Below, in pieces: positions 1-64,000 of a DNA stretch of 64,000 bases. This DNA is from Argopecten irradians. Taxonomy: Eukaryota; Mollusca; Bivalvia; Pectinida; Pectinidae. Each line of letters starts with the position of its first letter. Positions within the stretch are counted from its first letter, which is position 1. Location of the stretch: positions 9,704,755 through 9,768,754 of the forward strand of contig NC_091134.1 in NCBI RefSeq assembly GCF_041381155.1, written 5' to 3'. The notes below the pieces were generated by a model that saw only the letters and a program-made list of their open reading frames with translations, did no database searches and was not told the DNA's origin. The translations under genes were made by a program, and so were the position numbers.

Positions 1-390
1 TCCCAAGGCAGACTCTGGGTTCTGTCTCCCTGGTCAACACACACCAAAGTCTGTCAAGTTTATCTACTTGATATCCCTTACCTTCATCATGGTTAACATA
101 AAGGGAGTATGACAACGGGCTTGCCTTTCTATGTACTGTATAATGTATCTGACTGTATGTGTCAGTGAGATAGCACTATGTATGCATTAGGCAATGGTGT
201 GGCTAATAGAAGGTTACACATCAAAATACTGTAGCCTACCAAAGCATAAATTTATATAATCAACACATTGGAAAATTATACGTGCCAGCATAACATATGA
301 TTTATTTTATGTAGATAAGTCTGCTCTCGTGCTTTTTTAACAGCTGTTCAGACCTACTAGAGAAATCTGACTATTATACAGTCCTTTATG
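1..390. other. No recognisable gene
   Basis: AT-rich sequence upstream of a MITE. It is probably intron of the gene whose terminal exon begins at 926, but I see no exon, RNA gene or repeat in it. Confidence 0.4.
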
Positions 391-795
391 TTAAAGGCCC
401 ACTACCTTTACGAAAGGGCGGCTTTTAAATTTTAAAATTGGAATGTAAAACGAGATCGATAATTCTGTAGAGTTATCTTTAAAACTTACCTTTACTACAA
501 CACTCATCATCATTTTCTAAATAATTTAATTAAAATAAATAAAATGTTAATTTTCATAACTCAGGTTGTCTTAATGTTTCCTGCCTTCATTGTAAATATC
601 GTGCGGAAGTTGGTATAACTTTGCCAGACGACAAAACAGCAAAATTAATTTCGACAGTTATCACATATTACGCAGGAAATCTTGCATATGTTTGGTGTTG
701 TTACCTTATGTTAGGCCATCGATATGTATTTTCTTTTGTTATTAATTTTTCAAGAAACTTTTGAATTTTGCTCCAGAAAGGTAGTGGGCCTTTAA
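391..795. mobile_element. TTAA-flanked MITE with 19-bp perfect inverted ends
   Basis: The ends are TTAAAGGCCCACTACCTTT (391-409) and its exact reverse complement (777-795). The outermost four bases on each side are TTAA, the target duplication used by piggyBac-type elements, so the element proper would run 395-791. A TA-duplicating Tc1/mariner reading (TA then AAGGCC) fits equally well. The interior is AT-rich with no coding frame, so it is non-autonomous. It sits in the probable last intron of the gene ending at 1045. The perfect ends suggest a fairly young insertion. The superfamily assignment is inference from the ends only. Confidence 0.75.
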
Positions 796-925
796 ATAAA
801 TGATAAATAAATGCAAATTACATCATTATATATATATGTATATGTTTAAAATTGAAAAAACATAGAAATTGAAATAATATGTAATGCAATTTCAATGTGC
901 CACCCTGTTGTTTTCTCTATTTCAG

Positions 926-1045
926 AGTCTCACAGTTTATGTAAAACAAAAGATTGAAGAAATGGGACTAGCAGACGCGGTAAAAACTCCGCCCAAAGGT
1001 GTAATGACTCGTGCTATGCTTCATGGACCAACGTTTTATGTGTAG
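926..1045 (+). CDS. Probable terminal exon of an unidentified gene
   Basis: A pyrimidine tract ending TTTCAG at 925 is followed by 39 open codons and a TAG at 1043-1045. In phase 0 the peptide begins SLTVYVKQKIEEMGLADAV and ends MTRAMLHGPTFYV. I do not recognise the protein. The amphipathic charged stretch and the clean acceptor make a real exon likely, although the lack of an ORF-initiating Met means it depends on upstream exons outside the window. ATTAAA at 1074-1079 and AATAAA at about 1634 are possible poly(A) signals. The intron just upstream holds the MITE at 391-795. The alternative is a chance open frame after a cryptic acceptor. Confidence 0.45.
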   Translation, partial: SLTVYVKQKIEEMGLADAVKTPPKGVMTRAMLHGPTFYV

Positions 1046-1700
1046 AATCTTTGTGAAGAATTAAACTCTGAACATTAAAACAAAATAGGAGTGATGTGTG
1101 ATTCAGCATTGATGTAAACTCACTGCCTTGTTTCTGAGACTATAAGGATTCATCAGACACTGTGAGACAAAGGGAAGTAACTCTAATAGACCTTGCTATT
1201 TAGCCGACTGATGAACAGAAAGTTTTCCACAACTGTAGGTCTCAAAAGCACATGAAAACACATTTAATACAGTTTTTTCCACATTTTGTTTAGAATTAAT
1301 TATATAATGATATTATTAAACATCCTCTTTTAATAGAACATAACTTGTATCAGGAAGTCTGTAGTGTTTGAATATGAGATCATGTTCCTTCTCACTTTGT
1401 AGAAGGACGGCTGTAGTGTTTATACAGGATTTCAATTTTTAAGTTCAGTTTAGTTGTGTACATGTAATTTGTATGAACAGTAGTAAGCTATCATTATAAA
1501 GCCTTGTCTTGATGATGGGTCACAAATGTGATTGATAATTTAATAGGATTTATAATGTATAAGATAAGCATTAAAATTGGTATGAACATTTTGTGGAGAT
1601 GTGAGAGTTAGAAGTGTGCATATGTCGATCTGTAATAAAAAAAAAATGGAAATGAAGCATCATTGTTTTCAGTATAATATCAACTCTATAAACTGCATTG
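1046..1700. other. Probable 3' UTR and spacer
   Basis: AT-rich, no coding signal. It contains the candidate poly(A) signals for the exon ending at 1045. Nothing else was recognised. Confidence 0.35.
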
Positions 1701-1732
1701 GATCTAGAATAGTGGTGCATTGTACATCTTGG

Positions 1733-2060
1733 GACCGGTTGGTCAACAAGATGGCTGCTAGGCCGCCATCTTGGAATTTGGTAGTTGAAATTTGTTATTG
1801 CTAATTCTCAGAAAGTACTGAAGAAATAACCATTCTCAAATTCCATATGTATGTTGTCCTTGGTCCTAGTTTCACATTTTACATCTATGGACCGATTGTT
1901 CAACAAGATGGCCGCCAGGTCGCCATCTTGGATTATGGTAGTACAGCTATATTTCTTCAAAAGTACTGCAGCGATCTGTCTCAAATTACATAATATGTAG
2001 GTTCCCCTTGGGCCCCAATTGTGCATAGTGCACCATCTTGGATTTTGATAGTTGAAGCTT
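1733..2060. repeat. Tandem ~157-bp repeat with AAGATGGC hairpin
   Basis: Two diverged units start at about 1734 and 1891 (offset 157). Each has the core ACCGRTTGKTCAACAAGATGG followed by a short spacer and GCCATCTTGGA, so AAGATGGC and GCCATCTT can pair into a hairpin. A third decayed partial unit (CACCATCTTGGATTTTG) lies at about 2030. No coding. The array abuts the TAGCTCACC element starting near 2175, and the two may belong to one composite repeat. Confidence 0.7.
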
Positions 2061-2174
2061 GAAAAGTAGAGGAAAGATCCATGTGTCAATTGTCAGAAAT
2101 AGATCAATCTTTGGTGGGCTTCAATTCAAGATCCCTCTGGTTAAAATGTATAGTATCAGTAACCATCATTTATT

Positions 2175-3770
2175 AGCTCACCTGGTCCGAAGGCTTATGC
2201 CATATATACCGTGGCGTCCATCGTCCGTGGTCTGTCTGTCCGTCAACAATCGACTTCTTCTCCATAACCGCTGGTCGAAATTCAACAAATTTTGACTGGT
2301 AGCATCCTTCTGGGTTACTGACTGAAAATTGTACAAATGATGGGGCTGACCCCCCAGGGGCCTGAGGGGTGGGGCAAAAAGGGGTCAATTTGGCTATTTC
2401 CATATAAATGACTTCTGAAACTAAGAATGGGATAGCACCCATATTGCAATGGTAGCATCGTTATAGGGTGGGTATTCAAAATTGTACAAATAATGGGGCT
2501 GACCCCCCGGGGGCCTGAAAGGCCGGGCCAAAAGGGGTCAATTTGGCTATTTTCATATAAACGACTTCTTCTCTGACTCTAAGCATGGGATAGCTCCCAT
2601 AATGCAATGGTAGCATCTTTATAGGGTGGGGATTCAAAATTGTACAAATGATTGGGCTAACCCCCTAGGGGCCTGAGGGGCTGGGTCAATTGGCTATTTC
2701 CTTATAAATGACTTCTTCTCTGAAAATAAGCATGGGATAGCACTCATTTTTGACTTCTTCTCCAAAACCGCTGAAGCAATTTCAAAGAAATTTAGCACAA
2801 ACCTTCTAAGGCATAAGGCCAATCAAAACTGTGAATTACATGAACCTCCTCCCCAGTGTGCTACAGATGTGGTAGAATCAAATACTCTTCTTAGATAGAA
2901 AGGTCTCCAGGCCCTCTACAAAAATTGTGAATTATATGACCCTGGGGTCTCAGGTTTCCCCCTTGGGAGGGGGTTAAGATCATTATAGTTTATATAGGGA
3001 ATTTTGAGCATTATTTGGACATTTAAAATAGAAAATTAGTCAAGTATTGTCAGAATTATCCATATGAGATAGCCATTGAATCCTTTTAACAAATTTTCCA
3101 TGGCAGACCCTCAGGGGCCTTAGGGGCGGGGTCAAAAGGGGTCAAATAGGCTAAAACTTCAAAAATCTTCTTCTGAAATTCTGGAACCGGTAGAATCAAA
3201 TACTCTTCATAGATTGGAAGGTCTTAAGGCCCAAAAATTGTGAATTTCATGGTCCCCTGGGGAGGGAGTCAAATTTACTATAGTTTATATAGGAAAAACA
3301 CATTTTTGAACATTATTTGCTTAGTTTCCATAGGAAATTAGCTAATCTGGGTTACAATTATTAGCCAGAGATAGCGTTTTAATGTCATATCCATATTGGT
3401 CCTGGCCGACCCCCAGGGACCAAAAGGGTTCAAAATGGCTAAAATTTCAAAAATTTTCTTCTGGTGGAAACAAATAATCTTCATAGATTAAAAAGTGAAA
3501 TTTATAAAATCACTGACACTGACTGACTTCTAGTTTGGTTTTGTTGTTTAACGTTGGCAAAGCAAATTGGAATTTTAAGCATAAGGTATGGTCACGTAAT
3601 ACACTAACTATCAAAATGGAAAACAAAAAAATACAAATTAAAAAATACAAATTCGAATATGAAGGTTCAACTTTAAAGTTGATTCTAATTCGTAAATATT
3701 TTTTACAGATTTGAACCAATTTTTATCAGCACTCGGGTGACCGTCAAGGCCTCTTGGGCCTCTTGCCTCT
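2175..3770 (+). mobile_element. TAGCTCACC-type element with internal tandem units
   Basis: It begins TAGCTCACCTGGTCCGAAGG and is followed by a GTCC/CGTC-rich stretch. Inside are units of about 150-160 bp keyed by TTCAAAATTGTACAAATGAT, a GGCTGACCCCC-rich block, GTCAATTTGGCTATTTCC and ATTGCAATGGTAGCATC (near 2300, 2455 and 2615). A second, diverged unit type keyed by GGTCAAATAGGCTAAAA follows at about 3135 and 3430. The far end, GTGACCGTCAAGGCCTCTTG at 3736-3755, holds a short AGGCC/GGCCT hairpin. No coding. The same end signatures occur reversed at 50.76-52.82 kb. This is a non-autonomous element of undetermined class. Terminal hairpin plus tandem core is the pattern of Helitron/Helentron-derived elements, but I cannot confirm that. 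Confidence 0.7.
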
Positions 3771-4275
3771 GAAAATAAGCATGGCATAACACCCATATTG
3801 CAATGGTAGCACCATATTGCAATGGTAGCATCCTTATAGAGTGGGGATTCAAAATTGTACAAATGATGGGGCTGATCCCTCAGGGCCTGAGGGACAGGGT
3901 CAAAAGGAGTCAATTTGGCTATTTCCATCTAAACGACTTTTTTTCTGTAACTAAGCATAGGATAGCACTTATAATGCAATGGTAGCATCCTTATAGGGTG
4001 GGTATTTTCGAAATTGTAAAAATGATACGGCTGACCTTTGGCGCGGGGCCAAACAGGTTAATTAGGCTACTATTTTCATATAAATTACTTCCTCTCTGAA
4101 ACTATGTATTGCATAGCATATTCGTATGGTATCTATAGCATCATTATATTGCTGGGATTAAAAATTAAACAAATCGTGGAGTCAATTTGTCTTTGTGATT
4201 TTTTAATCACTAATTACAGAATTCCTCAAAGGAGAAAAAAAACAGGTGAGCGATACAGGCCCTCTAAGACAAAAG
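3771..4275 (+). mobile_element. Second, partial TAGCTCACC-type element
   Basis: This continues directly after the hairpin end of the preceding element with more of the first unit type: GGTAGCATCCTTATAG at about 3826 and 3985, and TCAATTTGGCTATTTCC at about 3910. It closes with CAGGTGAGCGATACAGGCCC near 4243-4262, a different end sequence. It lacks the TAGCTCACC start, so it is either 5'-truncated or the outer element into which the preceding one was inserted. No coding. Confidence 0.55.
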
Positions 4276-4289
4276 CAACAGACTCGTAG

Positions 4290-7200
4290 TTTTATTGAAA
4301 ATTATAAAAGTGAGTAAAAGTAACATCTTAAAAGGTCACATTACTATATTTCCATTCAAATTTAGATCAAATTAAATCAAACTATCCCTTGCCTTAAAGT
4401 AAGAAGGTGTTAATGGACAACAACTCAAGTCCAGTGAAATCATATAAATTCCAACAACTCCGGTTAATCGAGATGTAACAGTTAGATACAGATGTACAAC
4501 GTTCATGTTACATAATCGAAAACAAATATTTGAAGGTAGGTCGAAAAAGAAATGGGTACACACGAAAACTAAGCATCTAATTTCCAAGTTCTATTTGTTC
4601 CAAATCCGTGTTCTGTTTCTACATATAGTAATTATATTAGTCAGACAGGAGATCTAGATGTTCAATTACACCTGTATACCTTCATAGAAATACCTTTGTC
4701 CGAGCGTCTTAGAAATGAAGTAAGTTTGCAATATGATTTGTGTGTAGCATACATGTAGGTCTGTGTTTTACAAACAAACGTTGGGTCCCTTGAGTCATCT
4801 ACCTTTTTTTGGCGAGGATCACCTCGCCATTGTGATCGTGGTTGCAAAATTCTCTTTCAGTCAATTTCCTCAATATGATTGGCTTAGAACTTGCTCGCAG
4901 ATACTAGCGCTCCTAACGGCAGTGTATTCAACAACTTTGATTTTACCGGGAATTTTAAATAGCAAATTTTGAATATGAAAGTTACTGAAATAAGCGTATC
5001 TGTAATGTTGAAATAGGAGAAGTAGATAACTGCTTTCATATCCTTACCATATACACTATCCAAATGATCTTAGGTTGGAAAATTTTCACTTGAATTGTTT
5101 ACAATGTATCTAGACTTTCCGTCCCGAAAATGTTGTTAACAATGCATGAAGACGTTTCGTCCCGAAAATGCTTCGCTTCGCCCCACGCGTTTTGTCCCTA
5201 CTAGTGACAATTATCCCGCAACGGAAAAAATGAAATCAATGTTTCACTTCAAACATCAAAATTTTTACAATAATGATTTTTGTAATTTGAATCATATTAG
5301 TTCGGGAGCAAATAAATCTCAGGACGAAATGGAGATTTGTTTATCACGGCTGTGTTATGCCACATGTACGTGTAAATCCACAATGGAAGAAAGACAACTC
5401 TAAGAAAATTTAGGATAAACTTTGTAAACTGATCAAATAGCGCGTAAGAGACGATGAACATTTTCTAAATGTCCAAGCTGGCGTAATCTTCCAACTTACG
5501 GCAGTTAATAAGGTATGAATATTTACCACATCCATAATTATCGATAATTTTATAAGCACATGTATACATTATCAGATTATATATACATATTAAAGCATGT
5601 ATAGAGGTTGTCACTAAAAACATTTTAGCCACTTTCATCACATGTAGGCCTACAGGAGCTTGACGTTCTGATAATATATATAACGTATTCAGTAAACTAC
5701 GTAATTAACGAAGTATTTTTGGTCCGAATGACAAAAATCATACATAAAATGTTCGTATAACTCGAAGTGAGATTTTTTTGGACTACTTCATTTGTAGATC
5801 GATGAAAATGCCGATTTCTTTTTCATAATTCTTCCGTAGAACGGCACTTAAAAAGCTGTTTCAATCTACAACAAACGTGGAGAAAACGGTTAAATGTTTA
5901 GCAATTATCCTGAGTTATATTTTATCAACAATCATCAGAGATTAGTAATTAAAACTTACATAAACATACTCCCGATTCTCACTTGCATTGTGTGATCACT
6001 CGAGCGGAACTAATCTCTACCACCTGGCACAGTCTTACAAAGGGGTGTTCTCTTAACGCCAACATATGTTGTTTTAGGAAACAATAGGAAGGCAATTATA
6101 TACTGTTTCATATAAGCTGTCTTTATTTTCACCTGTAAAGTCACTTGAGATTTACCTGTATTTCAATCAGTATCATAGGTAACATTGGTGGGTTTTGGAT
6201 AAAAATTCCTTCAATATATTCCGTATTATATACAACGTAAATTATTAATCAAAGATAATCAGTGCTTTAATATGCTAAGAATTAATATGGAGCTACATGT
6301 GGATTATTAAGAACGATGCATTTTGAGTTCCAGGTGAAATATTTTTTTTACAAATCATATCTCAATTTTATCAGAAAAACAGGTTTCTTGATCAGTGTAT
6401 ATTCTAATGTAACAGTATTCTGTATTGACATAGGAGTTCCAGTAGGGCTACATTCTTAGCCAACTTTCATTTCTTGTGACCGTGCATAGTTGCGCATGAT
6501 TTCTCTTATCGCATAGATGTACACCGTGAAGTATTTGGTTAGAAAATGAGTGGAGAAAAACAATATCACAAAAGTTTAAATTAATATTGTCGGAAATTTT
6601 GACCTGTTGATTATAGTTTAAGTTGGTAATCTATTGAAGCCGACACAAACACACATTATGATGTTTTATAAACATTGGTAATAATATATCATTGGGGTTT
6701 AATGTTCTATATGTATTTTTGATACAAAATATTTTTAGAAGTCACTTAATAATGTAAAAATACTAAATGAAATGAGATTGAAGACTGTTACTTAGGGTCT
6801 TAACCATATTCATTTTAATACACATTATAGATGTTAATGTTGCAATACTGGCAAAATTATTTCAAGTCCATATGTTGAAGGTCTTGTAATTCTCAAAATG
6901 TTGCAAACTTTTAGTGCTCAGAATACCAAATTAACAGTTTTCTAATTCTTTCTGTTAAAAGATTATAGTACATATACCAATTTGTATCTAGTAACAATGT
7001 TTGACCGAAATTCAACCATAGGAAAGAAATTTATATGTTATTTCCAACATGCACAAAAATATATAATTTTACTGCGCTGTTAACGGACAACAGTTTAATT
7101 ATTGGGTGCTCTTTTGCTATAATGATATACAAATTACATGTACATTTACATTATAATGTAACATCACGCTGATCTAGAAATACCATCTTAGGATAAGAAA

Positions 7201-7830
7201 ACAGGAAAATTATATAATAATGATAAATGATGCATCCTAATGCAACTTTCAAAATATATATTGTATGTTCTGTTAACTTAAAAAGGTCAGTCAAGTACAA
7301 GTAAAATTTGGAAATCATATTTGACATAAATTCACTTACTCTTTGGTAGGTTATTAACGCAGATGTTACATGTACATGTACTATATATGTATATAAGGTC
7401 ACTTAACAGACATATATGGAAGACCTTGTGGAAATATATCACTTTTCAACAGGCAAAAGGCTTATATTATTTCAAACTTTTAATCAAATTAGTGTTACAC
7501 TAAGTTGAAACTGGATAATTCCTTTTTGGATTTTTTTCTTTGATATTACTGAATGGTAAAGTTACTTCCATGTGAAATAAGTTTCAAAGAATTTTGCTTG
7601 ATTTTAGTATCAATCTATTGAAAATCTAATGAGATTTATACCAGAGATTTTAGATATATCAAGGAAATCTTTAAAAATTCTTGAAATAAAATCATTGTGA
7701 ATTTAATTTAATTTCATTCATAGATTCTATTGTTATATTTTCATAGATATTAACAGAAACATATATTATGTATATATGTATCTGATATTAAATATGAACA
7801 CTTATTGAAATGAAAATTAATCAATATACA
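4290..7830. other. Intergenic, nothing recognised
   Basis: About 3.5 kb of AT-rich DNA. The short open frames here are uninterrupted by chance only: none shows a motif, good composition or a splice context. No RNA gene or transposon end was seen. Confidence 0.5.
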
Positions 7831-9374
7831 CTTAGATAAGTATCCCGGATTCCAGCAAAAAATATAACTTATCGACGTTACCGTCAGATTTTCTAAGTGA
7901 TGCCGAAAGTATCGACGCAATAAACTCGACAATCCGGATAATCGAGCGAAATCTGGAGGATAATGGAGATATTGATCAAGCGTACTAAAATCTTAAAGAT
8001 CTCATATTCACGGAAATGGACAAGCGGGTGAAAATAACGCGAAAAACTGTTGGTCGGCCCAAAACCAAATACCTATTGAAACCATATTGGAACGACGAAC
8101 TCCAAACACAGTGGAACATTGCTCATGAGTGTGAACGTTTATGGCTGAAATTTAAAGGGTCTCGTTCGGCAAAACACAAACTTAAGGAGAGTTTTTGTCG
8201 GGAACGGAAAACGTTTGATCAGCTTAATCGTAAATATAAACGGCGATTCCAGTTAGAGGAACAATCGAAACTTAATTCTTTGTTATTAGAGAACAATTCT
8301 AGAGACATGTGGAAAGAGATTGGCAAGCTCGGTATGGCAAAATGCACGACAAACGGAAATCCCCCATGGAAACCGTGAACACCGATGGTAACATAGTTCG
8401 TGAAAAAGACGAAGTCCTCGAATGTTGGAAAAATAAATATGAAGAACTCTACAATAGTCATGGTGATTCAAATGATTTTGACGAGACTCATCTCGCTGAT
8501 GTAAAAAACGAAACTAGAGACAAATAGTGTAGAGGTTTCTAACACGGTAGATGTTACGTCCCTTAATACACCATTTACCAGGGAGGAAGTACGGACAAGC
8601 TATCGCGCGTGCGAAAGAAAAAAACAGGAAATCACCAGGTTTTGACAATGATTCCAGTAGAGGTTCTCCGGAACGACGCGTGTGGTGAACATACTTCTCA
8701 AGAATTTTTAAATACTCCTTTGACAATAGTACTGTACCAAAAGATTGGACTTCCGGAATAATTCATCCTATCCCTAAGTCGGATACGAAAGACTTTCACC
8801 TATCCGCTTAGTTACCGCGGGATATCGCTTTTGTCTGTACCCAGTAAAATTTTATACCGATATCCTAGGACAGAAACGCTTAAACACCTGGCTTGAACGT
8901 CATAACTTACTAGCGGACGAACAAAAACGGCTTCCGTTCGAAGAGGAGCTGCCTCGACCACATCTATTCGCTTTATAGTGTGTTAAATAACCGAAACTTT
9001 CCAGAGACTCGACGTTCGTTTGTTACGTAGACGCTAAAAAGGCGTTCGACACCGTCAACAGACATTGCCTATGGTACAAACTTAAAGCTATTGGCATAAG
9101 TGGATTATTCTTGGACGCGGTGAAATCTCTCTATTCACAGTCGCGATGTGCGGTACGGCTGAACAATCACGTCACCGATTGGTTTAACGTCAACAACGGC
9201 GTAAAACAAGGTTGCAATATTTCGCCGAGTTTATTCGCCATATACACCAACGACCTTGCAGAGGAAAATCAATAACCTTCGATGTGGAGTCACGATTGGT
9301 GATAGCATGATCTCTATTCTTCTTTACGCTGACGACGTGGCGTTATTGGCGCCGGATGAGCCTCCTTACAACGG

Positions 9375-10334
9375 ATGATGAATTGTTTGCATAATTGGTG
9401 TTGGAAGTGGCGTCTTACGGTCAACGTCGAAAAAACCAACGTTATTCACTTTAGAAACAAAAGTGTACCAAAATCGAATTTCCAGTTCACATGTGGCGAT
9501 CTTAATATCCAGACTACCGATCGCTATAAATACTTGGGTATATGGTTTACGGAACACTTAGACATGGAGCTTACTGTCAAGGAACTAGCGAAATCAGCAA
9601 GTCGAGCACTCGGCGCACTATACAGCAAATTTAGATTCGCGGGTGGCATGTCGTTTGGTGTTTTTAAGAACCTTTATGAATCGTTAGTGGAGCCCGTACT
9701 TTTCTACTGTGCCGGTATATGGGGAATTAACTCTTACCGTTTTGTTCAAACCGTGCAAAACAAGGCCGGGCGCTACTTCCTTGGCTCCGGAAAAAATGCT
9801 TCAAACGTGGCGACAAGAGGCGACCTTGGGTGGAACTCGTGTGCAACGAAACAGAAAATAGAAGTATGTAGGCTTTGGCTAAAACTCAAGTGCTGTGAAC
9901 CCCGGCGTCTCATAAAAACAATTCATATCTGGTCACTCTCTCGAGGAAGAAGCTGGGATAAACGAGTGGAATCCATGTTAAATATACGGAACTTGAACTC
10001 TCTATTAGAACCTACCCCTTGTTATATATCAGGTCTCAATAATGCAAAACTAGTATTCAAACAGGAGGATGTAACTAACTGGTATAGACAAATGTGGAAC
10101 GACTCCGGTCAAGACAACAGAAATAAGCTTAGGACCTACCGAACGTATAAAAATAATCTTGCTCCGGAACTATATGTGACGTTAATAATGAACTATAAAC
10201 ATCGACAAACCTTAGCCAAATTTCGCTGTGGGAACTTGAAACTTAAAGTAGAGACGGGACGGTATTCTCATCCTGTTATACCTTTACAGGGAGAGAAAAT
10301 GTACTTTGTGCAATTCAGGCTCTATAGAAGATGA
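9375..10334 (+). pseudogene. LINE reverse transcriptase, C-terminal remnant
   Basis: This 319-codon open stretch is the longest surviving piece of the LINE ORF2. It begins just after the YADD box (LHNWCWKWRLTVNVEKT is the usual following block) and runs through DRYKYLGIWF, the thumb region with PVLFYCAGIWG, and KFRCGNLKLKVETGRY. The next block (CNSG..DETHF) lies in another frame from 10,306. The Met at its start is internal to the domain and not a true start. It is a fossil, without an intact catalytic centre. Confidence 0.85.
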
Positions 10335-10824
10335 GACTCATTTTCTGATAGATTGTGACTTTTACCTCAGATTTGAAACTTTCTCTATACAACAAAGCAT
10401 CTTTATGTTTTATTTACCAAACTTCACAAACCTTGATTCTTCTCTTAAATTACAATTTCTTATGCAGAATACGAACCTTCAATCCACGTTAGCGGCCACA
10501 TTATATAACATGTACAGACGAAGATTATGTTTTGATTTTGTTTAATAATAATATGTACTAGTACATGCTTTTAAGAATCCCAACCTATATAATGATACTG
10601 ATCAGGTATCTCCTTACCGATATACGATAGAACAGGCACCATTTTACGATCGTGACGAATTTTTTAACTGGATAATTTGATACTTTTTTAAATATATATA
10701 TATTCTTTTAAGTGTCTCGTAAGTCAGATCTGGCTGGGCATTTTTATTCTAATTGGTAAATTATTTATCATGGCTGTTTTTTACCCTGTTGTAAAAAATG
10801 TGTGACACTCTAATAAATAAAATA

Positions 10825-10847
10825 TTGTATTGTATTGTATTGTATTT
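10825..10847 (+). repeat. TATTG tandem run at LINE 3' end
   Basis: About four copies of a 5-bp unit directly follow AATAAATAAAAT. The position marks the 3' terminus of the LINE and is used to set its right boundary. Confidence 0.8.
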
Positions 10848-10850
10848 GTA

Positions 10851-12045
10851 GTATCAACACAGGTAACTTTTACAGGTAAATTTACCTGTGGCATTGGGTC
10901 TGCCTTTAGGAAAAAGACTATAACCACTGTCACAACAAACTACCCTACAGCTAAATCCAAAATGTTGGCGTTCAGAGATACACCCCTTACAAATGCAATC
11001 ACACAAAAGCCTACACGATCACTGTTTTTAGTGCGATTACATCTTTGAGTATGAACAATACTAGTTCTTTGAACTTTTTACTCGGCAAAATAAACTTATC
11101 ACCGTGCCCATGCACACATGCATATGCATATACTTATACTTCTGTGTGCACATTATCAGATACATTATATGACAACTGCTGTATTACAATCAATTTATGA
11201 AGGACAAAACTCCAAAGAACAGGTGGACTAAAGAACAACAGAAAATAAATTTCAATAATATTTACTCTAAACTGGTATTGTTATTTATAAAAAAAAATGT
11301 TTAATTATATGATATTAGCCTTTTCGGTAATTACTCTGTTAATACATTTATTGTTTTCTTATGTTTTACAGAATGTCTACATGCAAGTATCATTTCAATT
11401 GGAACCAGTCCAGGAGAAAAAATGTGTGAACAAAATGAAAGAAATCATTTTCAACTGTGGTAGCTTAATACTGTAATAGTTTTTGATATGAAAATAATTA
11501 CTATCATCATATTCAAATTCCATATATATAATACATTTAATGTTGTAAACATTTTTGATCCAAATAATTACCATCATCATCATTCCATATATACAATACA
11601 CATTAGTGTTGTGATTTGTGAATTTTACTTTAATATGCATATACTTGGTATTTGTTTATTTTCTATGACATCTACATGCTTGAAATAAAAAGAATAAATA
11701 AAACATTAAATTTATAACACAATATGACATTAGTTGTTAATATTTTTAGAAAACATATTAAGATTATTGTTAATAATACATTAATCATCATCTTCGGCAT
11801 ACTTTATTCAAAATAAATTAGATATCAATTTGCATAACACAGGTTGTCTTATGTTTTCCCTCCTTGACTATCAATCTTCTCTGATCACTCTGAAAATGGT
11901 GATTTTACCTTTTTCGGTCGCCACATGAACTGCCTTAAATCAATTATATCCAATGCAATGAGACAACTGCATTTATTATAACGCTGTAAGGCAATTCTGC
12001 AAGATCAGCTTACATTGTTAATTTACATTGAACATATACATGCAC
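10851..12045. other. Spacer between LINEs
   Basis: AT-rich. It holds a diverged direct duplication with a 72-bp offset (TTTTTGAT..AAATAATTAC at about 11,479 and 11,551). No supported gene. Confidence 0.4.
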
Positions 12046-12049
12046 AGTA

Positions 12050-13500
12050 TGGTACCTTATTTATATCTCCTTTCCTATTTTCAATATACCTTGATGACTT
12101 GAAATCTTATCTGGCGGAAAAAGAATGTTAATTGTCTGACAACTATTGACAAATTATTTACAGATAATATTGAAATGTATCCCAAACTTTTATCATTTTA
12201 TATGGCGATGACACTGTCCTACAACAAATGTTAAACGGATTTGAATAATATTGCATTACATTATTGCATTACATGGAAATTATAATCTAATATATCAGAA
12301 AGATAAAAGTTGTAATATTCTCAAAACGTAAATTGCCCAACAACACCAGTTTACGTTATGGGATATAGAATTATTTTGATAAGAAGGGTATACATATCTA
12401 TGTATATTTTTTAACATTAATGGTAGCGTTTTTAAAGAAAAGGAAAAAACTGCTGAACAAACAATTAAATCAGTGTCTACTATTTTTAAGAAACAAAGGA
12501 ATGTATCCCTTCCTGTTGATTTTAAACTGAAAATATTTTAGTCACTTGTAATGCCAGTTTTATTATACTCATCAGAAGTATGGGGATTTGAAAATACAAA
12601 TATTGTAGAAAAAATCATTTGTAATTTCCTCAAGTTAAAAAAGTGTATAAAACAATTCATGGTTTATGGCGAGCTAACAAGATACCCAATTGATATTGGA
12701 ATAAAATGTAGAATGATTACTTTTTGGCATAATGTATACTTAACATGAAAATAGACCATACGTTTTTAGCTCGCCTATTCGAAGAATAGGGGGAGCTAAT
12801 GTTGTCACCCCGGCGTCAGCGTTGGCGTCCCATTTCACGTTAAAGTTTTTGAGCAAGCTTCTGTTTCGTCAATTGTTTAAGCTTAAGTCATCATAAATGT
12901 TTCTGATTTTATTTTCCAAATGTGTATGGATGCTGAACGTGATAATACAACCAATTTGGGGCCCTTTAGGGTTTTTTTGAGTCTGTTAATTTGTCATATT
13001 TCACGTTAAAGTTTTTGAGCAAGTTTCTATTTTGTCTATTGTTTAAGCTTAAGTCATCATAAATGTTTATGATTTTATTTTCATAATGTGTATGGATGCT
13101 GAACGTGATAATACAACCAATTTGGGGCCCTTTAGTTTTTTTTTAGTCTGTTAATTTGTCATACTTCCATGTTTAAATAGTAAATACTTGAACAACAACT
13201 TCTTCTGAATAGGCAAGCTTTGCTGTTCTCCGACAGCTCTTGTTTAAATGGCTGTAAGATGTTTAAGATATTTTATCAGAGCTAGTTTAAATCATGTTTG
13301 GATATATCAATCAACTTGCTGTTTTACAAAAGACTAATTACAAAAACTTGTTAAAAGTAGACCAATTGACCAGTTTATTCAGAAATGGTATGACTATATT
13401 GATAAGTCTTCTTGAGGACTGACATATTCTATATTTAAGACATTTTGGCATAGAAAAAATATGCCTCTTGTCTGTCTCTGCTGCAAAACAATACTTGTTA
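12050..13500 (+). mobile_element. Second, different LINE fragment, interrupted
   Basis: Translating around 12,065-12,130 gives SPFLFSIYLDDLKSYL, the reverse-transcriptase block before the active site, and 12,201-12,221 gives YGDDTVL, the catalytic box. Downstream, 12,551-12,748 reads MPVLLYSSEVWGFENTN and then YGELTRYPIDIGIKCRMITF, a C-terminal block common in invertebrate LINEs. The homology resumes after an insertion, with IMFGYINQ (about 13,295) and DQFIQKWYDYIDKSS (about 13,363-13,410). Multiple stops and frame changes show it is dead, and both the 5' region and the true 3' end are missing. The family differs from the LINE at 7.8-10.8 kb. The left limit is set by the first recognisable block. 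Confidence 0.8.
12770..13245 (+). mobile_element. TAGCTCGCC-type element inserted in the LINE
   Basis: It begins TAGCTCGCCTATTCGAAGAA and GGGGGAGCTAATGTTGTCAC, then carries two nearly identical copies of a 166-bp unit (TTTCACGTTAAAGTTTTTGA at about 12,833 and 12,999). It ends with GAATAGGCAAGCTTTGCTGT and ACAGCTCTTG. LINE sequence lies on both sides, so this is an insertion younger than the LINE. No coding. It resembles the TAGCTCACC elements of this window in having a fixed head, internal tandem units and a distinct tail. Confidence 0.75.
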
Positions 13501-13509
13501 ACTGATACT

Positions 13510-15700
13510 TTGGTCCCAGGAACTTAATGAGAATAGCAATTCAGAATGGATATTTTAATTGACATCAAATTAACAAGGAAAAGGTTAAATATGCTATAAA
13601 GTCATTTGGCATATAACACCATAGGAAATATTAGAATGGGCTCCTAAGAGTTTAGTATATGTTTCTTATTTAACACCTTGGTGTCCAAGGAATCCTCAAA
13701 AGTCCAAACTGGAAGGAACACTAGCAAACTTTATTTCTTATTGTCCAAAAAAATGTTGACTTTAGAAATATATCCTCCAATCATTGAGACCGAGCCATTT
13801 AGTACTTTCAGTACTTTGATTTTTTAGTGAATATCTTTAGTTATTTTAATAACATCATAATAATAGTTTGATAAGTTCAGTTTCATTATCTTCACGAACT
13901 TTAAGCTTTCGTTTCTTATCTAATGATTATTCACACACACTAAATTATCTTAAAGCTACAATGCTGCTGACGATCGCCTATTGTTAAAAAAAAAAACAGA
14001 AAAAAAATGATATTAAAGATAGTAGAAAAAAAAACTTGACGGATATATATCTCTACTGGTTTCAATAAATTGGATTGTAGATTAAACTTCAACCTATTTG
14101 AGTTTTATGTATTTTCGCTGGTTACATTCATGGCTTTTTCAAATGCTAACTCTAACTTTAATATACGTCTGTCGGCCTTTTCAACGAGATTTTACAATGT
14201 CGCAGGTATCTTGGGCGCAGATCTACATCCGTGTGCACAAGAAAGAAATCTGCTTTTGTACTAATTAACATTGAATTTGGGCTGTAAAACAGTCTGTAAT
14301 TAGTAGAGTTTTTCTTTACTAAACATTATACATTTTGTATTATTTACATGTAACATGTAGAAATTAATAACTTAACGCTCTCTTTTTATCTGATTAATAC
14401 TTAATTAAAAGACACGAGCTACAAAAGTACTATGAAATTAATTTTCATTGATGATTCGTTTCAAATGTTCACCTTAATTATCTTTAGATGTTTTTTATGC
14501 AAAATCATTACTCGATCAAGTATGACAATATTGTGATTCATCCTTTTTAAACGATTCATTTGATATGATCTATGAATAACTCGTCTTTATGAATAAGATG
14601 TCATCCTTATTATGCAATAATTCAGTCCGTAAAGGAAGGTCATTTCCCAGAAAATATAAACAACATGTACGTAAATTTGTTTGTATTAGTAAACAAGAAT
14701 TATCACGTGACTTGTAAATGTGTGGGGGAATTCCCCAAAGTTTCCATTTGTATGACTCATATGATACAATAAACGCGTACAAGTGTAAATAATTTAATTC
14801 ACTTTTTATTAGGATCGGTGTCTGTCTCTATTCATATGTTGTTGTAAATGAGTATTTATGAACATACTACACATAATGTAGTCATACAATATATGATCAC
14901 TCCTCAAAATAGGTAAAGGGAAAGCAATTACTGGCTCTAATTGTAATTTGCAAATGTATGTACATGTAGTTATATACTTTAGTACAGTATAACATAGTTA
15001 AGTTCATCAGTTTGTCGTCATTATTGAAAATTGTCGATTATAAACATAATGTTAGCTTGTAAAACACATGACGATATCACTAAGATACACGAATGTTTCT
15101 GCGACACTCTTCCAGGCTTCTAGGTCATGTTAATTCGACTAATTTAACTGCACCGTACGTTTATATGTAAACATACTTCGTCATATGTAATGTAGACAAA
15201 CCACAACATGCAGGACACTTGGATGTCGCACATGTATCTTGTAACAGACGTAACACATTAAAAATCACAGATAAATATAATTCGAAAAAATGATACTGTT
15301 AAATACTGAAACTATAAGTGATTATTTTTGCAATTATGCAGCGAATTGCTATGGTGGCAAACATTCAATCCGTGACATGTTGCGAAATTTAATGTGATAA
15401 TTTAACCTTAAGCCAGGTCGCAAACTTGTTTCAGTTTAAAAAAAAAAAAAAAGAGAAAATTTTGACCCGCATGAATAACAGAAACTGTAACACGTGTAAA
15501 AGTGTAATTCTTAAAAGGTTAACGTCTTTTACATGTGCTTTATTAAATTACTTAATTTGTAATCGAGAAAAATATGAGTCATTTGCGGTATAATACAAAA
15601 ATATCATATTAATAGCAAAAATGTTGATATTCTTATTTTCATACCAATTTTTAACAGCGAATATATGACATATGTGCTTTATGGCATTATGCATGTACAG
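13510..15700. other. Intergenic, nothing recognised
   Basis: AT-rich DNA with short poly(A) runs (about 13,985-14,035 and 15,438-15,455). No motif-bearing frame, RNA gene or repeat boundary found. Confidence 0.45.
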
Positions 15701-15710
15701 TAGCTTTATG

Positions 15711-16150
15711 ACTGGAAGACCATAAAGGCCTATTTTTTTCAAAAATTGCCATAATTTTCAAAATAGGCTTAATATAGAAAATGACCTAATAATCAGAAAA
15801 ATCTAATTCTGAGCAAACTGGTCTAAAATAACCACCATGGTACTAATTTCCATGACCCCGGTCTAATATTACAGCAGCGGTCTAATTTTCAGTGATGAGT
15901 CTAATTTTCAGTGACCGGGTCTAATTTTCAGTGATGGGTCTAATTTTCAGTAACCGGTCTAATGTTGGTGACCACATACAGTCTAATATTCCAGCGGAAG
16001 TCTAATTTTCAGTGATGGGTCTAATTTGACCGGTCTAATTTTGGTGACCACAGTCTAATATTGCAGCTGTGATCTAATTTTCAGTGGCGGGTCAAATTTT
16101 GATGACCCAAGTCTAAATTTCATAGTGGTGGTCTAATTTTCAGTGAGTGT
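15711..16150 (+). repeat. Left inverted arm with GTCTAATTTTCAG motif array
   Basis: The first ~110 bp is unique TIR sequence. Then come about 15 motif units, alternating between full forms (GTCTAATTTTCAGTGATGG) and variants such as GTCTAATATTACAGC and GTCTAATTTTGGTGACC. The same order of variants is seen, reversed, in the right arm. The array is directly repeated within the arm and inverted between arms. Confidence 0.85.
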
Positions 16151-17630
16151 AGTCTGCGGATGAGGCTTGCACATTTTTAGCTAAATAAAGGTCATATTCA
16201 TTATCCAATGAGTATTTAACTCATATTGAGAAACCGATTAAGTTCTTGTTGTAAACATGAATTCTTGGAAGTATACTTGTATAGCTAATAAGCCCTATAA
16301 AGCGGTCGTAAGCTACATTACAGACGATACACTATTATTATTATATGTCAGCTACAGACGATACACTATTATTATTATGTCATTATATTACCCAAGACCC
16401 GACCCGGGTAGTCTGATGTCTCCTAGTTAAACTCACTTTATAAAATTGTTACACTTTCATGATATATGGCATGAAGCAAGGATTTATAAGTGAGAAGGAT
16501 TCATCGCTGTCCCTTTACATTACTAAACACCACGCGCGATGTCTATGAACCGGGAATACAAATCATTTTTCTCAACAAATACTTGTCTTATCGAGTCAAA
16601 CAAAACATGTAAAGTTTATTTAATTTCACAACGTTTATTACTTGCTTTAAGGACGGAAGATTTAGAAGCTATGTCTTAAATTTTCATTTAAAAAATACGA
16701 CAACTTATGAAATGACGGCCCGCTTCAGAAAGTAAGACGGTAACCCTCGCACCCGCAAGCTACATCAAAGGCTGCGCCGACGGATATCAAGGGAAAATCA
16801 GTCGTCGCCCAACGTCACGATCAGTGCACAAACACAAAAGCTTCTGCGTTGTATTCCTCTCATACGCGTCCTTGATATAAATAATTATGTCTGACAATGT
16901 ACATGTATCTTAAGAGCAAATTTCATTTCATTGCTTATTTACCAATATACATGTACATACGCTATTAGCTGCAATATTGTAGCTCAAAAGACTTTTTGAT
17001 AGAAAATGGTGTCGTCTTTAGAGCTACAATTGGTGCCTATTATTGCTAATGGAGCAAAGTAATGATTATGCAAACCATTATAAAACGTTTGTTTGCATTT
17101 TTATCGTACTTGTTTGATATCGCTTACCTACTAGGCAATAAAACTGAACCACATAAAATATAAAATTCTCATCGAGGCATTATTTTTTTACATAATACAT
17201 ATGAAGGTCTTTCTGAAGGGAATTTATACGGCAAGTCCACAAATTGTGAATTTGACGTCTTGTGAGTGGTACGGTAGATATTAAGAATGGTAGTTATGTT
17301 TGTTTTAGACAAAAAATAATATGTAAATGTATGTATACGCATAAAATAATTGGTAACCTACAAAAAAGTATAGAGAACTATGCACATCTAATACGTATAC
17401 ATGGTGATCCCTTTAGACAAGTATTTATAAGCTCATATACGTCCTTGCTTTAGACTATGTAATTAGCATTAGTCCAGTTGCAATGCTTCGTAATATATTC
17501 ATATAATCATATCATCATCCTAATTGGTCAAGAAGCTTACAGCTAAACAAATCGAGGATCAGGTATAATTGTGTGTGTGTGTGTATATATATATATAGTT
17601 GTAAATTATCATAGCCCATAACACAAATAT
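16151..17630. other. Interior of outer unit, left side, non-coding
   Basis: No recognisable protein. It contains a 37-bp-scale tandem duplication (CAGACGATACACTATTATTA at about 16,321 and 16,355), a GT/AT microsatellite at about 17,571-17,597, and two copies of a GGATTTATAAG-type motif (about 16,476 and 17,421), which also occurs just outside the right arm. Confidence 0.45.
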
Positions 17631-17640
17631 TCACTAGTAC
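17631..17640 (+). repeat. 10-bp target duplication, left
   Basis: TCACTAGTAC, identical to 18,676-18,685 on the other side of foldback copy 1. Confidence 0.85.
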
Positions 17641-18675
17641 CACAGGTGTTCGTTTCTAATATAAGTATAAGTATAATACTGGGTCAAGGTCTATAACTCG
17701 GCCGGCCATATAACACTACCCAATTTCAGAAAAAGTATGATTATTAACCAACCGTATAGGATATAATAATAGGAATACTCTCAATCGACAGCCAGATAAT
17801 TTATCTTTATTTTGGTATATGATACAATATATATCATGCCGTATTAATGTCACTAGGTATCCAAAAACATCGGAAAACAGCCAGATTTCAACTGGTCGGA
17901 CACTGTGGTGTCCTCCGATGAACACGCCAGGGCTCTAATGGGTAGCTCAAAAACCACTGCATGTCAACACTTCAGCGTCATAAGAATGAAAGTTTGGTAG
18001 AAAACAAACTTACCGGTTAGTAAATCCCTGGATAAATACCATCCATTTGCCTAACGTAGCCCTTTGAAATTTCCGATTGAAAAAAATTATGTCTCTAGCC
18101 GCCATGTAAGTATGTGTGCAGTAGATTTGTTTTGTCGGCGTTGATTGGCTCTCGAAAATTAATTGACCAATCAACGCCGAGAAAACAAATGTACTACACA
18201 CATATCAACATGACGGCTAGAGACACACATTTTTTCAATCGGAAATTTCAAAAGGCTGTATTGCGCAAATGGATGGTACATAGATAAACACTAACATACC
18301 GGTAAGTTTGTTTTTTTTACCAAACTTTAATTCCTATGAAGCTGAAGTGTTGACATGCAGTGGTTTTTGAACTACCCATTAGAGCCCTAGCGTGTTTATC
18401 GGAGGACACCACAGTGTCCGACCAGTTGAAATCTGGCTGTTTTCCGATGTTTCTGGATACCTAGTGACATTTATACGGCATGATATATATTGTATCATAT
18501 ACCAAATTAAAGATAAATTATCTGGCTGTCGATTGAGAGTATTTCTATTATTATATCCTATACGGTTGGATAATAATCATACTTTTTCTGAAATTGGGTA
18601 GTGTTATATGGCCGGCCGAGTTATAGACCTTGACCCAGTATTATACTTATACTTATATTAGAAACGAACACCTGT
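17641..18675. mobile_element. Foldback element, copy 1 (full-length palindrome)
   Basis: A 1035-bp element with arms of about 500 bp that pair along their whole length around a short AT-rich loop near 18,150-18,166. The ends are CACAGGTGTTCGTTTC and GAAACGAACACCTGT. A perfect 10-bp direct repeat TCACTAGTAC flanks it (17,631-17,640 and 18,676-18,685), which is strong evidence of transposition. Very long inverted repeats plus a 9-10 bp target duplication is the pattern of foldback and Mutator-like elements. There is no coding capacity. A 70-codon open frame on each arm is merely the same palindromic sequence read twice. Confidence 0.85.
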
Positions 18676-18685
18676 TCACTAGTAC
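18676..18685 (+). repeat. 10-bp target duplication, right
   Basis: TCACTAGTAC, identical to 17,631-17,640. Confidence 0.85.
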
Positions 18686-18699
18686 ACTACAAAACAGCC

Positions 18700-18900
18700 C
18701 ACTGCCGGTGTAACGTTGAAAATGGACCTCCGTTGAAAATTGACCTCGGGTCAGTTTTCAACGTTGAAAACGGACCCCGAATGCCGTTGAAAATTGACAG
18801 TGTCTAGGGTCAATTTTCAACGGAAGGTCTGTTGAAAAATGACCGTTGAAAAATGACCTTGGCAAACTATCAACGGATGGTCTTTTAAAAACTGACCCTT
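18700..18900 (+). repeat. Left CCGTTGAAAA motif cluster
   Basis: About eight units of GTTGAAAA with flanking GACC, in both orientations. The head-to-head doublet TTTTCAACGTTGAAAA falls at about 18,753-18,768. Confidence 0.8.
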
Positions 18901-19276
18901 GTACATTCACACATATAGCTGTTGCACAAACATGATTCTCGAATTCCGTTATCGCCATTCCTAAAATAAGCGACCCTTCTGTGCTGGTATTTAAATTATG
19001 TAATTACCGCGATTTGAATTGAAATTTGGTATCGTTATCATCGTAACAAATACCTCATTTAAATATTTTAGGTACTTGTATGTTTATTATGGAGAATACG
19101 GCACTACAAAACTTTTATTTTTCTATAGTCATTTTGTCCGTCCGTGTAGATAATGTTAATTTAATTGTTCTCAAACTGAGGAAATACTATATAACACTGA
19201 GGTAACGTAGGAAATAAAAAGGAATGCTGTTATAAACTGCATGCAAAGTTTGTACTATGTGGTGTTTCACTTCCTA
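18901..19276. other. Inner-unit interior, nothing recognised
   Basis: AT-rich DNA between the motif cluster and foldback copy 2. No coding or repeat structure seen. Confidence 0.4.
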
Positions 19277-19283
19277 GTACTAG

Positions 19284-20321
19284 CACAGGTGTTCGTTTCT
19301 AATATAAGTATAAGTATAATACTGGGTCAAGGTCTATAACTCGGCCGGCCATATAACACTACCCAATTTCAGAAAAAGTATGATTATTATCCAACCGTAT
19401 AGGATATAATAATAGAAATACTCTCAATCGACAGCCAGATAATTTATCTTTAATTTGGTATATGATACAATATATATCATGCCGTATAAATGTCACTAGG
19501 TATCCAGAAACATCGGAAAACAGCCAGATTTCAACTGGTCGGACACTGTGGTGTCCTCCGATAAACACGCTAGGGCTCTAATGGGTAGTTCAAAAACCAC
19601 TGCATGTCAACACTTCAGCTTCATAGGAATTAAAGTTTGGTAAAAAAAAAAAAAACTTACCGGTATGTTAGTGTTTATCTATGTACCATCCATTTGCGCA
19701 ATACAGCCTTTTGAAATTTCCGATTGAAAAAATGTGTGTCTCTAGCCGTCATGTTGATATGTGTGTAGTACATTTGTTTTCTCGGCGTTGATTGGTCAAT
19801 TAATTTTCGAGAGCCAATCAACGCCGACAAAACAAATCTACTGCACACATACTTACATGGCGGCTAGAGACATAATTTTTTTCAATCGGAAATTTCAAAG
19901 GGCTACGTTAGGCAAATGGATGGTATTTATCCAGGGATTTACTAACCGGTAAGTTTGTTTTCTACCAAACTTTCATTCTTATGACGCTGAAGTGTTGACA
20001 TGCAGTGGTTTTTGAGCTACCCATTAGAGCCCTGGCGTGTTCATCGGAGGACACCACAGTGTCCGACCAGTTGAAATCTGGCTGTTTTCCGATGTTTTTG
20101 GATACCTAGTGACATTAATACGGCATGATATATATTGTATCATATACCAAAATAAAGATAAATTATCTGGCTGTCGATTGAGAGTATTCCTATTATTATA
20201 TCCTATACGGTTGGTTAATAATCATACTTTTTCTGAAATTGGGTAGTGTTATATGGCCGGCCGAGTTATAGACCTTGACCCAGTATTATACTTATACTTA
20301 TATTAGAAACGAACACCTGTG
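19284..20321. mobile_element. Foldback element, copy 2, opposite orientation
   Basis: A 1038-bp near-identical copy of the element at 17,641-18,675, reversed: features that distinguish the two arms (GTTAACC-type versus GATAACC-type bases, and the TGTTAGTGTTTATCTATG segment) sit on the opposite sides. It is flanked by GTACTAG on both sides (19,277-19,283 and 20,322-20,328), the reverse complement of the CTAGTAC core in the copy 1 target. Together the two copies form a 2.7-kb inverted repeat with a ~600-bp spacer. Non-coding. It lies within the CCGTTGAAAA unit and so is younger than it. Confidence 0.85.
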
Positions 20322-20328
20322 GTACTAG

Positions 20329-20490
20329 TGGATAGTGTTACAAAACTATATTTATGGGATATCATTAATTTGTTTCTCAATGATTTTTTATGATTATGTT
20401 TTCGACGATATTACGTTTTTCAGGTATTCAGTAATTGTTAATATATATTTACTCCCTGCAATACAAGAGTACGTGTATTATATATAGATC
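20329..20490. other. Short spacer before the satellite
   Basis: AT-rich, no structure recognised. Confidence 0.35.
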
Positions 20491-20494
20491 TGCG

Positions 20495-22360
20495 TATGGA
20501 TCAGTTATGTTGTGTTCTGCGTATGGTTGTGTTGTGTTGTGTTTTGTGGTTGTGTTTTTTGGTGTTGTGTGGTGTTGTAGTGTGTTGTTGTGTGATGTTG
20601 TGTTGTTGTGTGTTGTGTTGTTATGCGTGGTTGTGTAATGTAATTGTGTTGTATGTTATTGGTGTGTTGTTGTGTTGTTGTATGTTGTGTGGCTGTGTTT
20701 GTGCTGTGTTGTTGTGTGTTGTTGTGTTATGTGATGTGTTGTTGTGTGATGTTTTGTTGTGTGATTTTGTGTTGTGTTATATTGTGTGATGTTGTGTTGT
20801 GTGATGTTGTGTCGTTGTGTGTTGTGTTGTGTTGTTATGTGTGGTTGTGTAATGTTATTGTGTTTTGTGTTATTGATGTGCTGTTGTGTTGTGTGTTGCT
20901 GTATGCTGTTCGGATGTGTTTTTGTGTTGTGTTGTTGTGTGTTGTTGTTCCGTGTTGTGTATGTGTAATGTGTTGTTGTGTGATGTTTTTGTGATTATTG
21001 TTGCGTTATGTTGTGTTGTTGTTAGGTGTTGTGTTGTTGTGTATTGTTGTGTTGTTGTTAGGTGGTGCTGTATTGTTGTTGTGTGGTGTAATGGTTGTGT
21101 TTTGTGTTGTTGTGTTGTGTGATGTGTCGTTGTGTGATGTTGTCGTGTGTTGTGTTGTTGTGTATTATTGCGTTGTGTTGTTTTTGGGTGGTGTTGTATT
21201 GTTGTTTCGTGATTGTGTGTTGTGGTTGTGTTGTGTGTTGAGTTATGTGTTGTTGTTTGGTGTTTTGTTGTTATGTTGTGTTGTGAAATGTAATTGTGTT
21301 GTGTGTTATTGGTGTGTTGTTGTGTTGTGTGTTGTTGTATGCTGCGTGGCTGTGTTTGTGTTGTTTTTGTGTTGTTGTTGGTGATGTGTTGTTGTGTGAT
21401 GTTTTGTTGCGTGATTTTGTGTTGTGTTATGTTGTGTGATGTTGTGTTGTGTGATGTTGTGTCGTTGTGTGTTGTGTTGTGTTGTTATGTGTGGTTGTGT
21501 AATGTTATTGTGTTGTGTGTTATTGATGTGTTGTTGTGTTGTTGTATGCTGTTCGGATGTGTTTTGTGTTGTGTTGTGTTGTGTTGTTGTGTGTTGTTGT
21601 TCCGTGTATGTGTAATGTGTTGTTGTGTGATGTTTTTGTGATGTATTGTTGCGTTATGTTGTGTTGTTGTTAGGTGGTGCTGTATTGTTGTTGTGTGGTG
21701 TAGTGGTTGTGTTTTGTGTTGTGTGTGTTGTGTGATGTGTTGTTGTGTGAAGATGTGTTGTGTGATGATGTGTGTTGTGTGATGTTGTCGTGTGTTGTGT
21801 TGTTGTGTATTATTGTGTTGTGTTGTTTTTGGGTGGTGTTGTATTGTTGTTTCGTGGTTGTGTGTTGTGGTTGTGCTGTTTGTTGAGTTATGTGTTGTTG
21901 TTTGGTGTTTTGTTGTTATGTTGTGTTGTTGTGGTGTTGTGCGTTGTTGGTTGGTGGTGTTATGTTGTTGTTGCGTGTTTGTGTGATGTGTTGTTGTGTT
22001 ATGTTGTATTGTGTGATGTTGTGTTGTGTGGTGTTGTTGGATGTTGTTGTATTGGTGTTTCGTGGTTGTGTGTTGTGGTGTGGTTGTGTTGTATGATGTT
22101 TTGTTGTGTCGTGTTGTTGTGTAATGTTGTCTTGTATTGTGTGGTTGTGTGATGTTGTGTTCAGTGTGATGCGTTGTTGTGTTGTGTGATGTTATGTTAT
22201 GTGAGGTTGTGTTGTGTGGAGTTGTGTTATTTTGTTGTGTTTTGTTGTGTGGTGTGATGTGTTGTGTGGTGTTTTTGTAGTGTTGTTGTGTTGTTGGTGT
22301 GTTGATGTGCTGTGTGATGCTGTGTAGTTTCATGGTGTTGTGGTGTCGTGTTGTGTTGTG
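20495..22360 (+). repeat. G/T-strand satellite (TGTTG/TGATG units), ~645-bp higher-order period
   Basis: The plus strand is almost entirely TGTTGTG, TGATG, TGGTTG and similar words and is nearly devoid of C. Longer blocks recur at an offset of about 645-650 bp: TTGTGTGTTATTGATGTG-type and TTGTCGTGTGTTGTGTTGTT-type blocks (near 21,139 and 21,783), and the GTGTAATGTAATTGTGTTG type (near 20,633 and 21,283). The array therefore has about two to three higher-order copies. The many long open frames, Cys/Val/Leu-rich on plus and His/Thr/Asn/Gln-rich on minus, follow from the composition and are not genes. Confidence 0.9.
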
Positions 22361-22379
22361 TAAAAACGAGTTCTTATGG

Positions 22380-22519
22380 GATCAATTTTCAACGGGTCGG
22401 TGTAAAAAGTGCGTTTAAAGTTCAGTTTTCAACGGTTTTCGGGGTCATTTTTCAACGTTGAAAAATGACCCGAGGTCAGTTTTCAACGGGGGTCCATTTT
22501 CAACATTACACCGGTAATG
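22380..22519 (-). repeat. Right CCGTTGAAAA motif cluster
   Basis: About six units, mostly as TTTTCAACGG, mirroring the left end of the inner unit and ending in ACACCGGTAATG. Confidence 0.8.
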
Positions 22520-23698
22520 ACGCCACATTCGGTTATTCCCCCCAAATCAGCAGTCTCATGAGTCGTTAAACAGGTACCAATTGATCAATTTTGAGGGCGG
22601 TATCTCGGTATAGTATCATTGTCAGAAAATTAAACAGAATAACATATCAAAACATAAGCGAGTCAACATGAGCGAGGTACTTCGACAGCGGTATCGTAAC
22701 TTACCCAGACCAAGGATGTATATGAGACTTAATTATAATAAGGCCATGCGATTTTTACGTTTTTTTTTTTCTTAATTAATTTAAACGGCGCTTTGATTTC
22801 AGCTTAATTTAAGTGTCCGAATGAGAACCAGAGAGACAGCGCATGGGCGATATCTTTTACTAAACTAAATCTGCCGATATGTTTGAAATTTTCTGATCCA
22901 TGTTACGTGTTTAGTGAATAAAAGGATAACATTAATTTATTAATTTTTGATTCATATCGAGAGATTCTGCACTATATATGTTTCTTCTGCATGTCCAACA
23001 AGTGACGTGTTCATAAACTTATTTTCAGCATATGTTTATACGCTTCCTTTGAAATATTTATTTCAATACATCCATGTTATAATGAAATGGCTCTGCATAC
23101 TCTAGTTAGTTGTATAACTTACGGAAATATAAATTTTGAAAATCACAACATGTGATGTCAAATATCAGTACATGGTGTCGCTGGTAGATCGCCGTGTGAC
23201 CAAGACAAGAGGGGGGGGTCATCCTCTTAGCACAGGATAATATCGTGATTGATTGACAGTCGTTCAAATGATCCACGTCATTGCAACTCACACGTATATT
23301 ATAAAGACATTGTACCTGAACATCTGGTCCAAGATGTTAAGATGTTAAGCATGACATGATGGATGATTAAAAGAAATACCTTTACCATACATATTGTTGT
23401 TGAACACCAAAATGTATTATTAAAACAATTTAAACTAGATCATTTAAATAAGTAGAGATAATCACTCATCGTAGTCCACACCAGGAATAAAAATCGAAAC
23501 AATTTTGCATTTGTTTTACAAAATTGCATCAGCAAATATAAGTATGAATTGTTTTCTATACAGAAACATCAACTTATAAATCCTTGAGACATAAATAATT
23601 TAATTACTATTTATATAAATGTTTTATAATATGAACATGTACTTAGCTATTGTGTACGGTGTATTATTACTTACCAAAATTTGACAAAATATAATAAC
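22520..23698. other. Interior of outer unit, right side, non-coding
   Basis: No recognised protein, RNA gene or repeat. Short frames here lack any motif. Confidence 0.4.
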
Positions 23699-23802
23699 CC
23701 AGGCGTCTGCTTCTGGCTTGATAAAAAATATAATAACCTACCTCTACTATAAAGTAGGGTTGGGAAATTGTATTTTTCCAAAACCAAATGCAGACGCCTG
23801 TG
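23699..23802. repeat. Imperfect palindrome at inner edge of right arm
   Basis: AGGCGTCTGC (about 23,702) pairs with GCAGACGCCT (about 23,791). The stem continues imperfectly to a loop near 23,745-23,757. It sits where the motif array of the right arm ends and has no counterpart of the same form at the left arm. Confidence 0.65.
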
Positions 23803-24192
23803 ATTTGACCTAGTCGCTGAAAATTAGACTCGTCACTGAAAAATAGACCACCACTATAACATTTAGCTTGGGTCATCAAAATTAGACCCGCCACTGAAAA
23901 TTATACCACCGCTGCAAAATTAGACTGTGGTCACCAAAATTAGACCGGTCACTGAAAATAAGACCCATCACTGAAAATTAGACCCATCACTGAAAATTAG
24001 ACCCATCACTGAAAATTAGACCGCTGCTGTAATATTAGACCGGGGTCATGGAAATTAGTACCATAGTGATTATTTTTAGACCAGTTTGCTCAGAATTAGA
24101 TTTTTCTGATTATTAGGTCATTTTCTATCAATATTAGGCCTGTTTTGAAAATTATGGCAATTTTAAAAAAAAGGCCTTTATGGTCTTCCAGT
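23803..24192 (-). repeat. Right inverted arm with GTCTAATTTTCAG motif array
   Basis: Reverse-complement partner of 15,711-16,150, ending GGCCTTTATGGTCTTCCAGT. The array contains several almost perfect successive units (ACTGAAAATTAGACCCATC) near 23,965-24,020, more homogeneous than the left arm, which suggests recent expansion or conversion. Confidence 0.85.
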
Positions 24193-25745
24193 GTAATTGA
24201 TTATGGAATTGCATGTACAAAAATGCACCTTTAAACTAATTCCAAAGGAATGATTTATTAATCTACACAAGGACGTATATGATCTCACTTATAAATCCTT
24301 GATCTACAAAAGAGGGCAAACGTCAAATCTGAAATAAATGGTAAAAAGAAAAAAATGAATATACAGACTGTACTGCTCTGTACTTGTGCTATAACATTTT
24401 ACTTAAGTTTGATCCTACACGATAACCATGTTAATCCATGTTCATCCCATTATGAATCACAAAAGTAATCTAAAAGGATGATAAAATATCCATGACAAAT
24501 ACATGACATAAGATCCGGGACCGATTGAGAAGTACGCCTTGTATTTGGGAGAATACGGAACTAACGAAATAAAATCAATATTTTGAAATCAATTTGACTT
24601 GTATGTAACCTTTCCAGAAAACAATTTTTACCTCTAATCGTAGCTATAATCACCAGTTCTTTAATTAAATAAAACTTCATATCACCAAACCATTTATGTA
24701 CCTGGTGCAAAATCAGCAAACTGATAAAACTGCGATCAAAAAGTTTAAATTTTCCAGCTTGTGATTGACCTAGGTTTCCACAACAATTAAAAACTGTTTA
24801 TTTTCACTTTCAGAAGTTAATATAAAACTGTTTTAAATTATCTTCATATCTAACTTTCTTATAGTTTAACAACCTCTTACATAAAATAAGGCATTATTTT
24901 CTCTTTATTCTTTTGTAATCTTGTGAAATTGCCTTATAAAGCGATGTATCCAGTGTTCTGTTGCGACTGTCAACTACATAGAGATACTAATTGTATTCAG
25001 GTACATGTAGGTTAGATGTGGACCTCAACTGGGATCTATTTATTATAAATGTCCTATATAATGAACTTCTTAGTACATTCAATAAATTTTCCATGAGTCA
25101 TCCATATTTTGGGAGTATGAACCATCCGGCACTCATTCATACCTCAGGCTTAAAGGGTTTGCGCAATTCACCGTTCTGAATAAATATACATTTGTATTTT
25201 ATTGATGCCCGGTGATAAAATTAATATAATCATAAACTGTATTGGATTTGATTTCTAAAAACATTGTTTTTTCAGGGTTTTTTTTTCAAAGTAATCACAT
25301 ACATCTGCATACAGTTTACATCATGATCAGTATATTATATAATTCATAATATCCTCATTATCACACATATTCGATCATACTGTAAAGTTTTATGATGTTA
25401 ACATGTATATATGTACCAATCAACATGTTATGGGCATTCACCCTATCTTTGTACATAGAAAGTGGAAAAACATTATTTAAAATACACCAATAATTTAATT
25501 GGACGTTAAAATTACAAAAACATCTTTTGTGTAAGTTTGGTTTGTTAGTTTAACGTCTTATTAAATAAAATAGAAGTGTTGTTATTATATAAACGTGTTT
25601 GTTTAAAATGTGTGTGTTAGTGACACATCACCTATATTGTATTTCTCTCAAGTACATACGGGTGTAATACTGGTGTAACCTATTGCAATACACGTGTGTC
25701 GAATGAGCCTATATTATATGGTTATCATAGCTACTTTATATCAAA
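24193..25745. other. Intergenic, nothing recognised
   Basis: AT-rich. Just outside the outer unit, about 24,266-24,301, is an inverted copy of the GGATTTATAAG motif also present inside the unit. No gene seen. Confidence 0.4.
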
Positions 25746-25756
25746 ATACTGATAAT

Positions 25757-25842
25757 CTCTCTCCCCTTCTCTATCTCTCTCTCCCCCTCCCTCCCCTTCT
25801 CTTTATCTCTCTCTCTCTCCATCTCTTCTCTCTCTCTCTGTT
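25757..25842 (+). repeat. CT-rich microsatellite
   Basis: Pure pyrimidine tract of CTCTCTC and CCCTCC words. Purine/pyrimidine strand asymmetry only, no coding. Confidence 0.9.
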
Positions 25843-25969
25843 AACTGTTGTTTTGTTAACTCGACAGATAAATGGTCTTATTAAGGGATGTTTCTCTTCC
25901 GCAACATTTTATCTACAGCATAATTCAGCGACGTTTCTAGCCTGTTGTTATTGTGTTATAATATAATAT

Positions 25970-26360
25970 TCGTCTTTTGACACCAGTTTAATTTATGAGT
26001 ACCGCAAACTGAGAAAAGTAAAGATAAACACAGATATGATAGAATGCAAAAACATTTTCCATTCAAATAGAGTATCGTGTTCGTCAAAAATGTCATTTAA
26101 ATAAAATTACAATAAGTTTTAATGATAATCTGCTTATTATTATTATTTTTTTTAGAATAACGGCACTTTATTAGAAATATTCGTGATAAAAAAAGAAAAG
26201 GAAAACAATTATAAAGGTTTTGCCTGTTATCCAGTCCTTCTAATTCTGACTGCAACATCATTTGTTGACATTTGTTGAAATGAAATGTTCATGCTGATGC
26301 TTTTCATATATATTTGTGCCCAACACTAGAACCACAGGCGTTAGACTCTACATGTTGTTC
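25970..26360. other. Intergenic, nothing recognised
   Basis: AT-rich spacer without recognisable features. Confidence 0.4.
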
Positions 26361-26364
26361 ATTT

Positions 26365-26518
26365 AAGCATTGATGTCACTGTTTTTTAATTTAATTGGGG
26401 TATGAAAAAAAATTGTTTGCAAACTGTGTGAATCCGCGTAGCGGATTCTCACAAAAGTTTGCAAACATTTTTTTTTTCATAACCCGATAAAATAAAAAAA
26501 ATAGTGACATCAATACTT
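26365..26518. mobile_element. 154-bp palindromic MITE
   Basis: AAGCATTGATGTCACT at the left pairs with AGTGACATCAATACTT at the right. The stem continues through GTTTGCAAAC to an apex GAATCCGCGTAGCGGATTC at about 26,430-26,448. It is a near-perfect hairpin with no loop to speak of and no coding. The downstream stretch to about 26,760, with GGCCAATCAGAAAGCCGG, may belong to the same interspersed repeat. Confidence 0.75.
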
Positions 26519-26519
26519 A

Positions 26520-27311
26520 TAATTAATTTTATACTCTATTTGATAGAATAAAGTATGTTTATATGTACCATTATAGTGGTTTTTCAAGGAATTCTTTTTT
26601 CCGAATCAATACGCAACGTCAATGTCTCTATTGTGTCGTCACGATAACGTCGGGGTTTCGCGCCATTCTCGGATTTTTGTTTCATAGTGGTATGCAAAAA
26701 AAAATATTGGCCAATCAGAAAGCCGGATTTGGTATGAAAACAAAGAAAAATTAATTATATGATATTGTTGCACGGTATTACACACATAAAAGGTTCTATC
26801 CCATTAGACAGAGATATCAGCACATCCAATGAGGGAAAAACAATTCGGTCTTACCCAGGGCAAGGCAGCCTGAACACGTAAAACATATTTGCGTGTAAAA
26901 TACATATGCAAATAAGCATAAACCTGTGCATTTCAATTGGGCAATTCATGGCACCTTTGTCCTCGAGTTCTTGCTTCACACGCGGAATTTTTACCTTGTG
27001 ATCATAGCGAATCGAAATGCCTTCACATATTTCGGTGATGTTTGCCCGGTAAAAAGACTGTGTTTAAATTGTTTTGATACAATTCATGTTATTCTTTCTT
27101 AGAATTTGAATATTTCAAAAGGATGTAAATTTTTTGTGACACTGTTCAACGAGATAAACAAATGTTTTGACATAGTAAAATATAAATATCCAATAAATTA
27201 ATGATACAGTTAATAAATATAGACTTGTCTCCGTTTTTTTTATTTGTACGTTTTAACATTTTTTTTTGGAAATTGCAGCAGAAATACAGGATCCTTTCTA
27301 TTTACCTAGAG
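26520..27311. other. Spacer, probably partly repeat-derived
   Basis: Includes GCGCCATTCTCGGATTTTTG and AATATTGGCCAATCAGAAAG near 26,660-26,730, which look like old interspersed repeat sequence. No gene. Confidence 0.35.
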
Positions 27312-27897
27312 AGTAGGATAGCAAAATCTCTATCATCGGAGGAGAATCACGACAGTCTAGCCCTCGGCAAGCCTCGGTGTTAGACAATCGTGAATCTCCT
27401 CCTCTGGTAGTGATTTCTCTTCGTCCTACCTTCTACGTAGTGAAGATCTTATTAATCTATAGGGTCACATGCTTGCGAGTGTCATAATCTCATACACCTG
27501 ATCAAGAAGTCTTGATGAAAACAGTACTGCACCCTGAGGCTGTATTACATGACTACCCTTGTAATACAACACCCTTACGTCACTATGTTAAAATGACTTC
27601 ATTTGCAGAAAACGGACGGTCTTTTCTGTAAAGGAATGAATATAATGAGATTTACGTTATTCTATCACGCATGTTTTACGTATATAGAGAATAAGGTTAC
27701 ATATACAGTCGCGACTACAGATTTCAAAACGGCGGGAATTTTAATTGCGAAATTGTAATAAAAATGTCGAGGGACGTATAAGAGATATAAAGTTATACAA
27801 ATGTACATACATATTCTACCCTCCATGGGACCACACACTATTGTAAATACCTCTGCAACCAGATTTTACTACATTTTGTGAACATCGGGTAGAATAT
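27312..27897 (-). mobile_element. Two-hairpin non-coding element, copy II
   Basis: Read on the minus strand it opens with a hairpin (27,897-27,811, arms ATATTCTACCCG and CGGGTAGAATAT), then a ~370-bp body, then a second hairpin (27,429-27,312). The apex of the second hairpin is CTCGGCAAGCCTCGG (27,363-27,377, plus-strand reading). The body matches that of the copy at 30,058-30,809 in opposite orientation: blocks around CCTCGACAT, CCGCC..CGCGACT and GGGTAGTCAT, in the same order. No coding and no target duplication seen. The class is unknown. Confidence 0.6.
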
Positions 27898-27899
27898 CA

Positions 27900-29210
27900 A
27901 TAACAATTGCGGATGTAATATTCCTAACTGTAAGCTGATCCAACGTCAACAAGAACTTTCCGAGAATTCATACCGACTAATCTAATGACAAGACAATCTA
28001 CCTTTGTCGCTTGTTTCTAAAGCTTCGAATGCTGCGTGGGGTGTTATGGTTGGACCACAAACATCAAATTACTAGTAAAACGTGTTTTATAGATGTTGGG
28101 AGTGATATAAAAATGACATAAATTCTGCAGATAACAGTTTTTGTAAATTAAAGGCTTTGATTATAAAATTCAAATATGTGTATGGTAATATCACATTGAT
28201 ATTCTATCATTCGCGTACCTACATGTAACTTGAAAGCATAAAGTGGTCATTTGTAGTTAACGAGAATATCAGATGACAGAAATATGGATTGAAATGGTAA
28301 TGAACCGGAAGGGACCTGCCCAATACAATCGTAGACTTGACTAGGGAGTTCATCTCAAAAACCGGATGACGAAACCTGTGAATTCAATTCTTAAACATAT
28401 ATATAACATTCAAAATAACAGAAATACCATATTCGGTTGTGCGTTGTTATCATATTTCAATATACACGGAGTAACAAACTGGCACAAAGAGATATACCAA
28501 TGATATATATACAGTCTCCAAACCATGCCACTTTCACCGAACTGAGGCATGAAGTAGTCACAGTTTGGCTTTGAATTATTGTATCCTTTTATCACAACAG
28601 AATTTAAAAGAAATTAAAACACCATACTCCATGGTTTCCCGCAAAAATTACGGACACTATCCAACAAATATTAAACAATGACATACATATGTAACATATC
28701 ACAAATATGAAAGCATTTTAAGTCATGATGCTATTGTAAACTGGCAATCATTAGGTGACATATATACATACACTCTTGCAATAAAGCCCCCAAATATATG
28801 CATTAAACACCAGAAATACACAATAACAATGTAAATACTCAAAGCGATAAAACGTTGAAACATAAATGTTTGCAAAATTGCCATTCACATTGACCATCTT
28901 TAAATTTCTGTTTTGAGATCAGATGTGGCATTAATAGTTTTGTGCAAACACATCTTTGTACCATTGTGAATTTAAACGGGCATGTTCAATATTTGCTTTC
29001 GAAATGTAATGTCATTATCCTGCACGTTTTCATTTTCGATTAGTTTTTGATTTGCTTAAGTTTATAGACCAGTACGGATTATATAATGTATCAATTGTTG
29101 TTAGCAACATACTCTTTTATATTGCTGTCGAATTCTTTCATTGCTTGACAGATTAGTTAAAATAATAATACAAGTTGTCCATCAAGCGACAAAATATTAA
29201 CAAAAACTAA
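27900..29210. other. Intergenic, nothing recognised
   Basis: AT-rich. No motif-bearing frames or repeats seen. Confidence 0.4.
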
Positions 29211-29214
29211 ATTA

Positions 29215-29760
29215 AAGTGGGATTTACCACTATTAATATATAAATCCATTAAAAAAGCCAACAGGCAACAATTTAATATGTTCAAAAGCACATTGACTGC
29301 TTTAATCTAAAATGAATATTAACTAATTTCCTAAAGGGAACTCGGAACTGATTCCGTTTTTCTTTAACGGATCTCGGAAATGGAAGTCGATCGAAAACTC
29401 AATTAACGTGGATTCATCACTAGTAACCCATGAAAAAAGACAACAGGGAACATTTCCAAAATGTTCATAGCGCATTGACTGCTTTTATCTAAAAGATAGA
29501 GAAATGCCTTAAACGAAACTCGGAGTTCCTACTTTCGTTTTACTTAAACGGGAAATAGACGTTATTGGAAAACGTATTTAAACTGACCCTATCACAAATT
29601 ATCCTTGACAAAACACAACAGACAATACATTTATAATATGTTCCAATTACATAAACTGATTTTTTTAAAATTTCATTTTAGAAAACAAAATCCTTAAACG
29701 GATCTCGGAACTGGTTCCGAGTTCCGTTTTACTTAAACGGAACTCGGAACTCGGAACCAA
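29215..29760 (+). repeat. Minisatellite, three ~180-bp units
   Basis: Diverged units keyed by CAACAGGCAACAATTT, ATGTTCAAAAGCACATTGAC and an AACTCGGAACT-rich block recur at about 29,260, 29,437 and 29,617. Each unit carries a self-complementary segment of the form TTCCG..ACTTAAACGGAACTCGG. In the last unit it is almost perfect (29,715-29,755). No coding. Confidence 0.75.
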
Positions 29761-29769
29761 CTTCAGCCT

Positions 29770-30050
29770 CCCTAACAAACAACGATAAAGATACGGAAAC
29801 CAATTTTATTAGTTTGTAGCGTTGCATCAATGAATCTTAATCATAAGTATATATTCTTCATGTCGCATGGGAAACTATTTGAATATAACTAAAACGCGAT
29901 ACATGTACTTAGGTGTTTTTACAAACCTCATGGATTTATAAATCTATCAAAAATACAAAGCTAATGTAAGGAAGATGTAAACGTCCTATTATTCCCAAGC
30001 ATGGGCTTAGCGAAGGCGTAGAATAGTGTATGTGATGTTGGAGGTCTCAG
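29770..30050. other. Spacer, nothing recognised
   Basis: AT-rich DNA between the minisatellite and the two-hairpin element. Confidence 0.35.
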
Positions 30051-30057
30051 AATGGAC

Positions 30058-30809
30058 ACGGATATTCTACCCGAGGGTCACAAAATATTGTAAAACCTGC
30101 GGCTGGCCGAGGGTTTTATAACATTTTGTGATCCCTAGGGTATAATATCCCTATCCTTCATATCCACGTACAACAGAGTATTTTTTCTCATACCTCGACA
30201 TACTATTGTAATTTTACTGCTATTATTTTCCGCCATTTTTTGGAAAAAAACGCGACTGCAAGTCAAATCTCGTAACATGAAAATTGCGTGATATTTTAAT
30301 AGCAAATCTCGTTGTTTGTATCTTTTTAAGTAAATTCAGCTGAATTTCTAAAAGGTATTGTTAAAAATGTGCCTAGAAAATAGTAATTGTGTTGACGCCG
30401 TGACGTCACGAGGCTTAATTGCATGGGTAGCCATACAATAAAGTTTCAGGCGACATAGGTGTATTGACCTAGACCAGCCAGTATTACACATGTAGGTATG
30501 GGAGAAAACTCTGTCTTTCACCGGGGTATGGAAAAGACAGCTCGCTTGACAATGACGTCATCGATTCATGCGGAGATTATTGTCGAGGACGGCATTAATT
30601 GTTAACACTATAAGAATAATTCCTAGTCTGTTTTTTTAAATATGGGAGAAAAATAATCTTACATGGGTCTGTCAAGTGGACAGAGATGACTCAACCCTCG
30701 TGAAAGATTTTGGCCGCCAACACTCGGCAAGCCTCGGGTTGACCAACCAAAATCTTTCATTCGCGATCGGGTTGAGATATACCCGTCCACTTGCAATTGA
30801 CAGACCCAT
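30058..30809 (+). mobile_element. Two-hairpin non-coding element, copy I
   Basis: Hairpin 1 is at 30,058-30,152: arms with GGTCACAAAATATTGTAAAA, apex GGCTGGCCGAGGG. A body of ~510 bp follows, then hairpin 2 at 30,663-30,809: arms ATGGGTCTGTCAA and TTGACAGACCCAT, a middle with GAAAGATTTTGG, apex CTCGGCAAGCCTCGG at 30,723-30,737. The body aligns by eye with the inverted copy at 27,312-27,897. Hairpin 1 also matches the isolated hairpin at 38,337-38,473. Hairpin 2 shares only its apex and a few flanking bases with the second hairpin of copy II. Non-coding, unclassified. Confidence 0.65.
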
Positions 30810-30814
30810 CTAAT

Positions 30815-32841
30815 CTTTATCAGTCATAGACGTCAATAAGGTGCAAAATAAAACAAAATCATAAGTGATAGTCACCCGCCTCCTCATCAATGTCCAAAGT
30901 ATGTGTTATGAGTTTCATCAATAATTAGGGGATTCATCATTTAAAATTATCTTAAGAAAATTATTACAGACGCTTAAAGAATCTTAATAAGGAACATGTC
31001 TTGTAATGTTTACTGTTCCTTGTATAAATCAATGTTAGCAATGAATGTTAATTTCGCTGTAATTGAGCTTGGTGTGGTATTTAGGACGACCCGCGTTATG
31101 GAAATCAACATCTAAGTGATGAAAAGTGTCATGTTAACATTAAGGTACACTTGTAATAATTTTGGAGATAAAATTATCAAACTCATTTTACAGTTTGAAA
31201 TTAAAATCCGTTTCGGAAACGTGGCTCGTTACATTGTACATAGCCTATCGTGCCTACACAAAGGAAACCAATCGCTACTAATACCTGGACCAGTTAAATG
31301 GACAGAGTCCAGTGGACTTGGATACACCATCCGCTATACCTGGAAGGAGTCTTGCGGACAGTACTAGTACTACCGTCTTTACTATCTGCACGGTTCAGCC
31401 GCCATGATTTATTCTTACCGCTGCAGGCGTGGCGTCCGCTTGTCAATCTCAGCGCCCTCATGATCAGCTCTCAGTCTCTTATACATTTCGGGTTGTTGCT
31501 ATTGACAGTTTACTGTAAAGAGAAGCTTTATTGAACTCGTCAAACTGTATACCTGTATAGTATGTACAATCGCTTTATGCTCCTGAGGATTTGGGTTTAC
31601 TTATTTGTTGTCAAAGGAGGCTCAAAGAACACTTGCTTTCGGTATCGTAATTCAGGACATGGGAATGAGTCTGGAATTGTTATATACAGCTTAATGTAAA
31701 TACAATAAAACTCAATATTTGTTCAATGTCTTGAAGTAAAGTATCACATGTACTTAATTATCATACCGCACCGAATCGATATAATGTATTTATAATAAAT
31801 GAATGCTAAGAATGTATTATCATCTGATTATTTACCCTTCTTTGTTTTGTAAGCTCATACATTAGAAACTGCCCTAGTATGACTTTAAATATGTGTCATG
31901 TTTGGCTTTATTTTGGGTTTTAATGTTTGTTTGATCGATTGTTGATGGCCTTAAGATAAAAGTTAAGGCTTCTATCACGTTCTCGTAAAATCATAAAGAT
32001 ATTCATATATTTATAAATGTTGAAGTGTAGTTCGTATATTTAACAAAATGAAAAAAATATATAATAATTTATCTCACTATTGCTTTCGGTACATTTACCG
32101 TGCTAGCGTGCTCCCTTGAAGACACATATTACCTTGGCAACGGTAAAAGTATATATTTATTTTTGAATGAAGCCCGACGAAGAAAAGGTTCATTTAATAC
32201 AAGTCATAGAACGGTGTACGTTTTGTTTGAAAATCTTTATCTAATCCTCAAAGTTAAATATTTTGACAGTATTAAAATGTAAGTGCAAAAATTGAAAAAA
32301 GTACATAATGTCGATTTCAGTGACCTTAAAATTTGTAAATAGTGTTCTCAACACCTGTATCGGGATAAAGTCGGGTTGTATAGGAATTGGACGTGATTGA
32401 AATATCCCTTTTTAATAGAAACACGAAAACCAAATACACTTGTACTTATTTCAAGTTCAAATCACTTTGATAAAGGATGAGTCGCATGAGACACAATGAT
32501 CGTCATCGGAATATTTGAAGCCACGTCTAATTCAACTCATGCATATTTAGATTTACGCATGACTACACATGCGCTTGTAGGCGGTCGGAAGTTTCCTTAC
32601 CTGTACATCGTAGGTTAAGGCTATTTGGATTTTATGACAAGAAACTGCCCCGCAGTCATCACTACTTGTAAACAGTGCTTTGTAATATAAAGATGTCTTA
32701 CTAAACTTGTGGTATACATAGATTGAACAAAATTCGAGGTGGACGGATGGGCTTTTGAAAGTTACTGTGTTTAATTAATACTGTGAAATCCATCGAGACA
32801 TTCAATTATCCGGAGAGAACAAGCTTCGTTATACTTACATC
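30815..32841. other. Upstream region of the SLC6 gene
   Basis: AT-rich spacer and presumably the promoter and 5' UTR of the transporter gene. No TATA box or other element can be assigned with confidence. A GC-richer stretch at about 31,260-31,500 has open frames but no recognisable domain or splice context. Confidence 0.4.
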
Positions 32842-32889
32842 ATGAAGAACTCGGCATATGAGATGAATGAAAAGAATGGAAACGAAAGG
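32842..32889 (+). CDS. SLC6 exon 1 (start codon)
   Basis: Encodes residues 1-16, [16 protein letters not shown], cytoplasmic N-terminus, followed by donor GTAGGT. It is chosen because it is the nearest upstream ATG with an open frame to a donor in phase 0, matching the phase 0 acceptor at 40,411. The distance of 7.5 kb makes this the least certain exon. An alternative first exon could exist. Confidence 0.65.
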
Positions 32890-35800
32890 GTAGGTTGTCT
32901 ATTTACTCTTAAATGTAAGGTTATATATTAACAAGATTATGCCTCACCATATTTTCTATTGTGTTTTATTATTTTGTTTATTTCTTTTTTGAAAAAATAT
33001 ACGATGAATTTAATGACGTCACACATACATCTAGCTTTAATTAACATTAACAAGTCAAAGACATTATCATTACATTTATAGATAAAACATCACTTTTTGG
33101 TTTAATTTAAAGGTTCAAAATACAGTTACAGAGTTATTCAATCTTCAACTGTGCTATGTCACATGTTGATCTCGATTTTATTTTATATTTGATCATCATT
33201 TCCGTTGTCTTTGTAAGAATAAAAGTTTAAACAACAGAATTATTTTGTAATTTTCCAACTTTTTAAAGCACAGATAAAGACTTAATTGATAAACAAGCAC
33301 TGGATTTGACTGAAATACTTACATGTATATATTAGGGTCAGCTTGGGGACATATTTAGATACTACCCAGTTATGATTGATGCTTACGAGTTTTGACAATG
33401 TTATGTCACTGTTGGTCATTTGATGGTTGGTATATAGCACATAAACATACATAAAATTTTATATCATACAGATTCGTATATCTCGGAGAATTCTTGTCTC
33501 TCGCCTTTATACATACAAAACTCGTTTCCTATCCACTGTATTATACACAGGTATATTAATTTGGTATTCAAATCATAAGTATCACACATGTTTTAAAGAT
33601 GGGGTTACCGCCTGTCACATACTGCCAAGTCGTGTCGTACGAATTTGTCCCATTATTTTTAAGACATACTCCACATGCTAACACATATGTATATATGTTT
33701 AGTTTATTTAAATATTTGTAGTTAACTTTAATGTCATGTCACACGTGTGGAATAAGCAGCGGAACTAGTATAGGGTTTACGGAATTGATGTGGGTTGGCG
33801 ACATGGCAATGCGGCCAATGTATTGCATCTGGGGAGATAGAAGATTTTTGAATGACACTAGTGAACTTTGACGAAAAAACAGAAGGAGACAATAGATATA
33901 CTGAGCTGATATAATGCGAAACACAGCATTTATATTAGTTGAAAGAAACAAAAGAAAAATCATAGCAGTTCGCTATAAAGAGACCTGGGAGACATTGGCT
34001 TGTTAAAAGTCACAAAGATGAGAAAAACACATTAATCAGATCTATAATCGCGATGACAAAAAAAGAAAAAAAAAAGAAAAAACCCTTATCATGGTTTAAA
34101 CATTATACATGACAACATCAGTTTATGACGTAATGATTTGGGGGATTGAACCAGGATGTCCATGAATGGGAAAGTGACTGAACATTTATGGAGGTGAGAC
34201 ATTTGGCAGTTTAACAAGTAAGTGTGTCATCCACACGTTGATAATGGGGAAAGCCCGTTATGGTTTGTAGGGAGGAGTGACCTCATTTTTAAGGGTGATT
34301 AATTGTTTTCTGTTAATTACAAGCCGTAACGCAGGCCAGGACACATACCTTTCTGTCTGAAAAAATGTTCATATGTGGGTCGGGAATTTAGTGATAAATA
34401 GATAGGTAAGTTTGCCGATCCTTGTCCAAAAAAAGAAGGTAATATTGTACACTATACATTATGACAAACAAAGGGAAATGAAGTTTGGTATTCAGAAAAT
34501 TTCATATCGTCGACAACATTTTTAAAATTTGATAAAAAAAAAATCAATATTAGGACTATTTCCATTTGAAAAAAAAAAATAAATTTACAAAAAAAGGAAA
34601 ATGTGAATTTGCATTTAGTTGTTTTATAATGTAAAATAATACTTGGATTTTTTGCTGACAATACCTATGGGTATGCGCAAAACATTGGTAACACGTCACA
34701 GTATTTTTACGATATTCATTGAATGACATCATTGCGGTCTATACGACATATGGAACTGAATAATAGCTTACGAAAAGATTGAATCTATATTCGTATACTT
34801 TTTTGATGCTTTTCATTTCATAACCCAATCGCCATTGCCCAAAGTCTTTCCCTAAGCACGTGTACTGATTTTGTGTTTGCTGTTTCCACGTACCCGTGTC
34901 GTACTAGCCGTTCTTATTTTCTTTTTGTATTGCTCTAAGCGACAGTATCACTTTTCAAAGTAGTGACTGTAATCGAAAGCCGTATGAAAAGGGCTTGGAG
35001 CAAAATCATTGTTATCATATGTAAATGTTAATATGAACAAACCCATGATCTCAACAAGAAAGTTTTGACCCGAGGCTCTCAATTCATTTCTGATTTTTTT
35101 TATCATGATGTCAAAAATATTTCAGATTTTGTGGATTACATGCACAGATATCTATTTAGCTTTTACCATCTCCCTGTTGCGTTCTTGTACAATTTACTAC
35201 ATGACATTATATTCCTTAGTGTTGCTTAGAATCTACATGTATGTTCCCGGAAAGAGACAGTAAATCAACTGGCATTAAATGATAGTAAATAGAATACATT
35301 AACGGTTACTCGGATACCTCTTTAAGCATCATCAAGCTGATATATGTTTTTGTGTTAAATAAGAGTGTTTGATAATCTCCAACGATAATGGAAAGCGTAC
35401 ATATCTTTCCAATGCAATAACGATCCCTGTACATACATATTTAGAATCTGATGGATTACCCCATACATGTTATGAATATCAAATGACATTCACACACACG
35501 AAGATGTTTTACATGTATTAGTAAGCTATTACCTTTAAAGTTATTATGAATTGTCATTATGTCGTAAACCAGAACCAGTTTTATCTGTGCAAGATCATAC
35601 GCTAATCCCGCTGGGATTTTCACTGTCAATACATTGATAAAGCGACTTCTAAGGTACAGCAAATCAGCGAATGCATACTTCGATATATTTTAGAAAGTAC
35701 CTTAATACAAAATTCTGAAGTCGACTGATAACCATTGCCCAAATGAAACGTTATATACAAAATTATTGTCCTCATATGATATAAATGGAAGGTCATGATC

Positions 35801-38800
35801 AGATGAAAAGGTTTGCCTATATACATATGATATGACTACATATTTATATATAAATATAGGTATTGTGGACATGACTTACGGCGGTGGTCTCACATGTCAG
35901 ACGAAAGTCGCTTGTATACATATATATGTAAACACTGGGGACGAAACCCAGCCTAAACCAGGTTACTTATGTATACATAAATTTAAGACATCCTTTTCCA
36001 TAAGGGAACTAAAGGTTTTTTCTAATCTTTAATTTTTTAGACTGAAACAAAACGGAATGTATGCCTCTTCGTGTCAACATTTTCATTAAAAAGATTTGAT
36101 ATAGTACATGTAAATCAGTATATATAAAAGGTTAATTAAAAAAACGTTAAAAATGAACCAACCGGAAGTTAGAAGGGAACATTTTAAGAATCAAAGAAAG
36201 TTCTAGGTTTAGTATATCCATCCACTGGAATTTGTCGTTCGAATTTATAGTTCAATTATTAGAATATAAGAAAAACCGTCAAAGGGTATATTTATTGATT
36301 GTTGATCAAGTTTTCCCTTGAAATTAACTCCGAACTTCACATAATTTCCACGTTTTGTGAATGTTGTCAACGAAGAGGGGATCGCTTACGCTCTTGAAAC
36401 GCTGTGTTCTATCCTTCTGTGACTTATTCATAAAACTGTGGAACATGTTTTCAGTTCTAGATTTATTGTTGATTATTTGGGATAAACTGTTTGTGTTGGT
36501 TGATTAACAGTTCACACCGCGTTGGAAGGACTTTAATTATCATTAACTTCAAAACAGAGTCATATGACTTCTAACAGCTCAAACAATACATTGTCAATAA
36601 CAAACTGTTTAATGGCGTGTTTATGGTCTCCGAGAATAAACATATCCCATGTTTAAGTTATAGAGTTATGACGTCATAAAACTCCAATGTTTACATCATA
36701 GAATGTTTACATCACCAATAGAAATCTTTTGTATATCAAGGCAACTCTTTACCTCCTCTTAAATTTTAGGGTCATTTTGCGAATAAAAAGGTTATGTGGG
36801 ACATTAAAGATTCTGTACTTTGTTCTTTTATAGGAGGATCAAATGCGTATATAGCTTATCTTCTCTCCACTCTAAGGTGTCGAGGTGATTAAAGTCGGAA
36901 GGACCGTAAAAAGGCGGTCACCGTGCTCTCCATGACACCACAATAACAACATCGTGTTAGGGTCGCACGAAAACGTATGGCTTTCTGAACAGAAAATCGG
37001 AATTTATAATACTGCATTAAAGTATATTTATATTTGGGTAGGTAGGCATTGCTTGGTGAGCATAAGCGCACAAATATAATGTGTACTTTCTCAATATTAA
37101 TGTAAATACATTTGTATGCAGCCCACACTCACCATCTTACAGTAATGATATTGTCCGCAAACTAGTTTGAGTGTGTGACAGAATTGAGACACGTCACTTC
37201 ACTTCGGGATTCATTCAAATTCAATTTATCTTGCGCTGTGCTCAATGTTTGATATCAGTAAATCATTTGAATATATAAACTATGCAGTGAAGTTTTAGAA
37301 CCATTGACGTTGTCTTATTGGAACAATGAACACTTTCATATTGATAATGGTTTAAAAGTCATTATTTTTGTCTTTATTGCTTAAGGTGGTATAAAGTGTC
37401 TGTTGAAATATGTAATGGTGTCATTGCTATTATTTTGGGATATTCAACAGATACACAAATATATATACAAATATACACATAGAAACTATAGTTTTATTGC
37501 CAATGTATGGTTACCAATGAGTTTCAAATAAGTGTACAACATCGTATAACAATATTATATTAGTATCAATAAATTTAACCCACAGAATAGCCTTGCTAAG
37601 ACCATCACACGAATACACACAATTATATGATGGCATGCATACTGCTAGAGCGGTCATGTTGGTCTTGAAAACATTTCTGACCTAAGAAAGACAAGTTAAA
37701 TCTCCACAAAAGGTTTCGCATCGTTGTGTGAAGCTTGCCACATTAGGTAGAGAACTGTATTGTAAATAGATAAGACCTTTCCGAACACCCTGGGACTTTA
37801 ATGTCTTATACATACGACTTTATTTACACGGAGTACTGTTTAATGTCCGGGTCCACTATTTTTCTCGGTAACAGAAAACGTGCGATGGCAAAATTAACGC
37901 CAATGATGTATTGTGTCCGAAAGAAATGACCGCCGTTTGACCAGTCGTAAAACGAGCAATTTCTTCATTTAGAGAGTATCTTTGAAATCTGTTTACAAAG
38001 TTTACTGTCTTGTGATAAACCTAATAGTCGTTTGATGGGAGTAATTCCAGCTGGTAATTGCCGTTTTTTGGGTCACCAAATCTCCATTCTTTTGGACGCT
38101 CCGGGCGACACTCTCTCAATACTAAGGCTTGGAAAGTTAGTACACTAGAGGTATTAGCTTTGAATGTATTCCTTTGACAAAGGTCACGACAAGGTCAGCT
38201 ATTTGACCCCTACAAAGAAGCTGCAGGCACCCCTTCTGAATACCTTATTTAAGGATTATATCTTCTTTTCATTAATTTGTTATCACATTAAAGATGTAAT
38301 CACACGTTCAGATAACTCTATTACTATAAGAATCTTTCATATGTGGATATAAAGGATAGTGATATTATATGCGAGGGTCACAAAATATTGTAAAATTCCA
38401 GGCTTGCCGAGGGTTGACAACATTTTGTGTTCCACAGAGTAGAATATCCCTATGCTTCATATCCATGTATGATTGATTTTTTCTCATAGCTTGCCGTTTT
38501 ATTGCAATTTTACAACAATGAATTGTGTAAGTACATGTATGAGATAAATTTTTAAATTGTACTTCGGAATTACGGTACAACAATAAATATCTAAGTTTCT
38601 TCTGTTTATTGATGTTTTCCCAGCAACCAAATACCATACTATTTCGTTGTCCTTTTTAAGGCACCACAAAGCAAACGAGAGGGGTGAAACGAGTGCGCCT
38701 TATCTGGGGCCACTCTAGATCTGTTTGCACAATTGCGTGTCTGCATAAATTATGACATCAAAATGTATAAACACGTACGATTCACTTAACTTTGCATATA

Positions 38801-41800
38801 TAAAAATTCAGACATTGTGTATTTTAGTCCTCATATTGTCATTACGAATACGTTTTTATAACCATTCCTGCATATCTAATACTTGAAGTACTTTAAGAGT
38901 GTCTGTTTGCGATTTTCTTCTTAAACACGAAATGCATATATGATTTATAACCACTATAAGAACACTGTTTACTTTTATAATTACTGTAAAGTGTGATTGG
39001 GTTTCATTGAGTTCATCTGACATATATCTTAATTATATTAAGAGGGGACATTAATTAAACACACAGAAAATTCAAATATAAAAACAAACCACCGATTGGT
39101 TCATTCAACCCACCAATAATAGAAAAGGAGGCACGCGTGGTGACCAGGTAGTTAAAATGCATCAATGTTTTGTCACGAGCCTTTTTTATACCACACCAAA
39201 CAATGCTAAAATTGACCTCATACCAATGGGTACCCTCTAGCAGAATGTAAATATGTTTATTCAATGATTTCTTCTGAAATAAATAATTCAAAGCAAACTG
39301 TATGACTCGTTATTTTTAAGTACACATTTTTGCGTAATGTCAAGAGAGAACTGAAACGCGGATTTATATTCTACTGATCGCTAATTTATGTAATCGTGAC
39401 CTAGGAAGCCGCAAAAATTTATATCCGTAAAAATAAAGTGTTTTTACAGTATTTGAGTTATTTATCTGAAACAGAAAATATACAAGATATGATAAGGGAA
39501 CGGACAAACAAAACAACAACAAAAACAAAACAAAAAACCCAAAACAAATACACATTTTATTAATCTAATCAGGGTATACCTTCCCTTCTCAAATATATTT
39601 AATAGAGATAATTTCATCGTCAATCATTAACATGCTTTGTCATGGTACATCTGTTTTGAATATTATTACGATAATTAGTATGGTATGATACTTTTTATAT
39701 TGAACAGTGATGACACTATTCATTGAACCTCCACAATGTATATGGCGATTGACAGGGTCATCCATCATGTTAAAATAGACAGACATTCATGTTACATGTA
39801 TAGAACAATACAAAGAACATCTGCTTAGTGTTGTCTGCTTAGTGTTGACGTCAACTTTAATACTAAGTATATGAAACTGTTTGGTTGAAAATATAGCTAT
39901 TGATGTTATAGAGGAAACTATACACAAAGAACATACATGGAATGGCTGATTACAATACAATTCTATTTACGAACGGTCAAATAGCTGTTCTTAGGTTCTT
40001 AGATTTGTTCTATAACATTGCGTAAAATACGACACCTTTCTATACCCTTATCTATTAGTGAAAGCAATCCTCCGAAACCTCGACAATTAATGTGCATGTG
40101 CCACTCGACTAAATCGTGTAATACCGTGTGTTATGTCAGAGTTATATTTAAAAATGAAAACATACCTCTATAATTGGGTTGCTGCATACATTCTTAAATA
40201 CTATAGAAGGCTATAACCGGCCAAATTCTAGATTATGATATTCACCTGAATTCTGCATTTGATCAAACATGATCTTGAAACTTGAAATGAAATGCCAACT
40301 ATAAAAAACTGACAGTAAAGCATACGTGATAATATCAGCAAATGAGTTATAGATAATATATGTAATTATTAAAAAGTCAATATTCATCTTTTTCCTTTTT
40401 GTGTTTTCAGGATTCAAGTTACTATAACGGAAGTCAGGTAACAGAGTCCAACGGTGACCTAACGGGTAGTGGCGAACCGGAAGAAGATCGTGGAGAATGG
40501 GGAAGCAAGTGGGAGTTCATCCTTTCCTGCATTGGTTTATCTGTGGGCCTCGGAAATGTGTGGAGGTTCCCGTATCTGGCGTACGATAATGGTGGAGGTA
40601 CGACAAATTATTATCCATATTATGTCTTCTAATAATTCGAAATTTATTGCGTTTTCGCTCATTATTCGAACACTCAAATAACTCGAAGTTTTATCACGGT
40701 CCCTTCGAGTTCGTATTACCCGAGTTCCACTTTATATCATTTCGTAAACTTGAAATTTATTTTGCGTTATTTTAAGTTTTAGTCATACCAAAATAAATGG
40801 ATTCAACGAGGGACAATCAACTGCTAGTCTATTACTGTACACTTTCATGATTTGGCGTAAAACGAACAAATCTCAAGATTATATTTTTGACATATAAAAA
40901 AATGGAGTTGAAAATTCATGTTAAAACTGGCATATTGTCAATCATTCGAAACGTCATGTAATTACAAATATTACAAAATGTAGCATAAAACACAAATAAT
41001 AATCAACAAAATAAGGATGCTGTGTCGGTATATATAATAAAGATACATGCTCGGTCATGATCATGTCTTTAATGATGATACACATGTCTGCCGTAAGGTG
41101 ATTTCAAACTTTAACAAAAACACTGACAAAAATCACATCTTAGCCCCAGGCGATGTAGAATACCAAATCACAAAATTATACGAAACAATACACAACACAA
41201 ACACACGTAAACAATAATGTTTCCGTCAGCTGTCGTTTAATATTGCTCTATCATTGTGGTATGCGCCCGCGGCAACTTTCTGAACCGTGACCAACGATAG
41301 ACGGTGCATCCAATCGTGAACCATCGGGACTTTACGTTTTAGTTTTCGAAAAGTGCCGATTATTCATGTACCATGTCACGGGAAGCAACACAATACACGC
41401 AGAATTAGTATAATTTACAATAAAAGTTAATTTATATTTGTTATGGTTTACTGAAAAATATCTTTATACACTGCAACATAGATAATTTTGAAACGATATT
41501 GAAGACGAGACTGTTTCAAGCTTATTCAGAAGGAAGCAAGTCATAAAATGGATGAATTAGAAATACCTATAGCGTACACGACAAAATACATAGGTCTAAA
41601 GTCATAAATTGTCATAAAATTTTGAAAAAATGGCAGGTCAAAGATCGCTAATATTCCCCCTTTTTTGTTCGAAATTATATTAATTTTGAAAAAAAAGTTG
41701 CCTTTAGTTATGACGTCATTTTATCTCACACAGCCGCCTTCGTGATAGCGTATCTGGTGCTGCAGTTCCTGATCGGTAAACCAATGTACTTTATGGAGCT

Positions 41801-44800
41801 TGTGATGGGACAGTACTCAGGGAAAGGACCAACTGCCGTCTGGAACATGAATCCATGTGCGAAAGGTAAACATTAATTACGGTAGGACTCTAACAAACGG
41901 TACCCATTTTAATTATTATACGTATTGATCATTTATTAATGCAGGCATTGTAAATTCATGTTTGATTCATCTCAAAGCAATTGCAGTATTTGTTAAGGTA
42001 GATGATACTGGCGTAGGAATAAAGTGGTCAATATTTCGACAAATGATATTGAATAATTTGTCAAACACAAAGAAGAGAGCTACGTAAACGAAATCACTGT
42101 GTGCATATCTGATTAAGTAATAATTATGCTCAATCATGGGCTTGATAAAGTCTTGAATACGTTAATCAACATAACAGTATCAATTAATTACGTACGCCTA
42201 AGGGGATTTATTTTACAGTTATTATTATCCAACGGGAATTAAACATAATGGAATAAAAATGGATTATAATGTTCAAAAATATCTTACGTCATTTCGTCAT
42301 GTATCTACAACTTTTATATCTTCTTTAATGCTATCACTAGATTGTGGAAATTCCCGTATGTTAGATTTTATTCATACATATTACCGGTATTACTTAAGAG
42401 GAGGGATCGCCCTCATATAAGGATCTTTCAGTCGGAGGAAACCGGAGTGGACTTTAAATGAAAGCATGAACGCAACCCCATTATCTTACATGTTTAGTTA
42501 GTTAACGTACTTGATTAAAACATCACATTTAACTGTTGCCTCAGTCTTTTATCGACAGATTTTGTTTGCACGACGACCTTGTTTCATAAAGTATATATTT
42601 TTAAATCAGGAAAAATATGGAACTTGTCTTTCTATAGATATATGTTTGTGTTTGCAGGCATTGGTATAGCTATGGCCCTGATTTCACTGGTGGTTGCCAT
42701 CTACTACAATGTTATCATGGCCTATACATTATTCTACTTCTTCTCCTCTATGCAGAAGACATTACCTTGGACCGTCTGTAAACCGGTAAATATGGTCCTG
42801 ATCCTAAATTGTAAAATACTTCACAACATTTTCAGCTTAGAACGATGATACATACTTTATAAACTATATATTTAAACACTGACTGATTGAGTGTGTAGCG
42901 ACATGTCATTCAATAAATGCACTGTCCTATGTTGGGTTTTTATTACTTAAATCGAAAAGTGTCCTCATTCAATGAATTTTATATATAACAAAAATCAAAA
43001 ATACTTTTGTACCATTATTTTGATTCTGTACTGTACATGGATATCAAATATTGTCTTTATCTTGATCTTTAGATTGAAAATTACCGCATATAAACCACAT
43101 GCTCTTTACGGTATTCCGCTATTACTTGCGATAGTCCTTCAACAAATATATAATTTAGCTAGATCTGTTACATGTACAGTTACGGAAGTAGAAGATAGTA
43201 AAAGTTTTCATTTTGTTTATGCTTTTGATTTAGGAATGGTTGCCAGATGGCTGTGTTGAGCAGACGGTAAAGAAAATGTCATACTGTGTTGCAAATGTTA
43301 CTGCGAATGAGATATTGGGTGTGTGTCGTTGTACCGGGAATGCTACCTTTGACAACAGTCTCTTTGATGCGGGATTCAACTGTACTAATGCTACTTACCA
43401 GGGGGATTCACCAATCCCTGTGGCACAATTCTACTTCGAGTAAGTGTTTCAATACACCGGATCATAGAAATTATTTTAGGCAAATAACAACATATACTAA
43501 GGATAGAACATTTTATGCACATTCTATTGACCATTCTAGTGGGTTTTTTTGTAATTTACGCTTAGTTTTAAGTCGGCAATACATTTAATATCCTATCAAT
43601 TCATGTTTTCTACGTTATCAGTTTGTGTTCGTTTTTTCCTTATCCAGCCGAGATGTCCTAGATAAAGCTCCTACTCTTAGCAACGACAACATTGGCGCCC
43701 CCTTGTGGAAATTGGCACTTTGTCTGCTTTTATCCTGGATAATCGTAGTTCTCTGTCTGATCAAGGGAGTTAAATCATCCGGCAAGGTATGTCGTATATC
43801 CTATATAAACCAACTAATATTCGTGGGTGATTTAAATACGTGTATTTTGTTGGAATTACGTTATTAATAATGTAATTTAATTTAATTTGGTTATTAGTTA
43901 TTAACACTAGAAAATCACCGCTAAAACGTATGAACTACAAGTATATGTATACATCTTATAGGGCGTTTTAACCAAATCTATCAACGATAAAAAAAGCGAC
44001 ATGAAGTCGTTGTGAAAAAGGTATTAGACGTTAAAACTGCGATATTTAGTTCACAGTAGCTTAATGGCTTGTACAAGGTAATGGTTTTGATTTCGTACAA
44101 CTCATTATAACAGGATATATTGCTTTCTATGAATGCAGCTAAATTTAATGCGGTTCAGATTACATTTGGAAATTCAGTAGGTAAAGGGATAATATTTTCA
44201 AGCATCTTTAAGAATTCTAGCATTCTATATGAGGTAGCGAAACATTTAAGCATAATGGAGCATTCAAATATGTAAATCTACCACAATATGGAAATGTTGT
44301 ATCAAACTAACATCGTGGCTTGCCGATAACTACATCGATGTATTCTGATGTTATTCTTAGTAAAATCTTGAAATCTTGAAGTTATGAAGTAAACACAAAC
44401 TCATAGCGTATAATAGTGTCTTTTAATAAATCTGATATAAGCACGTTGATGCATAGATACGGGACAACTTTATTAAAGATAATATTTAACAAATGACCGT
44501 GGAATTCATTGTAATATACAGGTGGTGTACTTCACTGCTACCTTTCCTTATGTGATTCTCCTGATCCTGTTGGTCCGCGGAGCTACCCTTGATGGTGCTA
44601 TTGATGGTGTAATCTATTTCATCGTCCCAAAATGGGAAAAACTACTCGATGTCAATGTAAGTATATGAGACATTAAGTCTATGAACGTCTTTAAGAAAAT
44701 AACTTACATATCGACAGTTAAACTTTTAATATATATTTACGTTATTACATTGGCACAAGTCCAAGCTTAAACTGGGTTTAATGATCATCTGCAAAAGTTT

Positions 44801-47800
44801 AAGCGCTCTTTTCGTAAGGGACCTATGTCTACTCAATTGATTAACGTTTTAGTGGTATTTGGTGTTTAATTTTATCTACTTTGTTTTGATTTCTGTATCT
44901 ATAGCCTAACATGTCTATTGTAATATTTAGTTGATTGTGTACAATTATTTTTCATTTCTTTTTTTCATGCAAATATCAAATACCATCCCAACGTTTAACA
45001 AATTCCCTTGCATGCGTAGTTGTGAATTACTCTTACTATCGAAATTTTATATTATGTAGATGTGACCTATTATCTTTAATATCCTTTGTAGGTGTGGGTA
45101 GCAGCAGCTGGACAGATGTTTTTCTCTCTCAGTGTGTCTTTTGGAGGTATCATAATGTTCGGCAGTTATAACAAGTTCAGCAATAATGTCTATGGGTAAG
45201 TCTCCATATCAGACGATGAAGTAAATATAAATTTTACGAAATAAGCATGAACAAATATGCATGGCGTTTCTCTCTAAAATTAAACGTACAGCATATTAAA
45301 TGAATGAGAAATGGACTGTTTGAAAGATTCTGTAGTTATTAAGAGTTAAAAGTCGAAAACCTCGTTATTACATTATGTTAAAAGAAAATGATGGATACAT
45401 GTACATGTTTCGCTGCGAAATGAATACACATCTTATAAATATGTTTAATAACTGAACATAAAAAAGATAGAGTGTCAATAAGGGTTCTATGGAGTGAATA
45501 TGCTGCCGATTAATTATTATTATCAATGCTTGATTTTGATATGCCTTGTTTTTCCAGTGACGCCATGTTGATAGCTGTGATGGATATTGTTACTAGTATT
45601 ATCGCAGGGTTTGTCATTTTTACCACTTTTGGTGGAATGGCTAAGGAGATAGGTGTGGGAGTCGAAGATGTGGCTAAATCAGGTAATTACACATGACCTA
45701 CGCTGTGACCTAGAATAGCAATTGTTGTATATCATATACGGGCTGATCTTCTTAACTTATTGCTCTTAATGTGTATTTTTTTTATAATTATTAGGCAATG
45801 TTTAGTCCTGTAAGTAGGAGACATGTGCATGCTGCAAGCTTTATAGACTAATACACCAGCGGAATGAGTTATAATGATTTTTGTATCAGTTTATTACGTG
45901 AACACCCTTTATCATATCTTCAATTCAATCTTTCAATAATGACATTGTTTGGACTTTTTGACTGACTGCTTCTGATATTTCTACATATATTTTTTTATAA
46001 CTTGATAATGATATTTTCTTTAGGGTATGGCCTGGCGTTCGTTGCTTATCCTGAGGCGTTGTCAAATCTACCGCCGTCACAACTCTGGTCAGTCCTCTTC
46101 TTCTTCATGTTGTTCACGCTGGGACTAGACAGTGAGGTAGGCATAGATACAAGGCGCTTAATACAACATTACATACAATATCAGATTTTGATAAAATATA
46201 GAAAGGGAAATAATTTTCTACAAAAGCAAGTGTTTGCAACACAGTAGTGTCAATTTTAAATTGAAAGAATATACATTTCACAATTTATACCGTTATTTCA
46301 TTTATTTAATTTGTTTTAACGGTATGTTGCAGTTCGCGCTTTTGGAAACCGTCTTGACCTGTATCCAGGACGAGTTCCCTCACCTGAGAAAGTACAAAAG
46401 CCAAATGTGTGTCGGTCTTGGAATTATCCTCTTCTTCCTTGCTTTACCGTGTGTCACACCTGTAAGTATTTATGAACTGACCAAAGTGATATCCGAAGCC
46501 TCTTCCTAACATGCTCAAAATTAAATCAAGAATAATGGTGCACGGAATACTGTGAAAATTTGTGTTGCAATCTAGTGCCGACATTCATCTATGGAGAACT
46601 TCACAATATTTGCAAGCTTATTTTGCCTCGCCTAGACTGCTTTGTATTCATTGTCTATTATTACGAGGGAGGACATTTTCAGAATTACACTAGTAGCTTA
46701 ATGAAACATGTTATAATTAATTTTGAAGTAACACCGTCATGAAATAACATGTGATTGGAAGTGAATGATTTACTGATTATCATTTTATTGATGTGGTAAT
46801 GTGAATATATTTATTTTCACCAATTAATGGCGTGTTCAAGGTAAACGACTACATTATTACAATTCAGTTTCGCGATTAACAGTTTCAACTAACTGTAGTA
46901 AGCAATGCTATACATATAACCAACAATGTAACCGTTCATTATTCCGTAAATAAATTAATCCAAATGCTATTTTACCTTGTTACTACCAGGCCGGAGATTA
47001 CATTGTTGGATTAATGGATCACTACGGTGCTGACTTCTCTGTACTATTTGTTGCTTCCTGTGAGTGTATAGCTGTCATGTGGGTTTATGGTAAGTTCATC
47101 TTTATAAATTAGACACGTTTTATCCAGATTTACGCATTCGGAGAAATATGAAAGCATTTATAAGTAAATTCATTTTAGTCATTTGGTATTGAAAGTTTCT
47201 TATGACTTGATAAGGTTATTTGCACTTGTTTTATAATATTTAGAAATTAACCTTTTCATATGTGTATGCTTTGAATGTTACAGGCGCCAAAAGGTTTATG
47301 AAGAATGTAGAATATATGTTGGGATACCCACCAAGACCAAAAGTTTATTGGCTGTTTTGCTGGATTGGTTGTTCACCTATACTGATCGCGGTAAGTTTGA
47401 TTACATTTAATATACCTAACCCTAAAGCTCATAGTACGTGGTATATAGCTCTATCAAATATAGTATATTAAAAAATAACTATTGAGTAAGTTATTTTCGC
47501 CACCACGTAATGTTTATCGTTTATTGTATAATTGTGTCGACGTATCATGGAAATCAAAATCAAGGCGGTTTTTATGTCGTAACTAAATTAACTTGTTGGT
47601 ATTAGTTACCTTGCTTATGTGCCATATTTTAGTAAATATCTTATTAGTTATGTCGCCTTTCCAAGATTAACAAGACTTAACTGATAAATCGACTTAATAA
47701 TCATAATATATTGACTTCTATAAAATATGTACGTTTTAGGGATATGATTATAGTTAAAAGTCGCCGTAATCCACATGACGTCAAGTCATCGTGATTTTCA

Positions 47801-48781
47801 CTATAAGTCGACTTAATTACCATGATAAGTCGACTGATCGTTATTATTTCGGCAAAATAAGTTAAGGAATGTTATACGATAGTAAGAATATGCCATCATA
47901 CTACGTAATTAGTTGAATTTTCCTGGATTTTTATATATTATCACTTTTCTAAATATGCAATAATTTTTGGAATAATATTTCTATACATGTATTCGTTTTC
48001 AAACTAATTGTGCTTTAGCGTTCATCATTGTTTGAAAAATATCTTGTTCATAATTATTTTAAACTTATTATGACAATGACATTGAAATATGGGATTTTTT
48101 CGTTGCAGGCATTGTTTATATACAGGATGGTACAATATAAACCTATAGAGATATCAGAAGATGTGCCCTATCCACAGTACGCCCAATCTATTGGATGGGT
48201 ACTCACGTGTTTTGTCATGTGTCCTATCCCCATCTACTTCGTGTACAAGTTCCTCCGAACTGAGGGCTCAATCGTACAAGTAAGTAACCATGTATTGGTT
48301 TGGATAATAGTATATCACTTTGAATGTTTAATTTAACACGTACAATATATGTGGTTATAATATTAACTTCGAAAACACATCGTTGTTATAATTTATTGCC
48401 ATATACTACTATAATGATCTGAACGTAGGTTCTTGCTTTTGGTTAAGAGAACAATATGTAACGTGTTTTATAAGAATCACAATGCAAATTGATTTAAGGA
48501 ACTATATAACATTTACATGTAGATTATCTTAATCTCCTTATGAAAAAATACAACCATTTGTATGAACTTAAAATGTATCTGTTTCTTAAGTGGAAGTTGT
48601 TAACGACATTTAATTTATAATGTGATATTTCAATTGTCTTTAAATCTTACAGCGACTGAAGGAGATTACGACACCGACAGAGGCCTGGGGACCTAATGAC
48701 GGAAGCGATAAGATAAAAATGTACCAACCAGAACCTGCCAGGAAATATGGTATTGACAACCCGAATTCAACACATATGTGA
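32842..48781 (+). CDS. SLC6 Na+/Cl- dependent transporter, glycine-transporter-like, complete
   Basis: Fifteen coding exons, all with GT..AG introns and compatible phases, join to a 650-residue protein: 32842-32889, 40411-40597, 41734-41865, 42658-42785, 43234-43439, 43648-43786, 44522-44656, 45092-45195, 45558-45682, 46024-46136, 46333-46461, 46990-47089, 47284-47390, 48109-48279, 48653-48781. The length is normal for SLC6. Members couple Na+ and Cl- gradients to uptake of amino acids or transmitters across the plasma membrane. Visible are 12 membrane segments, the TM1 signature [10 protein letters not shown] (residues 62-71), a long extracellular loop 2 with four N-glycosylation sequons (N186, N201, N214, N217), TM6 with [10 protein letters not shown] and SYNKF (335-354), and LGLDS in TM8 (434-438). 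TM1 has Gly where monoamine transporters have Asp, so an amino-acid substrate is likely. The EL4-TM8 block FVAYPEAL resembles glycine transporters. The exact substrate is inference. Confidence 0.95.
32890..40410 (+). other. SLC6 intron 1 (7.5 kb)
   Basis: Long AT-rich intron with donor GTAGGT and acceptor TTTTCAG. Apart from the palindrome at 38,337-38,473, I see no exon, RNA gene or transposon. The many short frames lack domain signals. Confidence 0.55.
38337..38473. mobile_element. Solo hairpin of the two-hairpin family, in SLC6 intron 1
   Basis: A 137-bp imperfect palindrome. The arms carry GGTCACAAAATATTGTAAAA and match hairpin 1 of the element at 30,058. The apex AGGCTTGCCGAGGG lies at 38,400-38,413. 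The similarity continues only to about 38,520, so the rest of the element is missing. Confidence 0.65.
40411..40597 (+). CDS. SLC6 exon 2 (N-tail and TM1)
   Basis: Residues 17-78 and the first base of codon 79. Acidic tail, then TM1 with [17 protein letters not shown], whose Asn65 is the conserved sodium-site residue of the family. Confidence 0.95.
41734..41865 (+). CDS. SLC6 exon 3 (TM2)
   Basis: Encodes [19 protein letters not shown], then [16 protein letters not shown]. After TM1 the usual family NGGGAF reads NGGAAF here. Confidence 0.95.
42658..42785 (+). CDS. SLC6 exon 4 (TM3)
   Basis: TM3 with [10 protein letters not shown], containing the conserved substrate-site Tyr, then the start of extracellular loop 2 (LPWTVCKP) with the first loop cysteine. 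Confidence 0.95.
43234..43439 (+). CDS. SLC6 exon 5 (extracellular loop 2)
   Basis: Residues 166-233 and two bases of codon 234. Cysteine-rich loop with four N-x-T sequons. The donor GTAAGT begins at 43,440, so the exon ends two bases into an Asp codon. Confidence 0.95.
43648..43786 (+). CDS. SLC6 exon 6 (end of EL2, TM4)
   Basis: RDVLDKAP followed by TM4 ([19 protein letters not shown]) and KGVKSSGK. Confidence 0.95.
44522..44656 (+). CDS. SLC6 exon 7 (TM5)
   Basis: [20 protein letters not shown], the conserved TM5 block, then the amphipathic EL3 segment to a phase 0 donor. Confidence 0.95.
45092..45195 (+). CDS. SLC6 exon 8 (TM6)
   Basis: [19 protein letters not shown] and GSYNKFSNN. The Ser of FFS is the sodium/chloride-site serine of the family and SFGG is the unwound centre of TM6. 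Confidence 0.95.
45558..45682 (+). CDS. SLC6 exon 9 (TM7)
   Basis: [20 protein letters not shown] and following residues, into extracellular loop 4. Confidence 0.95.
46024..46136 (+). CDS. SLC6 exon 10 (EL4, first half of TM8)
   Basis: [13 protein letters not shown], then [18 protein letters not shown]. Asp437-Ser438 form the Na2-site pair seen in monoamine and GABA transporters. Confidence 0.95.
46333..46461 (+). CDS. SLC6 exon 11 (TM8 end, TM9)
   Basis: [16 protein letters not shown] completes TM8 and the intracellular loop, then TM9. Confidence 0.95.
46990..47089 (+). CDS. SLC6 exon 12 (TM10)
   Basis: [17 protein letters not shown] followed by the hydrophobic TM10 and VMWVYG. Confidence 0.95.
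47284..47390 (+). CDS. SLC6 exon 13 (IL5, start of TM11)
   Basis: [16 protein letters not shown] is the conserved intracellular loop 5, then [14 protein letters not shown]. Confidence 0.95.
48109..48279 (+). CDS. SLC6 exon 14 (TM11 end, TM12)
   Basis: Residues 552-608: the end of TM11, [15 protein letters not shown] of TM12, and a basic juxtamembrane segment. Confidence 0.95.
48653..48781 (+). CDS. SLC6 exon 15 (C-tail, stop)
   Basis: 42-residue cytoplasmic tail ending PNSTHM and TGA at 48,779-48,781. Possible poly(A) signals AATAAA at 49,590 and 49,902. Confidence 0.93.
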   Translation, partial: RLKEITTPTEAWGPNDGSDKIKMYQPEPARKYGIDNPNSTHM

Positions 48782-50755
48782 TGACAACTGAATATAATCT
48801 CTCTGATGTTCGCAACATTTGAGTGCACTTTTCGTTATCTGTAGATCTGAATTGTGCATAATTTTATTCAGGGAATTAATATTTCTCTTGCGTTACTGCT
48901 TGTCGCGATGACGAATGCTTACTGAATACCTCTTTACCGTTGCCACTTTCCTACTTTGTACCTATTTGGTAATAATGCAGGTTATTGGATCAAATGTGTG
49001 TGGTTCATTTATGCCGTTCTAGAGCACATGTAGCAATGTAACTAGCGCCTGTTAATTCCATTCAGGGAGACATTAGACAATGAATAGAAGTAGATGAATG
49101 TATTCTTTCGCCCATGCCTATGTCCGGAATCTCTCTACATTGAAATCGATTCCTTTGATTGATCTTGTGCGCTTTGTTGGCTATTATTCACCTTTCTGCA
49201 CCGAAAATATTAGTTATTTTTGCACGTGAAGACAACGAAGTAGATATTTCACTTGCTCAAAATATTGAATGATGTGTACAAAGTCTTTATCGTAGTATGC
49301 AATATAACAAAATAATGAGATTGTTAAGTTTATAGCAGCATAACATTTTGTTTTCTCTGTGTCTCCGATATCTCAAATGAAAGAATCACAGCTAAAACAA
49401 TAAGTGAAATTAATGTTCATTTACGCTATTAGCGATTCACACGTGTCTAGTTAGAAAACAGCGATAGTTTAATCCAATCTGGGAAATATATCCACCGATC
49501 CATTACATTATTTCACTCAATACATCATAAACCATTATGTCATCAATCTCAGTGTTTATACGTCAAGTTTACATACATTTCGTCACATGAATAAATAAGT
49601 TTACGTCATTTATTCATCTTTTATGGCGCATGAATTATCATCCTATTTGTATTTAAAAACATGAAAACACCCTTGATGGTTATGAATTTCTGAAGAAAAG
49701 ACACCTTGCTATGTCTGGCCAACACGTTCTATTTTTATGTACCTGTAAGTAGATCGGTACTTTTATATATTCCAATCTGATAAGAATTACATCTCAGAAT
49801 GTCTTAGTGTTTTTGTACTATATCTGATGCATGGACATAGATAAGGACATGATATTTTTTAGGGTTTTTTATTTTGCTTTATTGAGTATATACATTGTTT
49901 GAATAAATGACTACTAAATATTCTATCCACTGCAGTACATATTATATCAAAAAATTGATACAATATCATTACTATGTAAAACAATACCTGTGAAAAGGGT
50001 ACAACTGTGTGTATATTGTTATTCTACACTTATTGTCTGATTATTGTATTCTTGTGATAAATTTCCCTCATTTGTATTTGACATGACATATACATAATTC
50101 ATGTGCATTAAAACTTTATATCGATATCGGAGTTTCTTTTATATGTGATGGCTTGTTGATGTGTATACACTATGTCTGTGTTCAAAATGTCTGTGACAAT
50201 TAATGACAAAATTGATTGAGTAAAAGGACAATGTTTCTTCAATTGGTAATTTATCAACAGTATACGGAATAATTCGAATGCTTGGTCAATGTAACGTGAA
50301 ACCTAAACCGTGGCAAAAATAAACCACGAGACATCATTCTACTAAGAAAATGTGCGTAAGTCTAGAAAAGAAATGAAACAAAGTTATCGCATTTCAACAC
50401 ATCATTTTTAGTTTCGGTTGTAAATTATATAACGCAGCTATGACATACTTTGTTTTAATTGATACCAATGGACATATCTAATACTATAAGAAAAAAATAA
50501 ATGTATTTTGTTGTTCATGAATACAAAATGCATGTTTGTTTTGTACAGTAAAAGTGATTTACACACTTGGAAAATATCATTTATTTAAACAAGAAATAAT
50601 ACCTGAACGAACGTACTGATATATAAATAACGACTAAAAGACATCGGAACAGTTCATGTTCAGTAACCTGATCTAAGTGGAATTACAAATTATGGTAAAA
50701 AAGGGCTAAAATGATACTTATTGATATAATATACAAACATCATGGTATGACAACA
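48782..50755 (+). other. SLC6 3' UTR and spacer
   Basis: AT-rich. Probable 3' UTR up to one of the AATAAA signals at 49,590 or 49,902. No other gene seen. Confidence 0.5.
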
Positions 50756-50762
50756 ATACTTA

Positions 50763-52823
50763 CAAAGAGCCCAAGAGGCCTATGGGCCTTTACGGTCATC
50801 TGACTATTGGCACAATACAACATAGTTGTTTAAGATTTTAGCCTATTTGACTAATGTGAATGAAGATCAATGTCACTTTTTTAAAACAAATATGGCAGCC
50901 CTTTATCCCAGCATGTCACAGGCCCAATACTAGGCCTCTAGGCCTCTCAGTTATTCACAAAAAGTTATTTCAAGATTTTAGCCTATTTGACCCCTGTGGC
51001 CTTAGTTGAAGGTCAAGCTCATTCATTTGTACGAACTTGGTAGCTCTCCATCAAAGAATGTCACAGGCCCAATATCGGGTCTTTAGGCCTCCTAATTATT
51101 CTAAAGAAATCGCTTTAAAACATTAACCTATTTGACCCCTGTGACCTTAAGTGACAGTCAAGGTCATTATTTTGATAAATTTTTGATTTGATATTTTGAT
51201 TATTTTGATGAAGTAGCCCTTCATCAAAGTAAGCTGCAGGTCCAATATGGGCATCCTGGGCCTTTCAAAACATTAACCTATTTGACCCCTGTGACCTTAA
51301 GTGACAGTCAAGGTCATTATTTTGATAAATTTTTGATTTGATATTTTGATTATTTTGATGAAGTAGCCCTTCATCAAAGTAAGCTGCAGGTCCAATATGG
51401 GCATCCTGGGCCTTTCAGAAGATTTTAGCCTATTTGACCCCTGTGATTTTGAAGGTCAAAGTCATTCATTTGAACAAACTTAGTAGCCCTTCATCTTAGC
51501 ATGCTGCAGGCCCAATATGAGTATCCCGGGTCTTTCGGTTCTTGAGAAGAAGTTGTTTTAAGAATTTAGCCTATTTGACCCCTATGACCTTGGATGAAGG
51601 TCAAGGTCATTCATTTGAACAAACTTTGTAGCCCTTCATCCCAGCATGTTGCATGCCCAATATGAGTATTCTAGGCCGTTCGGTTCTTGAGAAGAAGTCG
51701 TTTAAAGATTTAAGCCTATTTCACCCCTGGGACCTTGTCGTTCATTTTAACAAACTTGGTAGCCCTTTATCCCAGCATGTCAGAGGCCCAATATCAGATC
51801 TCTAGGCGTCCTTTTTATTTTCAAGAAGTGGTTTAAAGAATTTAGCCTATTTGACTCATGTGACCTTGAATGAAGTCAGGGTCATTAACTTAAACAATTG
51901 TGTAGCCCTTCATCCCAGCATGTTGCAGGTCCAGTATGAGCATATTGGGCCTTTCAGACTTGAAAAGAAGTCGATAAAAAAATCTTAGCCTATTTGACCT
52001 CTGTGACCTTGAAGGTCAAGGTCATTCATTTGAACAAATTTTAGTAGTCCTTCATCTCAGCATGTTGAAGGCCCAATACTAGTATCCTGGGCCTTTCGGT
52101 TCTTGAGAAAAAGTTGATTCGAGAGTTTAGCCTATTTGACCCCTGTGACATTGAATGAAGCTCAAGATCATTCATTTGAACAAAAACGTGGTAGCCCTTC
52201 ATTCCAGCATACTGAAGGCCCAATATGAGAATCCTAGGCCGTTCGGTTCTTGAGAAGAAGTCGTTTAAAGATTTTAGCCTATTTCACCTCTGTGATCTTG
52301 AATGACTTTAGGGTAATGTCATTCATCTGAACAACTTGGTAGCCCTACATCCCACCATGACACAGGCCCAATATCAGATCTCTAAATGTCCTAGTTATTC
52401 ACAAGAATTTGTTTAAAGGCTTTTGGCCTTATTGACCTCTTTAGCCTTAAGTGAAGGTCAAGATCATTCGTTTGAACGAACTTGATATCCCTTCATCCCA
52501 ACACGGGCTCAATTATCAGGTCTCTAGGCCTCTTAGTTATAGACAAGAAGTTGTTTAAAGGATTTTAGCCTATTTGACCCCTGTGACCTTTAATGAAGGT
52601 CAAGTTCATTCAAAACAAACTTGATAGGTCAAGGTCACTTCATTAACAAACTTTGTAGCCCTTCATGCCAGCATGATACAGGCCCAATATCAGTACCCTG
52701 GGCCTTTCGGTTATTGAGAAGAAGCCGTTTGAATGAAAAGTTTACGCACGGTGGACGGCGGACGGCGAACGGCGCACGACGACGGGCGGTGCATGATGAC
52801 AATATGTCATCCTGACCCTTCGA
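50763..52823 (-). mobile_element. TAGCTCACC-family element with a 13-unit internal array
   Basis: On the minus strand it reads from a GC-rich CGTC/GTCC head (52,740-52,823, decayed) to the hairpin tail GATGACCGTAAAGGCCCATA followed by GGCCTCTTGG (50,763-50,802). That is the same layout and tail as the plus-strand element at 2,175-3,770. Between them lie 13 units of 131-150 bp keyed by TTTAGCCTATTTGACCCC, TGTGACCTTGAATGAAGG, GTAGCCCTTCATCCCAGCAT and GGCCCAATAT (unit starts near 50,840, 50,978, 51,127, 51,275, 51,425, 51,567, 51,709, 51,840, 51,985, 52,125, 52,274, 52,424 and 52,563). The units at 51,121 and 51,271 are nearly identical over 150 bp, a recent duplication. Non-coding. Confidence 0.85.
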
Positions 52824-52829
52824 TAACCT

Positions 52830-54400
52830 AAAAATGTAGTACGTAATACATAACATTGCTTTAAAGAGATTGAAAGAGGGGGGAAACGAGAGATAAAGGA
52901 GAAAGAAAGATACATAGATAGAGAGAGAGTGTAAATTATTAGAAACAGATATAAATTATAAAACAATACAAATAACAATTATCTACATAACAAGAAAATG
53001 TATTCTAAACTACATAAAATTGAGGACTGCCAAGTAAGGGCAACTGTAACTTGAAATTAATCTTCATTATGGAATAAAACAAATCTCTTAGTTCCATATC
53101 GTTTGCTAATACGTTAAAACATAAAAAGCTATATACTGGAAAACATGAGCTTCATTGTGCGTATGTCGCAAAAACGTTTAGAGTGCTGATCTCCAAAACT
53201 TATCAAAATCAAGTATAAATGAAACATATGAAAATGTCAGAGAAAACAAAAATAGCGAAAAAAAAATAAAATTTGTAAATCCCAAATTTAAAAGTTATAT
53301 TTCTATTCCTTATTTAGATGCAACAAGATAAAATACAATTTCGGGCAAATCCCAAATTTAAAAGTTATATTTCTATTCCTTATTTAGATGCAACAAGATA
53401 AAATACAATTTCGGGCAAATAGTTATAACGCATTAACGCGCATGTTTCAACTATTTGTCAGCACAACTCATATGTGTGATACAATATTGTACTGAACAGC
53501 TTGGTAAGACAACACTCGTTAGGTCACGATATACTAAGAGACCAGTATATGTAACAACACACGTGTGGTTAATTATGGTTAATTTGAATAAATATTTTTA
53601 TGTTATGAAGATATGACACAAAAAGTGAACTCTAAATAAATAAATAACGGATTTATAATGAGATTACACACAGATTTTTGTTATATCTCCATAACCTAAG
53701 AAAGAACTATTTAAATGAATACTTATGATTGAAAATATTACTTCTAATCTTTTTAAACTAACTTTAGTTTAGAACTTCTGTTTATGAAATCATAACGCCG
53801 TTAATGCAGCCAATCCTAAGCGATGTAACAAACAGCGATTCAATTTTTGCCTTTAAAGGCTGTTAAAGTAAATGTTTAAGCCAATGAAAATGCTCGTTAC
53901 AAGTAAAATGGAATTATTTGTGAATCATTAAAAACCTCATCAATATGTATTACAAAACCACAAAATCGTTTTCCTCATGGAACAAAAACCTTTGTGATTT
54001 CCAATTCAGCGAATTCGCGAAAAAGCGTCTTCGAAGATCTACACACACACACACACACATGCTACACTCGCGTCGTAGCTGTGATCTGTTGAAAAGTACA
54101 AACCCCATCCGGATGCTTTACAATATTTCAGTCTTTCCTCATCACCATTGCACTCTACATAATAAATCCACACCTTCCTGGTTCCCCTGCTAAACGATTT
54201 TGTAGCGCTGTAACTACAAGTAGATTATAAATATTTTTTTTTATTAGTAATTAATAAATTAACTAACTTATTAACTATCTCACTGATTAACAGACAGGCG
54301 GACATAGTGCTTATTTTGTTCTAGTATTTACCATCTATTTCATTAAGTTATTTTTTAATTTACTCTACGATTGACTGACTGACTTTGCCATGATAAAAGT
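52830..54400. other. Intergenic with small repeats
   Basis: Includes a GA-rich tract at about 52,866-52,930, an exact tandem duplication at 53,281-53,420 and an AC run at 54,041-54,058. No gene recognised. Confidence 0.45.
53281..53420 (+). repeat. Exact 70-bp tandem duplication
   Basis: CCCAAATTTAAAAGTTATAT and the next 50 bases recur without visible change at an offset of 70 (53,281 and 53,351). Recent event or assembly artefact. Confidence 0.9.
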
Positions 54401-54411
54401 TTATAATTATT

Positions 54412-54675
54412 TCATATACATACGTGTGGACAACTGTTGTGTATGAACCTCAATCCAAGTTGTCTACAAATAACTTCGTACACTGGAGTTTTGATTATCC
54501 AGCCGCTCCGTATTGTACCATAGCCTTTATGACCATATATTTCTATACGACCGGCTGTCTTACCGGTTCCAACTTCAAGTTGGATATCCCCATACAAGCC
54601 ACCGTGTGATGGTAGGAACATCAATAGCAGCTCAAAACTGGGCATAGGGAAATTTAACTGTTCTCTTCTTTTCAT
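54412..54675 (-). CDS. SRCR-like exon, partial, possibly decayed
   Basis: The minus-strand frame contains GDIQLEVGTGKTAGRIEIYG, then HKGYGTIRSGWIIKTPVYEV and ICRQLGLRF, which follows the first half of a scavenger-receptor cysteine-rich domain (xxLxxG...GRVEIxxxGxWGTVCDDGW...VVCRQLG). The cysteine of the GTVCDDGW block is replaced by Arg, while the cysteine of CRQLG is kept. The second half of the domain is not in this frame. A possible acceptor (CCCAG at about 54,638) and donor (GTATGT at about 54,425) would bound an exon. No neighbouring SRCR exon was found. It lies downstream of, and on the same strand as, the C4-like gene. It may be an exon of another gene or a remnant. Confidence 0.45.
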   Translation of the reverse strand: MKRREQLNFPMPSFELLLMFLPSHGGLYGDIQLEVGTGKTAGRIEIYGHKGYGTIRSGWIIKTPVYEVICRQLGLRFIHNSCPHVCI

Positions 54676-54679
54676 TTGG

Positions 54680-55630
54680 TTTAAAATCTATTTACATACC
54701 TCCTTTTAATCTATCAAAGTTACTTCCCTTCTTTTCGCTTCGTCAGTACTGGGAGAGTTATGTCCCCGTGTTTTATTCAGGCAGTGCTGACACAATGAAA
54801 AGACGGGAAGTACATTTAATTTGACTATAGTAAACAATTCAATTTAAAAAAGGGTATATATATAATACATGTATATCATAACCATGTTTCTGTCCATGAT
54901 ACACATGACGCTTTCTATTCTCTTTTACCTGCATTGTATTCTTCAAATCAGTTTGGCGGTTGGCTTATATTTTAAAAAATGTTCAACATCCTGTACAAAT
55001 TGTTCATGCAGGTTTTCCACACAAAACCTGCACACTATATATCCGGTGTTGTAATTTTCTTTTGATATTTTTAGTATTATGGCTCAGTTGATTCTCTTTG
55101 TAACACATTATTTCGAAAACCTAAACTAATATTGTTTACATAATATTGGAAACGTAGACTTAATATGTTAATTAACAGAAACAAATATTGATCCATCAAC
55201 GATTAGCTCATGTTGTCATACCTAGTCAAGTCGTTTGATATCGAATTTTATATCTATGCCCACCATAGCGATGAGTTTTAAAACATACCTTTATCATTAT
55301 AATGTATGGTGAACATATTTCTGTGATTAATTTGTTCCCAAAAACTGATTTTCTAGAGATTTTTTTAAGTCATCGACCAGGTGACGATGTTGAAGAAAAT
55401 GTCGATATTCAGAATGTAAGACATCAAACGTTTGTATTATATCGTAGCGAAGGACAAATTCGCTTTCTAAATGCAAAACTAAACTGTAAAATGTCAAATA
55501 TGTTTTTTTCTCAACCACTGCGACAGAAATATAAAAATAAACACATATTTCTTTTATTGATTTTTTTTCTAAAAAAACATCGTTATAGAATGCTGTTGCA
55601 AAATTACTTTTTAAACAATATCTTTACAGT
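54680..55630. other. Spacer downstream of the C4-like gene
   Basis: AT-rich. It holds a possible poly(A) signal on the minus strand (TTTATT at 55,553-55,558 on plus), about 75 bp after the last coding block. Otherwise nothing recognised. Confidence 0.4.
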
Positions 55631-55709
55631 TGTTATTTCACGCAGACGACGCAAGACAGGTATTTCCCCTCCTCGTATGGCGGACACGGTAATGGGACAC
55701 ATCGCGACT

Positions 55710-56119
55710 TCACTCCATAAAAGTCTTTTGCATCCTCGTTGCGATTTCTCCCCCTGGTATTGCTTGCGGATGTTCACCCACACACACGTTTTGCGACGCA
55801 GCTTCGTACTTATAGTAACCAGACGCTAGGTTGCCATAATAGGCTTCTGTCCATCCGGGGTAGCACTGAGTTCTACCGGGTATCATAAGACTTGCTGTGT
55901 AATGCCCAACGAGACAAACAACGCATGGCACATCCTCTGTCCAGGTGGGCATACCAAATAAATTGGCTGGTAATTCGTATTCGCCTCCGAAAACAAATCC
56001 ACTTAAGTCAGGATATTTCCCAACTACGTCCTTCTTTGGGCCCCATATGGGATCTTTTGGCATACAGATGTACTCAGCTGCGGCCCCTGTATGATGTTTA
56101 TTTGAGCCTCTGGCATACC
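55710..56119 (-). CDS. C4-like last exon, open main frame
   Basis: From acceptor TTTATCAG (GGTATGCC first) the frame stays open to the TGA at 55,710-55,712, ending IPGGEIATRMQKTFME. The residues after IPGG do not fit the family. The family-like C-terminus continues to 55,633 in another frame, as described for the gene. Confidence 0.7.
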
Positions 56120-56666
56120 CTGATAAATTACAAAAAAAAAAACGTCATGTTATAAATACGAAAATTAGAATTGAATGTCAATTGTAGAATGTATCTTGAT
56201 GGATTGGTGGAATTGTGCTATGCTGGTGCCGAAATAAATATAAGATAGGGATGTGCAGCAGAAAAAATACAGAAAAAAAACGTTCGGCGAAACTTACATA
56301 CATATTTGTGTTTTATGTTATAAAGCCTAAATTGTTTCGAATCGAGATCTAACTTCCAAAAATCTAAATCTAAGAAAAGACCAAAGGGTCGAATACAAAC
56401 AGTACTTTTGTTTTGAAACGAGCATTTTTATTGACTTTTATTCTATGTTATCTTCAATATATTCGGGATAAAATAAATCCGTGTTAATCATTGTAATAAA
56501 AAACCCACTGTGGATACCATTTAACAATATTAGTTTCTGAAAACATGGTTTCAAAAACTAATGTTGTTGTTTTGTTCCGAAGTGCCTTCACAACAAATTA
56601 CAACAATCGATAATTAATAGATGTGTTGTAGTGCTCATATTAGACAAAAATATGAACGTGTCTTAC

Positions 56667-56741
56667 CAGAGTATACAAGAGTTGTAACATTGGCAGGGCA
56701 ATCTGATCTACCCCATCTCGTAAACACTGCGGCCTTATTAC
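56667..56741 (-). CDS. C4-like exon (RWGR block)
   Basis: 75-bp exon between acceptor TATTTACAG and donor GTAAGA, encoding NKAAVFTRWGRSDCPANVTT and LVYS, with split codons at both ends that join to the next exon as Gly. Confidence 0.75.
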
Positions 56742-56959
56742 CTGTAAATAGCAACGTTTTAAAACATAATATTTTAGGGACAATTTAGTCTAAGAGAACA
56801 TTGAAACTTGTACACATATCGGAAAAGCCCAGCTCTAGCCCCCGTTCGAACTCACTCGCTGTCCGCCATTATACATTGTGGTCGAACATCTTGTTTGCCG
56901 AACCCTGTCCCTTGCACGTAGAGTACGCTTTTGGGTGGCTTTTTTGTGGCCATGTTTCG

Positions 56960-57191
56960 TTCGCCACCCTTTTTATAGATGCTATTTTTTATTTTCAGAA
57001 TTGAGTTTATATTGTGTAATGTTTTGTAACACAAGTTTGTGTTAATTGTTCAGTTATCCAGTTGTTCTGGATATGCTAGTCAATTAATAAATTGACAATC
57101 ATTCTCAACCTGTAAAAAAACGGAGCTTCAGCAGCAGCCAGTAAAAATAATGAGTATATTTTTGCGGAGTTAGAGGATAGCGAACACAAAT
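56960..57191. repeat. Direct repeat, copy 1
   Basis: From TTCGCCACCC to GCGAACACAAAT. It includes CAGTTATCCAGTTGTTCTGG and CGGAGCTTCAGCAGCAGCCA and recurs at 57,528-57,782 in the same orientation. Confidence 0.85.
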
Positions 57192-57288
57192 GTAAATTAT
57201 GTAGCGTAGCGTGGATAATTTATTTTGTGTGATCCATTTTCATAGTTTTCTATGATTGTTGACTTTAGGCAACTCAAGTTATTTCCCT

Positions 57289-57344
57289 TGCTCCAGGGGA
57301 GATTTAAACCGTTGAACTATATAGAGTAATCTCCCCTGAGCAAG
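57289..57344. repeat. Hairpin with 16-bp stem
   Basis: TGCTCCAGGGGAGATT pairs with AATCTCCCCTGAGCA across a 24-base loop, with one mismatch. It lies between the two direct repeats. Confidence 0.7.
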
Positions 57345-57527
57345 CTATAATTAGAACTCGCACTACTCGCACTAAGACAAAGAAGCGTCCTGTTTTTCAG
57401 AAAAGATTTTTGATACCAACCCACCTCTCACTTAATTTTTTGTGTCGATTTATTTGTAAAATTGCTGTTTACGTTGTTGAGTGGCTCGGGCCTTAATTTG
57501 TGTAAGGCCTTTTTTGGTTCGCCACCT

Positions 57528-57782
57528 TTTTATAGATGCTATTTTTTATGTTCATAATTGAGTTTATATTATGTAATGTTTTGTAACATAAGTTTGTGTT
57601 AATTGTTCAGTTATCCAGTTGTTCTGGATATGCTAGTCAATTAATAAATTGACAATCATTCTCAATTATGGTTTCTGTTATATATTTTATTCCATATCAC
57701 ATCTGTAAAAAAGGAGCTTCAGCAGCAGCCATTAAAAATAATGAGTATATATTTGCGGAGTTAGAGCATAGCGAACACAAAT
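57528..57782. repeat. Direct repeat, copy 2
   Basis: Same sequence as 56,960-57,191, offset 568 bp, with about 25-40 extra AT-rich bases in the middle (near 57,666-57,705). This could be a partial tandem duplication or the two ends of a small element. No decision possible from sequence alone. Confidence 0.85.
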
Positions 57783-59165
57783 CAACTTTTGTGTAGAACT
57801 GCTCAAATCGCTATGACAGTAGTGTGTTTACCCTTTTAGGTGAATTGTCTTCCCTAAGAAAACATTCTATCACCTCAGTGTTATGTAGTTCATTTGTTTA
57901 ACGCGCATGACTTTGGCTCGGGTATGAGTACAGCGTACAATTTGTATCTGCTTAATCGTATTGATCAACGATTTGTAATTACAAAGGTATCAATTAAAAT
58001 ACTAAACAATGACGTGGAATTTGTCAATATTTTGTGTTATATGTTTCATAAGAAATGTAGAACAATACATTTATGCCATATTTTGCTTCTTGGTTATATA
58101 AAAGAATTAGCCTGAGTGAATTGTCCCTTTAAGTGCACAGTATTTATATAACTATACTTTATTTTTCTTAGTAAATACATCTCTGGTACATAAATAAAAC
58201 CTTTTCACTGCAAAATTAACAAAGATTAATTTATATTCATTAAGTACATGTCTATTTGATTTTATATCAGTAGTTTCCATTTCATATCTAAATTTATCAC
58301 GTTTTTATGGGTAGATTGCATTATATATATATATATATATATATCATTTACATGAAATACAAGTATTTTCTCAAGTCAAAAACAACTTTGAATTGCAGCA
58401 AAAACCAGTCTTATTGTGCTTTTGAGACACTTTTTATTTCATAATAAACTATTAGTAATGCAATCATATACCGGGTAATACATAGCTTTTAAATAAAAAG
58501 ATTTGATACATCTAGCGATACCCTTCTAGATCGTCTTTCATTAAAATATATTTACACTTGTATATCATTTTTCTTTGCAACCAGTCAAACCGTATTATCG
58601 AAAACAACCCTGTTCATGCAGATAAGACAAGATACAGAAACAACAAAGAAAAATCTCATGTGACGTTTATTCAGTATAATATTCAATATTTTGTATTACA
58701 TCACCATTACATTAATGGTAATTTGACAATATTAAAACACTTGGCTATTTAAAAACATCTGTCCTATTGATATAATCGAAATTCAACATAGCTATATTTG
58801 CATGTGAATATCAGCATAAAACTAAAATCATTTCTATAAAGAATTGGAGATATATAATATTATAAAATATTTACAAGAAGAATTAGAGAAAGAAAACATT
58901 ATGAAAACAACTGTCAAACTTATCGCATCTCTGGAAACAATAAATAAACCGTATCGTGATCGCTAAAAATATGAACATACAATGTAAGAAAAAGTACTGT
59001 CATGTAGTTACAAAATCATCAAAATTTAAACAGTGCTTTTGATATACAGTTCATTGTTGTTTCAAATATGGTTATATAAAATGTGTACAAAAGTACATTG
59101 AAATATTTACAGTATTCTATTTAAATTAACTTTACAGTCTAAAGGCTGGAGGAGATGGGTGCAAC

Positions 59166-59620
59166 ATGGCGGCAATGTCAGAATATGTATATACTCCTCC
59201 TTGGTCTTTTCAAGAGGGGTTAAACCTCATGCGATCCATGATAAGGAGCTGTGGTCTTTCTGGGCCACCGTTTTTTAAGAAAGACGTTTATAATGCCATT
59301 CTTGGCCCAAAAACATCACACATTCAAGGTTTACTTTGGTATGTCCATATTGTACCTGGAGGCGCGTCAGTGATGGCGAATGATTGCAGACATTTCTTTG
59401 TTTTACCTTCATCAATGCATAAGGGAGGCATTGCTAAACCAATAGCATTTACACATGCTAATACAGTAATGTTCTTCAGGGAATAACTTTTTCTTCCGGA
59501 TAGCAATCTTGTTCCCTTCTTGGCAAATCCTGGGCAAGAGTATGTTCAAACTGCTTCCCAGTTTCATCTGCATCCTATACTAAATGGAGTTTCTTTTGAA
59601 GACTTACTTCAGTTTCTGCT
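59166..59620 (-). pseudogene. pogo/Tigger-type DDE transposase remnant
   Basis: On the minus strand: DADETGKQFEHT (about 59,560), NITVLACVNAIGLAMPP (about 59,424-59,477), APPGTIWTYQSKP, and GGPERPQLLIMD (about 59,235-59,270). This is the central part of the DDE_1 superfamily catalytic domain of pogo/Tigger elements (Tc1/mariner superfamily), which cut and paste DNA. The first Asp (DETG) and the second (LLIMD) remain, but the usual GHxSH after the second is lost. In-frame stops (for example after YQSKP) and a frame change between DETG and NITV show it is dead. DNA-binding N-terminus and inverted ends were not found. The open plus-strand frame over it is antisense. Confidence 0.8.
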
Positions 59621-59624
59621 TAAA

Positions 59625-60875
59625 TACATATATATTGCAGGTATACGATAATGTCCATTACGTCAAAACACCAATGTGGCAGAGACGCGCCATCGGGTTA
59701 TGCCAAATACTCGACATTACCGATTGACAGTCATCTATGAACAACACAATTACAAACAAACCGTGACAGGCTGGATGACGGGAATTTTCCCCGATAAGAA
59801 TTTTTCATCACCTCCCTCGATTTAATCAACATTTTTTTAAAGCATATATACTTATTGTTCTATTTTATATACTTATTGTTCTATTGCCAAACTAATGCAT
59901 CTAGACCCATTTTGTCATACATTGTCACATATGTATTGTTTACTGTCGTGGGTTAAACAACGGGTAATGTATTCATATGGGTCTTATCAGACTATTATGA
60001 TATGTTTGTTAAGATTGTATCAGTTAGGAAAATATATTTACGGTACAACTGGGGGTTTATAATTACAATTAAACTGTACATAAGCAAAACATAAAGTTAG
60101 AACTATTTTTGAATGGTCAACGACTTTTCGGTCTATTCTTTACCAATCGTTGTAGATACAAGCGTTAATTAAATAACAAAATATTATAAATATTGTACAT
60201 GTACACTATCTAGCTTCCATTACATGTGTTTGTGTGTGTAGAAAGTATGCATATGTATATGATATACTCCCCTTTACCTGTATATTTTACATTTTTTGTC
60301 TGTGGATAGGGTCTGGTTTATGGACTCTATATATAGTGCGTATACATGTAGCACATACACAATACGATCGCTTGTCCGGTTAATGAATAACACAACGCAA
60401 AAGTATATATAATCACTGTATGAATTAAATGAGAACAATTAAAATTTAATTTTTAAATAATATTGTATTACAGCATAAGATATAGAAAATTTGCACTATG
60501 TTTATTTATCACCCTGTTCGTTTTCAAGCACAGTCAACACATCGAGTTGATTATGCTTATCGCATCAGCATCTCGACATTGTGAACAATCAATCGCATCA
60601 GCATGTCGACATTGTGAACAATCAATAATCAATAGAAAGCTTCAATGGCTTTAACGATGTATTGTATTGCTTAGAAATGTTTGTAGAAGATTAACTTTTG
60701 TGCATATCAATATCGTCATAATATTTCATCACATGCTCCGACCTCGCACACACATACAAAACATTTTGGAAGTCCATGTAAAGAAAGTTTTGTTCAGTTG
60801 TGGTCAATATCACGAATGAAATTTAAGAAGAAATAATTTAATTGTCAAAAATCACACGGCTGCCTAGTTTGAACC
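59625..60875. other. Spacer downstream of the P450 gene
   Basis: AT-rich. Contains a 33-bp tandem pair at 60,559-60,624 and a candidate minus-strand poly(A) signal (TTTATT at 60,501-60,506 on plus) for the P450. No gene seen. Confidence 0.4.
60559..60624 (+). repeat. 33-bp tandem duplication
   Basis: ATCGCATCAGCATCTCGACA and the next 13 bases are repeated once with a single visible difference (CTC/GTC). Confidence 0.85.
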
Positions 60876-61057
60876 TTAATTGATTTTCACGACCTTGACT
60901 TTGTAGTCTGGTGGACCACTTTGTAGTCCCTTGGTAGGTATGCCTGTTGGCATTTTATCCGGAATCTCTGGATGCAGCTCAAATCTCTGTATCAATGACG
61001 TTAAAAACAGGAAAAGTTCCAACCTGGCCAGCGACTCTCCGAGACACACTCGGCGAC
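60876..61057 (-). CDS. P450 last exon (haem-binding Cys, C-terminus)
   Basis: 182 bp from acceptor TTATTTCAG. Encodes [18 protein letters not shown] to the end and the stop at 60,876-60,878. Confidence 0.93.
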
Positions 61058-63249
61058 CTGAAATAACATAAGTTTCAAATGAGGTTCCTGTAAGTTATGT
61101 AGCAGATTTTAACATCATGAGAATTGCACATATTGAAAGAAACACTACCAGATAGAAGAAAAGAAACGTTTTGAAATAAAAGGATAACGTTGAAATGTCT
61201 CAAAAGTTATCGCCCTATACGATGAAGTTACAACATCAAACTATAACAAGTAAATTAAATCTGTTGTTTGTTTGAGTTATTTCCCGTTGTTTTTACTCTT
61301 CGTTTTCCTGACGGAAGTTAAACGATGGGAAGTAACTCTGATCGAGATAAGAGTGGCAAAAAGGTACCTTAATGTATGACGTCATAATATAGTAAGTAGC
61401 TAGGAGGCATTGAAAATGCCCAGGAGGGCTAGAAACGTTAGTGAAGAAATACTTTTGTCATGAAGGATGTTTCTTGAAGAAATATATAATAGATGTAAAA
61501 AGAACATTTTTTGAACATTCCATATACATGTATATATATACTCATACACTAGCGAAAATATCGAACACATATTTCACGGAAGTCGTAAAGTAAAATATGT
61601 TGGTAAGTGAAAAATGAATACACCATTTATTCGTAGCACTCATTTCATCATTTCAAAAGTTGACCTAACCTGATATGACATTATTTTGATCTTCATCATT
61701 TATTGATTATTATTTAATCATTGATCATATTTACTACGACTGTGAAACTGTATACTAATACCAATTGTCGATTTGAGCTGATACCAGGATCTCATGCTGA
61801 TACAGAAATTATTAAATTTGCAATAACATTAGAAAAACGCTTCATAGCGTTTTCAAATTACTAATCTTTTATTTTTGTAATGAAACGAATCAGATAATTC
61901 GACGACAACATTACCTAGAGAAAATGCCAACACCAGTTTTTCATTCCCGTTCAATTTCCCGTCTGCGTCTAAAAATCTATCTGGGTTGAATTTTTCTGGT
62001 TCTTCAAACACGGACGGGTCGAAGTGAACAGAATCCAGATTGGCTACAATGGTGGATCCTTTAGGAATAAACATCCCTCTGAACTCAATGTCTTTTTGTG
62101 CTCCATGTGGAACGCTCAGTGGAGCAATGTTTCCGAACCTCAAAGCCTCTGTAATTACAGCCGAGTAGTAGGGCATGTTTTCTTTGTCATTAAAGGTGGG
62201 AAATCTGGACGACCCCACCACACGATCGATCTCCTTTCTGAGTCTGGCCTGGATGTCTTGGTGGTACATCAACTGTAGGATGGTCCATCGTATTGTTGTG
62301 GCTGTTGTTTCGGTGCCGGCCACAAATAAATTCAGAACTGTCACTTCTAAGTTAAAATCTGAAATATCAAAACCACCTTGTTAGCCTTCAACATACCTGG
62401 GCCTATGCACGTATTTTGTTGAATACACCACAGCGACTTTCATCACCTGAATACAGGCATACGACATTTCAGCAAATTAAAAACAAATGTTGCGGGTGAT
62501 AGACTAGTACAAAATACACCATATTTAGCATATCCATTTCATGTCGGGAAAGGTTTTGGAGTGAGATGGAAGTATTATAAAAGCCAGTCAAAATACAACT
62601 CGTATTCAGAAGGTGTCAAGCGTTAGAATCCAGACACCTTTTTTTTAGCAATCATAACCCTGTCAGATTGAGGATCACAAAGACATACGTTTTAGCATTA
62701 CGCCATAGACAAAAATGAATGAAAAAAACTCACCGTCAAAAACAGCATTACTCGAACTTTGTCTGTTTTGTTCCTTGATGAAAACGTCCATGAAATCCCT
62801 TGGATTGTCGGGATCAAATGTGTTTTTATGGTCATTTATTTGCTCATGCATATAACTAATGAGTTCATTGGCATTATTCCTTATTTTGTTCAAGCTGAAG
62901 ATGTCTCCGGGCAGATATCGCAGCCAAGGTATATTAAAGGCAGTAGAAACAGTCTGGCTGAGGCGAAAGCTTTCTTCCAAAAGCTCAATGAGTTTCCAGA
63001 ATTTTGCGTCATCGTGATCAAACCTTTTACCAAACACAATATTGCAAATGATATTTGAAATGCTAAGTTGGATGAAATCTTTTGGATCATAAAGTTTCCC
63101 TTTTTGGTCTCCTAAGACTTCTAAGAACACCCGAATTTCTTCCATTACACGAGCTTCCAGGGATCTCTTCCCGAATCCAAATTCGCGCAGGGTACTCAAA
63201 GCGAAAGTTCTTGTGAGCTTCCAATGTTGTCCTGAGGATGGGACAATCC
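60876..63249 (-). CDS. CYP2-clan cytochrome P450, last three exons (5' part missing)
   Basis: Three minus-strand exons (63,249-62,734; 62,358-61,915; 61,057-60,876) join in phase to about 380 residues and a TAA. Full CYP2 proteins are ~490-500 residues, so about the first 120 are outside or unseen. Microsomal haem mono-oxygenases of this clan oxidise lipids and xenobiotics. Motifs in order: helix C WKLTR (haem propionate contact), [16 protein letters not shown], helix I AGTETT (proton relay), EALR (ExxR), FNPDRF (PxRF) and FSLGRRVCLG with the haem-ligand Cys, the last formed across the final splice junction. The C-terminus is [11 protein letters not shown]. All conserved residues are intact, so the gene appears functional. 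Its subfamily and substrate cannot be told. Confidence 0.93.
61915..62358 (-). CDS. P450 exon (helix I to haem loop start)
   Basis: Acceptor ATATTTCAG, 444 bp, donor GTAATG. Contains AGTETT, EALR and FNPDRF and ends FSL plus one base of the Gly codon. Confidence 0.93.
62734..63249 (-). CDS. P450 exon (helices C to G)
   Basis: Acceptor AATTACAG, 516 bp, donor GTGAGT. Begins [20 protein letters not shown] and ends NAVFD, with split codons at both ends. Confidence 0.93.
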
Positions 63250-64000
63250 CTGTAATTGGTAAGCATTGTTTTAATATTACAATACATATACATAAAAACA
63301 ATAGTAATTTAAAAGAAGTATACAAAAATTTTATCATTAATTATATAACTCGGACAATAAAAAATCATTGTTCGTCAATGCGCGTAATTGCCAGACTTAA
63401 TGCAAACTCTTCCTTTTAGTGTGTATTAGTATTTCTAGATGAGGTGTTGAATTTATCCGTAGAACCGAGAACACGTGAACACATATTTGATCAAGCTATG
63501 TTTAATCTTGGGTATTATCTGCATAGTTTGTCTCTGTAGAAATAAATTCTGTAATCTTTTGTTGCTATAAACAAGGACCATTCGAACACTTGGCAGCCGT
63601 CAAAAGTATAATTGATAAGAAGTGATATGTAATATTATACAATTTTGGCTCTTTGTATGTTAATACATAGTTAAACCTGATAAAGGCGATATCCCCTGGT
63701 GCCGAAAAAATACACAGCCTGAATATGTTTTATTTTGGTTAGCCATATGAACGAATGCCCTATTTTGAGAGATCTTTATTACATGTACGTAAGTAATGGG
63801 GAATCACCTGTTTCTATTTATATCCATATTGTATAAGTATATATATAGCTCCAAGAATTTGCCATCTTTTAGAATGCCACAAGCATGTTGAATACCAAAT
63901 AATGAACAAGGTAAATCTATATAACCTACTTCGGAACATCTAGCTAGGAAATCTCATGATTTAATGTAGCTTGCTATTGTTTTGACATTATATCATTTGT
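63250..64000. other. Probable P450 intron, no exon recognised
   Basis: Upstream of the first visible P450 exon. AT-rich, and no further P450 coding block seen to the window end. Confidence 0.5.

What the first reader, a model, noticed from the sequence alone, without database searches (positions are those of the whole stretch)
15711..24192. Nested transposon complex in which two unrelated units use the same end design
The outer unit (15,711-24,192) and inner unit (18,700-22,519) have different end sequences but the same plan: a short unique tip, then clusters of a short degenerate motif (GTCTAATTTTCAGTGA-type versus CCGTTGAAAAYTGACC-type), mirrored at the other end, with no transposase inside. 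Dense binding-site-like arrays at both ends with no coding suggest two non-autonomous families driven by multimeric transposases elsewhere in the genome. I do not recognise either family.
Basis: partly seen in the sequence, partly recalled or inferred. Interest (0 to 1): 0.72.

Follow-up and report, generated by a model that had tools for sequence, protein, structure and literature searches.

The report
Nested nonautonomous Ginger1 and CACTA-like transposons
The stretch is a set of jumping-DNA elements nested inside one another; the outer and inner ones fit two different known transposon groups that both carry rows of short repeats at their ends, and no gene for moving themselves was found in them.

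Summary
OUTER unit (15,710-24,193): CAC..GTG ends with subterminal arrays. Its tips recur in the 846-Mb genome, often as inward-facing pairs sharing interiors. Exact 3-bp target duplications flank 4 of 12 two-ended loci (about 0.2 expected); 8 loci lack one. Best fit: a non-autonomous CMC (CACTA/EnSpm or Chapaev) family. INNER unit: 18,709-22,510 (TGTAAC...ATTACA) between CCGG copies. Another outer copy (L056) is the empty site with one CCGG, so CCGG is the target duplication. Genome-wide, 369 of 489 exact inner tips follow CCGG (75%; about 2 expected). TGTNR ends plus CCGG duplications are published marks of Ginger1, so this is most likely a non-autonomous Ginger1 family. Two hairpin elements (about 1.04 kb) from a young, abundant family are nested too and were not mentioned. 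So two unrelated known kinds share an end plan. Modest surprises: CACTA-style arrays on a Ginger1-type family, and a shared motif core TGAAAATT(A)GACC (15 of 20,000 shuffles), meaning open.

The parts
15710..24193 (.). Outer non-autonomous CMC-type (CACTA/EnSpm or Chapaev group) element, CAC..GTG ends (first C mutated to G here)
   Evidence: tips and flanks, inward pairing, shared interiors
15710..16150 (+). Outer left arm: tip plus subterminal array of about 19-bp motif units
23800..24193 (-). Outer right arm, inverted copy of the left arm
18709..22510 (.). Inner element, most likely non-autonomous Ginger1, ends TGTAACGTTG / CAACATTACA
   Evidence: empty site in L056; tip counts
18705..18708 (.). 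CCGG target duplication, left copy
22511..22514 (.). CCGG target duplication, right copy
18709..18905 (+). Inner left arm with GTTGAAAANNGACC array
22370..22510 (-). Inner right arm with the same array inverted
20526..22361 (.). TG-rich low-complexity block of the inner element, also present in other inner copies
17641..18675 (.). Hairpin element P1 inserted in the outer element
   Evidence: end placed by eye, uncertain by about one base
19284..20321 (.). Hairpin element P2 inserted in the inner element
   Evidence: end placed by eye, uncertain by about one base

Best explanation
The locus is a stack of non-autonomous cut-and-paste DNA transposons. The outer one is a CMC-type (CACTA/EnSpm or Chapaev group) element with CAC..GTG ends, a 3-bp target duplication and subterminal motif arrays. 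The inner one is a Ginger1-type element with TGTAA ends that landed in a CCGG site of the outer copy and duplicated it. One hairpin element later landed in the inner unit and one lies in the outer unit. Most likely each family is or was moved in trans by a transposase of its own superfamily (a CMC DDE transposase; a Gypsy-integrase-like Ginger1 transposase), and the arrays are binding sites that help recognise and pair the two ends. Shown: ends, arrays, inward pairing, CCGG duplication by an empty site, family spread. Partly shown: the 3-bp duplication. Inferred: which transposases act and what the arrays bind.
For: Inner: empty site with a single CCGG in L056; 369 of 489 exact tips preceded by CCGG, about 2 expected; published Ginger1 marks TGTNR ends, 40-270 bp TIRs, CCGG 75% (passages); inward pairs 27 of 28. 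Outer: C before ACTGG in 38 of 40 distinct ends; exact 3-bp duplications in 6 of 14 units = 4 of 12 loci; for L052 four paralogues crossing the joined flanks are 8 bases shorter than the query while C337, stopping at the junction, is 5 shorter, which implies 3 extra bases; inward pairs 14 of 14; CAC..GTG ends with 2-5 bp duplications are typical of the CMC/CMCT clade (passages); PF02992 transposases exist in this genome (46 hits).
Against: No autonomous copy of either family was found. The nearest PF02992 hit to an outer tip is 61 kb away, and that tip is a 3-mismatch hit; the next is 178 kb. None of 8 OTU hits on C1-C3 is within 267 kb of the 131 inner tips listed there; of 36 listed PF17921 hits on C1-C3 the nearest to a tip is 8.5 kb, but only 150 of 2343 PF17921 candidates were scored. 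8 of 12 outer loci, the window copy included, lack an exact 3-bp duplication. Joined L053 flanks exceed the satellite units by 6 bases, not 3. A fifth paralogue (C12, 81% identity) is 13 shorter than the query. CCGT, ACGG and ACGT together precede only 33 of 489 inner tips, below the published 24% for CCGT/ACGG.
Confidence: 0.8

Rival explanations
1. Both units are CACTA relatives: the inner one also begins CACTG, so the common end design is common ancestry.
For: The window reads CACTGCCGG at 18,700; both arrays share a TGAAAATT(A)GACC core.
Against: In the empty site L056 CACTG is outer-element DNA and CCGG is present once. The bases before CCGG vary among the places listed and the loci. 369 of 489 exact tips start right after CCGG.
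Confidence: 0.04
2. The outer family is not CMC but another superfamily, with a target duplication of 4-6 bp or none.
For: 8 of 12 loci lack an exact 3-bp duplication. AGAAC occurs next to both ends of L051. Joined L053 is 6 bases longer than satellite units. No PF02992 hit lies near the tips.
Against: C/G just outside ACTGG/CCAGT in 38 of 40 ends. Exact 3-bp matches recur at four loci with different sequences, about 0.2 expected. The L052 paralogue lengths fit 3 extra bases.
Confidence: 0.15
3. The arms are tandem-repeat (minisatellite) arrays that spread on their own, and the bounded units are accidental.
For: The arrays are tandem, with periods near 19 and 58 bp. 71 of 99 outer tips have no inward partner within 20 kb.
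Against: Neighbouring tips face inward, 14 of 14 and 27 of 28. Tips have fixed first bases. Interiors are shared. The inner unit has a clean empty site.
Confidence: 0.03

Closest known systems
Ginger1 DNA transposons (Bao, Kapitonov and Jurka 2010, PMC2836005; abstract and passages seen)
   Same: TGTNR ends, inverted repeats in the 40-270 bp range, CCGG target duplication in about 75% of copies, non-autonomous copies alongside
   Different: Subterminal motif arrays and a TG-rich core; the word 'subterminal' does not occur in that paper. CCGT/ACGG class rarer here. Transposase not seen here.
CACTA/EnSpm transposons (for example En/Spm and soybean Tgmt, PMC2613891; passages seen)
   Same: CAC..GTG ends, 3-bp duplication at part of the loci, subterminal repeated motifs at both ends, non-autonomous copies
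   Different: Tip is CACTGGAAGACC rather than CACTA; animal-size genome of unknown species; no transposase linked; 8 of 12 loci without an exact duplication
Chapaev transposons (PMC4079192; passages seen)
   Same: CAC..GTG ends and 3- to 4-bp duplications
   Different: The Chapaev3 elements there show TWA duplications; here ATG, TCA, ATT and ATA. Subterminal arrays were not looked for in that paper.

Membership tests
Ginger1 (inner unit) | 5' ends TGTNR | tested here: met
   TGTAAC at the left end and TGTAAT at the right end
Ginger1 (inner unit) | 4-bp target duplication CCGG (75%) or CCGT/ACGG (24%) | tested here: met
   Empty site with one CCGG; 369 of 489 tips after CCGG, 33 more after CCGT, ACGG or ACGT, so the second class is rarer than published
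Ginger1 (inner unit) | Terminal inverted repeats of about 40-270 bp | tested here: met
   98-nt arms, 89% complementary; 85 of 99 identical over the first 100
Ginger1 (inner unit) | Gypsy-integrase-like transposase with GPY/F and OTU or Ulp1 domain in an autonomous relative with the same ends | tested here: inconclusive
CMC: CACTA/EnSpm or Chapaev (outer unit) | CAC..GTG termini | tested here: met
   C before ACTGG in 38 of 40 distinct ends held; the window's own left end has G
CMC: CACTA/EnSpm or Chapaev (outer unit) | 2- to 4-bp, usually 3-bp, target duplication | tested here: inconclusive
   Exact in 4 of 12 loci, absent in 8; L052 paralogues fit 3 bp; L053 does not fit
CACTA/EnSpm (outer unit) | Subterminal repeated motifs at both ends | tested here: met
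   7 and 7 motifs here; in 8 other copies counted 1-14 per 600-bp end and 0 in the interior
CACTA/EnSpm (outer unit) | Tnp2-type (PF02992) transposase in an autonomous relative with the same ends | tested here: inconclusive
   46 PF02992 hits in the genome, none within 60 kb of a listed outer tip; longer or diverged copies not read; other CMC transposases not searched

The most novel reading that the evidence does not exclude
Two transposon superfamilies with different chemistry (CMC-type and Ginger1) carry, in one genome, end arrays with nearly the same core, TGAAAATT(A)GACC, because both recruit the same host DNA-binding protein (or one family's accessory protein serves both), so that end recognition is a shared host service.
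Probability: 0.06. Interest if true: 0.65.

Novelty: new member of a known kind. Interest (0 to 1): 0.27.

Why it matters
It places two repeat families of this genome in known superfamilies, with exact ends and a clean empty site for one. It also gives a Ginger1-type family with CACTA-style subterminal arrays, a feature for which the founding Ginger paper has no mention of 'subterminal'. If the shared array core proved functional, it would bear on why unrelated transposases come to need similar end architecture. Otherwise it is useful annotation rather than a conceptual surprise.

Tried and rejected
Rejected: inner unit as CACTA (CACTG belongs to the flank; empty site). Inner CCGG as part of the inverted repeat without duplication (the empty site holds one CCGG). 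Outer ends as ACTGG without the C (C in 38 of 40 ends). Arms as independent arrays only.

Led nowhere: Integrase_H2C2 search (150 of 2343 candidates scored; nearest of 36 listed hits on C1-C3 is 8.5 kb from an inner tip). OTU search for an autonomous Ginger1 (8 hits on C1-C3 compared, the other 50 not compared). PF02992 proximity to outer tips. Local search for outer empty sites among held sequence spanned the junction only for L053, inside a satellite, with an unclear duplication. Paper searches: from their listings I opened passages of seven papers; I saw no description of these particular families there, which is no proof that none is in print. Repbase and Dfam could not be searched.
Full report
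What was checked. The window lies in an 846-Mb, 1508-contig assembly (C1:9,704,755-9,768,754), by size a eukaryote; the species was not established. Outside the TG-rich block the longest stop-to-stop frame is 81 aa. Five of the 14 frames printed there were scanned and match no Pfam family. Genome-wide PF02992 (46 hits) and OTU (58 hits) searches place nothing in the window.

Outer unit, spread. Its left arm gives 73 matching pieces, from 40 scored of 143 candidates. The 20-base tip has 99 hits with up to 3 mismatches against 30 for the reversed control, so many of the 26 three-mismatch hits may be chance; 73 have up to 2. Wherever two listed tips neighbour within 20 kb they face inward, 14 of 14, 0.6-17 kb apart; the other 71 tips have no such partner. 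Several fetched copies share interior DNA with the window, for example 22,614-23,645 and 16,380-16,951. In 8 copies counted, the motif occurs 1-14 times in each 600-bp end and never in the interior tested.

Outer unit, duplication. With ends read as CACTGG..CCAGTG, exact 3-bp duplications flank L049 and L050 (ATG/CAT; same flanks, inverted), L052 (TCA), L054 and L055 (ATT; same right flank) and L058/L059 (ATA): 6 of 14 two-ended units, or 4 of 12 loci, about 0.2 expected. The window copy (TAT/TAA), L051, L053, L056, L057, L060/L061, L062 and L063/L064 do not match.

Two further tests. For L052, four genomic paralogues at 89-90% identity that cross the joined flanks (query 44 to 210-214) are each 8 bases shorter than the query, while C337, which stops at the junction, is 5 shorter. 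This implies 3 extra bases at the junction, by arithmetic on coordinates and not on letters; a fifth, more distant paralogue (C12, 81%, query 148-367) is 13 shorter and is not interpretable this way. C337:8,315 is itself an outer tip, so that paralogue was either duplicated with its insert or hit at the same base. For L053, which sits in a 43-bp satellite, the joined flanks exceed the satellite units by 6 bases, which does not fit 3 bp cleanly.

Outer unit, placement. CAC..GTG ends with duplications of 2 to 5 bp are given for the CMC/CMCT clade, 3 to 4 bp for Chapaev (passages of PMC12730594 and PMC4079192). Subterminal repeats bound by TNPA are described for CACTA elements (passages of PMC2613891). 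I place the outer family in CMC, most likely CACTA/EnSpm-like, subgroup open. No transposase links it: the nearest of 46 PF02992 hits is 61 kb from a weak tip hit.

Inner unit. L056, another outer copy, has the same site without the inner unit and without hairpin P1...ACACTACAAAACAGCCCACTG-CCGG-TAATGACGTCACATTCGG... The window has CCGG on both sides of TGTAAC...ATTACA. So the element is 18,709-22,510, CCGG is the duplication, and CACTG at 18,700 is outer DNA. The exact 20-base tip occurs 489 times (reversed control 0); 369 (75.5%) follow CCGG and 402 follow MCGK. Among the first 100 listed tips, 27 of 28 neighbouring pairs within 10 kb face inward, 894-3,476 bp apart, median 2,017. Bao et al. 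2010 (abstract and passages) give for Ginger1: TGTNR ends, inverted repeats of 40-270 bp, duplications CCGG (75%) or CCGT/ACGG (24%). Ends, repeat length and the CCGG share are met; CCGT, ACGG and ACGT together make only 33 of 489. Several other inner copies share interior DNA, including the TG-rich block.

Hairpins. P1 (17,641-18,675) and P2 (19,284-20,321) are inverted near-copies, 1028 of 1029 aligned bases identical. A 361-bp piece of P1 has 893 candidates genome-wide; 40 were scored and gave 41 matches of 98-100% identity, so the family is young and abundant. P1 is flanked by CACTAGTAC on both sides, P2 by GTACTAG (read). Inner copies such as L012 and L017 lack P2. So the inner unit entered the outer one, and P2 then entered the inner unit; P1 entered the outer unit at an undetermined time.

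Mechanism. Most likely each non-autonomous family is or was cut and pasted by a transposase of its own superfamily made elsewhere, with the arrays as binding sites for end recognition, as TNPA sites are in CACTA elements. This is inference.

An overlooked detail. The commonest outer motif and the inner motif share TGAAAATT(A)GACC; 15 of 20,000 shuffles of the outer motif align as well. Of four other outer unit types, two resemble the inner motif (54 and 21 of 5,000 shuffles reach them) and two do not (1,051 and 962 of 5,000). The motifs were chosen after seeing them, so this is a lead only, and it is the base of the novel reading.

Verdict. Real, well bounded, and mostly explained by known kinds: most likely a non-autonomous Ginger1 family nested in a non-autonomous CMC-like family. 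Whether either is already in Repbase was not tested. The array-bearing Ginger1-type family is a modest novelty.

Noticed in passing
17,641-18,675 and 19,284-20,321: Two hairpin elements of about 1.04 kb, 1028 of 1029 aligned bases identical as inverted copies; 893 candidates genome-wide, 41 matches from the 40 scored at 98-100% identity: a young, abundant family with CACAGGTG..CACCTGT(G) ends and 7- to 10-bp flanking repeats, superfamily not settled.
   Followed up: partly
L053 (C3:66,078,650-66,087,536): This outer copy sits inside an array of 43-bp satellite units.
   Followed up: partly
L063/L064 (C1:19,163,245-19,180,710): The 17-kb outer pair contains a Gypsy-type pol frame of 1057 aa (RT, RNase H, H2C2, integrase core). 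Outer tips at C13:4,326,274 and C13:4,357,596 each have a PF17921 hit about 8.3 kb downstream.
   Followed up: partly
genome C8:29.0-31.2 Mb: Many outer copies with duplicated or inverted identical flanks (L049, L050, L039; L054, L055; L062, L065), suggesting segmental duplication or assembly duplication there.
   Followed up: no
C337:8,163-8,313 and L052: Two outer copies appear to begin at the same base of a shared repeat (94% identical flank): duplication with the insert, or repeated insertion at one site.
   Followed up: no
51,113-52,612: Tandem array with 142- to 150-bp units in the window.
   Followed up: no
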